Source of the DNA: Alloalcanivorax gelatiniphagus
GTDB lineage: Bacteria > Pseudomonadota > Gammaproteobacteria > Pseudomonadales > Alcanivoracaceae
Direction of reading: 5' to 3'
NCBI RefSeq assembly: GCF_005938655.1
Contig: NZ_VCQT01000038.1
Span: 62,001-126,000 of the forward strand
DNA: 64,000 nucleotides
The notes under the pieces are model-generated. The model worked only from the letters and a program-made list of their open reading frames with translations. It made no database searches and was not told the origin of the DNA. This document shows, piece after piece, positions 1 through 64,000 of the stretch (within the stretch, counting starts at the first letter, position 1; each line of letters begins with the position of its first letter). The position numbers and the translations under genes were made by a program.

Positions 1-632
1 TGATCTCCATGGGCAGCCACCGCCTGCTCAAGCGCATGACCATCGAACTGGCCGGGGTGCGCCCGGGCCAGCGGGTACTGGACCTGGCCGGCGGCACCGG
101 CGATCTGGCGATCAAGTTTTCACGGCTGGTGGGCGACACCGGCGAGGTGGTACTGGCGGACATCAACGACGCCATGCTGGCGGTGGGCCGGGACCGTCTG
201 ATCGACGCCGGCTGCGGCCATAACACCCGGGTGGCCCAGGTCAACGGCGAGTGCCTGCCGTTCGCCGACAACAGCTTCGACTGCGTGACCATCGCCTTCG
301 GCCTGCGCAACATCACCGACAAGGACGCCGCCCTGGCCTCCATGCTGCGGGTGCTCAAGCCCGGCGGCCGGCTGCTGGTGCTGGAGTTTTCCAAACCGGT
401 GAATCCGCTGTTGGGCAAGGCCTACGACACCTATTCCTTCGCGGTCTGGCCCCGGCTCGGCAAGCTGGTGGTGAACGACGCGGAAAGCTATCAGTACCTG
501 GCCGAGTCGATCCGCATGCACCCAGACCAGGACACCCTCAAGGCGATGATGGACAAGGCCGGTTACGGCCGCACCGAGTACTTCAACATGATCGGCGGCA
601 TCGTCGCCCTGCACCGGGGTTTCAAGCTCTGA
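1..632 (+). CDS. ubiE: Ubiquinone/menaquinone C-methyltransferase UbiE (5' partial)
   Basis: The enzyme is an SAM-dependent C-methyltransferase of ubiquinone (and menaquinone) synthesis. The frame is open to the window edge; the residues before the first internal ATG (base 9) read I-S and continue into [10 protein letters not shown], the conserved stretch that lies some 40 residues inside the family, so the real start is outside the window. The SAM-binding motif [15 protein letters not shown] and the family motif AFGLRNITD are intact. Its TGA overlaps the ATG of the next gene, giving a translationally coupled ubiE-ubiJ-ubiB operon. Confidence 0.95.
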
Positions 633-1261
633 TGCGTCAGCCCGGCCTGCTCTCCACCACCGCCACCGCCACCGCCGAACGGGCCATCAACGCCGCCCTG
701 CGCGGCGACCCGGCCAGTGCCGCGCGCCTCAACCGGCACGCCGGCCGGCTGCTGGCGGTACGCCTGACCCTGCCCGCCACCGCCTTCTACGCCCTGATCG
801 TGGAAGACGGCGTGGAACTGTACCTGCGCAGCGAGGCGCAACCGGACGTGACCGTCACCGGCAACCCGGTGGACCTGGCGGCGCTGGTGATGGACTGGCG
901 GCGCCAGCCCGGGGTGATCGGCGGCGCCGTGCGCGTCGAAGGCAACCGGGAACTTCTGCAGGACCTGCGCGAACTGGCCGCCGACCTGCGGCTGGACTGG
1001 GGCGCCCTGCTGGAACCGCTGATCGGCGGCGAACTGGCCCAGCAGGTGGACCTGGGCGCGCGCCGGCTGTTCGGCTGGGCGCGGGCCACCCTGGACCGGC
1101 TCGGCGAGCAGGTCGGCGACTACCTGGGCAGCGAGGCCGGCCTGCTGGCCCTGCGCCGGGACCTTTATGAGTTCTACCAGGACGTGGATGAACTGCGCGG
1201 CGACGTGGATCGTCTGGAAGCCCGCGTGCAACACCTGACCCAGCGGAGCCCGCGTCCCTGA
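632..1261 (+). CDS. ubiJ: Ubiquinone biosynthesis accessory factor UbiJ (SCP2 domain)
   Basis: A 209-residue protein with an SCP2-type lipid-binding N-terminal region (roughly residues 20-115, including ELYLRSEAQPDVTVTGNP) and an arginine/leucine-rich helical C-terminal part. UbiJ, from family knowledge, scaffolds the Ubi hydroxylase and methylase complex and binds the hydrophobic quinone precursor. The start was chosen because its ATG overlaps the ubiE stop, and the stop in turn overlaps the ubiB ATG. The position between ubiE and ubiB is the classical one and is the strongest argument for the assignment. Confidence 0.9.
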   Translation: MRQPGLLSTTATATAERAINAALRGDPASAARLNRHAGRLLAVRLTLPATAFYALIVEDGVELYLRSEAQPDVTVTGNPVDLAALVMDWRRQPGVIGGAVRVEGNRELLQDLRELAADLRLDWGALLEPLIGGELAQQVDLGARRLFGWARATLDRLGEQVGDYLGSEAGLLALRRDLYEFYQDVDELRGDVDRLEARVQHLTQRSPRP

Positions 1262-2877
1262 TGCCTCCCGTTATCCGCCTGCTGACGGTGGTCCATGTGG
1301 CCTGCCGTTACCGCCTGTTTTCCCTGCTGCCCGCGCATCCGGCCCGGCCCCTGCTGGTGGGCCTGCAGTATCTGGTGCCCTCCAGCTGGCCCGGCACCGG
1401 CGACCTGAGCGACGGCGACCGGCTGCGCCTGGCCCTGGAGCGGCTGGGCCCGATCTTTATCAAATTCGGCCAGCTGATGGCCACCCGCCGGGACATGCTG
1501 CCGCCGGAGTGGACCGAGGCCCTGGCGCGCCTGCAGGACAAGGTCACCCCGTTCGACGGCGCCGAGGCCCGGGCTCTGGTGGAGGCGGCCCTGCCCGAGC
1601 CCATCGACCAGGTATTCAGTGAATTCGACGACCAACCGCTGGCCGCCGCCTCGGTGGCCCAGGTGCACCCGGCCACCCTGGCCGGCGGCGGCGAAGTGGT
1701 GGTCAAGGTGCTGCGCCCGGGCATCGAGCAACGGGTGGAGCGGGACCTGAAGGTGATGGATTTCGGCGCCCGGATGCTGGAGCGCCTGTGGGCCGATGCC
1801 CGCTATTTTCACCCGGTGCGGGTGGTGCGGGACTACCAGCATGTGATCCGCGCGGAGCTGGACCTGGAGCGGGAAGCCCGCAACAGCGAAACCATGCGCC
1901 GGCACTTTCTGTTCAGCCCGCTGCTGCATATCCCCGCCGTGCACCTGGGCCTGTCGTCCCGGCGGGTGATGGTCTCCGAGCGCATTTACGGCATCCCGGT
2001 GAACGATCGGGCGCGCATCGAGGCAACGGGCATCGACCCCCGTCAGCTGGCCGAGCGCGGCGTGGAGATCTTTTTCACCCAGGTATTCCGGCACAATTTC
2101 TTCCACGCCGACATGCACCCGGGCAACATCTTCGTTAATCCGGAGCACCCGGAATCGCCCCAGTACATGGCGGTGGACTGCGCCATCGCCGGGCGCCTCT
2201 CCAAGCAGGACCTGAATGTGCTGGGCCGCATGGTGCTGGCGGTGATGCGCGAGGACTACCCGGGCCTGGTGGATCTGGTGATCCGCGCCGGCTGGGCGCG
2301 CGGCCCCATCGACCGGCCTCACTTCGAGCAGGCGGTCACCGAACTGATCGAGCCGGTGCGCGGCGCCAACCTGGAGTCGCTGGAGTTCGCGCCGCTGATT
2401 CTCAAACTGTTCGACCTGGCCCGGGACTACCATATCGAAGCGCCGGTGCAGTACATCCTGCTGATGAAGACCCTGGTGCACATCGAGGGCCTGGGCCGCA
2501 GCATCTACCCGCAACTGGACATCTGGACCACCGGCCGGCCGCTGCTGGAACGCTGGATGCTGGAGGAGTACGGCCCCACCGCCACCGCCCGCAAGCTGCG
2601 TAACCGGCTGCCGGAGTGGACCGCCCAGTTGCCGGAAATGCCGGACCTGCTGCGCGATGCCCTGGAGAACCTGCGCCACCAGCCCCAGCAGCAGCGCGAG
2701 ACCGCCCAGCGCTTCGAGGACGGCCTGCGCCGCCACCGCCGCACCCTGCTGGCCGGCCTGGGCGGCCTCACCCTGGCCGGCCTGGCCGCCGCCGACGCCC
2801 TGTTCGCCGGGGGCCGCGCCGCGCCCTGGCTGGCCGCCGGCGGCGCCGTCCTGCTGATCGGCGCCTGGCGCCGATAG
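1261..2877 (+). CDS. ubiB: UbiB, ABC1/ADCK-family atypical kinase-like ubiquinone factor
   Basis: 538 residues, close to the family norm. Visible hallmarks are the KxGQ motif (FIKFGQLMATRRDMLPPEW, about residues 65-85), the alanine-rich nucleotide loop AAASVAQVH near residue 130, the catalytic-type HADMHPGNIFV near 280 and the DFG-equivalent VDCAIAGRL. Two hydrophobic segments at the C-terminus anchor it in the inner membrane. UbiB has ATPase activity and is thought to help extract quinone intermediates. It is translationally coupled to ubiJ. It is followed by only 84 bases before hisE, whereas hisI sits at this point in Pseudomonas. Confidence 0.95.
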   Translation: MPPVIRLLTVVHVACRYRLFSLLPAHPARPLLVGLQYLVPSSWPGTGDLSDGDRLRLALERLGPIFIKFGQLMATRRDMLPPEWTEALARLQDKVTPFDGAEARALVEAALPEPIDQVFSEFDDQPLAAASVAQVHPATLAGGGEVVVKVLRPGIEQRVERDLKVMDFGARMLERLWADARYFHPVRVVRDYQHVIRAELDLEREARNSETMRRHFLFSPLLHIPAVHLGLSSRRVMVSERIYGIPVNDRARIEATGIDPRQLAERGVEIFFTQVFRHNFFHADMHPGNIFVNPEHPESPQYMAVDCAIAGRLSKQDLNVLGRMVLAVMREDYPGLVDLVIRAGWARGPIDRPHFEQAVTELIEPVRGANLESLEFAPLILKLFDLARDYHIEAPVQYILLMKTLVHIEGLGRSIYPQLDIWTTGRPLLERWMLEEYGPTATARKLRNRLPEWTAQLPEMPDLLRDALENLRHQPQQQRETAQRFEDGLRRHRRTLLAGLGGLTLAGLAAADALFAGGRAAPWLAAGGAVLLIGAWRR

Positions 2878-2961
2878 CTAGCGGCGACGCTGGGGTATCG
2901 CTGGCGCCGGTGCTAGACTGGCACGATAATTGGAACCCGAATCATCGAGAATCCGACCACC

Positions 2962-3300
2962 ATGTCCGACATTCTCAATCAGCTCCATCAGGTGCTCGAA
3001 GCCCGCAAGGGCGCCGACCCGGATTCATCCTATGTGGCCAGCCTGTATGGCAAGGGCCTCAACAAGATTCTCGAAAAGGTCGGTGAGGAAGCGGTGGAAA
3101 CCCTGCTCGCCGCCCGTGACACCGAAGCCGGTGGCGACCCGGAAGCCCTGATCGGCGAAACCGCCGACCTGTGGTTCCATTCCATGGTCATGCTGGCGCA
3201 CCTGGGCCTCGGCCCGGAACAGGTTCTGGCCAGGCTGGAGCAACGCTTCGGTCTTTCCGGACACGATGAAAAAGCCGCGCGGAAAGCGCGAGGAGAATAG
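2962..3300 (+). CDS. hisE: Phosphoribosyl-ATP pyrophosphatase HisE
   Basis: 112 residues, single-domain MazG-like pyrophosphohydrolase that carries out the second step of histidine synthesis. The helical metal-binding signature is visible in [13 protein letters not shown] and [14 protein letters not shown], which supply the acidic residues that hold magnesium. The ATG is preceded at a distance by an unremarkable leader. hisI, which makes the next step and is usually fused to or beside hisE, is not seen here. The tatA ribosome site (GAGGAGA) lies inside the 3' end of hisE, so hisE and tatA are probably cotranscribed. Confidence 0.93.
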
Positions 3301-3302
3301 CT

Positions 3303-3533
3303 ATGCTTGGCGGTATCAGTATCTGGCAATTGCTTATCGTTCTGGCCATCGTGGTGCTGCTGTTCGGCACCAAGAAACTGCGCAATATCGGCAGCGACCT
3401 GGGCGGCGCGGTGAAAGGCTTCAAGGACTCGGTCAAGGACGGCGAGAAGGAACAGGATCAGAAGCGCATCGCCGGCGACGACGATGGCGAAGGACAGACC
3501 CGGGAACAGGAAAAGCACAAGGACCAGGCGTAA
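3303..3533 (+). CDS. tatA: Sec-independent translocase subunit TatA
   Basis: 76 residues with the TatA plan: a short periplasmic N-terminus, one transmembrane helix ([14 protein letters not shown]), the FGTKKL hinge, an amphipathic helix ([11 protein letters not shown]) and a charged tail ending in KHKDQA. TatA forms the oligomeric pore for export of folded twin-arginine proteins. It begins 2 bases after hisE and is followed by tatB and tatC on the same strand. Confidence 0.95.
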
Positions 3534-3581
3534 CGCGCCCCGGCCGGACACGGCCCGGTTTTATTATGAGAGCCCCGCCGT

Positions 3582-3986
3582 ATGTTTGATATCGGCTTTT
3601 CCGAGCTGACGCTGATTTTCGTGATCGGCCTGGTGGTGCTGGGCCCCGAGCGCCTGCCCAAGGCGGCGCGCACGGTGGGCTATTGGATGGGCCGCGCCCG
3701 TTCCACCTTCAACCATCTGCGCAGCGAACTAGAGCGCGAAGCGCTCAATCAGGACATGCGCGAGCGCATGGAAAGCCAGATGCGCGAGATGGGCCTGGAC
3801 GAAGACAGTATCCGCGAGGCCCGCGACAACCTGCTGTCCGAACAGGACGTGGCCCGCGCCCGCCGCCGGCCCCAGACCCTGGAACACGACCAGCCCCAGG
3901 AACACGAGCCCCTGGAACACGACAGCGGCGATAAGCCAGCGCCCACCGCGGAACACCCCGAGTCCGAGAAGAAATCGAATGACTGA
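3582..3986 (+). CDS. tatB: Sec-independent translocase subunit TatB
   Basis: 134 residues, starting MFDIGFSEL with the TatB-specific glutamate in the transmembrane helix and the GPERLP hinge, followed by a long amphipathic helix and an acidic, low-complexity C-terminal tail rich in E, H and P. TatB with TatC forms the twin-arginine signal receptor. The last codons overlap the tatC ATG by 8 bases, which implies translational coupling. Confidence 0.95.
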
Positions 3987-4746
3987 GGAACACGGGGAGG
4001 ACACCCCGCAAACATTGATCTCCCATCTGCTGGAACTGCGCAACCGCCTGCTCAAGGCGGTGATCGCCGTGCTGGTGGTGTTTCTCTGCCTGTTCTACTT
4101 CTCCCGGGAGCTCTACACCCTGGTGGCGCGGCCGCTGATGGACGTGATGCCGGCGGGCACCCAGATGATCGCCACCGGCGTGGCCTCGCCGTTCCTGGCG
4201 CCGTTCAAGCTGACCCTGTATCTGAGCATCTTCGGCGCCATGCCGTTCATCCTGCATCAGGCCTGGGCGTTCGTGGCGCCGGGGCTGTACAAGCACGAAA
4301 AACGGCTGGCGGTGCCGCTGCTGGTAAGCAGCGTGTTGCTGTTCTACGCCGGCGCCGCCTTTGCCTACTTCGTGGTGTTCCCGCTGATGTTCCAGTTCTT
4401 CACCACGGTGGCCCCGGAAGGGGTGGCGGTGACCACCGACATCAGCAGCTACCTGGACTTCGTGCTGGCCCTGTTCCTGGCCTTTGGCTTCGCCTTCGAA
4501 CTGCCCATCGCCATCGTGCTGCTGGTGACCACCGGCCTGGTCACGGTGGAGAAACTGTCCGCCTCGCGGGCCTATGTGGTGGTCGGCTGCTTCGTGGTTG
4601 GCATGCTGCTGACGCCGCCGGACATTGTCAGCCAGACCCTGCTGGCGGTGCCCATGTGGCTGCTGTTCGAGATCGGCCTGCTGTTCGGCCGCGCCGTGGA
4701 GCGGCGCAAGGACGAGGACCCGGCGCCGGAAGCCGACTCCGACTGA
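3979..4746 (+). CDS. tatC: Sec-independent translocase subunit TatC
   Basis: 255 residues with six predicted transmembrane helices and the TatC hallmarks: the cytoplasmic N-terminus with [12 protein letters not shown] and the conserved F-E pair in [11 protein letters not shown]. It recognises the twin-arginine signal peptide. The start overlaps tatB. The gene ends convergently with the lipoprotein gene on the minus strand; the 31 bases between them contain only a small GC hairpin without a T tract. Confidence 0.96.
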
Positions 4747-4777
4747 GCCGGCCTTAACGTAGCCGGGCCTGACAGGG

Positions 4778-5740
4778 TCAGAAGCGGTAGGCGCCCACCG
4801 GCGTGATACCGATCTCGCCGGCCGGCTCATCGGCCTCCACCGCCTCTCGGGACACCGGCGCCGGCGGCACCTGGGTAACCGGGGCCGACGCCGAGGGCGC
4901 CCTGGCCATGCAGCCATTTTGCTCCAGAAACGCCAGTAACCGGTCGCGCACCGCCGGATCACGGGTGCCCTGGCCGTGGCCGCCCTTGAGGGCCTGGAAG
5001 GTCTTCGGCTCGGCGGCGGCCTGGAACAGCGCCTCCCCCTGACGGAACGGAATCACCGGATCTTCCCGGCTGTGCAGAATCAGCAACGGCCGGGGCGCCA
5101 GCTCGGCAATGTGCCGCTCCGGATCAAGATCGCGGGCGGGCAGGGTCGGCAGCACCATCCAGCGCAATGGCCACAGCAACCAGCTGCGCCGCATCACATC
5201 GTCGGCGATGCCCCGGTAGCTGGCGAAGCTGGCCTCCAGCATCACGCAATCCACGCGGCCGCGATTGTCGTCCCGGGCCAGCACGCCGGTGCCCAGGGCA
5301 CCGCCCAGGCTCTGACCGAACATCACCAGCGGCTTGCCGTCCAGGCGGCCGGAGGCGCTCAGCCAGTCCAACCCGAGCTGCACGTCGGCCAGGGCGCCGG
5401 GCAGGTCCGGGCTGCCCTCGGACAGGCCATAGCCCCGGTAATCCAGCAGAAAGACGTTGTAGCCCCGCTCCGGCAGCCAGTGCACGTTCATCAGATGGGT
5501 GCTGATGTTCTCCGCGTTGCCGTGCAGAAAGTAGACGGTGCCGCGCTGGTAGCCCCGGGCCGGCAACCACCAACCGTGCAGGCGCAGGCCGTCCGGATGG
5601 ATCAGCACCACATCCTCATAGGCCAGCCCCTGGCGGGCCGGGTTCTGCACCCAGGGTTTGGCCGGATAGAAGAACAGGCTGCTGCAGCCGCTCAGAACCG
5701 CCAGCAACACACCGCTGAGAATCAATCCAAGAGCTTTCAA
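4778..5740 (-). CDS. Alpha/beta-hydrolase lipoprotein
   Basis: 320 residues starting at a TTG codon (MKALGL) behind a GGGGA element; no better start is visible. Residues 1-19 form a lipoprotein signal ending in the lipobox VLSGC, so the protein is probably tethered to a membrane facing the periplasm. The body is a serine hydrolase of the abhydrolase type: oxyanion motif HGNAEN, nucleophile elbow GQSLGG, and candidate acid and histidine in HSREDPVIPF and KGGHGQG. The substrate is unknown. The C-terminal 50 residues are proline/valine rich. It shares direction and a 31-base gap with the DUF4105 gene upstream, so they may be cotranscribed. Confidence 0.85.
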   Translation of the reverse strand: MKALGLILSGVLLAVLSGCSSLFFYPAKPWVQNPARQGLAYEDVVLIHPDGLRLHGWWLPARGYQRGTVYFLHGNAENISTHLMNVHWLPERGYNVFLLDYRGYGLSEGSPDLPGALADVQLGLDWLSASGRLDGKPLVMFGQSLGGALGTGVLARDDNRGRVDCVMLEASFASYRGIADDVMRRSWLLWPLRWMVLPTLPARDLDPERHIAELAPRPLLILHSREDPVIPFRQGEALFQAAAEPKTFQALKGGHGQGTRDPAVRDRLLAFLEQNGCMARAPSASAPVTQVPPAPVSREAVEADEPAGEIGITPVGAYRF

Positions 5741-5771
5741 TGATGTCCCCGTTTACCCGCGGTGCCGGTGT

Positions 5772-7586
5772 TCAGTCGAAATACCAGCGCCATTGCAGTT
5801 TGAATTCGGTCTCGCCGTCGCCGCGCCAGCCTTCCCGCTCCACTTCGGCGCGCAGGCCCTGCTGGCCGGTCAGGGCGTACTGCACCGCCAGGGTGGAGCG
5901 GTAGCGGTAGACGTCGTTGACGAAGTAATGGCCGGCCCCGCCGGCCTGCCATTGCCAACGCCCGGCATGATACAGCAAGCCCGCCTCGGCGCCGCCCCCG
6001 GTGGTGATCCAGGGCGCGAAGTCGCTGTTGTTCTCGGCGCGGGCGCTGGCCAGCAGATACGGCTGCAGGTTACCCAGGCGCCAGCTGGCGCCGGCGCCGC
6101 CCTGCACATAGCGGACCAGCCGCCGGCGCTCCGCCCAGGCCCGCTCCAGGCCGCCTTCCACGTACCAGCTCAGCGGCTTGGAGAAGCGATCCCGGGGCGC
6201 CAGGGAGCGGATGCTGACCACATCCAGGGCTTCCAGGTCCACCGCCTGGGACTCGGTGCTGCGCAGGGTGATGCCCAGGCCCTGGATCTGAGCCCCGGAC
6301 AGAAAGCCCCGGTTGTTGTCGAGCAGGTCATGGTAGGTCAGCCGGTAGCTGAACTCACCGAAGTCATCGCTACCGCGCTGGCCGCCGGCCACCGCCAGCA
6401 TCTGCGAGCCGTGGCCCTGTTCCGGCGGCACCCGTTCCACCGGCGCCGGATCCTGCACCGCCGGCAGCCGGTTGATCAGGCTGAGCAGGGCGAAGGAGCG
6501 GCCGGCCACGTCCTCGGAGCGCTGCGCCTTGCGGTTGACGAAACGCACGTAGCGGTAGGCGGTATGGGCCATCAGCGCCTGGCGCCGGGGCGGATAGGCC
6601 TGGAAGGCGGGCTCCTCCGAGCGCGCCGGGTCATCGGCCAGGCCCCGCGCCAGTGCCCGCTCCTCACTGCTCAGCTGGTCGCTGAAGGCGGTCAGCTCCT
6701 GCTCCTTGGACGGCCGGTAATGCCGCTCGGTGATCAGCCCCTCCTGGTCCAGGGCGCGCACCGTGTTCACCGGCAGCTCGGCGAACCGCAGCTCATCAAG
6801 CAGCCCGCCCTCCGGCCGCGCCACCTGGACCAGCTCCAACAGCCGGAACGAGCAGTTCTCGTCGAAGAAGTAGTAGTCGAAATTGATGTCCTTCAGTTCC
6901 CACAGGTGATCGATCATCCAATCGATCTCCCCCTGGTTCAGGTCCAGGCTGTACTCCCAGATATCGCGGCTTTCCATGTTGGAGTACTGCTGGATCTTCT
7001 GCACATAGGGCACCAGGTTGAAACGGCCCGGGTAACCGCCGGCCAGGCCACGGTAGATGTAGAACAGGGAGTTGTCCTGCTCGGTGGTGACGGCGCCGAA
7101 GTTGATCGCCCAGGACAGCCACACCGCGCTGTCATCGCCCTGGTCCAGACGCATCAGGGTGTGCCCGAACATGGACGAGGGGCTGTTCAGATAGGAGGCC
7201 GGGAATACCAGCACCGCGCGCTTGGCGTGCACCGCGGCGCGCCATTCCAGATAGTCGGCGCAATGGGCGAACGGGGTGTCATCCCGCCAGTTCAGTTGCT
7301 CGGCGAGAAAGCGATAACGGGCGGGGAAGCGGCAGCGCGCCGGCGCGTGGTCCGGCCGTAGGGCGAGCACCGTGGCCCGCAGTTCCGCCAGCGGGTCGTC
7401 GGCGCCCCGCTCGGCGAGAAAGAAATTGTCGTCGTCCACGTAGCTGCGCTGACGATCACGCAGGGTGGCGCCGGGATTGATATGCAACAGGGCCCGCCAG
7501 CGCGGTTGTTCGGCCAGGGCGTCCAGGTCGCCGGCCCAGGCCGGCACGCAAAAAAGCGCAACCACGCACAGCAGTGCGAAACGCAT
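5772..7586 (-). CDS. DUF4105 (Lnb-type) envelope protein with possible C-terminal beta-barrel
   Basis: 604 residues with a signal peptide (first about 18 residues, ending PAWA). The central part carries the Lnb N-terminal/DUF4105 pattern, including HTLMRLDQ and WAINFGA and a conserved DENCSFRLLELV block. These regions have been linked to NlpC/P60-like cysteine peptidase folds. The last 200 residues alternate aromatic and polar residues and end in a W-x-W-Y-F pattern, as in outer-membrane beta strands, so an outer-membrane barrel is plausible. The function is unknown. It is followed by the lipoprotein hydrolase on the same strand. Confidence 0.8.
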   Translation of the reverse strand: MRFALLCVVALFCVPAWAGDLDALAEQPRWRALLHINPGATLRDRQRSYVDDDNFFLAERGADDPLAELRATVLALRPDHAPARCRFPARYRFLAEQLNWRDDTPFAHCADYLEWRAAVHAKRAVLVFPASYLNSPSSMFGHTLMRLDQGDDSAVWLSWAINFGAVTTEQDNSLFYIYRGLAGGYPGRFNLVPYVQKIQQYSNMESRDIWEYSLDLNQGEIDWMIDHLWELKDINFDYYFFDENCSFRLLELVQVARPEGGLLDELRFAELPVNTVRALDQEGLITERHYRPSKEQELTAFSDQLSSEERALARGLADDPARSEEPAFQAYPPRRQALMAHTAYRYVRFVNRKAQRSEDVAGRSFALLSLINRLPAVQDPAPVERVPPEQGHGSQMLAVAGGQRGSDDFGEFSYRLTYHDLLDNNRGFLSGAQIQGLGITLRSTESQAVDLEALDVVSIRSLAPRDRFSKPLSWYVEGGLERAWAERRRLVRYVQGGAGASWRLGNLQPYLLASARAENNSDFAPWITTGGGAEAGLLYHAGRWQWQAGGAGHYFVNDVYRYRSTLAVQYALTGQQGLRAEVEREGWRGDGETEFKLQWRWYFD

Positions 7587-7617
7587 GAGGATGTCCGGGA
7601 AAAGCGGATACTAAAAA

Positions 7618-7641
7618 GCCCGCCCTCCATGGAGGGCGGGC
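7618..7641 (-). terminator. Intrinsic terminator of the DUF3015 gene
   Basis: A perfect 24-base palindrome (GCCCGCCCTCCA and its complement). On the minus strand it is followed directly by TTTTT. It lies 15 bases after the stop of the DUF3015 gene. Confidence 0.85.
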
Positions 7642-7655
7642 CCGGGCGAGCAGGC

Positions 7656-8135
7656 TTATACGTACTTGGCCAGCTTCTGGTCTTGCTGCATCACGGCGGT
7701 GATGTTCTGCATGACTTCGGCGGCGCTCACGTCCTGGTGCGGGAAGATGGCGGCGAAGTTGTCGTGCATCAGACCGTTGAAGTGGGAACGGTCCTGGGTG
7801 GAGATGCCCATGGAAACGGACAGCGCGGTCAGAGCTTCGCCCTGGCCGGTGGCCATGTCCTGAGCCACTTCCTCGAGCACGCCGTTCATGGACAGCAGGC
7901 TCTCACCGGAGTAGGTCAGCGCGCCGCTGGTGTCACAGCCGTTGGTGCCACTGGTCATGCCGAAAGTAGCGTTACCGGAGGTGCCGTTGACGATGGTCGC
8001 CAGCAGGTGCACCGGCATGCCGGATTTGCCTTCGAAAATCAGGTTACCCCAACCACAGCCGGGACCACCCGGTGCAACGGCGTGGGCGGAAAAAGAAGCA
8101 CCAAGCAGTGCCGCAGCCAGAAAAGCTCTTTTCAT
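7656..8135 (-). CDS. DUF3015-family secreted protein
   Basis: 159 residues from the chosen ATG. The frame extends 27 codons upstream, but MKRAFLAAALLG opens a clear signal peptide (cleavage after SAHA) with an AGGAGA ribosome site seven bases before it, so the inner start was taken. The mature part keeps the family look: GCGWGNLIFEGK, a paired cysteine further on (NGCDTSG) and a C-terminal helical region rich in Q and D. The function of DUF3015 is unknown; members are abundant small periplasmic proteins. It is monocistronic, with its own promoter and terminator. Confidence 0.82.
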   Translation of the reverse strand: MKRAFLAAALLGASFSAHAVAPGGPGCGWGNLIFEGKSGMPVHLLATIVNGTSGNATFGMTSGTNGCDTSGALTYSGESLLSMNGVLEEVAQDMATGQGEALTALSVSMGISTQDRSHFNGLMHDNFAAIFPHQDVSAAEVMQNITAVMQQDQKLAKYV

Positions 8136-8205
8136 GGGTCTGTCTCCTGTTATCAAAATGTTATCCATAAGCTCCCCCATGCGGTTCCCCGGGAGCCGAA
8201 GCTTC

Positions 8206-8233
8206 ATCATAAACAAGGGTCATGAGGTTGCAA
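8206..8233 (-). promoter_or_regulatory. Candidate sigma-70 promoter of the DUF3015 gene
   Basis: On the minus strand TTGCAA (8233-8228) and TATGAT (8211-8206) are separated by 16 bases, about 70 bases before the chosen start codon. The match is good, but promoters called by eye are uncertain. Confidence 0.4.
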
Positions 8234-8284
8234 TATAGCGGTGCCATGGAAATTGTCGGGCAACAAAAAGCAAGCGGACCTTGA

Positions 8285-8722
8285 TCACAACTCCAACAGA
8301 AAGGTGACCGGGCCGTCGTTGATCAGGGAAACCTGCATATCCGCGCCGAACCGGCCCCGGGCCACCGGCACGCCGTGGCCGGCGACGGCGTCGATCAACG
8401 CCAGATAAAGGGGCTCGGCCAACTCCGGCGGGGCGGCGCTGGAGAAGGACGGGCGCCGCCCCTTGCGGGTGTCCGCCGCCAGGGTGAACTGGGAAACCAG
8501 CAGCACCGCGCCGCCGGCCTCGCGCACGTCGCGGTTCATGCGGCCCTGTTCATCGCTGAACACCCGGTAGCTCACCAGCCGCTCGGCCATGCGCGTGACC
8601 GCCGGGTGGTCATCGTGTTTTTCCATGCCGACCAACACCAGCAGACCGGCGCCGATCTCGCCGACGGTATCACCCTCAACGCGGACGGCGGCCTCGCGCA
8701 CCCGCTGTAAAAGCAGTTTCAT
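8285..8722 (-). CDS. dtd: D-aminoacyl-tRNA deacylase
   Basis: 145 residues, the exact family size. It hydrolyses D-amino acids (and glycine from tRNA-Ala) mischarged on tRNA. Both active-site signatures are present: SQFTL near residue 78-82 and the C-terminal NDGPVTF, with the cross-subunit Gly-cisPro dipeptide in GPVT. In Pseudomonas it lies next to proline iminopeptidase; here a DUF3261 gene sits between them. It is divergent from that gene with 47 bases between start codons. Confidence 0.95.
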   Translation of the reverse strand: MKLLLQRVREAAVRVEGDTVGEIGAGLLVLVGMEKHDDHPAVTRMAERLVSYRVFSDEQGRMNRDVREAGGAVLLVSQFTLAADTRKGRRPSFSSAAPPELAEPLYLALIDAVAGHGVPVARGRFGADMQVSLINDGPVTFLLEL

Positions 8723-8769
8723 GATTTCCCCTGTATCAAGGCGGGCGATTGTGCTGTATTAAACGCCCT

Positions 8770-9336
8770 ATGAAAATGCTTCCCCTGCTGCTGACACTGA
8801 TGCTCGCCGGCTGCGCCCTGTGGGCCGGCCCCGACGCCGTGCCCCGGCCGCTGGCACCGGCGTTCGGCGAGTACCGCGACTTCCAGCGCGACCTGACCAT
8901 CCGCCTGGCGGATGGCCGCACGGTGCGGTACCGGGTGGCACTGGCGCTGACGCCGGAGAGTTCGCGGATCAGTCTGTTGGACGCCGACGGCAAGGCGGTG
9001 CTGACCTACCAGCAGAGCCCCGGGCGCAGCGAGATCAGCCGCACGCCGGCGTTGCCGCCGGGGCTGTCCGCCGACGCCCTGATCGGCGATATCCAGCTGG
9101 CGTTCTGGCCGCGCGCCCGTCTGGAGCGCATGCTGCGCCCGCCCTGGCGGCTGGAGCGCCTGGACGACACCCTGCGCCTCTACGAGGGGCGCAGGGTGGA
9201 GGCGCGGGTGTCGTTCCAGGGGCCCAACCCCAAGCTCACGACGATCCCTGTGTATAACGCCCGCTACGATTACCTTCTGCTGCTCGTGCCGCCCGGGCTG
9301 TCAGCGCCTTCACCGCCCGCACCAGAGCCTGACTGA
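8770..9336 (+). CDS. DUF3261-family lipoprotein
   Basis: 188 residues from an ATG that opens a lipoprotein signal (MKMLPLLLTLMLAGC, lipobox LAGC); a longer frame from 8749 was rejected because it would place charged residues before the signal. The mature domain matches the DUF3261 pattern (RYRVALALTP, LLDADGKAVLTYQQSPG, DIQLAFWP, PPWRLERLDD). The function is unknown; relatives occur in fatty-acid and aryl-polyene clusters, but no such genes are adjacent here. The last 101 bases overlap the 3' end of the convergent proline iminopeptidase gene. Confidence 0.8.
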   Translation: MKMLPLLLTLMLAGCALWAGPDAVPRPLAPAFGEYRDFQRDLTIRLADGRTVRYRVALALTPESSRISLLDADGKAVLTYQQSPGRSEISRTPALPPGLSADALIGDIQLAFWPRARLERMLRPPWRLERLDDTLRLYEGRRVEARVSFQGPNPKLTTIPVYNARYDYLLLLVPPGLSAPSPPAPEPD

Positions 9337-10207
9337 TGCCCGGCTCGGCGGATGAGTGCCCGGCCGCCGCCACCCAGTGCAGCCGGCTGTCCGGCAGGGC
9401 CCGGTGCAGCAGCCAGGCCTGTTCCGGCGGGCACACCATGTCATAGCGCCCGTGCACGATTTCCACCGGGCATTGAATCCGGTGGGCGCGGGGCAGGATC
9501 GGTTCATCGAGAAAGCCGTCGTTGACGAAGTAATGGGTCTCCAGCTTGGCCATGGCCCCGGCGTTGTGGTCCACGTTCAGTTCCGGCGGCGGCGTCAGGC
9601 TCGACAGCCGCGCCTCCCACAGGGTCCATTCCCGGGCCAGCTGCTCGCCGTCCGGACCGTCCAGGGCGCGGTGATAGCGCGTCAGCAGATCACCCTCCCC
9701 GTCCGGCAACGCGGACAGCAAACGGTGCCAGTGGTCCGGGTAGAAGCGGCCGGCGCCGCCTTCGGTGTAGAGCCAGTCGATGTCCTGGCGGCGGCACAGG
9801 AACACGCCCCGTAACACCAGCCCGGCCACCGCCGCCGGGTACGCCAGCGCATAGGCCAGCGCCAGGGTGACGCCCCAGGAACCGCCCAGCACCACCTCCC
9901 AGCGGGGCACCTTCAGGTGCTCACGGATGCGCTCGATGTCGTCCACCAGATCCGGCAGGGTGTTGTGGTCGGTACCCGCGTAGGGCTCGCTGCGCCCGGC
10001 GCCGCGCTGGTCGTAAACGACAATGCGGAACCGATGCGGATCGAACAACCGCCGCAACAACGGCGAACTGCCACCCCCCGGCCCCCCATGCAAAGCCACC
10101 ACCGGCACCCCATCCGGATTGCCGCTCTCCTCCACATAGAGACGATGACCATTCCCCACGTCCAGGAATTCACGATGATAGGGTTCAAGCGGCGGGAACA
10201 GGGACAT
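9236..10207 (-). CDS. pip: Proline iminopeptidase
   Basis: 323 residues from ATG (MSLFPPLEPYHREFLDVG, the usual N-terminus); an ATG three codons earlier (10216) is equally possible. It releases N-terminal proline from peptides and belongs to peptidase family S33. Visible motifs are HGGPGGG (oxyanion), DQRGAGRS, the nucleophile elbow GGSWG, and the acid/histidine in HGRYDMVCPP and AAGHSS. The last 20 or so residues (after KALTARAA) exceed the family and are read through the antisense end of the DUF3261 gene. Confidence 0.93.
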   Translation of the reverse strand: MSLFPPLEPYHREFLDVGNGHRLYVEESGNPDGVPVVALHGGPGGGSSPLLRRLFDPHRFRIVVYDQRGAGRSEPYAGTDHNTLPDLVDDIERIREHLKVPRWEVVLGGSWGVTLALAYALAYPAAVAGLVLRGVFLCRRQDIDWLYTEGGAGRFYPDHWHRLLSALPDGEGDLLTRYHRALDGPDGEQLAREWTLWEARLSSLTPPPELNVDHNAGAMAKLETHYFVNDGFLDEPILPRAHRIQCPVEIVHGRYDMVCPPEQAWLLHRALPDSRLHWVAAAGHSSAEPGISQALVRAVKALTARAARAAEGNRSGRYTQGSS

Positions 10208-10284
10208 AAGCGGCATCCACGGGGAAAGATGCGAACAGCTTAGCGGGGTCGGGCGCGGGCGGCCAGGAGCGCAGGGAAGGCGCG

Positions 10285-10312
10285 GTTGAAAGTTAAAAGT
10301 TAAAAGTTGAAA
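10285..10312. repeat. Heptamer repeat block A (GTTRAAA x4)
   Basis: Four consecutive 7-base units GTTGAAA, GTTAAAA, GTTAAAA, GTTGAAA with no gaps. It forms a near-perfect inverted pair (one mismatch in 28) with block C at 10433-10460. It lies in the 320-base gene-free stretch between pip and ntrC. Confidence 0.9.
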
Positions 10313-10366
10313 CGCGGGACAGGGTGGTGGGCCGGCTCGCCCGTGCCCGCGCCTGCCGGCGGGCCG

Positions 10367-10401
10367 CAAGCCTCAAGCTGCAAGCCTCAAGCTACAAACC
10401 A
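10367..10401. repeat. Heptamer repeat block B (CAAGCYN x5)
   Basis: Five 7-base units CAAGCCT, CAAGCTG, CAAGCCT, CAAGCTA, CAAACCA. The same unit appears in opposite orientation in block D at 10505-10525, so the order is A-B-A'-B'. Confidence 0.88.
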
Positions 10402-10432
10402 GGCACGGCCGACGAAGTTACCGAGGCGCCCC

Positions 10433-10460
10433 TTTCAACTTTTAACTTTAAACTTTCAAC
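10433..10460. repeat. Heptamer repeat block C (inverted copy of block A)
   Basis: Units TTTCAAC, TTTTAAC, TTTAAAC, TTTCAAC: the reverse complement of block A with one mismatch, 120 bases away. Confidence 0.9.
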
Positions 10461-10504
10461 CGCCCGCCAACCTGCACGGCACCACCCAATCCACCACCCT
10501 GCCT

Positions 10505-10525
10505 GAAGCTTGCAGCTTGCAGCCG
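10505..10525. repeat. Heptamer repeat block D (inverted copy of block B unit)
   Basis: Units GAAGCTT, GCAGCTT, GCAGCCG: reverse complement of the block B unit, ending two bases before the ntrC stop codon. Confidence 0.8.
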
Positions 10526-10527
10526 CC

Positions 10528-11948
<1,421 letters not shown>

Positions 11949-11952
<4 letters not shown>

Positions 11953-13049
11953 GATCCATTACTCTCCGTCGTATCCAGCGGTTCCATGGGTAGCAGCAGG
12001 CTGAACAGGGTGCGTCCCGGCACACTTTCGCATTCGATCAGGCCCTGGTGCTGGCTGATGATCGATTGGGCGATGGACAGTCCCAGTCCCGAGCCGTTGG
12101 CGCGACCACTGACCATGGGATAGAAAATCGTTTCCTGCAGGTCCTCGGGAATACCGGGACCGTTGTCTTCGATGTCCACGCGCAGCGCCAGCCGGTGGCG
12201 CTGCGCGCCGATGGTGAACTGGCGCAGCACGCGGGTGCGCATGATCACCCGGGCGTTTTCGGTGCCCGCTTCCAGCAGCGCCTGCATGGCGTTGCGCATC
12301 AGGTTGAGCAGCACCTGGATCAGCTGGTCCCGGTCGGCGATCACCTCCGGCAGGCTGACGTCGTAATCGCGCACCAGGGTGACGCCCTCCGGGTACTCGG
12401 CCAGCAGCAGCTGGCGCACATGCTCCAGGCATTCGTGCACGTTCACCGGGGCGAACGCCGGTGGCTTGCGCGGGCCCAGCATGCGGTCGGCCACCGAGCG
12501 CAGGCGGTCCGCCTCGTCGATGATCACCCGGGTGTATTCCGCCAGCTCCGGGTCCGGCAGGGCCCGTTCCAGCAGCTGGGCCGCGCCACGAATGCCGCCC
12601 AGCGGGTTCTTGATTTCGTGGGCCACGCCACGGACCAGGGCCCGGGTGGCCTGGTGGGCGTGGATCAGCCCTTCTTCCCGGGTAATGCGCAGCAGCCGGT
12701 CCAGGGACTGCATCTCGATCAGCAGTGCCACCGGCTGGCCGGGTTCGTGGATCGGGCTGACGCTGTAATCGACCATCGCCTGTTGCCCGGGCGCCACGTT
12801 CAGCCGCGCCTCCCGACGGGTAAAGGGGTGGCCTTCCTCGATGCACTGTTTCAGGGCACCCCGGGCCTCCTCGTCATCGAAGAAATAGTCGGGCAGGGGT
12901 TGGCCCAGCACCCGGGTGGCACTGGTGGACAGCAGCATTTCCGCCGCGGCGTTGAGATAGCGCACACGCAGGTCGCCGTCGAGCATCATCACCGCGGTGC
13001 GGAGGTGGTCGAGCAATCGTTTCTGCAGCACCGTTTCGGTATTCATCAT
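11949..13049 (-). CDS. ntrB: Nitrogen sensor kinase/phosphatase NtrB
   Basis: 366 residues from the ATG at 13049 (MMNTETVLQ); 13046 and 13058 are alternatives, but the sigma-54-like promoter just upstream would start transcription near 13060 and disfavours 13058. An N-terminal PAS domain is followed by the H-box RGVAHEIKNPLGG, the N-box NLMRNAMQAL, DNGPGIPED and GSGLGLSIAQ. NtrB phosphorylates or dephosphorylates NtrC under control of PII. It overlaps ntrC by four bases. Cytoplasmic: no membrane segment. Confidence 0.96.
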
Positions 13050-13069
13050 TCGGCCCATAACAGGGCATA

Positions 13070-13085
13070 AGCAATTATCAGGCCA
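13070..13085 (-). promoter_or_regulatory. Candidate sigma-54 promoter of ntrBC
   Basis: Minus-strand TGGCCTGATAATTGCT has GG and GC at the exact -24/-12 spacing of the TGGCAC-N5-TTGC consensus, with two mismatches in the -24 element. It shares ATAATTGCT with the glnA promoter. An NtrC box lies 81 bases upstream. Confidence 0.6.
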
Positions 13086-13165
13086 CCCGGAATGGGGCCG
13101 GCGGCCCCGGCAGCGGGCGGCCCGGCGAGTCGTACCGGTGCAGTGTAGAAAGCCGGGGCAAAAAA

Positions 13166-13182
13166 TGCACCGTATTAGTGCA
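13166..13182. promoter_or_regulatory. NtrC-binding box upstream of ntrBC
   Basis: TGCACCGTATTAGTGCA fits the NtrC consensus TGCACC-N5-GGTGCA with one mismatch. It lies at enhancer distance from the ntrB sigma-54-like promoter and ends two bases before the stop codon of the neighbouring DUF4124 gene. Confidence 0.7.
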
Positions 13183-13183
13183 A

Positions 13184-13918
13184 TCAGGGCTTGGCGGGAC
13201 GGGTGACGCGCTGGGCGCCGCTGCCCAGGCCGGCGCCGGAGCCCCGCTGGGCGGCACCGCCGGAGGAGGCGGCGCCGGCACGGCCGGCGGCGCCGCCCCG
13301 TTGTGCCGCGCCACCACGGGTGGGGAAGGCACTGCCAGCGCCGGCGTTGCCGGAGGTGTCGGCATTGGTGCGGTGCACGTACAGCGTCACCGGCGCCGAG
13401 GTGATCAGGCGGCGGCCGTTCTCGTCCTCGATGGCCGCCTGCAAGCGGTGGGTGCCCGGATTCGGGAAATCCAGGGTGCCGCCGGCCACCGGCTGGCCAT
13501 TGTCGAGGATCACCATGCGGTGGCCGGCGCGCAGGGCCGGTTCCACGCTGGCCTGCACCGCCACCGGGTTGTCCTGGGGAATACGCACGGTGGCGCCGTC
13601 TTCCGGGACGGTGATACGCAGGGCCTGGTAGCCGCTGCCCGCCGGTGCCGGCGGCGGGTTTTCCTGGCGCGGCTCGGGCCGGTCCGGCGCCATCACCGGC
13701 ACCGTCTCCCGGCGCCCTTCCATGGTGTTCACCGGCCCCACCCGGACCGGCTCCGCGCGGTCCTTGTCCGGCGGGTTGTCGGTGAACAGCACATTGCCGT
13801 TCTCGTCCACGGTGCGATAGATGGTGCCGCCGCCGTCATCGGCCCGGTCCACATCGTCCACGGTCTGGGCCGGCGCCACCAGCGGCAGCAGGATCAACAG
13901 CAACGGCCAGGTTTTCAT
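13184..13918 (-). CDS. DUF4124-domain secreted protein
   Basis: 244 residues from the ATG that opens a signal peptide (MKTWPLLLILLPLVAPAQ); a much longer frame running into the upstream repeats is not believed. The DUF4124 motif follows (TIYRTVDENGNVLFTDNPP, residues about 33-51), then a region with an immunoglobulin-like look (about 100-190) and a Gly/Ala/Arg low-complexity tail (TRGGAAQRGGAAGRAGAAS). The function is unknown. Pseudomonas has a DUF4124 gene in the same place between glnA and ntrB. Confidence 0.82.
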   Translation of the reverse strand: MKTWPLLLILLPLVAPAQTVDDVDRADDGGGTIYRTVDENGNVLFTDNPPDKDRAEPVRVGPVNTMEGRRETVPVMAPDRPEPRQENPPPAPAGSGYQALRITVPEDGATVRIPQDNPVAVQASVEPALRAGHRMVILDNGQPVAGGTLDFPNPGTHRLQAAIEDENGRRLITSAPVTLYVHRTNADTSGNAGAGSAFPTRGGAAQRGGAAGRAGAASSGGAAQRGSGAGLGSGAQRVTRPAKP

Positions 13919-13986
13919 GGCATTCCCCCGAATAAGACGATGTCCTGATTCTGCGGCCTGCCCACCCCCGAAAAAAGGGCCCCCGC

Positions 13987-14176
13987 CACAAAAAAACGCA
14001 GGGAGCGTTTTTTGACGTCGCGATAGCGACGGTCCGCAGGATGTCCTGCCAGGGATGGTGGACACAAAAAATCGTCGGGAACGATTTTTGACGTCGCGAA
14101 GCGACGGTCCGAAGGATGCCCGCCAGGGATGGTGGACACAAAAAAACGCAGGGAGCGTTTTTTTGACGTCGCGAAG
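13987..14176. repeat. 75-bp tandem repeat with covarying hairpins (2.5 copies)
   Basis: Units start at 13987, 14063 and 14137 (periods 76 and 74); the third is cut at 14176 where a REP element begins. Each unit holds a hairpin flanked by A and T tracts (stem ACGC/GCGT in units 1 and 3, TCGT/ACGA in unit 2) and a second stem CGTCGC-loop-GCGACG. The stem differences are compensatory. The repeat fills most of the gene-free stretch 13919-14335. Confidence 0.9.
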
Positions 14177-14183
14177 CCATCTC

Positions 14184-14251
14184 TGTAGGAGCGACTTCAG
14201 TCGCGATTGGCGATGGCGCCACCGCCAATCGCGACTGAAGTCGCTCCTACA
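14184..14251. repeat. REPIN 1 (perfect inverted REP pair)
   Basis: Two REP units (TGTAGGAGCGACTTCAG...) form a perfect 29-base inverted repeat, 14184-14212 and 14223-14251, with a 10-base loop. It interrupts the third 75-bp repeat unit. Confidence 0.92.
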
Positions 14252-14288
14252 AGTCCCCATAGAAAAGACCTCATAAAAAAGCGCCCAT

Positions 14289-14318
14289 AAAAAAACCCCG
14301 CCGGAGCGGGGTTTTTTT
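14289..14318 (-). terminator. Intrinsic terminator of glnA
   Basis: Hairpin ACCCCGC-CGGA-GCGGGGT flanked by seven A and seven T residues, 18 bases after the glnA stop. The symmetric A/T tracts would let it work in both directions. Confidence 0.92.
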
Positions 14319-14335
14319 GACTGCCTGGCCGAAGC

Positions 14336-15742
14336 TTAGCAGCTGTAGTACATGTCGAACTCGACCGGGTGCGGAGTCATGTTCAGGCGCTCGATTTCCT
14401 CGCGCTTGAGCTGGATGTAACCGTCGAGCATGTCCTCGGTGAACACGTCGCCAGCCATCAGGAACTCCTTGTCCTGCTCCAGGGCGTCCAGCGCCATGGT
14501 CAGGGTATGGGACACGGTCGGGATGTCCTTGGCTTCTTCCGCCGGCAGGTCGTACAGATCCTTGTCCATGGCATCGCCCGGGTGGATCTTGTTCTTGATG
14601 CCGTCCAGGCCGGCCATCATCAGCGCGGCGAAGCACAGGTACGGGTTGGCGGACGGATCCGGGAAGCGGGTCTCGATACGACGCGCTTTCGGGTTGCTCA
14701 CCCACGGAATCCGGATGGAAGCGGAACGGTTACGGGCGGAGTACGCCAGCATTACCGGAGCTTCGAAGCCGGGCACCAGACGCTTGTAAGAGTTGGTGGA
14801 GCCGTTGGTGAAGGCGTTCAGGGCGCGTGCGTGCTTGATCACACCGCCGATGTAGAACAGCGCTTCTTCGGACAGGCCCGCGTACTCGTCACCGGCGAAC
14901 AGGTTCTTGCCGTCTTTGGCCAGGGACATGTGCACGTGCATACCGGAACCGTTATCACCGATCAGCGGCTTGGGCATGAAGGTGGCGGTCTTGCCGTAGG
15001 CGTGAGCGACGTTGTGCACGCAGTACTTCAGGATCTGTACTTCGTCGGCTTTCTTGGTGAGGGTGTTGGCGCCAACACCGATCTCACACTGGCCGGCGGT
15101 GCCCACTTCGTGGTGATGCACCTCGATTTCCAGGCCCATCTGCTCCATGGCGGCACACATGGCGCCACGCAGGTCGTGCAGGCTGTCCACCGGGGGTACC
15201 GGGAAGTAGCCGCCTTTCACGCCGGGGCGGTGACCGATGTTGTTCTTTTCGAACTCATCGGCGGAAACCCAGGCCGCTTCCTCGGAGTAGATGTTGTACA
15301 TGGAGCCGGACATGTCGGACTTCCACTGCACGGAATCGAATACGAAGAATTCCGGCTCCGGACCGAACAGGGCGCTGTCGGCGATACCGGTGGACTTCAG
15401 GTATTCCTCGGCGCGCAGCGCCACGGAGCGGGGATCACGCTCGTAGCCCTGCATGGTGGCGGGCTCGACGATGTTGCAGCGCAGGTTCAGGGTGGCCACG
15501 TCGGTGAACGGGTCGAGAACGGCGGTCTCGTCTTCCGGCATGAGGATCATGTCGGACTCGTTGATGCCTTTCCAACCGGCGATGGAGGACCCGTCGAACA
15601 TCTTGCCGTCCTGGAAGAAATCGTCGTCGATTTCACCCACCGGCAAGGTTACGTGCTGCTCCTTACCGCGGCTGTCGGTAAAACGCAGGTCCACCCATTT
15701 CACGTCGTTGTCTTTGATCAGTTTCAGCGTCTTTTCAGACAT
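14336..15742 (-). CDS. glnA: Glutamine synthetase type I (GlnA)
   Basis: 468 residues, the standard length of the dodecameric bacterial enzyme that condenses glutamate and ammonia. Signatures: the beta-Grasp segment [17 protein letters not shown], the ATP site [17 protein letters not shown] and the adenylylation loop [10 protein letters not shown], whose tyrosine is the target of GlnE. The latter indicates activity control by PII/GlnE. The gene has its own terminator and a sigma-54/NtrC control region. A second, clearly different glutamine synthetase-like gene lies at 50465-51850. Confidence 0.98.
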
Positions 15743-15889
15743 TGTTGAGCGTCCTCCTGGAACGGGTATGTTTCTGGCTGCTCGCCGCCGCGCGCGGACA
15801 CGCGAACAGCCGTTATTCTTGGGCGCCGCCGGGTTGTTTCTTACGTACCCGAAGGCACCCTAGGCCACCGGCCTGCACGCTAATAGAGG

Positions 15890-15905
15890 AGCAATTATTG
15901 TGCCA
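15890..15905 (-). promoter_or_regulatory. Sigma-54 promoter of glnA
   Basis: Minus-strand TGGCACAATAATTGCT is a full match to TGGCAC-N5-TTGCW. Two NtrC boxes lie upstream at 15966 and 15997. The leader to the glnA ATG is about 135 bases. Confidence 0.9.
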
Positions 15906-15965
15906 GCCCTTTTTTGGCGCATTTCGGGCCTTTCGGCGGGTAAAGCGCACCGCATCGGGCCACAA

Positions 15966-15982
15966 TGCACTTTGGTGGTGCA
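15966..15982. promoter_or_regulatory. NtrC box I of glnA
   Basis: TGCACTTTGGTGGTGCA, one mismatch to the NtrC palindrome, about 61 bases upstream of the -24 element. Confidence 0.85.
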
Positions 15983-15996
15983 AACACCAGATTCAA

Positions 15997-16013
15997 TGCA
16001 CCACTAAAGTGCA
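15997..16013. promoter_or_regulatory. NtrC box II of glnA
   Basis: TGCACCACTAAAGTGCA, one mismatch to the consensus. It is 31 bases (three helical turns) from box I, the arrangement expected for cooperative NtrC binding. It contains the last codons and stop of the tusA-like gene. Confidence 0.85.
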
Positions 16014-16252
16014 ACCGACGGTTCTCCTACCCTGAGGGTAATCACCACCTCATGGTCATCGCGCCGGGTTTCCAGCACTTGATGGCCGTTGATGCGGCAC
16101 CAGGCGGGAATATCGTTGAGCGCGCCGGGGTCCGTGCAGGTTACCCGCAGCACCTCCCCCCGCGCCAGTTGATTCACCCGGTTCTGGGTCTTGATCACCG
16201 GAATGGGGCACAGCTGCCGGCGCACATCCAGATCGTGAACGGTCTCGGTCAT
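16004..16252 (-). CDS. TusA-family sulfur carrier protein
   Basis: 82 residues, single TusA/SirA domain with the active cysteine in LCPIPVIKT near residue 15. TusA proteins hand persulfide sulfur to tRNA-thiolation or other sulfur-using enzymes. It starts three bases after the stop of the PP-loop gene on the same strand, so the two are almost certainly one functional unit: a sulfur donor and an adenylating thiolase. Its stop codon lies in NtrC box II of glnA. Whether it is the main TusA of the cell cannot be told. Confidence 0.88.
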   Translation of the reverse strand: MTETVHDLDVRRQLCPIPVIKTQNRVNQLARGEVLRVTCTDPGALNDIPAWCRINGHQVLETRRDDHEVVITLRVGEPSVAL

Positions 16253-16255
16253 GGT

Positions 16256-17365
16256 TCAGCCCACATTCCATTCCAGGGGAATCTGATCCGGCCGCGCCGG
16301 GGTCACCGCCACCTCACGAGCCACGCCGCCGGGTTCCTTCACCTCCAGCACCACCTGGTCATCGGAGCGGCCCTTGGAATAGCGCGCCACGATGGCGGCG
16401 GCCTGGCGCAGCTCATCGTCGGATTCCAGGCGGCCGTCCACCAGGGCCAGCGGCCCCGGGCAGCTCACCGTGGTGAGGCTGGTGAATTGATAGCGGTAGC
16501 CTTCCAGGAAGCGGTTCTCGCCTTCCTCGCGGCTGATGATCAGCTTGTAGTGGTCCGCCGGGCGGATATGGCGGCCCACCTTGAGCAGCATGATGTCGTC
16601 CAGCTCATAGCGGCGCTCGTTGCGGGCGCGCCACAGGTCGGCCAGCTTGTTGGAGTAGGACTCATCGGTGAGGAAGCAGCAGCCGCCGGCGGGCTGGGCG
16701 TATTCCTCCAGCCCGAAGCGCTTGGCCAGGGCCATCTGCGGCTTGCGGTTGCGGCCGGAGAAGTCGAACAGCTGCTCCCGGTCCACCCAGCCTTCACGCT
16801 CGGGGAGGGTTTCCGGCAGGTTGCGCGCGCTCAGCGGGCGCAGCAGCCGGTCGTCGGCGCCGGACTCGCTGCTGATGATCGGCATGGTTTCCTTGCGCTG
16901 GCTCTTCGGCCGCTGGCCCACCACCTCACCGGTGACGATAAAGTCGAAGCCCTTCTCGCCGGCCAGCTCGCGGGCCTTGTTGAGCATCAGGGTGGCCTGG
17001 TTGACCATGAAGATCTTGCAGTCCAGGCAGGGGTTCAGATTGGCGCCGTAGCCGTGCTTGGGGTTGAGCACCACATCCTTGTACTCCTCGGAGATATCCA
17101 CGATGTGCAGCTTGATACCCAGCTTCTCGGCCACCCACAGGGCGTTGTTGCGCTTGTTCTTGTCCTGGTCCTTCTTGCGGATCGCATGGGTGTGGCCCTC
17201 CACGCAGAAACCGGTGAAGAAGTTCACCCCTTCCACGTGGATGCCCTGCTCCTGCATCACTTTCACCGCCAACATGGAATCCAGCCCGCCGGACACCAGG
17301 GCCACGGCACGGCGCTGGATCGGCTCGGGGGTCGGGACGGAAGTTGCGGTTGCGGCCTCGGACAT
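16256..17365 (-). CDS. PP-loop tRNA thiolation protein (ThiI/MnmA-like, cysteine-rich)
   Basis: 369 residues from the ATG MSEAATAT; a frame extension of 21 codons was dropped for lack of homologous character. The PP-loop SGGLDS (25-30) opens an ATP-pyrophosphatase domain, and CLDC plus GGCCF could hold an iron-sulfur cluster, as in some [4Fe-4S]-dependent thiolases. The C-terminal third (DDIMLLKVGRHIRP...) resembles the NFACT/DUF814-type RNA-binding region found in Geobacter-like relatives. No THUMP or rhodanese domain is present, unlike enterobacterial ThiI. s4U8 or s2U34 formation is an inference. Confidence 0.78.
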   Translation of the reverse strand: MSEAATATSVPTPEPIQRRAVALVSGGLDSMLAVKVMQEQGIHVEGVNFFTGFCVEGHTHAIRKKDQDKNKRNNALWVAEKLGIKLHIVDISEEYKDVVLNPKHGYGANLNPCLDCKIFMVNQATLMLNKARELAGEKGFDFIVTGEVVGQRPKSQRKETMPIISSESGADDRLLRPLSARNLPETLPEREGWVDREQLFDFSGRNRKPQMALAKRFGLEEYAQPAGGCCFLTDESYSNKLADLWRARNERRYELDDIMLLKVGRHIRPADHYKLIISREEGENRFLEGYRYQFTSLTTVSCPGPLALVDGRLESDDELRQAAAIVARYSKGRSDDQVVLEVKEPGGVAREVAVTPARPDQIPLEWNVG

Positions 17366-17476
17366 AACTCTGCTCAGCGCGTTGCTCAAAAATCGGGCGG
17401 CAGAGTATAGCAAACCCGGGGGCCTCAAATCACGGACCGCTGAAGGCCGGGGCCGCCAGCGACCGCCGGCGCGTCT

Positions 17477-19330
17477 TCAGCGGCGATAAAACCGGGACAT
17501 GTCGCCCAGCACCCGGGTCAGGGCATCGCGCACTTTCAGCATCACCGCGTCCGCGTCACTCACCGGCTGGTCACCGGCCCGGGACACCGTCATTTCCCCC
17601 AGGCCGCCGGCGTTCATCGGCATCGCCACCTTGTAGTCCGGCCCCAGGTAGGCCACCGCGTCCCAGCTGGCGGCCAGCCGGTAGCGCCCCGGCCGGGCCT
17701 GGTCCAGGGGCACGCCCACGGCGTAATCCGCCGGGTCGTTGGTCACCCCCAGCAGGCCCAGCAGGGTGGGCGCCACGTCCAGATGACTGGTGGGCAGATC
17801 CACCACCGCCGGGGTGATGCCCGGGCCGGCCAGCACCAGCGGCACTCGCACCTGCTGGTCGTGAAACGCGGAGTTGTGCCCCCAGCGGCCATGCTCCATG
17901 AACTCCTCGCCATGGTCGCCGGTGATCACCACCAGGGTATCGTCCAGGCGCCCGTCCCGCTCCAGCCGGTCCAGCACCCGGCCCAGCTGCTGGTCCAGGT
18001 GGTGCACGGAATTGATATAGCGGTCGTGGATGCCCGGCATGTCCCGCTGCACATCCATGGTGGCGTAGTTCAGCTCGCGCATGTAATCCGGCCGGATCAC
18101 GCTCTCCGGCGGAAAGTAGTAGCGGGCATGGGGGGATTCGAAAAACATGAAGCCGAAGAACGGACGCGACCGGTGGTCGCCGCTCCGGTCATCGCCGATA
18201 AAGTCGAGCAGCCGGTCCACATTGCGCCGGTCCCGGCGCCAGCCCGGGCCTTCGTCATCGCTGACCATGGCCGACGAGGGCACCGAGGCGAACACGGTGC
18301 GGTCGAACTCCGGGTAGCTGAAGCGGGCACTGGTGAACAGGCCCATGCGGTAGTCGCGGCGCTGCAGTTCAGTGATCAGCACCGGCGGCCGGCGGCTTTC
18401 CAGGAACGGGAACCAGTAATTGCCCGGCAAGCCGTAGAACAGGGAGAAAATGCCCATGCGGGTGCCGTTGCCGCCGCTCATATGATCGGTATAGCGGCGG
18501 CCGTGCCGTTGGGCGAAGCGCCACAGGTTGGGCATGATCTCCGGGGTCAGCATGTCCGCGCGCAGGGATTCCGACACCAGCACCAGCACGTTGGGCGACG
18601 GCGCGTCATCGGCCACCGTCAGCGGGTGCAGCGGATAGCGCAGCGGGCCGTCGGCGGACACCGACAGGGTGGTGCGCGGCGGCGGCGTGTAGCCCAGCTT
18701 GCGGGCCAGGCTCTCGAAGGTGGCGGGCTGATAGAACGGCACCGCCCGGGCGGCGTTGAGCACCGGCCGGTAGCCATTCAGGTCACTGAGCCCGTAGGCC
18801 ACCCGCTCGCCGACCATGCACAGCAGCAGCCCGGCCAGCAGCCAGCGCCAGCGCCAGCGCGGCGCCGGCCGCCCTTGCAGAAACCGCATCAGCAGCGCTT
18901 CCAGGCCCACCACCAACAACGCGATCAGCACCACGGTCAGGGTCATGCCATCGCCGCCGCCCATGGAGTCGATGCCGCCGGGGGTAATCAGCAGATTCCA
19001 GACAAAGCCGTTGATATGGAAGCCGTAGAGCTGGTGCACCTGGCTGTCCACCAACAGCAGCAGCAGGGAAACCGACACCAGCCCCACCGCCAGCCAGCGC
19101 GCCGGGCGCGGGCCCGGCCAGCGATGGCAGAGCAGGCTGATCAGCAGGGCGGGCAGCAGGTACAGGGCGGCGTAACCGGCCAGGGCGGCGAACAGGAACA
19201 CCACCGTGAGCAGGTCCCGGGGCGGCAGCCACTGGTCCTGGGCGATGTACAGCCCCACCGCCATCATCAGCACATGGTTGATCAGGAAGAACGGGAAGGG
19301 AAAGGGGGAGCGGCGCTGGGCAGGAGGCAT
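17477..19330 (-). CDS. PbgA/YejM-like inner-membrane sulfatase-fold protein (DUF3413)
   Basis: 617 residues from ATG MPPAQRRSPFP (an ATG 11 codons earlier is possible). Five transmembrane helices occupy about the first 190 residues (DUF3413). A periplasmic alkaline-phosphatase/sulfatase-fold domain follows with VLVLVSESLRADML, HMSGGNGTRMGIFSLFYG and GDHGEEF. YejM/PbgA/LapC of enterobacteria senses lipopolysaccharide and controls LpxC stability. The stretch around SGNGTRMG matches that family well. The role here is by analogy only. Confidence 0.82.
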   Translation of the reverse strand: MPPAQRRSPFPFPFFLINHVLMMAVGLYIAQDQWLPPRDLLTVVFLFAALAGYAALYLLPALLISLLCHRWPGPRPARWLAVGLVSVSLLLLLVDSQVHQLYGFHINGFVWNLLITPGGIDSMGGGDGMTLTVVLIALLVVGLEALLMRFLQGRPAPRWRWRWLLAGLLLCMVGERVAYGLSDLNGYRPVLNAARAVPFYQPATFESLARKLGYTPPPRTTLSVSADGPLRYPLHPLTVADDAPSPNVLVLVSESLRADMLTPEIMPNLWRFAQRHGRRYTDHMSGGNGTRMGIFSLFYGLPGNYWFPFLESRRPPVLITELQRRDYRMGLFTSARFSYPEFDRTVFASVPSSAMVSDDEGPGWRRDRRNVDRLLDFIGDDRSGDHRSRPFFGFMFFESPHARYYFPPESVIRPDYMRELNYATMDVQRDMPGIHDRYINSVHHLDQQLGRVLDRLERDGRLDDTLVVITGDHGEEFMEHGRWGHNSAFHDQQVRVPLVLAGPGITPAVVDLPTSHLDVAPTLLGLLGVTNDPADYAVGVPLDQARPGRYRLAASWDAVAYLGPDYKVAMPMNAGGLGEMTVSRAGDQPVSDADAVMLKVRDALTRVLGDMSRFYRR

Positions 19331-19406
19331 GGTCGGTGAAGGTGGCGGCCAAGAAAGCGCCACCCTAAACCACCAAGCTTAAAGAAACCTTAACGCCCGG
19401 TGCCGC

Positions 19407-20402
19407 TCAGCCGGCGCTGGGCGGCGCCGGCAGTTCGGCCACGGCGAACCATCCCTTGGAGCGTGCCACCCGGCTGGAGGTCTCCTCGGTGCCGGCCTTG
19501 CGGCCCCGTTGTTCGATGTGCTTCTCGACCATCTGACAGCGGCGCAGCAGGCCGTCGTCGTTGGCGATCTGGATGTTGAGGCCGGGGCGGGCGTTAAGCT
19601 CCAGCATCAGCGGCCCCTTGTGCTTGTCCATCACCAGGTCCACGCCCAGGTAGCCCAGGCCGGTGAGGTCGTAGCAGCGCGCAGCCAGGGCCAGGCACTG
19701 GTCCCAGTCCGGCATCTGCACGCCGGCCACCGGGTGGGCGGTGTCCGGGTGACGGTCGATCTTCAGGTTGTGCCAGGTGCCGCTCAGGGTCACGCCGGTG
19801 GCGATATCCACGCCCACGCCGATGGCGCCCTGGTGCAGGTTGGCCTTGCCGTCGGACTGGCGGGTGGGCAGCCGCAGCATGGCGGCCACCGGGTAGCCCT
19901 GCAGCACGATGATGCGCACGTCCGGCACGCCGCCGATGCTGATGCGGTCGAACAGGTCGGTGGAACGCACCCGGTACTCGATCAGGGCGCGGTCGCGGTG
20001 GCCGCCCAGGGAATAAAGGCCGGAGATGATGCCGGAGATATGGAACTCCAGCTCCTCCGGGCTGACCATGCGCCCGGAGGCGGTGCGGTAATAGCCTTCG
20101 AAGCGGTCGGAGATCACCAGGATGCCGTCGCCGCCGGCGCCCTGGGACGGCTTGATCACGAAGTCGCCGTGGGTCTCGACGATACGCTCCAGCTTGCTGA
20201 TGCCCTGCTCGGTGTCGACGATGCCGTACATGTCCGGCACCTGGATGCCGGCGTCCAGGGCCATCTTCTTGGTACGGATCTTATCGTCCACCAGCGGGTA
20301 CAACCGGCGGTCGTTGTACATCAGCACATAGTCGCCGTTGCGCTGGTTGATGCCCATCACGCCCCGCTGGCGCAGGGCTTTCCAGGTGTGGAAGCCGAAC
20401 AT
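19407..20402 (-). CDS. Alpha-L-glutamate ligase-like ATP-grasp protein
   Basis: 331 residues, RimK-related ATP-grasp fold: INQRNGDYVLMYN, KMALDAGIQVP, DFVIKPSQGAGGDGILVI and the metal-binding end LMLELNARPGLNIQIAN. The family (TIGR02291 type) is nearly always encoded with the pseudo-transglutaminase membrane protein found directly upstream. The ATG overlaps that gene's TGA. The target to which it would add an amino acid is unknown. The aspartic-protease/zinc-protease partner often seen with this pair is not present in the window. Confidence 0.88.
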   Translation of the reverse strand: MFGFHTWKALRQRGVMGINQRNGDYVLMYNDRRLYPLVDDKIRTKKMALDAGIQVPDMYGIVDTEQGISKLERIVETHGDFVIKPSQGAGGDGILVISDRFEGYYRTASGRMVSPEELEFHISGIISGLYSLGGHRDRALIEYRVRSTDLFDRISIGGVPDVRIIVLQGYPVAAMLRLPTRQSDGKANLHQGAIGVGVDIATGVTLSGTWHNLKIDRHPDTAHPVAGVQMPDWDQCLALAARCYDLTGLGYLGVDLVMDKHKGPLMLELNARPGLNIQIANDDGLLRRCQMVEKHIEQRGRKAGTEETSSRVARSKGWFAVAELPAPPSAG

Positions 20403-21940
20403 CAGCGTTCACCCTTCTCGGTCATCGCCCGGAAGCGCACCAGCTCCATCAGCCGGTAGCCCCGGTAATGCCCCATGAATACCATCACCGCCGCCAGGAT
20501 CAGCAGCACGCCGGGGAAGGTGAACACGAAGTAGACCAGCGGTTTCCAGACCATCAGCAGATGGCACAGCACCGCCGCCACCAGGGTGCCCAGGGCCACC
20601 TTCAGCGACTGGGCGCCGCCCCGTTCTTCCCAGACGATGGAGACCCGTTCGATCACCATGGTCAGAATCACCATCGGGAACAGCGCCACCGACAGGCCGG
20701 TGGACAGCCCCAGCTTGTAGGTCATCAGGCTGATCAGGCCGATCATGATCACCACGAAGGTGAGCACCACCGACAGCCGCGCCAGCAACTGCAGCTTCAG
20801 GTGCTCCAGATAGCCGCGCACCGACAGACCGATGGCGGTGATAAAGGTGAACAGCAGCACGCCCCAGATCACCTGGGTTTCGCGGAACGCCAGAGCGATC
20901 AGCACCGGCGTGAAGGTGCCCAGGGTTTCCATGCCCACCAGCGAGCGGATCAGCAACACCAGCAGCACGCCCACCGGAATCATCATCAGCACCCGGAACA
21001 GCTGCTGGGAGGGCACCGGCAATTCGTACAGGGAGTAGTCGATAAAGCTGGAGGCGTCCTGGGAGCGCAGGGTCTGCGCCAGGCGCAGGGCGCTCATCTC
21101 GTTGCGGTGCACGCTGAACGACACCCGCGAGTTGCGGGCGCCTTCCAGGGTCAGCAGCGGCTTGTCGCCGCTCCACCACACCAGACGGTCCTGGGGCAGC
21201 CCCTGGCGGCCATCCACCGGGTTGAAATAGAGCCAGTCCTTGCCGTTGAAGCTGCGCAGCCACAGTTCCGGCTGCTGGCTGTTGGAATCTTCCAGCTTGA
21301 GGGTATGCACCGGCTCGGCGGGGATGTGCGCCACCGCCAGCAGCAGATCCACCACCTTGGCCTTGTTGCCATCGCTGTGGTCGCCACCGAGCAACAGGCG
21401 CACATTGTCGCTGTCCTCGTTGTTGACCCGCTTGATGGTCTCGCTGATAAAGGTTTCCACATCAGCGGAATGCTGGCGGATCGGCGCCAGCAGGGCGTCC
21501 GCCGCCACCCGCTCGGCGCCTTCCAGGGCCGGGCTGGGACGGAACTGGGGCCCGTTCTCCGGCAGTGCCGCCGGTTCCGCGTAACGGGCGGTGATCATCA
21601 GCCGGTAATAGAGGTTCTGCTGACCATCCCCCCGGCGCGCCGACCAGGTCACCAGCCGGTTGCCGTTCTCCCGGTTCACGTTCACGCCGTAATTATTGGA
21701 GATAAAACTCTCGTTGAGCGCGGTGAAGCCGCTGGCCAGGGGCGGCACGTACATACGCGCCTTGATGGGAGTGTTGGGGCGGGCCTGGAACGAGACCTGG
21801 GTATCCACCACCCAGACCGGATCGCTCTCGCTCTCGGTCACCGGCACTTTCTGAATGAAAACCTGGTAGGCAATACTGCCCACGCCCAGTAGCAGAAGAA
21901 ACATCGCCAGCAGGCGGGCGTGCAATTTAACAGAACGCAT
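20402..21940 (-). CDS. Inactive transglutaminase fused to seven transmembrane helices
   Basis: 512 residues. After an N-terminal membrane anchor (8-27) comes a periplasmic transglutaminase-like domain (about 40-280) lacking an obvious Cys-His-Asp triad, then seven hydrophobic segments (about 300-500) of the 7TM_transglut type. The family is known only by context with the ATP-grasp ligase and a retropepsin-like protease. It may carry a peptide substrate or sense the envelope. It is the first gene of a two-gene operon. Confidence 0.88.
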   Translation of the reverse strand: MRSVKLHARLLAMFLLLLGVGSIAYQVFIQKVPVTESESDPVWVVDTQVSFQARPNTPIKARMYVPPLASGFTALNESFISNNYGVNVNRENGNRLVTWSARRGDGQQNLYYRLMITARYAEPAALPENGPQFRPSPALEGAERVAADALLAPIRQHSADVETFISETIKRVNNEDSDNVRLLLGGDHSDGNKAKVVDLLLAVAHIPAEPVHTLKLEDSNSQQPELWLRSFNGKDWLYFNPVDGRQGLPQDRLVWWSGDKPLLTLEGARNSRVSFSVHRNEMSALRLAQTLRSQDASSFIDYSLYELPVPSQQLFRVLMMIPVGVLLVLLIRSLVGMETLGTFTPVLIALAFRETQVIWGVLLFTFITAIGLSVRGYLEHLKLQLLARLSVVLTFVVIMIGLISLMTYKLGLSTGLSVALFPMVILTMVIERVSIVWEERGGAQSLKVALGTLVAAVLCHLLMVWKPLVYFVFTFPGVLLILAAVMVFMGHYRGYRLMELVRFRAMTEKGER

Positions 21941-22319
21941 TTGTCAGCCTTATTCCAATCCTTCGGCCAAGGAGCCGCGACCGGCGCACATGGTCCACCA
22001 ACCGGGCCTTAATGTCACCGCCCCGGCGCCCGGAAACGGACCCCAAGACGCAAATACTTGTGAAACCTGCCCGGCCCGGTCTCACCCAACCCGGCTTTCG
22101 GGGTAAAAAATTGCATAAACCAGTGAACCAAAATGGCGCACTATTCTGCCACGAAAGCGGCTGGTTTAGCGGTGTCACGGGGTATTGGTGGCTTCGGTGG
22201 GGTAAGGGACTGTACAATGCGCCGCCTATTTACTCGCCTCCCCCCTTGCCGTTGCCCGTCGCACGGCCGACCGCCACTGAGCGGCCGGAGGCATTTTGAT
22301 CCCTACGGAGCCACAATCT
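21941..22319. other. Divergent intergenic region between pseudo-transglutaminase gene and typA
   Basis: 379 bases without a believable gene. It contains a degenerate NtrC-like palindrome TGAACCAAAATGGCGCA at 22124-22140 (one mismatch in each half-site) and a possible -10 TACAAT at 22213-22218 without a convincing -35. The GGAG of ACGGAG (22305-22310) precedes the typA GTG. Confidence 0.5.
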
Positions 22320-24128
22320 GTGATTGAACGCCTGCGCAATATCGCCATCATCGCCCACGTTGACCACGGCAAGACCACCCTGGTGGACAAGCTGTTGCAA
22401 CAGTCCGGCACACTGGGAGACCGCGCCGGCGACGTCGAACGGGTGATGGACTCCAACGATCTGGAAAAGGAACGGGGCATTACCATCCTTTCCAAAAACA
22501 CCGCCCTCAAGTACGGCGACTACCGCATCAACATCGTCGACACCCCCGGCCACGCCGACTTCGGCGGCGAGGTGGAGCGCGTGATGTCCATGGTCGATTC
22601 CGTGCTGCTGCTGGTGGACGCGGTGGACGGCCCCATGCCGCAAACCCGCTTCGTCACCCAGAAGGCGTTCGCCGCCGGCCTCAAGCCGATCGTGGTCATC
22701 AACAAGGTAGACCGCCCCGGCGCGCGCCCGGACTGGGTCATGGACCAGGTGTTCGACCTGTTCGACAACCTGGGCGCCAGCGATGAGCAGCTCGACTTCC
22801 CGGTGGTCTACGCCTCCGCGCTGAACGGCATCGCCGGCCTCGACCAGGACAACCTGGCCGACGATATGACGCCCCTGTTCCAGGCCATCATCGACCGGGT
22901 GCCGGCGCCGCAAGTGGACGCCGACGGCCCGTTCCAGATGCAGATTTCCTCCCTGGACTACAACAGCTACCTGGGCGTGATCGGCATCGGCCGTATCAAA
23001 CGCGGCCAGGTAAAGACCAACACCACGGTGAAAATCATCGACCGCGAAGGCAAGGTCCGCAACGGTCGGGTGCTGCAGATCATGGGCCACCACGGCCTGG
23101 ATCGGGTGGATGTGAGCGAAGCCGGCGCCGGCGACATCGTCTGCGTCACCGGCATGGACCCGCTGGACATCTCCGACACCCTGTGTGACCCGAACAATGT
23201 GGAAGCGCTGCCGGCGCTGACCGTGGACGAGCCCACCGTGAGCATGGTGTTCCACGTCAACACCTCGCCGTTCGCCGGCCAGGACGGCAAGTTCGTCACC
23301 AGCCGCCAGATCCGCGAGCGCCTGGAAGCGGAACTCAAGCACAACGTGGCCCTGCGCGTGGAAGAGACCGGCAGCGCCGACCAGTTCCGCGTCTCCGGCC
23401 GGGGCGAGCTGCACCTGTCGGTGCTGATCGAGAACATGCGCCGGGAAGGCTTCGAGCTGGCCGTGGGCCGGCCCCAGGTGATCGTGCGCGAAGTGGACGG
23501 CCAGAAGCAGGAACCCTACGAAAACGTCATGGCCGACGTGGAAGAGCAGCACCAGGGCGCCATCATGGAGCATCTGGGCCTGCGCCGCGCCGAGATGACC
23601 AACATGGAGCCGGACGGCAAGGGTCGGGTACGCCTCACCTTCGTGGTGCCCAGCCGGGGCCTGATCGGCTTCCGCAGCCTGTTCCTGACGCTGACCTCCG
23701 GTACCGGCATCCTTAACAGCACCTTCAGCCACTATGGCGACTACAAGCCCGGCGACATGGCCCAGCGCAACAACGGCGTGCTGGTGTCCATGGTGAAAGG
23801 CAAGGTGCTGGCGTTCGCCCTGTTCAACCTGCAGGAGCGTGGCCGCATGCTGATCGAGCCCAACGTGGAAGTGTACGAAGGTCAGTTGATCGGTATCCAC
23901 AGCCGCGGCAACGACCTGGTGGTGAACCCCACCAAGGGCAAGCAGCTCACCAACATGCGCGCCTCCGGCACCGATGAGAACGTGATTCTCACCCCGCCGG
24001 TACGGTTCAGCCTGGAGCAGGCCCTGGACTTCATCGAGGACGATGAGCTGGTGGAGGTAACCCCTCACTACCTGCGTCTGCGCAAGAAGCTGCTCACCGA
24101 GACCGAACGCAAACGCGCCAGCCGTTAA
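22320..24128 (+). CDS. typA: GTPase TypA/BipA
   Basis: 602 residues from the GTG that gives M-I-E-R-L-R-N-I-A, the family's exact N-terminus, behind ACGGAG. A TTG at 22296 would add eight residues and also has a GGAGG nearby. Translation-factor GTPase with G1 AHVDHGKT, switch [14 protein letters not shown] and NKVD, then EF-G-like domains and the BipA-specific C-terminal domain. It binds ribosomes and helps 50S assembly at low temperature and under stress. It is divergent from the preceding pair. Confidence 0.96.
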
Positions 24129-24133
24129 CCCCT

Positions 24134-24228
24134 ATCGCGACTAAAGCCGCTCCTACATTATTTTCTGTAGGAGCGCTTCAGCCGCGATACGGCCCCACCT
24201 CCGATGTAGGAGCGACTTCAGTCGCGAT
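24134..24228. repeat. REP locus 2 (three REP units)
   Basis: Units at 24134-24157 (minus), 24166-24188 (plus, one base short in the loop) and 24205-24228 (plus). The first two form an inverted pair just after typA and could serve as its terminator. Confidence 0.9.
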
Positions 24229-24250
24229 CCGGCGCTGCTCGCCCCCCCCC

Positions 24251-24601
24251 CTAAGCAAGCAACCAGGCCATCAGCGCCGCCCCCAGCAACACCCCCACCA
24301 GCAAACCCTGACGAAAAGCCCGTCCACTGTCCGGCTCGCCACGGCCCGGCTCGCGGATCCGTTCCCGCAGGGTTGGTGCGGACGCCACCGGCTGGCTGGC
24401 CTCGAAGTCCACGATCACCTGCCGGGCCCGGTCCTCGTCGCTGTCCGCCACCCACACACTGGCGAGCCCGGCGGCGGGCAGATCGCCCACCCCGCCCTGC
24501 AGCATGTCGCCGTTCACCTGGGCCATGATGCCGGCCTGTTCGATCAGCCCCGCCACCATGTGCGCCTCCAAGCCATCGCGCGCTTCATAGACCCGTTTCA
24601 T
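24251..24601 (-). CDS. DUF2007-type protein with C-terminal membrane anchor
   Basis: 116 residues. Residues 1-70 form a small ferredoxin-like DUF2007 (putative signal-transducing) domain: [25 protein letters not shown] and [20 protein letters not shown] linker leads to a single hydrophobic helix ([17 protein letters not shown]) at the very C-terminus, so it is probably tail-anchored in the inner membrane. The function is unknown. It is divergent from trmL. Confidence 0.75.
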
Positions 24602-24689
24602 GGCTCCTCCGGCCGCCTGGTCATCGGGGCATTATCGGCGTCACCGCCAGCGGTTACCATGGGCGCCCAACCACCGCGTCGATCCCGTT

Positions 24690-25160
24690 ATGTTGCACAT
24701 CGCCCTGTTCGAACCGGAAATTCCGCCCAACACCGGCAATATCATCCGGCTGGCCGCCAACACCGGCGCCGCCCTGCATCTGATCGAGCCGCTGGCCTTC
24801 GAGATGGATGAGAAACGGCTGCGCCGGGCCGGCCTGGACTACGGCGAGTTCGCGCGGGTACGGGTGCATCGGGATTATCCGGCGTTTTGCCAGGCGATGG
24901 CCGGGGCCCGCCAGTTCGCGCTCACCACCAAGGGTGGGCCGGCGCCCGGTGAGGCGGTGTTCGAGGATGGGGATGTGCTGCTGTTCGGGCCGGAGACCCG
25001 GGGGTTGCCGGCGTCGATCCTGGAGACGCTGCCGGCGGAGCGGCGGCTGCGCCTGCCGATGGTGGCGGGCAGCCGCAGCCTCAATCTCAGTAACGCGGTG
25101 GCCGCCACCCTCTACGAGGCGTGGCGGCAGCTTGGTTACCCTGGTGCTAATCGCGACTGA
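24690..25160 (+). CDS. trmL: tRNA (cytidine/uridine-34 2'-O) methyltransferase TrmL
   Basis: 156 residues from the ATG that gives [17 protein letters not shown], the invariant SPOUT family start. The knot motifs are intact: [11 protein letters not shown] and [17 protein letters not shown]. TrmL methylates the wobble ribose of tRNA-Leu isoacceptors. The final residues NRD and the TGA stop are contributed by a REP element (25149 onward). Confidence 0.95.
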
Positions 25161-25270
25161 AGCGGATAGCCGCCCGGCCGTTCCTGCTTGCTCTGACTGG
25201 CGCCGTGGTATCGCGATCGCGACTAAAGTCGCTCCTACAAATGCTGTGTAGGAGCGACTTCAGTCGCGAT
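25149..25270. repeat. REP locus 3 (expanded unit plus inverted pair)
   Basis: An expanded unit begins at 25149 (TCGCGACTGAAGCGG followed by an insert GATAGCCGCCCGGCC), then a standard inverted pair at 25216-25239 and 25247-25270. The first unit contains the trmL stop codon. Confidence 0.88.
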
Positions 25271-25283
25271 TAACGGGCGTCGG

Positions 25284-25751
25284 TTACTGCACCGTGGCGC
25301 CTTCGGCGCCGGCTTGCTGCTGTTCTCGTTGCTGCAGGTACAGCGCCTCGAAGTTGATCGGCTGCAGGATCATCTGCGGGAAGGAGCCTTTGGCCACCAG
25401 GTCGGAGACCACTTCGCGGGCGTAGGGGAACAGCAGGTTCGGGCAGTAGGCGCCCAGCAGCTGTTCCCGTTCCTCGCCTTCGATACCGGCGATGGTGAAG
25501 ATACCGGCCTGCTTGACCTCCACCAGGTAGAAGGTCTTCTTCTCGTCCTCGGATTTGGCGGTCACGGTGACGGTGATTTCCACTTCGTACTCGTTGCCCT
25601 CGCCAAGACGGCGGGCGGCGCTGTTCAGTTGCACGTTCATCTTCGGCTTCCATTCCTGGAGGAAGATGTCCGGCGCCCCCGGGCACTCGAAAGAGGTGTC
25701 CTTCAGATAGACACGCTGCAACTGGAAGGTTTTTTGCTGTTCTTCGGCCAT
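25284..25751 (-). CDS. secB: Protein-export chaperone SecB
   Basis: 155 residues, the usual size. It keeps preproteins unfolded and delivers them to SecA. Recognisable segments are QRVYLKDTSFECPGAP, the strand VEITVTVTAK, and YCPNLLFPYARE with FPQMILQPINFEALY. It lies downstream of grxC with 12 bases between the genes; the grxC-secB pair is conserved in gammaproteobacteria. Confidence 0.96.
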   Translation of the reverse strand: MAEEQQKTFQLQRVYLKDTSFECPGAPDIFLQEWKPKMNVQLNSAARRLGEGNEYEVEITVTVTAKSEDEKKTFYLVEVKQAGIFTIAGIEGEEREQLLGAYCPNLLFPYAREVVSDLVAKGSFPQMILQPINFEALYLQQREQQQAGAEGATVQ

Positions 25752-25763
25752 GGTCCTTCTCCG

Positions 25764-26018
25764 TTAGCTTGCGGTGAGCAGGGAGTCCAGTTCCCCCGCT
25801 CGCTCCAATGCGAAAAGTTCATCACAACCGCCCACATGGCGGTCCCCAATCCAGATTTGCGGCACCGTGCGGCGGCCGCTGCGCGCCATCATCTCCTGGC
25901 GCGCGCCGGGCTCCCGGTCCACGTCGATCTCATGGACAGTGGCCCCCTTGGCGGCCAACAGCCGCTTGGCGCGGACGCAGAACGGGCACCAGGCGGTGCT
26001 GTAGAACGTGACCGTCAC
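25764..26018 (-). CDS. grxC: Glutaredoxin 3 (GrxC)
   Basis: 84 residues, beginning at a GTG two bases after the rhodanese stop. Thioredoxin fold with the dithiol active site CPFC (residues 11-14), the cis-proline TVPQIW and the glutathione-binding GGCDEL. It reduces disulfides and glutathione adducts. It sits in a rhodanese-grxC-secB operon. Confidence 0.94.
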   Translation of the reverse strand: MTVTFYSTAWCPFCVRAKRLLAAKGATVHEIDVDREPGARQEMMARSGRRTVPQIWIGDRHVGGCDELFALERAGELDSLLTAS

Positions 26019-26020
26019 GC

Positions 26021-26437
26021 TCAGCCCTTGGCCACCGGCAGGCCGTCGTTGCGCCAGGCGGTGACACCGCCCTGCATACGGTACAGTTCGGCGAACCCCT
26101 TGCCCCGCAGCTGGCGGCCCAGGTGCGAAGCCTGGTTGCCCATCTTGCAGGTGAGGATCAGGGGTTTATCCTTGTGCCGCTCAAACTCGGCCATGCGGTC
26201 GGTGGCCTGGCTCGACGGGATGTTAAGGCTACCCGGTATGTGGCCGGCACGAAACTCATCGGCGGGGCGCAGGTCAACGATCACCGCGTCCTTCTGGTTC
26301 ACCAGGTTGGTGGCCTGCTGCGGTGAGATCGGATTGCCGCCGCGCCGCGACTCGATCACGAAGAACACCGCCCACAGCAGAAAGAAGGCGGAAACCAGGA
26401 GATAATGGTTGCTGGCGAATTCGATCAGACGGTCCAT
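26021..26437 (-). CDS. Membrane-anchored rhodanese-like protein
   Basis: 138 residues from the ATG behind ACAGGACCCC. One transmembrane helix (LLVSAFFLLWAVFFVIE, about residues 11-27) precedes a single rhodanese domain with the active cysteine in TCKMGNQAS. It may move sulfane sulfur or act as a thiol redox protein beside the glutaredoxin. It is divergent from envC; in Pseudomonas gpmI stands between the two. Confidence 0.88.
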   Translation of the reverse strand: MDRLIEFASNHYLLVSAFFLLWAVFFVIESRRGGNPISPQQATNLVNQKDAVIVDLRPADEFRAGHIPGSLNIPSSQATDRMAEFERHKDKPLILTCKMGNQASHLGRQLRGKGFAELYRMQGGVTAWRNDGLPVAKG

Positions 26438-26528
26438 ATGGGGTCCTGTTAGCGCTGGCGCCGCTTGCCGGCGGAAAATCGGCGCCAAGTATACACATCA
26501 CCGGTCGGTTAAGGTAAAACCCGCAGCC

Positions 26529-27680
26529 ATGAAGCCGCTTTTTCTGTTATTTCTGATCCTGCCCGTGCTGGCCCGGGCGGAGCCACCCAGCGAAGCCGAC
26601 CTGGACAAGCTCAAGGACCGTATCGAGACCCTGTCCGCCGAGCAACAGCGCGAGGCGGAGCAGCGCGACGACCTGCAAACCCGCCTGCGGGAAACCGAGA
26701 CCCGGGTGGGCGAGCTGGCCCGGGAGGGCCGCCGGCTGGAGCGGGAAGCCGCCGAGGCCCGCCAGCGCCTGGAACGGGTGGAAGCCGACCAGGCGCGGCT
26801 GGCGGCGGAGAAAAAGACCCAGCTGGACTGGCTGGCGCGCACCGTGCGCGCCAGCTACCAGAGCGGCCGGGAAGCACGCATCAAGCTGCTGCTCAACCAG
26901 GAAGAACCGGAGCGCATCGCCCGGCTGCTGCGCTATCAGGAGTATTTCCAGCGCGCCCGCACCGACCGGCTGGCCTCCCTGGAGGGGGAACTGGTGGAAC
27001 TGCGCCGGGTGGCCGAGCAGGTGGCCACCGCCCGCGCCGACCTGCTGGACCGGCGCACCCGGCTGGCGGACAGCAAAAAGGAGCTGGAAGCGGCCTCCAA
27101 ACAGCGTGAGCAGGCCCTGGCCAAGCTGGACCGCTCGATCAAACAGCGCGGCGGCGACATCGACCGTCTCAAGGCCGACCAGCAGCGCCTGGAAAAACTG
27201 CTCGCCGACATGCAGCGCAGCATGCCCTCGATCCCGCCGGCGGACCGCGGCGAGCCGTTCGGCAGCCTGGCCGGCAAACTGCCCTGGCCGGTGCCCGGGC
27301 AGGTGGTATCCAGCTTCCATTCCGCCCGCGAGGGCAAGCTGCGCTGGGAAGGGGTGGTACTGGCCGCCCGCGAGGGCGCGCCGGTGCGCGCCATCCACCC
27401 GGGCCGGGTGGTGTTCGCCGACTGGATGCGCGGCTATGGCCTGCTCACCATCGTCGACCACGGCGGCGGCTATCTGACGCTGTACGGCTATGCCCAGAGC
27501 CTGCTCCGCGATGTGGGCGAATGGGTGGCGGCCGGTGATACCCTGGCGCTGGCGGGACGTTCCGGCGGCAACGCCAGCAGCGGCCTGTACTTCGAAATCC
27601 GCCGCAAGGGCGAGGTGGTGAACCCGGCGCGCTGGTGCGACCGCCGTGTTACACTGCCGCCCATTGCCCGCAATGACTGA
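26529..27680 (+). CDS. envC: Murein hydrolase activator EnvC
   Basis: 383 residues with a signal peptide (MKPLFLLFLILPVLARA). A long coiled coil (about 20-240, rich in E, R, Q) is followed by a LytM domain in which the zinc ligands are lost: WEGVVLAAREG and LYGYAQSLL replace the usual GxDF and HxH. The same degenerate pattern occurs in Escherichia coli EnvC, which activates amidases AmiA/AmiB at the division site with FtsEX. It starts an envC-ctp-yibQ gene run. Confidence 0.93.
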   Translation: MKPLFLLFLILPVLARAEPPSEADLDKLKDRIETLSAEQQREAEQRDDLQTRLRETETRVGELAREGRRLEREAAEARQRLERVEADQARLAAEKKTQLDWLARTVRASYQSGREARIKLLLNQEEPERIARLLRYQEYFQRARTDRLASLEGELVELRRVAEQVATARADLLDRRTRLADSKKELEAASKQREQALAKLDRSIKQRGGDIDRLKADQQRLEKLLADMQRSMPSIPPADRGEPFGSLAGKLPWPVPGQVVSSFHSAREGKLRWEGVVLAAREGAPVRAIHPGRVVFADWMRGYGLLTIVDHGGGYLTLYGYAQSLLRDVGEWVAAGDTLALAGRSGGNASSGLYFEIRRKGEVVNPARWCDRRVTLPPIARND

Positions 27681-27716
27681 CACGCCCCCGGACGGGCGCC
27701 CGAATTGGGGAAACAC

Positions 27717-29036
27717 ATGCTGAAAACCTCCCGCCTTCTGCTGCGCTTCGCGCTGGTGACCCTGGTGTTCATCGCCCCGACCAGCCAGGCCAAGGACCCG
27801 CAAACCGACCAGCAGGCCGAACAGGATGGCGTGCCGGTCACCGAGCTGCGGGCCTTCGCCGAAGTGCTGGAACGGGTGCGCGGCGCCTATGTGCAGGACG
27901 TGGACGAGAAGGCGCTGATCCAGGCGGCGATTCGCGGCATGCTGATGGAGCTGGACCCGCACTCCGCCTACCTGACCCCGGACCAGTTCGAGGACCTGCA
28001 GTCCAGCACCACCGGCGAGTTCGGCGGCCTGGGGCTGGAGGTGACCATGGAAGACGGCTTCGTCAAGGTGGTGGCGCCGATTGACGGCTCCCCGGCCAGC
28101 GCCGCCGGGCTGCAGGCCGGCGACCTGATCCTCAAGATCGATGACACCTTCACCAAGGGCCTGGGCCTGGCCGACGCGGTGGAGCTGATGCGCGGCGCGG
28201 CCGGCACCGAGGTGACCCTGTCGGTGCTCAGCCAAGGCGACGAGAAACCCCGGGCGGTGACCCTGAAACGCGACCGCATCCAGGTGGAAAGCGTGAAAAG
28301 CGAGATGCTGGAACCGGGCTACGGTTACCTGCGCATCTCCCAGTTCCAGAGCCGCACCGGCCAGGACGCCCGCCGGGCCCTGGAGAATCTGGCCACCGAC
28401 GGCCAGCTGCGCGGCCTGATCCTGGATCTGCGCAACAACCCGGGCGGCGTGCTCGGCGGCGCCGTGGAAGTGGCCGACCTGTTCCTTAACCGGGGGCTGA
28501 TCGTCTACACCCAGGGCCGCGACCCGGAAAGCCGCACCGACTACAGCGCCACCCCCGGCGATCTGCTCGGCGGCCTGCCGCTGGTGGTGCTGGTCAACGG
28601 CGGCTCCGCCTCGGCCTCGGAAATCGTCGCCGGCGCCCTGCAGGACCAGGGCCGCGCGGTGGTGGTGGGCACCCGCACCTTCGGCAAGGGCTCGGTGCAG
28701 ACGGTGCTGCCGATCAGCGGTGACGCGGCACTGAAGCTGACCACCGCGCGCTATTACACCCCCAACGGCCGCTCCATCCAGGCCGACGGCATCCACCCGG
28801 ACATTCCGGTGCAGGTGGCCAGCGTGGAACTGCTGCAGGAGAACCGCCCCCGGGAATCGGACCTGCCCCACCACCTGATCAACCAGCGTGACGAGGACGA
28901 CCAGGCCGCCAGCCAGGAGGCACCGCTGGCCAGCCGCGACTATCCCCTGTCCCAGGCACTGTCGATTCTCAAGGGCATCAATCTGGCGGAACGCCGGGCC
29001 CAGAGCGGCAGCGACGCCTCAGCCGAACAACGGTGA
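27717..29036 (+). CDS. ctpA: C-terminal processing serine protease (S41)
   Basis: 439 residues from an ATG behind TTGGGG (a TTG four codons earlier is possible). Signal peptide (ending SQA), PDZ domain (about 95-180), and the S41 catalytic region with the serine in GGSASASEIVAG and the lysine in GTRTFGKGSVQ. Such proteases trim or degrade periplasmic substrates; the Pseudomonas homologue next to envC degrades cell-wall hydrolases. The stop overlaps the start of the next gene. Confidence 0.93.
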   Translation: MLKTSRLLLRFALVTLVFIAPTSQAKDPQTDQQAEQDGVPVTELRAFAEVLERVRGAYVQDVDEKALIQAAIRGMLMELDPHSAYLTPDQFEDLQSSTTGEFGGLGLEVTMEDGFVKVVAPIDGSPASAAGLQAGDLILKIDDTFTKGLGLADAVELMRGAAGTEVTLSVLSQGDEKPRAVTLKRDRIQVESVKSEMLEPGYGYLRISQFQSRTGQDARRALENLATDGQLRGLILDLRNNPGGVLGGAVEVADLFLNRGLIVYTQGRDPESRTDYSATPGDLLGGLPLVVLVNGGSASASEIVAGALQDQGRAVVVGTRTFGKGSVQTVLPISGDAALKLTTARYYTPNGRSIQADGIHPDIPVQVASVELLQENRPRESDLPHHLINQRDEDDQAASQEAPLASRDYPLSQALSILKGINLAERRAQSGSDASAEQR

Positions 29037-29800
29037 GGCGCGCCGCCACCCGGGTGGCGGCGCTGTGTCTGATGCTGTTGGCCGTTCCGGCCACGGCGGC
29101 GCCGCGCATTGCCATCATCATTGACGATCTGGGCTACAACCGGGCCGCCGGCGAAGCGGTGCTGGCGCTGCCGGCGCCGGTGACCTGCGCGGTGATCCCA
29201 AGCACGCCCCATGGTCAGCGACTCGGCCGGCAGGCCGCCGCCGCCGGCAAGGAAGTGATGATCCATCTGCCCATGGCCGCCCTGGACGCCCGCCGGCTGG
29301 ACCCCGGCGCGCTCCAGGAAGGCATGAGCGAAGCGCGCATCGGCACCGTGCTGGACCAGGCCCAGCGGGCGCTGCCCGCCGCCCGAGGCGTCAATAATCA
29401 TATGGGCAGCGCGCTCACCGCCGAGGCGGAACCCATGCGGCGCCTGATGGACCAGCTCCGCCAACGGCATCTCTACTTCGTCGACAGCCGCACCAACGCC
29501 GCCACCGTGGCCGAGTACAGCGCCCGCCAGGCCGGGGTGGCCACCGGCCGCCGGGATGTGTTTCTGGACAACCGGCGCGACCTGACGCACATCAACGCCC
29601 AGTTCAACCAGCTGCTGCGGCTGGCCCGGCGCCGGGGCCATGCCATCGCCATCGGCCATCCCTATCCGGAAACCCTGGACTACCTGCAGCAGGTACTGCC
29701 GTTGATGGAGCAGACCGGCATCCGCGTGGTGCCGGTGTCGGAACTGCTGGCCGCCCCGGTGGCCACCGCCGACGCCACGCCCTACGGCGTGGCCCGGTAG
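29033..29800 (+). CDS. YibQ-like divergent polysaccharide deacetylase
   Basis: 255 residues from a GTG overlapping the ctp stop. A signal peptide (ending ATAA) leads into a NodB-like fold with IAIIIDDLGYN, VIPSTPHG, MIHLPMAA and FVDSRTNAATVA, the pattern of the YibQ/DUF610 family. The metal ligands of true deacetylases are partly changed, so activity is uncertain. The family always travels with envC and ctp, which suggests a cell-wall role. Confidence 0.88.
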   Translation: MRRAATRVAALCLMLLAVPATAAPRIAIIIDDLGYNRAAGEAVLALPAPVTCAVIPSTPHGQRLGRQAAAAGKEVMIHLPMAALDARRLDPGALQEGMSEARIGTVLDQAQRALPAARGVNNHMGSALTAEAEPMRRLMDQLRQRHLYFVDSRTNAATVAEYSARQAGVATGRRDVFLDNRRDLTHINAQFNQLLRLARRRGHAIAIGHPYPETLDYLQQVLPLMEQTGIRVVPVSELLAAPVATADATPYGVAR

Positions 29801-29806
29801 GCCCGC

Positions 29807-30568
29807 TCAGGAACGGCCCAGGCCGGTGAGCCGGCCATAGCCGATCATCAGGAACCCGAACAGGAACATCAGCACCCCGTACACCGCCGCCGGCACCGAC
29901 ATGGCGTCGGAATGCAGCAGGGTCAGGGTCACCATCAGCCCCAGGGTGCCGTTCTTGATGCCCAGCTCAATGGCCACGGTGAACGCCTGGGGCCGGCTCA
30001 GGCCGATCAACCGGCCGCCCACCATGCCCAGCACCAGCAACCCGAACACACTGACCAGCTTCTCGCCTTTCTCCGCCCAGTGGCGTTTGAAATGACGAAT
30101 GGTCATGCCGATGGCCACCGGAATCAGAATGATCACCAGCAGGGTGAGGATGGTGCGCAGCACCGGCAGCTCAAGCACCTGGCTGCTGTCCTGGAAGTGG
30201 CCCAGGGCCCAGCTGGTGAACATGGGCAGGGTGACGATGGTGATCAGGCTGGCGGCCACGGTGAGCACGATGGACAGGGCCACGTCGCCACGGCCGAGAA
30301 AGGCGAACAGATTGGAAGTGGTGCCGCCGGGGCAGGCGGCGATGATCACCAGCCCCACCGCCAGGGCCGGCGAAAGATCCAGGCTCACCGCCAGGCCCAC
30401 GCCCACCAGCGGCAGCAGCAGAATCTGCGCCACCAGGCCGAACAGGGTGGCGCGGGGGGCCACCAGCACTTCGCGGAAATCCCGGGGGGTGAGCGTGAGG
30501 CCCATGCCCACCATGATCAGAAACAGGGCGGCGGGCAATCCCACGGAAATCAGAGCGGCCTGGTCCAT
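29807..30568 (-). CDS. Bile acid:sodium symporter (BASS) family transporter
   Basis: 253 residues, about eight to nine transmembrane helices, with the family patterns GMGLTLTPRDFREVL and ACPGGTTSNLFAFLGRGDVALS, which hold the substrate and sodium sites. Members move organic anions such as pantoate or pyruvate with sodium; the substrate here is not known. ATG behind GAGGAAGG. The gene is convergent with the deacetylase, only six bases away. Confidence 0.88.
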   Translation of the reverse strand: MDQAALISVGLPAALFLIMVGMGLTLTPRDFREVLVAPRATLFGLVAQILLLPLVGVGLAVSLDLSPALAVGLVIIAACPGGTTSNLFAFLGRGDVALSIVLTVAASLITIVTLPMFTSWALGHFQDSSQVLELPVLRTILTLLVIILIPVAIGMTIRHFKRHWAEKGEKLVSVFGLLVLGMVGGRLIGLSRPQAFTVAIELGIKNGTLGLMVTLTLLHSDAMSVPAAVYGVLMFLFGFLMIGYGRLTGLGRS

Positions 30569-30635
30569 ACGTCCTTCCTCATTGTTATTTTCGGAACGAT
30601 CGTACCTTAGCCGCCCTGCTCCGGCTATTGCCGGC

Positions 30636-31475
30636 CTACTGGCTCTGGCGCTTGCCGTTGCGATAGTGGGTGACGCGGCGCTCCCCGTCTTCGGTGGTGA
30701 ACATTTGCTCGCCGTCCAGCTGGTAATCGGGCAACAGATAGCGGTCCCGCTGTTTCAGCTCGCCGTTCTCGTCGAAACGCTCCCGCAGCAACCATTCGCC
30801 GTCCCGGTCGGAGGTGACCCGCCTCACCAGGTTCTCGTTCTTGAAATGCTCGGTGATCTGAACCCGGTCGTTGGCCAACGACCGGGCCAGGAGGTTGCCC
30901 TGGGGATCGTAGGTCAGACGCACATCCTCCAGGCCACCCTGTTCGGCGGGGTGGGTGTAAATCAGTGCCACCAAGGACCCGTCCTCCCGGTAGCGCTTTT
31001 CCCGCAAGGTCTGGTCACCTTTATCCGGGAGCACCTCCATGGACAGGCTGCCGTCCTGATGGAAGGCCTTGATCACCTCGTAGCCCCCTGGCTGGTAGTG
31101 ACGAATTTCCCGAAGGTTGCCGTTCTTCCAGTAGAAGCGGGCTTCGCCGGTGACCGCGCCCCGGTCGTTGTAACGGCCCTCCAGCTCCACCTCGCCATTA
31201 TCGTGGTAGTAGGTGAAAGGGCCCCGCCGGTTGGGATTGTCCAGCAACAGCAGCGCCCCCGGGTCAGCCACATAGCTTTCAAAAAACACCTGGCCGTCGG
31301 GCCTGTCGATCACCACCCGCCAACCCTGCTCCGTTTCCTTGAGGGGCCAGTGCAACAGAAAGACCGGCTCCCCGTCGGTGAAGAACCAATCCCGGTTCAG
31401 GGCCCGCTGGTCGGCGGCGGCGGTGGTGCTGATCAGCACGGCCATCAGGCCGGCGAGCATTGGCAAACGAAACAT
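30636..31475 (-). CDS. MORN/YwqK-repeat secreted protein (short paralogue)
   Basis: 279 residues with a signal peptide (ending TTAAA). The rest is built of repeated two-strand units of the MORN_2/YwqK kind, such as YYHDNGEVELEGRYNDRG, YWKNGNLREIRHYQPG and HQDGSLSMEVLPDKG. It aligns along its whole length with the N-terminal half of the next gene upstream, so the two arose by duplication. No function is known for secreted proteins of this kind; an antitoxin label sometimes given to YwqK is not supported here. Confidence 0.75.
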   Translation of the reverse strand: MFRLPMLAGLMAVLISTTAAADQRALNRDWFFTDGEPVFLLHWPLKETEQGWRVVIDRPDGQVFFESYVADPGALLLLDNPNRRGPFTYYHDNGEVELEGRYNDRGAVTGEARFYWKNGNLREIRHYQPGGYEVIKAFHQDGSLSMEVLPDKGDQTLREKRYREDGSLVALIYTHPAEQGGLEDVRLTYDPQGNLLARSLANDRVQITEHFKNENLVRRVTSDRDGEWLLRERFDENGELKQRDRYLLPDYQLDGEQMFTTEDGERRVTHYRNGKRQSQ

Positions 31476-31490
31476 GGCGAGCCTCCCTGG

Positions 31491-33284
31491 CTATTGCGGT
31501 GAGTGGGACTGCATCAGGTATTCCCAGGTGTTGTTGCGCCGCATCGGAAAGCCGATCCAGCCGGCCCGGGGCTTACGGGCATGGCGCGGCTCGCCGGCCT
31601 CGGCGGTGTCACCGGGCCCGGCCAGGCCCACCAGCTCGGTGAACCAGGTGGCGCCGTTATCCAGCAGTTGCCCGGCGGGACGGCCCAGCAGGTTCGGGTC
31701 GCCGGATTCCAGGTGTGCCTTGAGCACCACCCGGCCGGCCTCCGGTGCGTACCACAGCAGTTCCCGGGTGAAGCCGTCCACCTGGCCGTCGCCGCCGTTC
31801 TTGATGCGCTCCAGCCCGCCGCCTTCGCCGCTGGCCTGATCCTTGCGCCAGGCGATGTCGCGGCTGATGCGCAGGGTCTTGAAGGTGCCGGCGCCGACCC
31901 GGATGGTTTCCACCGCGCTCACCGTGCTGGTGGTCTCGGTGCGATAGCGGTACTGCCAGTGGGCGCCGTCCGAGGCCGGTATCTTGACGGTTTCCTCGGT
32001 GCGGTAGCGCCACACGTCGCCGGGATGCAGGGGAAAGCGCAGCATGGGCCCGTTCTTTTCATCCACCGGCTGGTAGCGCTGGGTGTCCTCTTCCAGGGAG
32101 GCTTCGCCGTCGCCCACCTGGTAGCGGGCCCGGCCGCCGTCCTTTTCGGTGAGGGTGAGCGCCACCGGCTCGGCGTCGTTGAACTGGTACAGCCAGGTGG
32201 TGCCCGCCTCCGGCAGGGTGCGCGCCACTTCCTGGAACGCCTCCGGCACCGTGGGTTTGCCGTCGTCATCGTGGGCCACCAGATCGGCGCCGATTTGATA
32301 GGCGCCCTGGTACTCGCCCTTGTCGTCATAGCGGGTCACCGTCACCTGGCCGCTGTCCGGGTCCACCTCGAACCAGTGGCCCACCGGCTGGTCGTTCCGG
32401 TAGAAGCCCCGGGCCAGCCAGGTGTCGCCGCGTCGGCGGGAGAACTCTCCCTCCCGCTTGCCGTCGCGATAGTGATCCACCTGGCGCACGCCATCGTCGT
32501 CGGTGAAAATCTGCTCGCCGTCCTGTTGGTATTCCGGCAACAAACGGCGCTCCCGGGACACCAGCTCGCCGTCCTCGTTGAAGCGCTCGCGGACCGACCA
32601 GGTGTCCGCCAGATCCGTGGTCAACCGTTCCACCACCCGGCCGTCTTTCAGCTGCTCACTGATATGGGTGTCGTCGTCCGTCACCCGGCGCCGGGTCAGC
32701 TCGCCATCCGCGTCATAGCTCAGTTGCACCTGGCGGACACCGCCGCCGTCCGCCGGTTCGGAGTATTCGCTCAGCATCAGCGAGCCGTCTTCCCGGTACC
32801 GTTTCATGCGGGCGCTGCGCTCGCCCTTGTCCGGCAGATTTTCCAGGGCCACGCTGCCGTCCTCATGGAAGCCCTTGAGCACCCGATAGCCGCTGGGTTT
32901 GAAGTCACGGACTTCGCGCACCTGCCCGTTCTCCCAATAAAGGGTGGCGCGGCCGTCGATCCGGCCCTGGTCGCTGTAGCTCCCCTCCATGCGCGGCTGC
33001 CCGTTGTCGTAGTAGTAGACGAAGGGACCGCGCCGGTTGCTGTCATCGAGCAGCTCGTCCGCCTTGGGGTCGGCCACCTGCCCCTCGAAGTAGAGGGTGC
33101 CGTCGGCCTTGTCGATCACCACCCGCCAGCCGTCCTCCGCCTGTTCCAGCGGCCAATGCAGCTGGTAATAGGGCTGGTCATCGGTGAACAGCATGTTGCC
33201 GTCCAGGGCGCGGGTATCGGCGCCGGCCAGGCCGCAGAGCAGCAGCGCCAGCAGGCCGACCAGAATCGGGGAAGGCTGGGTCAT
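31491..33284 (-). CDS. MORN/YwqK-repeat protein with extra C-terminal domain (long paralogue)
   Basis: 597 residues from the ATG behind AAGGATTGCCC; a longer frame was not used. Signal peptide (MTQPSPILVGLLALLLCGLAGA), MORN-like repeats to about residue 310, then a second domain (about 360-560) with GDVWRYRTEETVKIP, VGAGTFKTLRISRDI and LWYAPEAGRVVLKAH. This second domain looks like DUF3108-type or TapB-like envelope domains, although that is only a resemblance. It is cotranscribed with its short paralogue (15-base gap). Confidence 0.75.
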   Translation of the reverse strand: MTQPSPILVGLLALLLCGLAGADTRALDGNMLFTDDQPYYQLHWPLEQAEDGWRVVIDKADGTLYFEGQVADPKADELLDDSNRRGPFVYYYDNGQPRMEGSYSDQGRIDGRATLYWENGQVREVRDFKPSGYRVLKGFHEDGSVALENLPDKGERSARMKRYREDGSLMLSEYSEPADGGGVRQVQLSYDADGELTRRRVTDDDTHISEQLKDGRVVERLTTDLADTWSVRERFNEDGELVSRERRLLPEYQQDGEQIFTDDDGVRQVDHYRDGKREGEFSRRRGDTWLARGFYRNDQPVGHWFEVDPDSGQVTVTRYDDKGEYQGAYQIGADLVAHDDDGKPTVPEAFQEVARTLPEAGTTWLYQFNDAEPVALTLTEKDGGRARYQVGDGEASLEEDTQRYQPVDEKNGPMLRFPLHPGDVWRYRTEETVKIPASDGAHWQYRYRTETTSTVSAVETIRVGAGTFKTLRISRDIAWRKDQASGEGGGLERIKNGGDGQVDGFTRELLWYAPEAGRVVLKAHLESGDPNLLGRPAGQLLDNGATWFTELVGLAGPGDTAEAGEPRHARKPRAGWIGFPMRRNNTWEYLMQSHSPQ

Positions 33285-33417
33285 GGGCAATCCTTGCAGA
33301 ACGTGTTTCATCGGTGGGTCCGGCGGCATCATCCAAAACGCTTGAAGGTGCAGGGTACCGTCTTCCTGAGTCAGCGCCGTGCGCCCATCGACAAGATCAG
33401 CATTCGCCCGGGCGGGC

Positions 33418-33831
33418 CTATGGCTGCACCTTGCCGCGCAGGGCCTTGGTCTGGCCGTGCCGGGTTTTCTTGTCCATGCGTTTGTTGCGGGCGGCCTTGG
33501 AGGGCTTGGTGGGTTTGCGCTTCTTGCGCTCCACGGTGGCGCTCTGGATCAGATCGCGCAGGCGCTCCAGGGCGTCGTCCAGGTTCTTTTCCTGGGTGCG
33601 GAAGCGTTGCGCCTTGATCACCACCACGCCGTCGCCGGTGATGCGGCGGTCGGACAGGGCCAGCAGGCGCTCCTTGTAGAACTCGGGCAGGGAGGAGGCG
33701 CCGATGTCGAAGCGCAGATGCACGGCGGACGCCACCTTGTTGACGTTCTGGCCGCCGGCGCCCTGGGCACGGATCGCCTGCCACTCGATCTCCGCTTCCG
33801 GGATGGTCACGTTGTTGGAGATTTTCAGCAT
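33418..33831 (-). CDS. arfB: Alternative ribosome-rescue factor ArfB
   Basis: 137 residues, a release-factor-like peptidyl-tRNA hydrolase with the catalytic GGQ in RAQGAGGQNVNKV (about residues 23-35) and the basic tail (ERKKRKPTKPSKAARNKRM) that enters the empty mRNA channel. It frees stalled non-stop ribosomes. It has no partner gene here. Confidence 0.94.
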   Translation of the reverse strand: MLKISNNVTIPEAEIEWQAIRAQGAGGQNVNKVASAVHLRFDIGASSLPEFYKERLLALSDRRITGDGVVVIKAQRFRTQEKNLDDALERLRDLIQSATVERKKRKPTKPSKAARNKRMDKKTRHGQTKALRGKVQP

Positions 33832-33862
33832 GGTTGTTCCTTGCAGTGCCAGTGTCTCGAGG

Positions 33863-33935
33863 ATCGCGGCTGAAGCGGAGCGCCGCCCGGCCGCTCCTAC
33901 GGAGCCGTCGTCGTAGGAGCGGCTTTAGCCGCGAT
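33863..33935. repeat. REP locus 4 (expanded unit plus standard unit)
   Basis: An expanded unit 33863-33900 (ATCGCGGCTGAAGCGG with insert AGCGCCGCCCGGCC before GCTCCTAC) and a standard inverted unit 33913-33935. The latter contains the stop codon of the YaiI-family gene. Confidence 0.88.
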
Positions 33936-34383
33936 TGGCCCGGGCCAGAAACCGATCAAGCGCGTTGGCGAAGGTCTGCACGTCGCTCTTGCTCAGCGAC
34001 GAAGGTCCGCCGGTCTGCATCCCGGTGGAGCGCAGCTCCTCCATGAAATCCCGGCGCCCCAGGTGTTCGCGGATGCTCTCCGCATCATAAAGGGTGCCAC
34101 GGGGATTAAGGGCGGTGCCACCGTTCTCCACCACCCGGGCGGCCAGCGGAATGTCGCCGGTGATCACCAGATCCCCGGCGTTGACCTGGTCGGCGATATG
34201 ATCGTCGGCCTTGTCGAACCCGGACGCCACCTGGGTGAAGCGGATGTGCGGCGAGCGGGGAATGCGGATGTGGTGGTTGGCCACCAGGGTGGTGGTGACG
34301 CCCAGGCGGTTGGCGGCGCGGAACAGCACATCCCGGATCACCGCCGGACAGGCGTCCGCGTCCACCCAGATATTGAACGCCAT
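33925..34383 (-). CDS. YaiI/YqxD (UPF0178) family protein
   Basis: 152 residues from the ATG behind AAGGAGG. The PIN-like UPF0178 fold is visible in MAFNIWVDADACP, the ARVVENGGTALNPRGTLY block and the F-A-N-A-L-D-R-F-L end. The aspartates at the N-terminus suggest a nuclease-like metal site, but no activity is known. The last residues ANRG and the TAA stop come from a REP element. Confidence 0.88.
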   Translation of the reverse strand: MAFNIWVDADACPAVIRDVLFRAANRLGVTTTLVANHHIRIPRSPHIRFTQVASGFDKADDHIADQVNAGDLVITGDIPLAARVVENGGTALNPRGTLYDAESIREHLGRRDFMEELRSTGMQTGGPSSLSKSDVQTFANALDRFLARANRG

Positions 34384-34418
34384 GGCGCCTCCTTGCTCGT
34401 TCTGCTCGCTGTTACCCG

Positions 34419-35192
34419 TCAAATCCGCATTTCGATGCCGGCCCGGGCCATGTAGTCCTTGGCCTCGGCGATGGAGTACTCGCCGAAGTGGAAAATCGAG
34501 GCCGCCAGCACCGCATCGGCGCCGCCTTGGATCACCCCGTCCACCAGGTGCTGCAGATTGCCGACGCCGCCGGAGGCGATCACCGGCACCGGCACCGCGT
34601 CGGAGATGCCCCGGGTGAGGGCGATATCGAAGCCATTCTTGGTGCCGTCCCGATCCATGCTGGTCAGCAGGATTTCACCGGCGCCGTAATCGGTCATCCG
34701 CGTGGCCCACTCGATGGCGTCAATGCCGGTGGGCTTGCGGCCGCCGTGGGTGAAGATTTCCCAGCGGTTGTTCTCGCTTTCGCCGCTGACCTTCTTGGCG
34801 TCGATGGCCACCACGATGCACTGGGAGCCAAACCGTTGCGCCGCCTCGCGCACGAATTCCGGGTCCTTCACCGCCGCCGAATTGATGCTGACCTTGTCGG
34901 CGCCGGCATTGAGCAGATTGCGGATGTCCTGCAGGGTGCGCACGCCGCCGCCCACGGTGAGCGGGATGAACACCTGGCTGGCCATGCGCTCCACGGTTTC
35001 CAGGGTGGTGTCCCGGTCCTGGTGGCTGGCGGTGATGTCCAGAAAGGTGATCTCGTCGGCGCCGGCTTCGTTATAGCGGCGCGCCACTTCCACCGGATCG
35101 CCGGCGTCACGGATCTCGACGAACTGCACGCCCTTGACCACCCGGCCGGCGTCCACGTCGAGACAGGGGATGATGCGTTTTGCCAACGTCAT
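34419..35192 (-). CDS. hisF: Imidazole glycerol phosphate synthase cyclase subunit HisF
   Basis: 257 residues, beta/alpha barrel starting [21 protein letters not shown], with catalytic aspartates in CLDVDAG and TSMDRDGT and the phosphate sites GGGVRT and ASGGVG. It uses ammonia from HisH to form the imidazole ring. It is separated from hisA by a REPIN; otherwise the order hisB-hisH-hisA-hisF is classical. Confidence 0.97.
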
Positions 35193-35212
35193 GTCGCGGC
35201 CTCCACATTAAT

Positions 35213-35267
35213 ATCGCGGCTGAAAGCCGCTCCTACGGCACCCTGTGGGAGCGGCTTCAGCCGCGAT
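35213..35267. repeat. REPIN 5 between hisA and hisF
   Basis: Inverted REP pair (35213-35235 and 35245-35267). The right unit contains the hisA stop codon (35257-35259), and the element splits an otherwise compact operon. Confidence 0.9.
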
Positions 35268-36003
35268 GGGTCGAAAGTTCGTCGGCCAGCGCCTGGCCCT
35301 TCTCGAAATCCAGGCTGCCTTCGTAGATGGCACGGCCGGTGATGGCGCCGGTGATGCCGGTGGCGCTGCTCTCGCAGAGATTGCGCACGTCTTCCAGGTC
35401 GGTGATGCCGCCGGAGGCGATCACCGGAATCGAGATCGCCTCGGCCAGCCGCTCGGTGGCTTCCACATTGACGCCCTGCAGCATGCCGTCGCGGCTGATG
35501 TCGGTGTAGACGATGGCGACCACGCCGTCGTCCTCGAACTGGCGGGCCAGATCCACCACATCAATATCGGTGACTTCCGCCCAGCCGTCGGTGGCCACCT
35601 TCCCGTCCTTGGCGTCCAGGCCGACGATGATATGGCCCGGGAACTGGCGGCACATATCCTTGACGAATTGCGGTTCCTTCACCGCCTTGGTGCCGATGAT
35701 CACCCATTGCACGCCGGCGTCCAGGTAGGCCTGGATGGTCTCGGCGCTACGGATACCGCCGCCGATCTGGATCGGCAGGCCGGGGTGGGCGCGGGCGATG
35801 GCGTTGACGATCTCGCCGTTCACCGGCTCGCCGGCGAAGGCGCCGTTCAGGTCCACCAGATGCAGGCGGCGGGCGCCCTTTTGCACCCAGAGGTCGGCCA
35901 CCGCCACCGGGTCCTCGGAAAACACCGTGTCATCGTCCATGCGGCCCTGTTTGAGGCGCACGCATTTGCCGTCCTTGAGGTCGATGGCGGGAATCAACTG
36001 CAT
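35257..36003 (-). CDS. hisA: Phosphoribosylformimino-5-aminoimidazole carboxamide ribotide isomerase HisA
   Basis: 248 residues, beta/alpha barrel: [48 protein letters not shown] and [11 protein letters not shown]. It catalyses the Amadori isomerisation before HisHF. The final THRG and TGA are encoded by REPIN 5, giving a slightly longer tail than usual. Confidence 0.97.
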
Positions 36004-36054
36004 GGAGTTCTCTCTTTAAAATTCAGGGGCGTCAAAACAGGGGCGTCCGGCGGC

Positions 36055-36699
36055 TCACGGCCGCCAGCGCAGGAAGTTGGCCAGCAGCCGCAGGCCGGCG
36101 TCGGCGCTTTTTTCCGGGTGGAACTGCACCGCGAACACATTTTGCTTGGCCACGGCGGCGGCGAACGTAAGGCCGTATTCGCAGCGGCCCGCCAGTTCCT
36201 CGTCGGGCACCTCGGTGGCGCAGTAGCTGTGCACGAAATAAAACCGGCTGTTGTCGTCGATGCCTTCCCAGAGCGGGTGATCGAAGGCCTGCCGGACCTG
36301 GTTCCAGCCCATGTGCGGCACCTTCAGGCGGCCGCCGGTCTCGCCGTACTGCTCGCCGAAGAAACGCACCTGGCCGGAAAACACGCCCAGGCAATCCACG
36401 CCGCCGTTCTCCTCGCTGTGGTCCATCATCGCCTGCATGCCCACGCAGATGCCGAGCACCGGCTTGTAGGCGTCGATGGCGTCGAGAATGGCGCGGTCCA
36501 GGCCGGTATCGGTGATCACCTTGATGCAGTCACGAATGGCGCCCACACCGGGAAACACCACCCGGTCGGCCGCGCGCACCACATCCGGGTCACCGGTGAT
36601 GACGAAGCGCTGGCCCTCGGCGGCCATCTTCTCCAGCGCCTTGCCGGCGGAGTGAAGATTGCCCATGCCGTAATCGACCACGGCCACGGTTTCTGTCAT
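36055..36699 (-). CDS. hisH: Imidazole glycerol phosphate synthase glutaminase subunit HisH
   Basis: 214 residues, class I glutamine amidotransferase with the nucleophile cysteine in [10 protein letters not shown], and the histidine/glutamate pair in AVQFHPEKS. It supplies ammonia to HisF. It lies 10 bases after hisB and 51 bases before hisA. Confidence 0.97.
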
Positions 36700-36709
36700 G
36701 GAAAGCCCT

Positions 36710-37318
36710 CTATTCCGGCTGTTCGGTCAGGGTGCCCTTGGTACTGGGCGTGACACCGTCCATGCGCGGGTCCGGCTCCACCGCCATGCGCAGGGCCCGG
36801 CCGAACGCCTTGAACACGGTCTCGGCCTGGTGGTGGGCGTTCTTGCCGCGCAGGTTGTCGATATGCACGGTGATCATGGAGTGGTTTACCAGGCCCTGGA
36901 AAAACTCGTAGAACAGGTCCACGTCGAAACCACCGATCATGCCCCGGGTGAAGTCCACGAACATTTCCAGGCCGGGACGGCCGGACAGGTCGATGACCAC
37001 CCGCGACAGGGCCTCGTCCAGGGGCACATAGCTGTGGCCATAGCGGCGCACGCCCTTCTTGTCGCCCCAGGCCCGGGCCAGAGCCTGGCCCAGGGTGATG
37101 CCCACGTCTTCCACGGTATGGTGGGCATCGATGTGCAGGTCACCGTCGGCGTGGATTTCCAGGTCGATCAGGCCGTGGCGGGCCACCTGGTCGAGCATGT
37201 GCTCCAGGAACGGCAGGCCGGTGTCCAGCTTGCTGTGCCCGGTGCCGTCCAAATTCACGCTGACGCGGATCTTGGTCTCCAGGGTGTTACGCTCCACGGT
37301 GGCGCGGCGTTCGCTCAT
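36710..37318 (-). CDS. hisB: Imidazoleglycerol-phosphate dehydratase HisB
   Basis: 202 residues, monofunctional (no N-terminal phosphatase), from the ATG behind GTGGAGGT. Manganese-binding repeats are visible: [26 protein letters not shown] and [14 protein letters not shown]. First gene of the hisBHAF operon. Confidence 0.97.
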
Positions 37319-37415
37319 CGGTACCTCCACAAAACAGAACCCGGTATTATACGTGCCCCCCGCCGCCCTCACCAGCAGGGCGCCGCCATCCCGGTCATCC
37401 TGTTTGGGAGAAACC

Positions 37416-37733
37416 ATGCCGATCACCGTCGAATTCCACCCGTCCCGCCCGGAACTGGCGCAAACCTTCGCCCAGGTACTGCGCGACGACCCGGACCTGG
37501 CCGCCGAACTGGAGCTGACCTTGCAGGAAGGAGCCGCCAACGGCGCCGAAATCGTCGCCGCCCACTTCAACGGCCGGCCGGTGGGCGTGGCCGTGCTGCA
37601 CGGCGACAACCTGGCGTGGATGGTGATTCACCCGGCCACCCGTGGCCGGGGCGTGGGGCGGGATTTTCTGCGCGGCATGGAAGCGAAGCTGGGCCACGGC
37701 GTGAAACTGCCGGAGAAGTGTCGGCGCGGCTGA
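37416..37733 (+). CDS. Small GNAT-fold acetyl-CoA-binding protein
   Basis: 105 residues from ATG behind GGGAGAAACC. A minimal GNAT fold with the acetyl-CoA loop [14 protein letters not shown]. It is short and similar in layout to PanZ/PanM acetyl-CoA sensors of pantothenate synthesis, but the likeness is not enough to name it. It is divergent from hisB with a shared 97-base control region and is followed by a REPIN. Confidence 0.75.
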
Positions 37734-37738
37734 GCTGG

Positions 37739-37801
37739 ATCGCGGCTGAAGCCGCTCCTACGGTGCCCCTTTCCCGCCGTGGGAGCGGCTTCAGCCGCGA
37801 T
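37739..37801. repeat. REPIN 6
   Basis: Inverted REP pair with arms ATCGCGGCTGAAGCCGCTCC and its complement, between the GNAT gene and the sensor kinase gene (convergent ends). Confidence 0.92.
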
Positions 37802-37828
37802 CCCAAGCCGGCACCCTGAATCGTCTTT

Positions 37829-39751
37829 TCAGGCCAACGGCAACCGGATCACCAGGGCGAAGCCGGTGCCCGGGCCCTGGCTCTCCGCCCAGATGCGGCC
37901 GCCGGCCTGCTCCACCATCACCCGGGCCATGGCCAGGGACAGACCATAGCCTTCCTCATGATGCCGTGAGCCGACCACGAAGAACGGCTCGAACAGGCTC
38001 TCCAGCTGCTCCGGGCCGGCACCGCGCCCGTGGTCGCGGATACGGATCAGCGCTTCGCCGGCCAGGGCCTGGCCGTACACCTCGATGACCCCGCCGGGCT
38101 CGCTGAAGCGAATGGCATTATCCAGCCCGATGCTCAGCACCTCGCCCAGCTCCTCCTCGTTGGCGTTCACCCACAGGTCGCCGTCGATGTGGCCCTCCAC
38201 CACCAGGCGCTGCCACGCCAGGGCGCCCTCGCGGCTGGCCAGCAGCGCCTCCAGCAACCGCCGTGGCCGGCAGCGCCGGGCCTTCGGCGGCCGCTCCCGG
38301 TCGGCCAGGTCGAAATAGCGCAACGAGGTGCTGACCATGCCGATCAGGCGCCTTTGCCCTTTGCGCACCAGTTGCCAGACCCCTTCCTGGTCTTCTCCGC
38401 CGCCCAGGGAATCGGCGGCGCCGATCCAGTTGATCGGGGTGTTCAACTCATGACTGACGTACTGCAGAAAGGTGGACTTGTCCCGGTTCATCTGCTCGAT
38501 CTCGACCAGATGCCGCTCCAGGTTCTCCCGGGACTGGCGGGCCAGCAGGTTGCGCTCCTGCTCAAGGAACCGAATCCGGTCGCCCAGCGCCAGGGACAAC
38601 ATCACCACCACCCACAGGGCGCCCAGGTGCGGCAGCATGCTGATCAGGGAGTTATAGGCGATCCAATCCAGGTTACCGAGCACGAACACCAGGATCAGCC
38701 CCAGGAACACGAACCAGGCGGCCACATACAGCCGCGCCGCCCGGTACCCCGCCGACCACACCGCCCAGCCCAGCCAGCTGAACAGCAGCACGGTGATCAC
38801 CACCAGCAGGGTGGACAGGTAATAGGACCAGGGCGCGGCGATCAGCAGCTGCACCGGCAACAGCGCCGCCACGCCCAGCAGGTAGCCACGGATCAGCCGG
38901 TCGTAACGGGGAAAGCGCTCTTTGAGGTTCAAAAAATGGCGCGAGTACATGGCCAGCGCCGGCGTGCAGATATAAATGCCCAGCCAGTAATACTCGTTGA
39001 GCTTGGGCACCGCCGGCCACAGGAACTGCAGGCCGAAACCGTTCACGTTCAGGTTGAACACCGTGATGCCCACCAGAAACGCCACGAAATACAGATACAC
39101 CGGCTCTTTCAGGGACAACGCCAGCAGCGCGTTGTAGACCACCATGATCAGCAGGCAGCCGTAGAAAATGCCGTACACCAGCAGGTCCCGGTAGGTGTAT
39201 TCCACCAGGCCGGTGGCGCTGTACAGCATCGGCGACATATTCAGCGCACCCTTGCCGCTGACCCGCAGGTAATAGTCCCGGTCCGCCCCCACCGTGGTAT
39301 CCAGCGGGAAGATAAAGGCGCGATGGTCCATCAGGCGATGGCCGAAAGGCAGGGTGTCACCCATGTCCACCCGGCGGTAGCCGCCCTCGGGCAGGGGTGC
39401 GAACAGGGTGATGTGATCGAGGATCGGGTAGCGCTCGACCAGGTACCAGTCCTCGCCGCCGGTACCGGAGGCGTCCACCGAGAAACGCAGCCATACCACG
39501 CTGCCGGTGAAGCCAAAATTCAGTTCTTCGCTGTGATTGGCCCGGAATCGTCCGCCGAAGCGCTCACGGACCGCCTGGAAATCCCATTCGCCTTCCGGGT
39601 CCAGCAGCACCGACATATAGCGCGCCACCGCCACCCCGTCCCGCTCGCCGGTGAGCGGGGCGGGCCCGCCGTCGGCCGCCCGGGCCACGCCAGCGAGCGC
39701 GACCAGGATCAGAAACCCCGGGAAAACCAGGATATTACGGAACTTTAACAA
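37829..39751 (-). CDS. 7TM-DISM sensor histidine kinase
   Basis: 640 residues starting at TTG (M-L-K-F-R-N). Signal/anchor (to about 25), periplasmic 7TMR-DISMED2-type sensing domain (about 35-170, with ending DRDYYLRVSGKGALNM), seven transmembrane helices (about 180-390), a coiled linker, the H-box QYVSHELNTPINWIG and an ATPase domain ending in GYGLSLAMARVMVEQ. The asparagine box reads GLDNAIRFS. No response regulator is adjacent, so the partner is elsewhere. The ligand is unknown. Confidence 0.9.
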   Translation of the reverse strand: MLKFRNILVFPGFLILVALAGVARAADGGPAPLTGERDGVAVARYMSVLLDPEGEWDFQAVRERFGGRFRANHSEELNFGFTGSVVWLRFSVDASGTGGEDWYLVERYPILDHITLFAPLPEGGYRRVDMGDTLPFGHRLMDHRAFIFPLDTTVGADRDYYLRVSGKGALNMSPMLYSATGLVEYTYRDLLVYGIFYGCLLIMVVYNALLALSLKEPVYLYFVAFLVGITVFNLNVNGFGLQFLWPAVPKLNEYYWLGIYICTPALAMYSRHFLNLKERFPRYDRLIRGYLLGVAALLPVQLLIAAPWSYYLSTLLVVITVLLFSWLGWAVWSAGYRAARLYVAAWFVFLGLILVFVLGNLDWIAYNSLISMLPHLGALWVVVMLSLALGDRIRFLEQERNLLARQSRENLERHLVEIEQMNRDKSTFLQYVSHELNTPINWIGAADSLGGGEDQEGVWQLVRKGQRRLIGMVSTSLRYFDLADRERPPKARRCRPRRLLEALLASREGALAWQRLVVEGHIDGDLWVNANEEELGEVLSIGLDNAIRFSEPGGVIEVYGQALAGEALIRIRDHGRGAGPEQLESLFEPFFVVGSRHHEEGYGLSLAMARVMVEQAGGRIWAESQGPGTGFALVIRLPLA

Positions 39752-39898
39752 AAGAAGCTTCCCAAAACGTGATACTGGAGCATGCGCCCGCGAGCTTCGC
39801 GCCGGCCGGTCCGAGCGCGCTATACTCGACGGTTTCTTATATCATGTCCCGCAATATAATCCCGGCCCCCGGCCCGGGGCGCAAGGAGAGGCTTGTTT

Positions 39899-42127
39899 AT
39901 GGCACGCGCGATAAAAATCGTTGTTATTGTCCTGGTGGCCATTGTGGCGTTGCTGGCCGCCACGGTGTTCGTGATCACCCAGGTGATCGACCCCAACGAC
40001 TTCAAACCGCAGATCCGCGAGCAGGCGCTCTCCCAGGCCAATCTGGAACTGGAGATTCCCGGCGAGCTGGGCTGGCAGTTCTGGCCGTCCCTGGGGGTCA
40101 GCCTGGGCCGCACCGAGGCACGCCTGCCCGGTGAGGAAGAGCTGTTCGCCGGCATCGACAGCGCCAGCGTCAGCGTCGCCGTATGGCCGCTGCTGTTCGG
40201 CAACGTGCAGATGGACGGCGTCACCCTGGACGGCCTGGAAGTGAATCTGGTGGAAACCGCCGACGGCGCCAACTGGGACAAAATCGGCCCGCGGGACGGC
40301 GCCGACAAGCCCGCCACCGAGGACCAGCCCGCCGACAACGGCGATGGCGGCACCATGGATATCCCGCTGACCATCCCCAGCGTGGCCATCACCAACGGTC
40401 GCATCCGCTACCGCAACACCACCGACGGCACCGATATCCGCGTGGAGCACTTCAACTTCAACGCCCAGGACGTGAGCCTGGATGAGCCGTTCCCGATGCA
40501 GTTGTCGCTGCGCTACCAGGATCAGAGCGACGTGCGCGTGGACCTGAATCTGGATACCACCCTGGCCGCCGACCTGAACACCAACCACTTCGTGCTCGAC
40601 CCGATGACCCTGGACGCCCAGATCGGCGGCCTCACCGTCAACCCGGTGGACGTGCATCTGGAGCAGAAGCTGGACGTGAACCTGGACGAGGACCGGGCCA
40701 CCATCAACGACCTGGTGCTGGAAGCCGCCGGCACCCGCACCACCGGCCAGGCCACCGTCACCGGCCTCACCGGCGAGATGAAAGTGGCCGGCCAGATCAA
40801 CACCGCCCCGTTCGACGCCAACAAGGCCCTGAAAGCGATCGGTGAGCAGCCCATCGAAACCCGCGACGACGCGGCGCTCAGCAAGGTGGCCCTGGACGCC
40901 ACCCTGGCCGGCCCCGCCGGCAGCATCATGGTCGACCCGCTCAAGGTGACCCTGGACAGCAGCACCCTCAGCGGCAAGGCCGGCCTGGAAAGCCTGGAAA
41001 CCGGCAAGATCATGTTCGACCTGGTACTCGACAAGATCACCCTGGACGGCTACCTGCCGCCGGAAAGCAGCGGCGACGACAAGGCTCCGGCCAGCGCCGG
41101 CGGTGCCGGTGGCAACGCCGGCAAGCAGGCCGGCACCGAGCAACTGTCCACCGCCGAGCTGATTCCGGTGGAAAGCCTGCGCCCGCTGCTCATGGACGGC
41201 CAGCTCAAGGTCAACCAGCTCAATTTCGAGACCATCCAGGCCAAGGACATGACCTTCAAGGTGGATGCGAAAAATGGCGTGCTGCGCCTGGTCCGGGCCT
41301 CCGGCCAGACCCTTAACGGCAGCTTCGCCGGCAACGGCAGCCTGGACGTATCCGGCAAAACGCCGCGCATCAAGTACCACCAGGAAGTCACCAGCATGCA
41401 GCTGCAACCCCTGGTGGCCCTGGCCCTGGGCGAGGACCTGGCCAAGGGCCTGTTCTCCCTGAACCTGGACTTCAACGCCACCGGCAACAGCGAGAAGGCC
41501 CTGGTGGAATCCGCCAACGGCAATGCCACCGTCAATCTGGCGGACGGCACCGTGCGCGGCCTCAACCTCTACGGCACCCTGGTGGGCGGCGTGAACGACA
41601 TGCTCGGCCGCTTCCAGGCACTCAGCGCCCTGATTCCCAACCAGGAATCCGGCAAGCTGCCGGCGGCGCTCTCCGAGGACACCAAGATCATCGACCTGAC
41701 CACCAAGGCCAGCCTCAACAAGCAGGTGGCCAACCTGGACAGCCTGGAAGCCAAACTGGACAAAGGCACCCTCTCCGGCAACGGCTGGCTGAACACCCTG
41801 ACCCAGGAGTTCGACCTGAAAATCGGCATGCAGTCTCCGGAGCTGGGCGGCAGCAAATACCTGGAAGGCGCCACCTGGCCGCTGCGCTGCAAGGGCAGCC
41901 TGGCCGGCAACCCGGCCAAATGGTGCGGCCCGGACCGCGACGGCTTTTCCAAGATCGCCCAGCAGGCCGCCACCAACGCCGCCAAAAGCAAGCTCAAGGA
42001 AAAACTGGGCATCGACGCGGAAGGCGACACCACCGAGGAAGTGCTGAAGAACGCCGCCAAGAAGAAAGCCGAGGAAAAAATCCAGGAAGAACTGGGCGAC
42101 AAGCTCAAGGGGCTGTTCAATCGGTAA
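39899..42127 (+). CDS. asmA: AsmA-family outer-membrane biogenesis protein
   Basis: 742 residues from the ATG ten bases after AAGGAG (a TTG two codons earlier is less well spaced). One N-terminal transmembrane helix ([22 protein letters not shown]) and a long periplasmic beta-rich body: the AsmA domain with the signature [24 protein letters not shown], and the C-terminal AsmA_2 part with LDFNATG and LVGGVNDML. AsmA-like proteins are thought to carry phospholipid between membranes. It is followed by mutY eight bases later. Confidence 0.92.
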
Positions 42128-42134
42128 AGCAACG

Positions 42135-43196
42135 GTGAGCGAACCGGCCTTCAGCGAGGCCGTGCTGGACTGGTACGACCGGCACGGCCGCAATGATCTG
42201 CCCTGGCAGCACCCGCGCACCCCCTACCGGGTGTGGGTCTCGGAGATCATGCTCCAGCAGACCCAGGTGGCCACGGTGATCGGCTATTTCGAGCGCTTCA
42301 TGGCCACCTTCCCGGACGTGCACGCCCTGGCCGCCGCCGACGTGGACCAGGTGCTGCACCTGTGGACCGGCCTGGGCTACTACGCCCGCGCCCGCAACCT
42401 GCACAAGGCCGCCCGCCAACTGGTGGAGGAACACGGCGGCGACTTCCCGGACACCGTGGAGGAAGTCGCCAGCCTGCCCGGCATCGGCCGCTCCACCGCC
42501 GGCGCCATCCTGGCCCAGAGCCGTGGCGTGCGCGCCCCGATCCTGGACGGCAACGTCAAACGGGTGCTCACCCGCCTGCACGCCGTGCCCGGCTGGCCCG
42601 GCAAAAAGCCGGTGGAAAACCGCCTCTGGGAACTGGCCGAACAGCACACCCCCGATCAACGCCTGGCGGACTACACCCAAGCCGTCATGGACCTGGGCGC
42701 CACCCTCTGCACCCGCCGCCCGGACTGCCCGCGCTGCCCGGTGGTCCACCTCTGCCAGGCCCACGCCGACGGCAACCCCCAGGACTACCCCGGCCGCAAA
42801 CCGGCCAAGGACAAGCCGGTACGCGCCACCCGCATGCTGATCCTGCAGAACGACGACGGCCACGTCTGGCTGGAACCGCGCCCGCCCAGCGGCATCTGGG
42901 GCGGCCTCTGGTGCTTCCCGCAGCTGGACCCGGAAGACGCCCGGAGCGACGCCCTGGAACGCCGTGGCCTGGCCGCCCGCCACCAGGAAAACCTGCCCGG
43001 CTTCCGCCACACCTTCAGCCACTTCCACCTGGACATCGAACCGCAACTGATCCGGGTGGACAGCCACGGCCACGCCGTGCAGGATGCCGAAGGCCGCTGG
43101 GTCAGCCCCGCCGACCCCGGCGAACTGGGCCTCGCCGCCCCGGTCAAAAAACTGCTCGATCAGCTCCATGGCCCCCGCCAACGGGGCCTGCTGTAA
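42135..43196 (+). CDS. mutY: Adenine DNA glycosylase MutY
   Basis: 353 residues from a GTG. It removes adenine opposite 8-oxoguanine. Visible are the helix-hairpin-helix [19 protein letters not shown] with the catalytic aspartate in [12 protein letters not shown], the iron-sulfur ligands C-x6-C-x2-C-x5-C ([16 protein letters not shown]) and the C-terminal NUDIX-like domain with [11 protein letters not shown]. Pairing with yggX downstream is conserved. Confidence 0.96.
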
Positions 43197-43215
43197 ACCG
43201 AACCACGAGGACGCC

Positions 43216-43500
43216 ATGACCCGCACCGTGTTCTGCCGCAAGCACCAGCAGGAACTGGAAGGCCTGGACAAACCGCCCTTCCCCGGCCCCAAGGGCCAGG
43301 ACATCCATGAAAACGTGTCCCGCCAGGCCTGGCAGGAATGGCTGCACCACCAGACCCTGCTGATCAACGAGAAGCACCTGAACGTCATGGACCCCAAGGC
43401 CAAGGCCTTCCTGGACGAACAGCGCGAACGTTTTTTGAACAACGAAAGCGTAGAAAAAGCAGAGGGTTACGTTCCCCCCACCAAAGACGCCAATCAATAG
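43216..43500 (+). CDS. yggX: Fe(2+)-trafficking/oxidative damage protection protein YggX
   Basis: 94 residues from the ATG behind [26 protein letters not shown], with the conserved cysteine at residue 7, and [17 protein letters not shown]. YggX protects iron-sulfur enzymes such as MutY from oxidation. It is 19 bases downstream of mutY. Confidence 0.96.
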
Positions 43501-43549
43501 CCGCACACCCTTGACGGGGCCAAAGCCAGCCGCTTTAATACGCCCCCAC

Positions 43550-43625
43550 GCCCGGATAGCTCAGTCGGTAGAGCAGGGGATTGAAAATCCCCGTGTCGGC
43601 AGTTCGATTCTGTCTCCGGGCACCA
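43550..43625 (+). tRNA. tRNA-Phe (GAA)
   Basis: A complete 76-base cloverleaf with encoded CCA. Acceptor GCCCGGA/TCCGGGC, anticodon stem GGGGA/TCCCC around loop TTGAAAA (anticodon GAA), and T arm GGCAG-TTCGATT-CTGTC. It follows mutY-yggX, as in Pseudomonas, and has its own terminator. Confidence 0.98.
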
Positions 43626-43632
43626 GACATAC

Positions 43633-43670
43633 AAAAAGGCCCCTGCTCCGTCGAGAGCAGGGGCCTTTTT
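43633..43670 (+). terminator. Terminator after tRNA-Phe
   Basis: Hairpin GGCCCCTGCTC/GAGCAGGGGCC flanked by AAAAA and TTTTT, eight bases after the tRNA. Confidence 0.92.
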
Positions 43671-43703
43671 CGTCTCGGCCTCACCCCAACCGCCCCCCCC
43701 CCT

Positions 43704-43787
43704 TGTAGGAGCGACTTCAGTCGCGACCCCCCTGACCATCACCACCCAATCGCGCCTAAAGCGGAGTGCCGCCCAGCCGCTCCTACA
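43704..43787. repeat. REP locus 7 (standard plus expanded unit)
   Basis: Standard unit from 43704 (TGTAGGAGCGACTTCAG) and an expanded inverted unit at 43748-43787 (TCGCGCCTAAAGCGG with insert AGTGCCGCCCAGCC). It ends two bases before the acyltransferase stop codon. Confidence 0.85.
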
Positions 43788-43789
43788 GT

Positions 43790-44671
43790 TCATGCCTCAT
43801 CCCCATCCAAACCCGCCGGACAAAGCCTTCTCCTCACCCAACCCCAGTTTTCCCGGCGGTCCATTCCCCGCATCTCGCCCAAATGATCAAGCTGCCGCTC
43901 GATGCTTTCCGCCACCCGCTCCCGGACCTGCCACAGGGTGGATTCATCGCCGGCGCGATCCATCAGCCCGGCGGTGGAGATACGCTCACCGAAACTGAAG
44001 TAGAAGCGCTCCGGCCGGGGAATGGCGGTGCTGGCCACGCCCTTGCCAATGGGCGGCAGGACATCGCCGCCGCGAAGCAGGTCCAGCATGCCGGTTTTTT
44101 TCAGATAGCCCTTGAGACGGGGCCGTTCCAGGATGTCAGCGCCATCGGCGATCACCGTATAACAGTGGTCGGCACCATAGGACGCGAACGGAACGATATC
44201 GTAGCCGTGCCTCAGTGCCAGGCGCACGAACCCCAGTCGCTTCTTCCATATCAGGGTGTGCTCCTCGCCCCTGCGGCGGAACACCTCCCGGGCGCCGCCC
44301 GGGAACACCAGAATCGATTCACCGGCTTCCATCAGGGCATCGCAGTTGGCGGCGTTACCCGGCACCACGCCATTGCGCTCCAGAAAACTCCGCCAGCCCG
44401 GCACCGCGAAGTGGGCCCGGTCACCCAGGGAGCGAAGCACCAGGCCGTGGTGCTGATACAGCCCGTCAAGCATCAGCGGCACATCGAGAAGGCCGTAGCG
44501 GGTGTGGTTGCCCACGAACAGCGCCGGCTTTGCCGGGTCCAGGTCACCCAGCCCCACGAACTCCGGGCGGAAGTACAAACGCCCGGGCACCGTCATCCGG
44601 CGGGCGGCTTCCTGGTAGGACCTGACTTTCCTCGACGCCGGTTCACGGCGTGAGCGGGCTGAAAAACGCAT
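43790..44671 (-). CDS. Lysophospholipid acyltransferase-like (DGAT2/TMEM68-type) protein
   Basis: 293 residues from the ATG nine bases after AGGAG; longer frames are not supported. PlsC-superfamily fold of the eukaryote-like branch: GNHTRYGLLDVPLM provides the histidine/aspartate site, VFPGGAREVFRRRGE and LIWKKRLGFVRLALRHGYDIVPF the substrate and glycerophosphate sites. It probably transfers an acyl chain to a glycerolipid or wax/triglyceride precursor at the inner membrane. Which lipid is not known. Confidence 0.8.
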   Translation of the reverse strand: MRFSARSRREPASRKVRSYQEAARRMTVPGRLYFRPEFVGLGDLDPAKPALFVGNHTRYGLLDVPLMLDGLYQHHGLVLRSLGDRAHFAVPGWRSFLERNGVVPGNAANCDALMEAGESILVFPGGAREVFRRRGEEHTLIWKKRLGFVRLALRHGYDIVPFASYGADHCYTVIADGADILERPRLKGYLKKTGMLDLLRGGDVLPPIGKGVASTAIPRPERFYFSFGERISTAGLMDRAGDESTLWQVRERVAESIERQLDHLGEMRGMDRRENWGWVRRRLCPAGLDGDEA

Positions 44672-45049
44672 ACCGCCTGTCTCCTGTTCCGCGCGGCGAC
44701 GGCCGCCGCTGCCCATGGCGGATTGCCTGGCAATCGCATTTATATTATTTGACTCAATATTGAGACTAGTGTCAATAAAGACACCGACGACCACCTGGCG
44801 CATCCCCTATCCTGACCGCAACCTGGATACTTATGGTGCGCGCCGCCTCGACACTGTGCGCCGCCAAATTCCATTTTTTCAGCGACCTCCCGGGAATCAC
44901 CCTTGCAAATCAGAATCTTATGAAACCTTCCTCGAATGGATCTTTTGGCATAGATGCTGCTTAGACATGTATAACCACGGGCAGACCCGGACGGCGTGTC
45001 CCGCCATACGGTTCAGCCCGTCCCCGACACCACGACGACGGGAGGCTTC
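44672..45049. other. Gene-free, locally AT-rich divergent control region
   Basis: 378 bases between the acyltransferase and the TIM-barrel gene. It holds a perfect 12-base palindrome CTCAATATTGAG at 44753-44764 inside an AT-rich patch (44738-44782), a sigma-54-like promoter at 44946-44961 and no credible gene. Confidence 0.55.
44946..44961 (+). promoter_or_regulatory. Candidate sigma-54 promoter of the desaturase/ABC operon
   Basis: TGGCATAGATGCTGCT has GG and GC in exact -24/-12 spacing, with two mismatches to consensus, 88 bases before the TIM-barrel ATG. A sigma-70 reading (TTGGCA, 17 bases, TGTATA) overlaps it, so the assignment is open. No convincing NtrC box is seen upstream. Confidence 0.4.
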
Positions 45050-45916
45050 ATGCAGCTCAGCCACTTCAAAACCCTGTGGGGACATCCCGGTGACGCCGCC
45101 TCGGCGGCCCGACTGGCGGTGGACGCCGGCTTCCAGGGCCTGGAGGCGCCGCTACCGGCGCAGGCCACGCAGCGTGAGGCCCTGGGCCACGCCCTGGCCG
45201 CCCATGACCTGCGCTGGATTCAGGAAATCTGCACCGCCGGCAGCTATGTGCCCCGCCGCCACGCCACCGTGGAGGAGCACCTGGCGGACTTCCAGCAACA
45301 ACTGGCCGCCGGCCGCGAGCTGGGCGCCGAGTTCGCCAATGTGATGGGCGGCTGCGACGCCTGGTCCATCGACGACAGCGTGCGCTTCTTCGCCGAGGCC
45401 CAGAACATCGCCGTGGGCCTGGGCGTCACCGCCAGCTTCGAGACCCATCGCGGGCGCAGCTTTTTCTGCCCCTGGAACACGGTGGCGATTCTGGAGCGTC
45501 TGCCGGAACTGGCGGTGACCTGCGACTTCAGCCACTGGGCGGTGGTCTGCGAGCGCCTGCCGGATACCGAGTGGGACAGCATCGAGCGGGTCGCCGAGCA
45601 GGCCCTGCATGTGCACAGCCGGGTCGGCTACGACCAGGGCCCCCAGGTACCGCACCCCGGCGCGCCGGAGTTCGCCGACGCCCTGGCCGCCCATCAGCGC
45701 TGCTGGGAGGCGGTGTGGTCATCCCAGCAACGGCGCGGCCTGAGCACCACCACCATGACCCCGGAGTTCGGCCCGGACGGCTACCTGCACACCCTGCCGT
45801 TCACCGGTGCCCCCATCGCCGACTTGTGGGATCTGAACCGCTGGATCGCCGACTGTGAGCGTCGGCATTTCCAGCAATGGTCGGCGGCCCATGACCTGAA
45901 ACGCCAAGCGGTTTGA
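45050..45916 (+). CDS. Sugar phosphate isomerase/epimerase-like TIM-barrel protein
   Basis: 288 residues from the ATG behind GGAGG. Xylose-isomerase-like TIM barrel: DAGFQGLEAPLP, GVTASFETHRGRSFFCPW (metal-binding glutamate and histidine), VTCDFSHWAVVCERL, VHSRVGYDQGPQVPHP and TPEFGPDGYLHTLP. The E/D/H/E pattern of a divalent-metal isomerase is retained. The substrate is unknown; it leads an operon with a membrane desaturase and an NMT1-type ABC transporter, which argues for a catabolic or modifying role on an imported compound. Confidence 0.82.
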   Translation: MQLSHFKTLWGHPGDAASAARLAVDAGFQGLEAPLPAQATQREALGHALAAHDLRWIQEICTAGSYVPRRHATVEEHLADFQQQLAAGRELGAEFANVMGGCDAWSIDDSVRFFAEAQNIAVGLGVTASFETHRGRSFFCPWNTVAILERLPELAVTCDFSHWAVVCERLPDTEWDSIERVAEQALHVHSRVGYDQGPQVPHPGAPEFADALAAHQRCWEAVWSSQQRRGLSTTTMTPEFGPDGYLHTLPFTGAPIADLWDLNRWIADCERRHFQQWSAAHDLKRQAV

Positions 45917-45927
45917 GGAGGTTTCCC

Positions 45928-46944
45928 ATGGCAACGATCCAGTCCACCCTGCGCCATCCGGACGGCCTGGCGCCGAACGCGGCGGCACTGGCCTATATCC
46001 TGATCACCTATGTGGGCGGCTGGCTGCTGATGGCCCGGCCCGGCTGGCTGCTGCCCACGCTAGGCGTGCTGGCCTGTGCCCACGGCATGGTGGTGGCCGC
46101 CTATCTGATTCACGACTGCGCCCACAACGCCCTGTTCAAGAAAACCGAGTACAACACCCGGCTGGGCAAGGCGCTCAACTGGATCGCCGGCGGCTGCTAC
46201 GGCACCTACGAGGATCTGCGCTACAAGCACATGCGCCACCACGTGGACAACGCCGACACCATCGCCTTCGACTACCGGGCCTGGCTGAAAGCCCATCCGC
46301 GTATCGAGAAGGTGGTGTTCGCCCTGGAATGGGCCTATGTGCCGGCGGTGGATTACCTGATGCACGCGGTGCTGATGGTGGCGCCCTTTATCGGCTACGG
46401 CGATCCGGCCCAGCGCAAGCGCACCGCCGCCGTGCTGCTGGTGCGCCTGACCCTGCTCGCCGCCCTGGCGGTGTGGAGCCTGAAGGCGGTGCTGCTGTAT
46501 TTCGTGGCCTATGCGTTGCTGCTTACGGTGCTGCGCTTTTTCGATGCCTTCCAGCACAACTACGACATCATCGCCATCCTTAACGACAAGGACGCGCCGC
46601 TGCCGCACAAGGGCGACCGGGACTACGAAGAGAGCAACACCTACACCAACCCGATTTCCCGGCGCTGGCCGGTGCTCAATCTGCTGGTGCTGAATTTCTG
46701 CTACCACAACGCGCACCACACCAAGCCCACCCTGCCCTGGTACAAGCTACCGGCGGCGCACCGGGAACTGTACGGCGACGACTTCGCCCAGACCCTGCCG
46801 TTCAAGGACCAGCTGCGCAGCTACCACCGCCACCGGCTGGATGGCATCCACGCGGAAACCTACGGCCAGGTGGAAGCCACCCGGGCGATCCGCGAAGGCA
46901 GCGCCGTGCCGGTGTACGGCCTGAGTTTTCTGACCGCTTTCTGA
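45928..46944 (+). CDS. Fatty-acid-desaturase-superfamily membrane di-iron oxygenase
   Basis: 338 residues from the ATG after GAGGAGG. Three histidine boxes typical of membrane di-iron desaturases and hydroxylases are present: HDCAH near 68-72, HMRHH near 105-109 and HNAHH near 257-261. About five to six hydrophobic segments. The operon context (ABC importer and TIM barrel, no acyl-carrier gene) makes a hydroxylase or N-dealkylase acting on an imported small molecule as likely as a lipid desaturase. Confidence 0.85.
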   Translation: MATIQSTLRHPDGLAPNAAALAYILITYVGGWLLMARPGWLLPTLGVLACAHGMVVAAYLIHDCAHNALFKKTEYNTRLGKALNWIAGGCYGTYEDLRYKHMRHHVDNADTIAFDYRAWLKAHPRIEKVVFALEWAYVPAVDYLMHAVLMVAPFIGYGDPAQRKRTAAVLLVRLTLLAALAVWSLKAVLLYFVAYALLLTVLRFFDAFQHNYDIIAILNDKDAPLPHKGDRDYEESNTYTNPISRRWPVLNLLVLNFCYHNAHHTKPTLPWYKLPAAHRELYGDDFAQTLPFKDQLRSYHRHRLDGIHAETYGQVEATRAIREGSAVPVYGLSFLTAF

Positions 46945-46955
46945 GGAGGCCGGCC

Positions 46956-47822
46956 ATGACCGTGTCCTTGCGGGATTCGATCACCAACGGCGAAGCGCCG
47001 GCGCGCCCCCAGGCGCCGGCCCTGAAACGTCGCTGGCTGGATTTCGGCCAGCAGCTGGACTGGCGCCGGCGGCTGCTGCTGGGACTGACCGGCTGGCTGC
47101 TGTTCGTGTTCGGCTGGTACCTGGCCGCCCACGCCGGGCTGGCCTCCGAGCGCCTGTTCCCCGGGCCGGTGGCGGTGATGAATGCGCTGGTCGACCTGTT
47201 CATGGAGCAGGGATTTCTCGGCGACGTGGTCTCCAGCATCCGCCGCATCCTGATCAGCTTTTCCCTGGCGGTGGCCATTGCCCTGCCCCTGGGTTTGCTG
47301 ATGGGCGCCTTCGCGCGCATCGACGGCCTGCTCAATCCGCTGCTGGGCGCGTTCCGTTATCTGCCGGCGCCGGCCTTTATTCCGCTGCTGTTGATGTGGC
47401 TGGGCACCGGCGACAGCCAGAAGATCGCCCTGCTGCTGATCGGCGTGGTGTTCTTCCTGGCGATCATGCTCGCCGATGTGACCCGCCAGGTGCCGGCGTC
47501 TTTTATTGAAACCGCCAAGACCCTGGGCGGCGGCCGCCGGGTGGTGCTGTGGACGGTGGTGTTCCGCCATTCCCTGCCGGGCTACATGGACACCTGCCGG
47601 CAAATGCTGGCGGTGAGCTGGACCTATCTGGTGATCGCCGAGATCGTCGCCGCCACCGACGGTATCGGCGCCATGATGATGCGCGCCAAACGCTTCGTGC
47701 ACGTGGACGACATCATGGCCGGCATCGTCACCATCGGTTTGCTGGGCCTGGCCTTTGATGCCCTGTTCCGTCTCGTTTATCGCTGGCGCTTCCCGTACCT
47801 GCGCGGGGCGCACCAGCGTTGA
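46956..47822 (+). CDS. NMT1/TauT-type ABC transporter permease
   Basis: 288 residues, about six transmembrane helices, binding-protein-dependent permease with the EAA loop FIETAKTLGGGRRVVLWTVVFRHSLPG. Closest in layout to nitrate/sulfonate/taurine permeases (SsuC/TauC). ATG after GAGGAGG. It is part of the five-gene operon at 45050-49709. Confidence 0.9.
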   Translation: MTVSLRDSITNGEAPARPQAPALKRRWLDFGQQLDWRRRLLLGLTGWLLFVFGWYLAAHAGLASERLFPGPVAVMNALVDLFMEQGFLGDVVSSIRRILISFSLAVAIALPLGLLMGAFARIDGLLNPLLGAFRYLPAPAFIPLLLMWLGTGDSQKIALLLIGVVFFLAIMLADVTRQVPASFIETAKTLGGGRRVVLWTVVFRHSLPGYMDTCRQMLAVSWTYLVIAEIVAATDGIGAMMMRAKRFVHVDDIMAGIVTIGLLGLAFDALFRLVYRWRFPYLRGAHQR

Positions 47823-47852
47823 TCCGTTTTTCCCTGCCAAGAGGCTTTCATC

Positions 47853-48881
47853 ATGCGACTGATCAAGCTGCTGTTACTGACCGCTTCGCTGTGCCTGGTA
47901 TCCCTGGGCACCCGCGCCGCCGAGCCGGTGCGCCTGTCCCTGTTTTCCTGGCCCGGTTACGGGTTCTGGTTCATTGCCCAGGACAAGAAACTGGTGCCGG
48001 ACCTGGATCTGGAAATCAGCGTTATCGAAGACCCCTACGAGAGCTTTTCACTGATGACCTCCGGCGGCCTGGACGTGACCTCCAGCACCGCCGAGTACGG
48101 CCCCATCGCCGCCGACAAGGAGGTGCCGGTGAAGATGGTCACCTACACCAACCCCTCCTACGGCACCGATAAGATCGTGCTGGCCCCGGGCATCGACTCC
48201 GCCGAGGACCTGAAAGGGGAATCCGTGGCGGTGCTGGTGGGTGGCCTGACACAGATTTTCATGGGCATCTGGTTGGAGCAGAACGGCGTCGACTTCAATG
48301 ACGTGGAATACACCAACCTGATCATGGACGACGCGGTGGGCGCCCTGGTGGGCGGCAACGTGGCCGCCGCGGAATTCTGGGAACCGTTCGGCTCCCACGC
48401 CCTGGACGCCCTGCCCAAGGCCACCGTGGCCGCCACCTCCTCGGAAGGGGACTGGATTGAAACCGCCCTGCTCGGCGACGCCATGTACATGAGCGACGCC
48501 TTCCTCAAGGAGCGCCCGGAAGCGGCCGCCAAGACCATGGACGCCTATTTCAAAGCGGTGGCCTGGTGGAAGGAACACCCGGCGGAAGGCAACAAGATCA
48601 TCGCCAAGCACCTGGGCTTCCCCCTGGCCGACGTGGAAAAAGTGCTCGGCAAGGACGGCAAGATCCATAAGGGCGGCATCTGGGTGTTCGACGCCGACCA
48701 GGCCGGCCGCTTCATGGGCGTGGTGCCCGGCGAGCTGCCGCTGGGGCTGAGCAACGGCCAGATTAGCCAGCACTGGGAAACCACCACCGACTGGTGGCTC
48801 AAGTTCGGCCTGGTGGACAAGCGCCATCCCATGGAAGCCGGCGTGGACCTGTCCCCGCTGAAAGCCATCAGCGCCCACTGA
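47853..48881 (+). CDS. NMT1-type ABC transporter substrate-binding protein
   Basis: 342 residues with a signal peptide (MRLIKLLLLTASLCLVSLGTRA). Periplasmic-binding fold of the NMT1/TauA type: LSLFSWPGYGFWFIAQDK, TSGGLDVTSSTAEYG, DLKGESVAVLVGG and GNVAAAEFWEPFG. Ligand residues cannot be inferred. The aromatic/charged start of the mature protein (W-P-G-Y-G-F-W) may form the ligand pocket. Confidence 0.9.
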   Translation: MRLIKLLLLTASLCLVSLGTRAAEPVRLSLFSWPGYGFWFIAQDKKLVPDLDLEISVIEDPYESFSLMTSGGLDVTSSTAEYGPIAADKEVPVKMVTYTNPSYGTDKIVLAPGIDSAEDLKGESVAVLVGGLTQIFMGIWLEQNGVDFNDVEYTNLIMDDAVGALVGGNVAAAEFWEPFGSHALDALPKATVAATSSEGDWIETALLGDAMYMSDAFLKERPEAAAKTMDAYFKAVAWWKEHPAEGNKIIAKHLGFPLADVEKVLGKDGKIHKGGIWVFDADQAGRFMGVVPGELPLGLSNGQISQHWETTTDWWLKFGLVDKRHPMEAGVDLSPLKAISAH

Positions 48882-48905
48882 CACGCACTCTGACGGAGAG
48901 CCGCC

Positions 48906-49709
48906 ATGCACACTGCTTCCGGGTTGATCATCGAGGGCGCCGGCAAGACCTTCCGGGCCGGTGGCCGTGACCCAAGGGTGGCGCTGGAAGGGGTCTCCCT
49001 GCAGCTGCCACCGGGCCAGGTGGGGGTGCTGCTGGGGCCATCCGGCTGCGGCAAGTCCACCTTGCTGCGCATGGTGGCCGGGCTGGAGGAGCCTACCGCC
49101 GGCGCCCTGTCACTCAATGGCCGGCCGGTGACCGGCCCGGGCCGGGACCGGGGCATGGTGTTTCAGAGCTACACCTCTTTCCCCTGGCTGACGGTGCGCC
49201 AGAACGTGGCCTATGGCCTGAAGATCACCGGCGACCATTCCAGCCTTCGCGAAGGGGCGGTGGAGCATTTTATCCAGGCGGTGCGGCTGCAGGACGTGGC
49301 GGACGCCTACCCCCATGAACTGTCCGGCGGTATGCGCCAGCGGGTGGCCATCGCCCGCACCCTGGCCAATCATCCGGAGCTGCTGCTTATGGACGAGCCG
49401 TTCGGTGCCCTGGACCCGGAAACCCGCTGGCAAATGCAGGAACTGTTGCTGGGCATCGTGCGCAAGGAACGCACCACCGTGCTGCTGGTGTCCCACGATA
49501 TCGAGGAGGCGCTGTATCTGGGCGATGTGGTGTTCTTTCTGTCCAGCCACCCGGGCCGGCTGCGCGAAGTGATCCGCCCGGATTTCAAAAAGGACGTGCC
49601 CGCCGGCGACCGGGAGGCGTTGCTGGACCATCCGGAGTACCGGCGGCTGGACATGCACATTCGAAGGTTGATGAGTGAGGAAGGGAGTACGCAGGGGCAG
49701 CCTGCTTGA
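48906..49709 (+). CDS. NMT1/TauB-type ABC transporter ATP-binding protein
   Basis: 267 residues with Walker A GPSGCGKST, Q-loop, signature LSGGMRQRVAIAR, Walker B LLLMDEPFGALD and H-loop VSHDIEEAL. It completes the importer. The stop codon is immediately followed by a REPIN that probably terminates the operon. Confidence 0.93.
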   Translation: MHTASGLIIEGAGKTFRAGGRDPRVALEGVSLQLPPGQVGVLLGPSGCGKSTLLRMVAGLEEPTAGALSLNGRPVTGPGRDRGMVFQSYTSFPWLTVRQNVAYGLKITGDHSSLREGAVEHFIQAVRLQDVADAYPHELSGGMRQRVAIARTLANHPELLLMDEPFGALDPETRWQMQELLLGIVRKERTTVLLVSHDIEEALYLGDVVFFLSSHPGRLREVIRPDFKKDVPAGDREALLDHPEYRRLDMHIRRLMSEEGSTQGQPA

Positions 49710-49769
49710 ATCGCGGCTGAAGCCGCTCCTACAGGGTTCTTCCCCCGTAGGAGCGGCTTCAGCCGCGAT
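49710..49769. repeat. REPIN 8
   Basis: Inverted REP pair (49710-49732 and 49746-49769) starting at the base after the ATPase stop codon and ending just before the convergent TetR gene's stop; a likely bidirectional terminator. Confidence 0.92.
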
Positions 49770-49773
49770 CCCC

Positions 49774-50382
49774 CTAAAGCTTCAAAAGCTCAATCAACCG
49801 CTCGGTATAGAACGGAATCTCTTCCTCAAGATTGAACAGGCGCGGCGAGAACAGCCATGTCTGGGTCACCCCCATCAAATGGGTGTAGCACAGCAGCCCC
49901 AGTTCCTCGGCGCCGTGCCGGCGCGGAATATCGCCGGCCTGCTGGGCGCGGGCTACCTGTTCCGCCAGCACCGACACCAGGTCCCGGGTCAGCTTGCGCT
50001 CCCGGCGCAGGGTGTGGTCCAGGTTATTGGTAAGCTCGGTTTTGTTAAGAAAAATCTCGAAGGACTGGCGGTAGCGGGTGTCCTCCACCAGCAGGCGCAA
50101 CCAGCGGTCGGCGAAGGCGCGCAGCACCTCCAGCGGCGGCCCATCCGCCTGGCGGGTCTCCTTGGTCAGGGCCAGCAAGGGGCCCTGGGACAGGGACAAA
50201 ACCGCCTCGAACAGTTCGTCCTTGTTTTTGAAATTCCAATAGATCGGGCCGCGACTGAACCCGGCCTGGGTGGCGATATTGGCCAGGGTGGTGTTGGTGT
50301 AGCCATTGCGGCTGAACAGCACCAGGGCGGCGTCGATAATCTTGATCCGGGTTTGTTCGGCTTCTTCCTTGGTGCGTCTCAT
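49774..50382 (-). CDS. TetR/AcrR-family transcriptional regulator
   Basis: 202 residues from ATG MRRTKEEAEQTR, the classical AcrR/TtgR start. The N-terminal helix-turn-helix is clear (LANIATQAGFSRGPIYWNFKNKDELFEAV). The C-terminal ligand domain is unassigned. It is downstream of the glutamine synthetase-like gene and convergent with the ABC operon, so either could be its target. A palindrome in the promoter region of the synthetase (51903-51924) is a possible operator. Confidence 0.88.
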   Translation of the reverse strand: MRRTKEEAEQTRIKIIDAALVLFSRNGYTNTTLANIATQAGFSRGPIYWNFKNKDELFEAVLSLSQGPLLALTKETRQADGPPLEVLRAFADRWLRLLVEDTRYRQSFEIFLNKTELTNNLDHTLRRERKLTRDLVSVLAEQVARAQQAGDIPRRHGAEELGLLCYTHLMGVTQTWLFSPRLFNLEEEIPFYTERLIELLKL

Positions 50383-50464
50383 TGAACCATCGGCATACAG
50401 AGTAAAAAGTAAGGTTAAAGCGCCCGGCGATGATCGCCAAGCGCCTTGACCGCGCAACCGCCAC

Positions 50465-51850
50465 TCAGAACATTTTCAGATAACGGCGCACTTCCCACTC
50501 GGACACCTGGTTATGGTATTCCTCCCACTCGCCGCGCTTGAAATCCACGAAGGTATCGAACATCAGTTCGCCGAACACCTCCCGGGCCAGCGGGTCCGCC
50601 TCGAAGGCATCCACCGCTTCGCCCAGGGTGCGCGGCAGCATCTCGATGCCCATATCGCGAATCTGCGCGCGGCTGTAGTCGTTCATGTTTTCCCGGTGCG
50701 GCGCACCCGGTTCCAGCTTCTCGCGGATGCCTTCCAGGCCTGCCGCCAACATCAGCGCCGCGCCCAAATAGGGGTTGCCGCCGATGTCCGGGGCCCGGCA
50801 TTCCACCCGGCCACCCTGGGACGGAATGCGCAGCATGTTGGTGCGGTTGTTGTTGCCGTAGCAGCAATACACCGGCGCCCAGGTGGAGCCGGACATGGCG
50901 CCGCGCTGCACCAGCCGTTTGTAGCTGTTCACCGTGGGGGCGATCACCGCGCAGATGGCGCGGGCGTGTTTCAGCACCCCGGCGATAAAGTGATAAGCCA
51001 GCGGCGAGACACCGCAGCCGTGGGGATCGTCGCCGTCCGCCTCGAACAGATTGCGGCCGGTTTCCAGGTCCGCCAGCGACATATTGAAGTGGGCGCCGCT
51101 GCCGGTGCGGTCGACGAACGGTTTCGGCATAAAGCTGGCGAAGGCGCCGTGCTTGCGGGCGATTTCGTTGGCCATCATGCGGAAGTACACCAGCCGGTCG
51201 GCCATGTTCAGCGCATCGGTGTACATAAAGTCGGTTTCAAACTGGCCGTTGGCGTCCTCGTGGTCAAAGGAATACACGTCCCAGCCCTGGGCGTTCATGG
51301 CTTCCACGATATCGGCGACGATCGGCAGGTTGTCCATCAGCGGCCGGGGGTCGTAGCAGGGCTTTTCCAGATCGTCCCGGTCGCTGACCGGCGCGAAGCC
51401 ACCGTCCTCGGTATCCTTGAACAGGAAGAACTCGGTTTCGATGCCCAGGTTAAAGCCGAACCCCATCTCCGCCGCCGCTTCCAGCTGGCGCTTGAGAATA
51501 CTGCGCGAACAGGCCTGGAAAGGCCGGCCGTTGAGATGCAGATCGCTGGCGAACCACACCAGGTCCGGGTTCCAGGCGCAGGGGGTGGCGGAAGCCGGGT
51601 CCGGCATGGCCGCCACTTCATCGTCGTTGATGTCCTGGGGCACGCCGTCCAGAGCGGCGCCGGTGTAAAGCTCGGAGCCCTTCAGCATGCGGTCCAGGTG
51701 GGCGATGGGCACGAACTTGCCCTTCACCACCCCATGGATATCCACATAGCTGGCCATGGCGTACCTGGCACCCTTGTCGAGCAGTTCCCGGGCCAGCTCA
51801 TCGGCGCTCGGGATGGTGGCCGCGGACGGCCCGGTGGCTTTGGCGTTCAT
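50465..51850 (-). CDS. Type III-like glutamine synthetase/gamma-glutamylamide synthetase
   Basis: 461 residues. Glutamine-synthetase fold with [12 protein letters not shown], the ATP/glutamate region [20 protein letters not shown] and the basic stretch [22 protein letters not shown]. It lacks the GlnA adenylylation motif and is shorter than GSI at the end. It belongs to the GlnT/GlnIII-like group, which includes gamma-glutamylmethylamide synthetases. It probably joins glutamate to ammonia or an amine released from a scavenged compound. Divergent from the MetX-like hydrolase. Confidence 0.85.
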
Positions 51851-51902
51851 TGGTCTCTCCAGACGTTAGCGCACGGAAAATCAGGTACAGGCTTTGCATT
51901 CA

Positions 51903-51924
51903 ATATACATGCCAGCTTGTATAT
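51903..51924. promoter_or_regulatory. Palindromic operator candidate in divergent promoter
   Basis: ATATACA and TGTATAT arms of seven bases separated by eight, overlapping a TATAAT (51924-51929) that could be the -10 of the hydrolase gene. A plausible regulator site for the nearby TetR protein. Confidence 0.45.
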
Positions 51925-51942
51925 ATAATCCGGAGACACGGC

Positions 51943-52947
51943 ATGACTCTGACCAAACGGCACATCTCACTGGGCGACTGGCCCCTGAGCAACGGCGGCG
52001 TACTGCGCGACGCCCGCCTGACCGCACTGCAATATGGCACGCTCAATGCCCGGCGCGACAATCTGGTGCTGATCCCCTGCTATTACGGCGGCAGCGCCCG
52101 GGGCAGCGCGCCTCTTGTTGGTGCGGGCAGCCCCCTGGCCGACGGCGATTACTGCGTGGTGCTGTTCGATCTGTTCGGCAACGGCGTCGCCGCTTCCCCC
52201 AGCAACGCCCATCCCTCTCAACGTGGTCACCGCTTCCCGATGGTGACGCTGGAAGACAACGTGGCCGCCCAGGCCGCCGCCCTGGACGCCTGGTTCGGCC
52301 CGGTGGAGATCGCCCTGGCCACCGGCTGGTCCATGGGCGGCATGCAGTCCTATCAGTGGGCCATCCGTTACCCGGAACAGGTGCGGCGGCTGCTGCCGGT
52401 GTGCGCCACCGCCCGCTGCTGGCCCCACAACCGGGTGTTCCTGGACGGCGTGCGCAGCGCCCTCAAAGCGGACGCCACCTTTAACGGCGGCGACTATTCG
52501 CAGCCACCGCAAGCCGGCCTGCGCGCCTTCGCCCGGGTCTACGCCGGCTGGGCCTACAGCCAGGCGTTCTCCCGCCGCGAGCTGTATCGGGATCTGGGGT
52601 TCGACAGCATCGAAGCGCTGCTGCGTTTTTGGGAGGAGGACCACCTGGCCCAGGACGCCAATGACCTGCTGGCGGTGCTCGCCGCCTGGGAAGCGGCGGC
52701 CCCGGGTGACGGCGACCTGGCGGCCGCCCTCGGCACGATCCGCGCCCGCACCCTGGTGATGCCGTCACGGACCGATCTCTATTTCACCGTGGAAGACGCC
52801 CGCCACGAAGCCGCCCTGATCCCCGGCGCCACCCTGGAAATCCTGGACTCGGACCTGGGCCACGCCGCCGGCGCCCCCGGCCGCGACCCCGCCAGCACCA
52901 CCGCCTGGTTCAACGCCATGGCCCGCCTGCTAAAAGCGCCTTCATAA
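51943..52947 (+). CDS. MetX-like alpha/beta hydrolase
   Basis: 334 residues from the ATG behind CCGGAGACACGGC. Homoserine-acetyltransferase-type alpha/beta fold: [12 protein letters not shown], the nucleophile elbow [13 protein letters not shown], and [14 protein letters not shown] with GHAAGAPG near the end for the acid and histidine. The context (glutamine synthetase-like enzyme, TetR) suggests a hydrolytic rather than methionine-synthetic role. The substrate is unknown. Confidence 0.82.
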
Positions 52948-52968
52948 CACCACACCGAGCCCCGCAAA

Positions 52969-53041
52969 GGGTTTTGTAGGAGCGGCTTCAGCCGCGATCA
53001 GCCTGGGAGCCATCGCGGCTAAAGCCGCTCCTACAAAACCC
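52969..53041. repeat. REPIN 9
   Basis: Inverted REP pair extended outward by GGGTTTT/AAAACCC, so the arms are about 30 bases with one mismatch; between the hydrolase and the convergent peptidase gene. It may act as a bidirectional terminator. Confidence 0.92.
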
Positions 53042-53074
53042 ACCTCTTACCTTTAAGCGCCACCCGACGAGGGG

Positions 53075-54379
53075 TTATTGCTCCGGGTCGCGGTGGGCCA
53101 CTTCGGTGCCGTCGTTGGGGTTGGCGGGGAAGTCGAAGTAGGCGGCGTACTGGTTGCGGAAGCGCATCAGCTCATCCTTGGCCAGTTGCCCCTTGGTGGG
53201 CAGCGGCACCTTCATGGCGTTCACCGGGCGGCCGTTCATGCGCAGCTCGTAGTGCAGGTGCGGGCCGGTGCTGCGGCCGGTGTTGCCGCTGAGGGCGATC
53301 ACCTGGCCTTGCTGGACGGTGTCGCCGGTGTGCACGCGCACCTTGCTGAGGTGCATGTAGCGGGTCTGGTAGCCGTTGCCGTGGTCGAGCACCACATAGT
53401 TGCCGGCCAGCAGGCCACGGGTGACGCGGCGTACCACGCCGTCCGCCGGGGCTTCCACGGCGGTGCCCACGGGCATGGCGAAGTCGGTGCCGTAGTGGGG
53501 GCTGATGCGGCCGGTGACCGGGTGGTGGCGGTGCAGGTTGAACGGTGAGCTGATCCGGTAGCGGAGCTTGTCCGGGAACGGGTGGCGCCAGAAGCTGGGC
53601 AGCAGGCTGGTGCCGTCCGGTTTGTAGAACCGGTCGTCGTCGAAGCGGGCGGCGCTGGCCCGCAGGCGCGCGCCCTGGTATTCGAAGCCCATCAGTTTGG
53701 CGGAGTAGGCGCGTTCGCTGCCTTCCAGGTTTTCCACGTCCACCAGCACCGAGAAGCGGTCGCCGTGGCGGGCCTGGCGGCCCACCGGCAGCAGTTCGGC
53801 GAGCTGCGCGCTCACCGAGCCGGCGGCGCCGGCCAGGGCCGGTTGCACGGACAGCGCCGCGCCCAGGGAAGTTTTGACCACGCCGGTGATGCGCACGCGC
53901 TGGCTGCTACGGGCTTTTTCCAGCGGCCGCGCGGTGATCGAATCCTGGTCCAGATTCCATTGATAACCTTTGGCCTCGTTCTCCCACAGCCGCAGGGCCA
54001 GCAGCTTGCCATCACTGTCCGCGCGCCACTCCAGGTGCTGGCCCGGGCGCAGGCGGTTGAGCAGCTCGCCATGGTCGGCGGTCTTGATCAGGCGGTAGAG
54101 GGTGGCGGCGGGCAGCTGCCATTGCTCCTGCCACAGATGGGTCAGGTAGTCCCCGGGGGCGATGGTGTAGTGCTCCCAGGGCAGCGGCGACGGCGCCGGC
54201 TCCAGGTTATGGAAGTCAGTGTCGGAGGCCAGGCGCAGCAGTGCCTGCCCGGTCATCGGCGGCGGTTCCGGGCGCGGGTGATAGCGCCACCAGAAGGCCA
54301 CGGACAGAGCGATCAATAACGGTGGCAAAAGGATGCCAAGCGGCGGCCGCTTCGGGGCTTTCGCCGAAATCTCGGGCAT
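53075..54379 (-). CDS. MepM-like M23 murein endopeptidase
   Basis: 434 residues from ATG MPEISAKAP. A signal anchor (about 10-35), an OapA/LysM-like domain (about 70-150, HYTIAPGDYLTHLW), a second domain, then a complete LytM peptidase with HYGTDFAMPVGT and GPHLHYELRMNGRP, so the zinc ligands are present, unlike EnvC in this window. It cleaves peptide cross-links during wall growth. Confidence 0.92.
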   Translation of the reverse strand: MPEISAKAPKRPPLGILLPPLLIALSVAFWWRYHPRPEPPPMTGQALLRLASDTDFHNLEPAPSPLPWEHYTIAPGDYLTHLWQEQWQLPAATLYRLIKTADHGELLNRLRPGQHLEWRADSDGKLLALRLWENEAKGYQWNLDQDSITARPLEKARSSQRVRITGVVKTSLGAALSVQPALAGAAGSVSAQLAELLPVGRQARHGDRFSVLVDVENLEGSERAYSAKLMGFEYQGARLRASAARFDDDRFYKPDGTSLLPSFWRHPFPDKLRYRISSPFNLHRHHPVTGRISPHYGTDFAMPVGTAVEAPADGVVRRVTRGLLAGNYVVLDHGNGYQTRYMHLSKVRVHTGDTVQQGQVIALSGNTGRSTGPHLHYELRMNGRPVNAMKVPLPTKGQLAKDELMRFRNQYAAYFDFPANPNDGTEVAHRDPEQ

Positions 54380-54483
54380 GGGGGTCCCCAAGACGCAGAA
54401 AAGGATCGGGCGATGTTAGAGTATTACATCCCTTCAAGGAAGCCCGACGGCCCGGAACGGTACCATGGTGCCGCTTGCGCCGG

Positions 54484-55383
54484 TCAGTCCAGGCTGAGAA
54501 TCTTCTCCGCCGGCGTGGCCATCAGCCGGTTGAGCAGCGGATTCTGGAAGCGCCGGTCGGCGGTGATGATATAGAAATCCTCGAACAGCCCGGGCAGCGC
54601 GCAATATTCCTGCAGCGCCCCGTTCTTCAGCTCATCACGCACCACCACCGGCGGCAGCAGGGCAATGGCGCCGGTGTCCCGGGCCAGCAGACGCATCATC
54701 GCCATATCGTCCACCTCGGCGATGATGTCCGGCCAGCGCTGGAGCTGTTCGCAAAGCAGGTCGAAACCGGTGCGAATACTGCTGCTGGGCCCCGGCACCA
54801 CCAGCGGGCACTGGTCCAGATCCCCGGGAAACGCGAACTGTTTGCCGCGCCCCAGCGGCGGGCCCACCAGACTGATGGACTGACGGGCGATGCGCCGGCA
54901 CCGCACCGGCGCCCGGGCGTTACCCTGAATCGCCTGGTTGGAAAGAATGGCATCCAGGTCGTGTACATAGAGCCGGCGGGTCAGCTCATCCAGCGTGCCG
55001 GATTGCAGCACCAGCTCCACGTCCGGTTTGCCCATCAACGGCTGAATCAGGTTCTCCTGAAAGTTCCGCGACAGGGTGGCGACACTGCCCAGCCGCAGCA
55101 CCTGCCGCTGGCTGGTCTGGCCGTCGCGCAGCATGGCCTGCATCTCGCTGCCGGCGCGGAAGATGGTGTCCGCATAGTTCATGGCCACGTGCCCGGCCTC
55201 GGTGAGCACCAGTTTACGCCCTTCCCGGGTGAACAGCGGCTGCCCCAGCTGCTCCTCCAGTTGCTTGATCTGCGCGGACAGCGACGACTGCGACACATGC
55301 AGGCGCTCGGCGGCCCGGGTCAGGTGCTGTTCCCGGGCCACCGCCCAGAAATAGTAGAGATGGTTGTAATTGAGACGGGCCAT
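54484..55383 (-). CDS. LysR-family regulator (NhaR-like), divergent from dabBA
   Basis: 299 residues from ATG MARLNYNHLYYFWAVAREQ. Winged helix-turn-helix with LTRAAERLHVSQSSLSAQIKQLEEQLG, and a periplasmic-binding-like effector domain. The N-terminus is of the NhaR type. It faces dabB across 99 bases and so most likely controls the bicarbonate pump in response to carbon dioxide or sodium/pH. Confidence 0.9.
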   Translation of the reverse strand: MARLNYNHLYYFWAVAREQHLTRAAERLHVSQSSLSAQIKQLEEQLGQPLFTREGRKLVLTEAGHVAMNYADTIFRAGSEMQAMLRDGQTSQRQVLRLGSVATLSRNFQENLIQPLMGKPDVELVLQSGTLDELTRRLYVHDLDAILSNQAIQGNARAPVRCRRIARQSISLVGPPLGRGKQFAFPGDLDQCPLVVPGPSSSIRTGFDLLCEQLQRWPDIIAEVDDMAMMRLLARDTGAIALLPPVVVRDELKNGALQEYCALPGLFEDFYIITADRRFQNPLLNRLMATPAEKILSLD

Positions 55384-55482
55384 TGCTGTTCGCTTTAAGA
55401 GAACGATTTCATCTTTTATTTGTATTTTACCGAACACCGGACCGGGCGCAAGAATAGCCTCCGTCATCGCACAGGAGGATTC

Positions 55483-57051
55483 ATGGACGCGTTCACCGGC
55501 TTGTTGGAGCCACCCTGGCTCGCATCGCTCTGGCTCCCATCATCTTGGCTCCCATGGAGCATCCCCGGTCTTTACCTGCTCGCCGCCCTGATCACCGTGC
55601 TGGCGCGCCGCACCGAGACCGGCTGGCGCCTGGCGCGCGGCGCGTCCCTGATCGCCCTGTTGGCCGCCCTTTGCGCCCCGGCCCTGCTGGTGCTCTCGTC
55701 CTCGCCGCTGACCGCGACCCGGCTTGCCGGCACCGCCGGCCTGGTGCTGGTGACCTTTCTCGGCTGGGTGATAGTGCGCTTCTCCGGCCCCTACCTGGCC
55801 GGCGAGCCCTGCCAGAAACGTTTCCTGTCCGGCGCACTGGTGACGCTGGCCGGGGCCGCCCTGGTCAGCGCCACCGACCATCTGGCGGTGCTGGCCCTGG
55901 CCTGGAGCGCCACCGGCCTGGGGCTGCATCGGCTGCTGACGCTTTACCCCCACCGGCCCGGCGCGCAACGGGCGGCCCGCAAACACTTCGTCAGCGCCCG
56001 GCTCGCCGACCTCACCATGCTGGTGGCGGTGGTGTTGATCGCCCGGGACACCGGCACGCTTTCGCTAAGCGCCCTCTCCGCCAGCGGCGGCGCGGCACCG
56101 CTCACCGCCGGCCTCACCGCCGCCGCCGTGCTGCTGGCGATCACCGCGATCATCCGCTGCGCGCAACTGCCCCTGCACGGCTGGGTACTGCAAGTGATGG
56201 AAGCACCGACCCCGGTGTCCGCGCTGCTGCATGCCGGGGTGGTCAACCTGGGCGGCCTGGTACTGATCAAGATGGCCTGGCTGATCAACACCTCGCCGGC
56301 GGCGCAATGGCTACTGCTGCTGGCCGGCGGCCTGACCACGGCGATCGCCGCGCTGGCCATGATCGCCCAGTCCAACATCAAGGTGCGGCTGGCCTGGTCC
56401 ACCTGCGCGCAGATGGGCTTCATGCTGGTGGAGTGCGCCCTGGGGGCCTGGCACCTGGCGCTGCTGCATCTGCTCGGGCACTCGCTCTACAAGGCCTTCG
56501 CTTTCCTCAATGCCGGCGACCGGGTGATGCGGGCACGTCGGGCACGGCTGAGCCCGAAGGTGTCCGGCGCCCTGTCACCGCTGCTGGTGGCGGCGCTGGT
56601 GGCGGTGGCGCTGCTGGTGCCCATCCTGCACGGCCTGCAATGGCTCCAGGGCAGTTGGGCGGTGTTCGCGCTGATCAGCCTGATCGCCCTGACCCCGTTG
56701 CTGGCCGGCCTGCGCCCGGGCCGGGGCGGCGCGGCGGCGCGCACCGGCCTCACCGCCCTGGCCGTTGTCGGCCTGGGCCTGGTCTGGCACCGGGTGTTCG
56801 GCGCCCTGCTGACACCGCTGCCGGGGGATCAGGCGACCACCGCACAGATTGTCTGGATCACCGCCCTGTTCGTGGCCCTGCTGGTGCTCCAGGCCCGGCT
56901 GCGCGCGGGCCACCACGACCAGCGACTGCACCGGGCCCTGGCCAACGGGCTCTACCTGGATCAATGGATCAATCGGCTGCCCGGCCTGCACCGGTTCGGC
57001 GGGCAACGGCCAGCCACACCGGCCTGGCGGGAACAGGAGCACACCTCATGA
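55483..57051 (+). CDS. dabB: DabB, proton-conducting subunit of inorganic carbon pump
   Basis: 522 residues from ATG MDAFTG behind AGGAGG. An NuoL/MrpA-type antiporter subunit of about 14 transmembrane helices with MEAPTPVSALLHAGVVN and HLLGHSLYKAFAFL. With DabA it forms the DAB complex, which uses the proton gradient to turn carbon dioxide into trapped bicarbonate. The stop overlaps the dabA start. Confidence 0.92.
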   Translation: MDAFTGLLEPPWLASLWLPSSWLPWSIPGLYLLAALITVLARRTETGWRLARGASLIALLAALCAPALLVLSSSPLTATRLAGTAGLVLVTFLGWVIVRFSGPYLAGEPCQKRFLSGALVTLAGAALVSATDHLAVLALAWSATGLGLHRLLTLYPHRPGAQRAARKHFVSARLADLTMLVAVVLIARDTGTLSLSALSASGGAAPLTAGLTAAAVLLAITAIIRCAQLPLHGWVLQVMEAPTPVSALLHAGVVNLGGLVLIKMAWLINTSPAAQWLLLLAGGLTTAIAALAMIAQSNIKVRLAWSTCAQMGFMLVECALGAWHLALLHLLGHSLYKAFAFLNAGDRVMRARRARLSPKVSGALSPLLVAALVAVALLVPILHGLQWLQGSWAVFALISLIALTPLLAGLRPGRGGAAARTGLTALAVVGLGLVWHRVFGALLTPLPGDQATTAQIVWITALFVALLVLQARLRAGHHDQRLHRALANGLYLDQWINRLPGLHRFGGQRPATPAWREQEHTS

Positions 57052-59456
57052 ACGTTCAGACCTGCTATCAGCACCACACCTACCAAGCCATGATCGAGGC
57101 GGCCTGCGATGCCATCGCGCCGATCTGGCCTCTGGACAGCTTTATCGCGGTGAACCCTTACTGGAGCCACCGGGACCGGCCCATGCCGGAGGTGGCCGCC
57201 CGGCTCGGCGCCTTGAGCGGCACCACCATGTTGATGCCCCCGGCCTACTACCGGCAGGCCTGGCGGTCCGGGCGCATCAACCGGGATCATCTGGAGCGGG
57301 CCATCGCCGCCACCGGCTACCAGCGCGATACCGAGGCGCTGCTGCGCAGCCTGGAAGAGCCGGCCACGGAACCGGCGGCGCTGCCCACCCTGGCGGAGCT
57401 GGCCACCGGGCGTGGCGACGGACCGGCACAACCGGTGCGCGACCAGATCAGCGCCTTCTGCGCCGCCTTCTTCGACGACGCCGAGGCCGAGTGGGGCATC
57501 GAGCACGAAGGCGGCCTGTTCGCCCAGTGGCGGGCCCACCTTCTGACCCATCCCGGCGGCGCGCCGGGCGACCTGGCCGCGTTCCGCGAACGCTTGCGGA
57601 GCCTGCCCAAGGACGCCGACCTGGTGTTGGTGCGGGTGCTCACCGAGCTGGACCTTCCGGTAGACAGGGTGGAGGCGTACCTGCTGGCCTTGCTGCTGGA
57701 CATCAACGGCTGGGCCTCCTGGTGTGCCGGCGAGCGCTGGCGGGCCAGACAGGCTGGTGGCGACGACAACAATATTGTCGAGCTGCTGGCCATCCGGCTG
57801 GCCTGGGAGGCACTGTTGGATGACGGCAAGCGCGGCCCTGGCAGTCAGCATGAGCGCTGGCTCCAGCGCTGGCGGGCCCTGCCCTCCGGTGAGCAGCAGG
57901 CGTGGGAGCGGATCCAGGCGCCGTGGACCTGGCAGTACGCCCTGGAACTGGCCTATCAGGCGGGGCTGGAACAGGTGATTCAGAAGCCGGCCGCCGACAA
58001 GGCAGCCACCAAGGTACAGGCGATCTTCTGCATCGATGTGCGCTCCGAAGTGATCCGGCGGGCCCTGGAGAGCCTGGACCCGGGCATGGAAACCCGGGGC
58101 TTCGCCGGCTTCTTCGGGCTGCCGATCCAGTACCGGCCCCTGGGCACCGAGGCGCCCCGGGCCCAGCTGCCCGGGCTGCTGGCGCCGGCGCTGGAAGTGT
58201 CGGACCGGTGCGACGATTCGGTGGAAGTGGCCAAACAGCGGCGCCAGCGGCTCACCGCCGCCGCCCATTGGAAGCAATTCGAATACGCGCCCATCTCCAT
58301 CTTTACCCTGGTGGAAACCCTGGGCCTGTTCTATGCCGGCAAACTGCTACGGCGCACCCTGGGCCTGGGTGACGAGCCGTCCCCGGCCCAGGCCGGCTTG
58401 GGACGGCGGCAGCGCCACAGCCTGCACCCGACGCTGAATGCGCTGTCGCCGGAAGACGGCGCCGGGCTGGCCGCCGGCATCCTCAAGGCCATGGGCCTGA
58501 CCGGCCATTTCGCGGAGCTGGTGCTGCTCACCGGCCACGGCAGCCAAAGCGCCAATAACCCCCATGCGGCGGGCCTGGACTGCGGCGCCTGCTGCGGCCA
58601 GACCGGCGAGGTCAACGCCCGGGCCCTGGCCAGCCTGCTGAACGACGGGCCGGTGCGCCTGGCACTGCGCGAACACGGTATTCATGTGCCGGAGAACACC
58701 AGGTTCCTGGCGGCGCTGCACAACACCACCACCGAGGAGATCAAGCTGTTCGATACCGATCAGGTACCGGCCCCGCTACAGCCCACCCTGGACCGGCTGC
58801 GGACCACGCTGGCGGCGGCCGGTGCGCGGGCCCGGGCCGAGCGGGCACCGACCCTGGGTTTGGCTTCGCTGGAGCAAAAGCCCGCCGCGCTGCACAAGGC
58901 GATGCGCAAACGGGCCCGGGACTGGGGTCAGGTAAGACCGGAATGGGGGCTGGCCAACAACGCCGCCTTTATCGCCGCGCCGGGGCACTGGACCCGGGGC
59001 CGGGATCTGCAGGGCCGGGTGTTCCTGCACGACTACGACTGGCACCAGGACCGGGATTTCAAAACCCTGCGCCAGATCATGACCGCCCCCATGGTGGTAG
59101 CCCACTGGATCAACATGCAGTACTACGCCTCGGTGGTGGACAACCGGCGCTACGGCAGCGGCAACAAGGTGCTGCACAATGTGGTGGGCGGCCATCTGGG
59201 CGTGCTGGAGGGCAACGCCGGGGACCTGCGTATCGGCCTGCCCTGGCAGTCCCTGCACGACGGCGACAGGCTGATGCATGAGCCGCTGCGCCTGAGCGTG
59301 TGCCTGGCGGCGCCGCAATCGGCCATCGACGCCATACTGGAAAGCGAACCCACGGTGAACGACCTGGTGACCAACGGCTGGCTCCATCTGTTCCGCATCG
59401 AGGAGCAATCCCGCGCGCTGATCCGGCGCCATGCGGACGGTTGGCGGCCTCTTTAG
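57048..59456 (+). CDS. dabA: DabA, carbonic-anhydrase-like subunit of inorganic carbon pump (DUF2309)
   Basis: 802 residues from the ATG that overlaps the dabB stop; the frame is open far upstream through dabB, but no fusion is implied. Zinc-site residues are C328 and D330 (IFCIDVRSE), H497 and C512 (within GHGSQ to LDCGACCGQ). The 2- and 15-residue spacings equal those remembered for Halothiobacillus DabA (C351, D353, H524, C539). Confidence 0.94.
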   Translation: MNVQTCYQHHTYQAMIEAACDAIAPIWPLDSFIAVNPYWSHRDRPMPEVAARLGALSGTTMLMPPAYYRQAWRSGRINRDHLERAIAATGYQRDTEALLRSLEEPATEPAALPTLAELATGRGDGPAQPVRDQISAFCAAFFDDAEAEWGIEHEGGLFAQWRAHLLTHPGGAPGDLAAFRERLRSLPKDADLVLVRVLTELDLPVDRVEAYLLALLLDINGWASWCAGERWRARQAGGDDNNIVELLAIRLAWEALLDDGKRGPGSQHERWLQRWRALPSGEQQAWERIQAPWTWQYALELAYQAGLEQVIQKPAADKAATKVQAIFCIDVRSEVIRRALESLDPGMETRGFAGFFGLPIQYRPLGTEAPRAQLPGLLAPALEVSDRCDDSVEVAKQRRQRLTAAAHWKQFEYAPISIFTLVETLGLFYAGKLLRRTLGLGDEPSPAQAGLGRRQRHSLHPTLNALSPEDGAGLAAGILKAMGLTGHFAELVLLTGHGSQSANNPHAAGLDCGACCGQTGEVNARALASLLNDGPVRLALREHGIHVPENTRFLAALHNTTTEEIKLFDTDQVPAPLQPTLDRLRTTLAAAGARARAERAPTLGLASLEQKPAALHKAMRKRARDWGQVRPEWGLANNAAFIAAPGHWTRGRDLQGRVFLHDYDWHQDRDFKTLRQIMTAPMVVAHWINMQYYASVVDNRRYGSGNKVLHNVVGGHLGVLEGNAGDLRIGLPWQSLHDGDRLMHEPLRLSVCLAAPQSAIDAILESEPTVNDLVTNGWLHLFRIEEQSRALIRRHADGWRPL

Positions 59457-59461
59457 CGGTT

Positions 59462-59488
59462 ACCGGCGGTGGCCTGGCCGCCGCCGGT
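59462..59488. terminator. GC hairpin between convergent dabA and hpxZ-like gene
   Basis: Near-perfect inverted repeat ACCGGCGGTGGCC and GGCCGCCGCCGGT around one central base, right after dabA and at the stop of the opposite gene. No T tract follows, so it is a weak or Rho-type terminator. Confidence 0.45.
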
Positions 59489-59884
59489 TCACAGCGTGCT
59501 CAGATCCACGCTCACATGGGCGGCCACCACCTTCCAGCCGTCGGCGAAGCGCACCCAGGTCTGCATCTGCCGGCCCACCCGGTCGGTGACGCCGTCGCGG
59601 AATTGGGTGCTCACCGTGGCGCAGTCATCGCCGAAGGTGGTGATCACCGTATTGAACAGCTTGCGGCCGGGGCCCACCGGCTGGCACTTGCGCCGGTAGC
59701 GGGCGATCTCGTCGCCGCCGTGCAGGTTTTCCGCCACGCCGTAGCGCACCGTGGCGTCGTGGTCCCAGAAGTAGCCGTCCAGCACCGCCAGGTTGTTGTC
59801 CAGCAGCGCCCGCTCGTAGTCCTCGAAGGCAGTGCGCACTTCCGCCACCACCCGGTCCCGGTTGATTTCCGGAGAAGCGTTCAT
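59489..59884 (-). CDS. HpxZ/AtzH-like protein (DUF3225)
   Basis: 131 residues from ATG MNASPEINRDRV behind AAGGAACTC. SnoaL-like cone fold of the DUF3225 group: ALLDNNLAVLDGYFWDHDATVRYGVAENLHGGDEI and RQMQTWVRFADGWKVVAAHVS. Members are HpxZ (oxalurate catabolism) and AtzH, an amidohydrolase of cyanurate breakdown. It is the last gene of the formamidase/ABC operon, one base after the upstream stop. Confidence 0.82.
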   Translation of the reverse strand: MNASPEINRDRVVAEVRTAFEDYERALLDNNLAVLDGYFWDHDATVRYGVAENLHGGDEIARYRRKCQPVGPGRKLFNTVITTFGDDCATVSTQFRDGVTDRVGRQMQTWVRFADGWKVVAAHVSVDLSTL

Positions 59885-59885
59885 A

Positions 59886-60560
59886 TCAGAGTTCCTTGTT
59901 CTGAAAAGCCGCCGCCAGGGCGGCCAGGCCGGCCACCTGGCCGACGATGCCGCCCTGGGCCACCACCATATCCAGAGTGGCACTTTTGAAGGCGGGGAAA
60001 TAACTGTCGGTGGCGTCCTCGATCAGCAGGCCGCGATAACCCCGGTCGCAGGCTTCGCGCATGCTGGTCTGCACGCACACCTCGGTGGTGACGCCGGCGA
60101 ACAGCAGCGTCTCGATGCCCGCATCCCGCAGCCTCTGGTCCAGGCCGGTGGCGTAAAACATGCCCTTGCCGGGCTTGTCGATCTCCCACTCGCCGTCCAG
60201 CGGCGCCAGCTCCGGCACGATCTGGTTGCCCGGTTCGCCACGGATCAGAATGCGGCCCATGGGCCCCGGGTCGCCGATGCGCAGGCCCGGCTTGCCCTGC
60301 TGGTGCTTGGCCGGCGGGCAGTCGGACAGATCCGGGGCGTGGGATTCCCGGGTGTGGATCACGGTGAGGCCGTGGCGGCGGGCCAGGGCCAGCAGCTCCG
60401 CCACCGCCGGCACAATGGCGCGCAGCGGCGTCACATCATTGCCCAGGGCGGCGCCGAAGCCGCCCGGATCGAGAAAGTCCCGCTGCATATCGATCACCAC
60501 CAGGGCGGTGCTGGCCGGTTCAAAACAATAGGGCCCGGGCCGGGCGTCCACCTGGATCAT
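59886..60560 (-). CDS. Isochorismatase-fold amidohydrolase 1 (biuret-hydrolase-like)
   Basis: 224 residues. Catalytic triad D24 (VVIDMQRDF), K129 (IDKPGKGMF) and C162 ([15 protein letters not shown]), with a glutamine at 202 (AQGGIVG). Cysteine hydrolase of carbamoyl or ureido compounds by family. A divergent paralogue lies two genes upstream. Its ATG overlaps the stop of the ABC ATPase. Confidence 0.88.
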
Positions 60561-62089
60561 GACGCCTCCCGATGGCCGCCGCCGGCCATATGCGCGCCCA
60601 GCTCAGCCCGGTCGGCGTTGCCGGCGGCGGTCTCGAACACCAGTTCGCCGTCGTGGATCACCACGATGCGGTCCGCCAGCTCCAACAGTTCGTCCAGATC
60701 CTCGCTGAGCAGCAGCACGGCGGCGCCCCGGTTGCGGGCGTTCATCAGGCGCTGGTGGATCAGCGCCACGGAATTGAAGTCCAGACCAAACACCGGGTTG
60801 GAAACGATCAGCACCCGCACTTCGTCGGTAAGCTCCCGGGCCAACACCGCCCGCTGCACATTACCGCCGGACAGGGTACCGATGGGCCGGTCCGGGTCCG
60901 GTGGCGTGACCTGAAAGCGCTCGATCAAACCCCGCGCCTGCTCGACCATGGCCTTGCGGCTGACCCGCCAGCCCTGGCGCCGGATCGGCGCCCGGTCGAA
61001 GGTGCGCAGGGCGAGATTCTCGGCCACCGACAAATTGGCCACGCAGGCGTTGCGCAGCGGTTCCTCCGGCAAGCTGTGCACGCCCCAGGCCAGCATCTGC
61101 TTGCGGGTGGCGTGGTAGGGCTCGCCGTGCACGCGCACCGCGCCGGCTTCGCGCCTGCGCTGGCCAAGCAGGGCCTCGGTGAGTTCCCGCTGGCCATTGC
61201 CGGAGATACCGGCCACGCCAAGAATCTCGCCGGGGCGCACCCGAAAGGAAGCGCCGTGCACGGCGCGCACGCCCTTGTCGTTGTTCACCTCCAGCCCGGC
61301 CACTTCCAGGGCCGGCGCCAGCTCCTGGTCCACCGGCGGCCGTTCGCCGGCCACGGTGCGGTCATCGCTGCGGCCCATCATCCATTCCGCCAGGGCCTCC
61401 GGCGTGGTGTCCGCCACCTTGCAGCTGCCCACCAAAGCGCCCTTGCGCAGCACCGTCACGTCGTCGGCGAAGGCGGTCACTTCGCGGAATTTGTGGGTGA
61501 TCATCAGCACCGACACCTGGCCGTCGTGGGCCAGGTCGCGCATCAGGCCCAGCACTTCATCGGCCTCCTGGGGAGTAAGCACCGAGGTGGGTTCGTCGAG
61601 AATGATCAGGCGCCGGTCCAGGTACAGCTGCTTGAGAATTTCCAGCTTCTGTTTTTCACCGGCGGCCAGCGCCGCCACCGGCCGGTCCGGGTCCAGCTTG
61701 AACGGCATCTTTTCCATAAAGGCGTGCAGCCGCTGGCGCTCCGCTTTCCAGTGGATGCGCGCCGGCAGATCGCCCCGCGCCAGCACCAGGTTCTCGGCCA
61801 CGGTGAGCCCCGGGGCCACGGTGAAATGCTGGTAGACCATGCCGATGCCCAGGCCGTGGGCGTCCCGGGGCAGGCGCACCGCGTATTCCCGGTCGTCCAC
61901 CAGGATGTTGCCGTCGTCCAGGGGTGAGTAGCCCACCAGGCCCTTCACCAGGGTACTTTTGCCGGCGCCGTTCTCGCCCAACAAGGCGTGCACGGTGCCG
62001 GCGCGCACCGTCAGCGACACCTTGTCCAGCGCGCGAAAAGTACCGAAGGTTTTACTGGCGCCGATGGTTTCCAGCTTCAGGGCACGCAT
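60557..62089 (-). CDS. Nucleoside-type ABC importer ATPase (double domain)
   Basis: 510 residues with two ABC domains, as in YufO/NupO and sugar importers. Domain 1 has Walker [10 protein letters not shown], a degenerate signature [15 protein letters not shown] and Walker [14 protein letters not shown]. Domain 2 has a degenerate Walker A (GISGNGQRE), signature [15 protein letters not shown] and SNPVFGLD instead of the canonical Walker B. It powers the importer whose permease lies at the window edge; cargo is probably a purine/pyrimidine-like or ureide compound. Confidence 0.9.
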
Positions 62090-62091
62090 GG

Positions 62092-62781
62092 TCACTGCGC
62101 CCCCAGGCCGGCCAGCAGAGCACCGGAATCGGACACGCTGCCGAACACCCCGCCCTGCATCTTCACCATCTTCACGGCGGCATCGTGGTTGCCCTGATCG
62201 GTGGCGCCGCAGCAGTCCTCCAGCAGCAGGCATTCGAAGCCCCGGTCGTTGGCCTCGCGCATGGTGGTGTGCACGCACACGTCGGTGGTGATGCCGGTGA
62301 GAATAATATTGTCGATGCCCCGGGTATTGAGGATCAGCTCAAGATCGGTGGCGCAGAACGAGCCCTTGCCGGGCTTGTCGATGATCACTTCGCCCTCCAG
62401 TGGCGCCAGCTCCGGAATGATCTCCCAGCCCGGTTCGCCACGCACCAGGATGCGCCCGCAGGGACCGGCGTCGCCGATGCCGGCGCCGATCCGTTGCGAG
62501 CGCCAGCGTTTGTTGGCGGGCAGGTCGGCCAGATCCGGACGGTGCCCTTCGCGGGTATGGATGATATGGAAGCCCCGTTCGCGCAGGGCCGCCAGCACCT
62601 TTTTGATCGGCTCGATGGGCGCCCGGGTCAGGGACAGGTCGTAGCCCATGCTGTCCACGTAGCCGCCCTTGCCGCAGAAGTCGGTCTGCATATCGATCAC
62701 GATCAGCGCGGTGTTGTCCGGGCGCAGGTCACCGTTGTAGGGCCAGGGATAAGGATCGGCGCTGATGAATTGCTCGCTCAT
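62092..62781 (-). CDS. Isochorismatase-fold amidohydrolase 2 (biuret hydrolase BiuH/RutB-like)
   Basis: 229 residues. Triad D30, K136, C169 and Q209. All four lie six residues below the positions I recall for characterised biuret hydrolase (D36, K142, C175, Q215), and the stretch [20 protein letters not shown] is typical of that branch. It is therefore a good candidate for hydrolysis of biuret or a related ureide to release ammonia. It is one base after the formamidase stop and two bases before the ABC ATPase. Confidence 0.88.
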
Positions 62782-62782
62782 A

Positions 62783-63787
62783 TCAAGGCTCTCCCGGTTT
62801 ATAGGAACGTTGCGGCGGCTCGAAGCCGAAGGCGCTGCCGTCGGTGTGCTTGACCTTGTCTTCCCAGGGCAGCCGGTAGCGGCCCGCCGCCAGGTCCTGC
62901 ATGTAGGTGTAGGGGCAATCGCCGGCGCCGCCTTTTACCGCCACATAACCACGGTGGCCGAACTGGTAGATGTTGTTCTCCACGCCCCAGTGCTCGCGGG
63001 CTTCGCGCACCAGGTCCGGGCGCAGCTCGCAGCAGACGATTTCGTCGGCGCGGCCACTGCCTTCCACCAGGGGCACGCCGTCGAAGTTGACGAACTGGGC
63101 TTCGCCCATGGAATCGAAGGTGCCATCGGAGCCGCACATGCAGACGCTGGCGGTCTGCATCAGGTTGGTGAAGGCGTTGGCCTGGTTGGTGATCTTCCAG
63201 GAATGGCGGATCGGCGCCGTGTAGCCGGCGGTGCGGATCATGATCTCGGCGCCCTTGTAGGCGCACTCCCGGGCCATCTCCGGGAACATGCCGTCGTGGC
63301 AGATAATCAGCGCCAGCGTTGAACCGTTGGGGCCTTCGCACACCGGAATACCCTGGTCGCCGGGTTCCCAGGGTTCCACCGGCACCCAGGGGTGCATCTT
63401 GCGGTAGTAGAGTTTCAGCTCGCCGGTGTCGTCGATGATCAGGCCGGAGTTGAACGGGTTACCGTTGGGGTTGGCTTCCATGATCGAGAAGCAGCCCCAG
63501 ATTTTGTGATCAATGCAGGCCTGTTTCAGCGCCGCCACTTCCGGGCCGTCCAGGTCGCACATAATGTCCGGCGAAGTGTCCATGGACAGGCCGTGCAGGC
63601 AGTATTCCGGAAACACGATCAGATCCATCTCCGGCATGGAGCGCCGGGCCTTGCCAACCATTTCGACCACGCGCTGGGTCTGTTGCCAGAGTTCATCGCG
63701 GGTGCGCGGGTCGGGCAACGCCAGTTGCGCCAGGCCCATCACCACACCGTTGGGGGATTTGTTCAAACCAGAGAGTCCACTGGACAT
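62783..63787 (-). CDS. Formamidase-like (AmiF) amidohydrolase
   Basis: 334 residues of the nitrilase superfamily. Catalytic E61 (VFPEYCLHG), K130 (YRKMHPWVP) and C163 ([11 protein letters not shown]). The flanks [35 protein letters not shown] and [13 protein letters not shown] match AmiF of Helicobacter much better than aliphatic amidase AmiE, which supports formamide or a small N-formyl amide as substrate. Confidence 0.9.
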
Positions 63788-63807
63788 GGGATTACCTTCT
63801 CGTCGGG

Positions 63808-64000
63808 TTATCGGTTCAGGCTGAGTTCACCGGGCGCGCCGCTGAGGGTACGGTCCGGCCGGCAGGTGATCACCATCACCGCCAGGGTCAGCACATAGGG
63901 AATGGCGTTGAACAGGTAGTAGCCCCAGCCAATGCCGATGGCCTGCAGGGCCGGGCCCACGGCGCCGGCGGCACCGAACAGCAACGCCGCCCACAGGCAG
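63808..64000 (-). CDS. ABC transporter permease, nucleoside type (partial, C-terminus only)
   Basis: The minus-strand frame is open from the window edge to TAA at 63808 and reads CLWAALLFGAAGAVGPA, then GWGYYLFNAIPYVLTLAVMV, ending SGAPGELSLNR. This is the C-terminal helix pair of a BPD_transp_2 permease as found in BMP/nucleoside importers. The rest, and probably a second permease and the binding protein, lie outside the window. It is 20 bases before the formamidase. Confidence 0.8.
   Translation of the reverse strand, partial: CLWAALLFGAAGAVGPALQAIGIGWGYYLFNAIPYVLTLAVMVITCRPDRTLSGAPGELSLNR

What the first reader, a model, noticed from the sequence alone, without database searches (positions are those of the whole stretch)
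10285..10525. Period-7 repeat array in the order A-B-A'-B' between pip and ntrC
Four gap-free blocks of heptamers (GTTRAAA x4, CAAGCYN x5 and their inverted copies) sit in a 240-base interval. Blocks A and C match in inverted orientation with one mismatch in 28. This is neither a REP nor a CRISPR and could fold as nested hairpins or bind a protein with a 7-base step.
Basis: seen in the sequence. Interest (0 to 1): 0.65.

Follow-up and report, generated by a model that had tools for sequence, protein, structure and literature searches.

The report
Dispersed hairpin element with heptamer arms
The odd repeat array between two genes is one copy of a family of perhaps 200 similar DNA hairpin elements scattered between genes of this Alloalcanivorax bacterium and its relatives; their arms are built of 7-base units with one free base, their middles have flipped between species, and they have come and gone at the ends of genes.

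Summary
The four heptamer blocks are real and far beyond chance. They are not a private array but one copy of a dispersed family, about 200 copies if the 844 kb sampled is typical of the 4.2 Mb Alloalcanivorax genome. Each element is an inverted pair of heptamer arrays (A = AAAGTTN, B = CAAGCTN) around a GC-rich interior. All 40 groups in the sample lie between genes, often directly at stop codons. The window copy is a composite (B+ A+ B- A- on the pip strand), absent from the same gap in A. marinus NMRL4 and another close relative. In relatives the same gene-end slots hold other heptamer flavours (CAGGATN, CACGCNN), REP doublets or nothing. Between orthologous arms the seventh base differs at 39% of sites and the hexamer core at 3.9% (p = 4e-15), and the interior is inverted in 4 of 9 comparable elements. 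So the hexamers are constrained, probably because something reads them in 7-nt steps, and the arms support inversion. I read it as a non-autonomous, REPIN- or MITE-like hairpin element; no mobilising enzyme was found. Heptamer arrays and heptamer-built stems are known elsewhere; I found no earlier report of multi-flavour, flipping, inverted-pair elements. New variant of a known kind.

The parts
10284..10524 (.). Whole composite element; on the pip/ntrC strand (minus) it reads B+ A+ B- A-, with the outermost B arm of the full five-arm form missing
   Evidence: Same arm order and ~70-79 bp arm spacing as other copies in the genome, e.g. C3:8315-8577; absent in A. marinus NMRL4 and G003
10285..10312 (+). 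A arm, AAAGTTN heptamers (GTTGAAA GTTAAAA GTTAAAA GTTGAAA)
10313..10351 (+). Alpha hairpin of the A element (CGCGGG ... GTGCCCGCG)
   Evidence: Recurs next to one A arm in most copies read
10366..10399 (+). Inner B arm, CAAGCYN heptamers; in the composites read its orientation is fixed relative to the alpha end of the A element
10400..10431 (.). Beta side of the A element interior
   Evidence: Position equivalent to the beta end of other copies
10432..10460 (-). A' arm, inverted AAAGTTN heptamers, 1 mismatch in 28 to the A arm
10505..10523 (-). Outer B arm (about 2.4 units), ending 4 bp from the ntrC stop codon
10528..11952 (-). ntrC-like response regulator gene upstream of the element
   Evidence: ORF; named from sequence resemblance; its C-terminal end is conserved in relatives
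9239..10207 (-). pip-like gene downstream of the element
   Evidence: ORF; relatives found

Best explanation
A non-autonomous, hairpin-forming dispersed element whose arms are inverted arrays of a degenerate heptamer (six constrained bases plus one free base). The copy here is a composite of A and B flavours sitting at the 3' end of ntrC. SHOWN: the element is one of a large family, lies only between genes, is absent from this gap in close relatives, and is gained, lost or replaced by other hairpin elements at the same gene-end slots; its arms change by exact 7-bp units; its interior is inverted between species in 4 of 9 comparable elements. INFERRED: (1) the arms pair in single-stranded DNA or in the transcript; (2) 7-nt slippage lengthens and shortens the arms; (3) pairing or template switching between the arms flips the interior; (4) an unidentified factor, most likely a mobilising nuclease or transposase working as RAYTs do for REPINs, reads the hexamers in 7-nt steps, different flavours being different specificities; (5) copies survive where they do least harm, just after stop codons.
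For: Family: 40 element groups in 844 kb, all intergenic by my own simple gene caller, many within 10 bp of a stop codon or supplying it. Fixed architecture: 29 A+...A- pairs, always + first, with shared alpha and beta subterminal motifs. Flavour C in relatives: by my count of the listing about 27 + then - pairs and none in reverse order. Empty sites: ntrC-pip gap 320 bp here, 76-77 bp without arrays in G002 (A. marinus NMRL4) and G003; joined flanks show further empty sites, e.g. C30:26266, C30:41729, C41b:182325. Slot exchange: C30:27331 is B here, a REP doublet in G002 and CACGCNN in G003; C30:50459 and C41b:154785 are A here and CAGGATN in G003. Flips: C30:135497, C11:149588, C41b:19431, C3:5414. 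Constraint: the free base differs at 27 of 69 sites, the core at 17 of 433. The free base is not matched between arms of one element (p = 0.36), so perfect arm pairing is not what is kept. Folding z-scores -3.1 and -4.6.
Against: No target-site duplication is evident and some junctions replace a few target bases. No autonomous element or cognate enzyme was found: ten sampled Y1/RAYT loci, including one of the two in this genome, have no arrays or GTAG REPs within about 1.5 kb, and PF01797 is present in genus members with and without arrays. No plasmid or phage hit. Interiors are very divergent, so copying from element to element is inferred from the arms and subterminal motifs. Elements shared by this genome and G003 but missing in G002 imply losses as well as gains.
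Confidence: 0.5

Rival explanations
1. The elements are kept for a function in the transcript: intercistronic or 3'-end RNA hairpins, the heptamers being binding sites of an RNA-binding protein, or the whole acting as terminator or mRNA stabiliser.
For: Placement directly at stop codons and between genes of operons; the GC-rich interior followed by a T-rich A' arm; slots shared with REP doublets and plain hairpins; MacGregor (PMC4679880) proposed translational regulation for TAACTGA heptamers.
Against: Occupancy is not conserved between species 9% apart; 9 of 40 groups lie between divergent genes; a simple terminator scan finds none at the window copy; flavour and interior orientation change between close species.
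Confidence: 0.25
2. Plain heptanucleotide simple-sequence repeats made by polymerase slippage, without selection or mobility.
For: Exact 7-bp unit gain and loss between orthologues and long homogeneous runs such as 13 x CAAGCTG. PMC4679880 reports an earlier proposal that 7 nt may favour polymerase slippage.
Against: Slippage does not make inverted pairs with shared subterminal motifs and fixed polarity at many loci, and does not make one position of seven change ten times faster than the others.
Confidence: 0.08
3. A dedicated invertible switch: the arms are recombination sites of a specific invertase and the interior orientation regulates neighbouring genes.
For: Interior inverted in 4 of 9 orthologous elements; roughly equal numbers of the two orientations in this genome by reading.
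Against: No promoter-like site at the window copy; no linked recombinase seen; small inversions between short inverted repeats can arise without a dedicated enzyme (own knowledge).
Confidence: 0.12

Closest known systems
REPINs and REP/BIME elements mobilised by RAYTs (PMC3116915, PMC3733652)
   Same: Many short inverted-pair hairpins per genome, intergenic, often just after genes and sometimes supplying the stop codon, several flavours per genome, clustering; here they even share slots.
   Different: No GTAG or CGTC tag, no 20-40 bp palindromic unit; arms are 7-bp tandem arrays; no linked RAYT in the loci checked.
Nostoc trnL intron P6b stems (PMC4476775)
   Same: Stem arms built of degenerate heptamers with free positions (TDNGATT, NNTGAGT); two classes that replace one another.
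   Different: One locus inside a group I intron, not a dispersed family with conserved interior motifs and flipping.
TAACTGA heptamer repeats of Beggiatoaceae, cyanobacteria and Bacteroidetes (PMC4679880); cyanobacterial heptanucleotide STRRs (from memory)
   Same: Short intergenic heptamer arrays in large numbers, some split by related heptamers; TAACTG is also the core of a flavour seen here in sister-genus genome G033.
   Different: Reported as direct repeats, mostly just upstream of start codons, with a single inverted case; no hairpin element, empty sites or inversion described in the passages read.
BrickBuilt MITE of Porphyromonas gingivalis (PMC4596501)
   Same: Intergenic miniature inverted-repeat element containing a tandem repeat.
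   Different: 23-nt unit in the core, not the arms; 19 copies.
Foldback elements of Drosophila (from memory)
   Same: Long inverted arms made of short tandem repeats.
   Different: Eukaryotic, much longer units and elements.

Membership tests
REPIN / REP (GTAG type) | Tagged (GTAG-like) palindromic REP unit in each arm | tested here: not met
   Arms read are heptamer arrays without such a unit; REP-like GTAGGAGCGG... repeats exist separately in this genome
REPIN / REP (GTAG type) | Cognate RAYT gene flanked by the repeat | tested here: inconclusive
   Ten Y1 loci, including one of two in this genome, show no arrays within 1.5 kb; the second own copy was not read
REPIN / REP (GTAG type) | Inverted pairs dispersed in extragenic space | tested here: met
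MITE (DDE-type) | Terminal inverted repeats around a short non-coding interior, dispersed copies | tested here: met
   empty sites
MITE (DDE-type) | Target-site duplication of fixed length | tested here: not met
   No consistent direct repeat at filled versus empty sites, judged by eye; one site has a possible 3-bp AGG
MITE (DDE-type) | Parent transposon with the same ends | tested here: inconclusive
   No A+...A- pair spanning a gene in the 844 kb sample; the rest of the genome was only pattern-searched
Heptanucleotide tandem repeats (STRR / TAACTGA type) | Intergenic tandem arrays of a 7-bp unit, many per genome | tested here: met
CRISPR | Direct repeats separated by unique spacers of regular length | tested here: not met
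   Units are gap-free and the arrays inverted in pairs
Intrinsic terminator | GC-rich stem followed at once by a run of T | tested here: not met
   None at the window copy; some other copies (C8b:7538) look terminator-like by eye

The most novel reading that the evidence does not exclude
Degenerate heptamer arrays in inverted pairs are a general class of bacterial hairpin element, with at least six flavours in this family (AAAGTTN, CAAGCTN, CAGGATN, CGAGTTN, AACAGTN, CACGCNN), all read in 7-nt steps by one unknown family of proteins that changes specificity and moves or flips the elements; the unexplained heptamer repeats of cyanobacteria and Beggiatoaceae would be members of the same class.
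Probability: 0.2. Interest if true: 0.85.

Novelty: new variant of a known kind. Interest (0 to 1): 0.62.

Why it matters
Heptanucleotide repeats have been noticed in unrelated bacteria without an accepted cause. Here they form the arms of a dispersed element with clear empty sites, flavour exchange at single gene-end slots and inverted interiors, and one position in seven changes ten times faster than the rest. That turns a curiosity into a testable question: which factor reads a hexamer every seven bases, and does it move or flip these elements? If many gene ends in a genus carry exchangeable hairpins, this also bears on how the 3' ends of bacterial transcripts evolve.

Tried and rejected
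CRISPR, GTAG REP and plain microsatellite readings were rejected (see membership test). A local RNA family was sought: no credible Rfam hit. Y1/RAYT as cognate enzyme: present throughout the genus, not linked to arrays in ten loci. Reverse transcriptase making 'hexamer plus random base': no RVT_1 match in this genome or G001, both array-rich. Maintenance of perfect arm pairing as the cause of core conservation: free bases do not match between arms in this genome (in the sister genus a weak match, p = 0.01, in a set chosen by exact core matches). Spread by plasmid or phage: no matches. Literature search by sequence letters: none. Genes around array clusters at C3 and in G343, read for a mobiliser, look like ordinary housekeeping genes (by eye).

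Full report
OBSERVATION. A and A' differ at one base in 28. The fourth block is shorter than implied (about 2.4 units), and the order A-B-A'-B' is crossed rather than nested. Period 7 is special in this genome: 76 arrays against 0 in a Markov control over 844 kb, with lags 8-14 near zero; lags 5 and 6 give 21 and 23, lag 5 being at its control level.

THE UNIT. A is AAAGTTN and B is CAAGCTN. They share the frame, differing at two of six positions. In this genome the core positions are 83-100% conserved across 58 arms while the three free positions are 74%, 41% and 57%. The arms of one element do not share their free bases more than arms of different elements (p = 0.36). In 19 comparisons of orthologous arms (mostly this genome against G003) the free base differs at 27 of 69 sites and the core at 17 of 433 (Fisher p = 4e-15); the flanks, mostly coding, differ at about 9%. 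The comparisons are not all independent and the alignment favours matches, but the contrast is tenfold.

THE ELEMENT. In 844 kb there are 40 groups of arms, 29 with an A+...A- pair, always in that order. One end carries CGCGGG...GTGCCCGCG (alpha), the other a GGTC-rich start and a CGGCCTTCGGCCG-like hairpin (beta); a minority have other interiors. Composites run B+ A+ B A- B- with arms about 75 bp apart, and the inner B has a fixed orientation relative to alpha. The window copy, read on the pip strand, is B+ A+ B- A-. All 40 groups are intergenic by a simple gene caller I wrote; many abut or supply a stop codon.

RELATIVES. pip hits name the genus as Alloalcanivorax. The ntrC-pip gap is 320 bp here and 76-77 bp without arrays in A. 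marinus NMRL4 (identical at pip to G002) and in G003; a more distant relative, G001, has a different A-only element there. Thus the window element was most simply gained after the split from G002/G003. The A and B patterns each occur in 13 of 57 relatives, in two genera only; in a class-wide sample of 369 genomes the B pattern appears in this genome and one other, G343, where arrays sit in successive gaps of an operon.

SLOT EXCHANGE AND FLIPS. Joined flanks of 28 elements were searched in G002 and G003. Slots are empty, hold a related A element, another flavour (CAGGATN at two sites, CACGCNN at one) or a REP doublet. G002 and G003 are sisters (95.4%, this genome 91.2% from each), so elements shared with G003 but missing in G002 are losses or replacements. 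Of nine A elements filled in both this genome and a relative with a readable interior, four have it inverted. For two the inversion was scored (forward 19.0 versus inverted 30.0; -0.5 versus 22.0); the other two were judged by the alpha/beta order. Arms differ by exact 7-bp units at several sites. In the sister genus further flavours CGAGTTN and AACAGTN occur as inverted pairs, and CAGGATN pairs recur across Alloalcanivorax, about 27 in + then - order and none reversed by my count.

MECHANISM. Shown: dispersal, intergenic placement, empty sites, exchange, 7-bp changes, flips, core constraint. Inferred: arm pairing, slippage, template switching or recombination between arms, and a factor reading the hexamers. 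The A-A' stem is predicted with z = -3.1 (RNA) and -4.6 (DNA). I favour a mobile, REPIN-like element because copies appear at unrelated sites with gaps in relatives and exchange places with REPs, but no enzyme is identified, no target duplication is evident, and an RNA-level role is a serious rival.

KNOWN WORK. REPINs (PMC3116915), tagged REPs and RAYT-linked inverted repeats (PMC3733652), BrickBuilt (PMC4596501), TAACTGA heptamers (PMC4679880) and heptamer-built trnL stems (PMC4476775) each share part of the picture. No paper holding the array sequences was found; most papers of subscription journals are not covered.

Noticed in passing
window 13987-14177: 2.5 copies of a 75-bp tandem repeat with a GCGTTTTTT stretch, near a DUF4124-like ORF.
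   Followed up: no
L108 / L150 (Alcanivorax sp. 24), ntrC-pip gap: The same gene gap in this relative holds an unrelated run of 7-bp units, GGCGTCC about 8 times, without an obvious inverted partner.
   Followed up: no
L063, L064, L065, L068 and other own loci: GTAG-type REP-like doublets (GTAGGAGCGGCTTCAGCCGCGAT) are common in this genome and lie next to or inside heptamer elements.
   Followed up: partly
L240 (G343), 3168-8688: CAAGCTN arrays in several successive gaps of a leucine-degradation-like operon of a distant gammaproteobacterium.
   Followed up: partly
G000:C30:50459 and C30:104867: The element appears to supply the stop codon of the upstream gene; in G002 the first gene reads on past the site.
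   Followed up: partly
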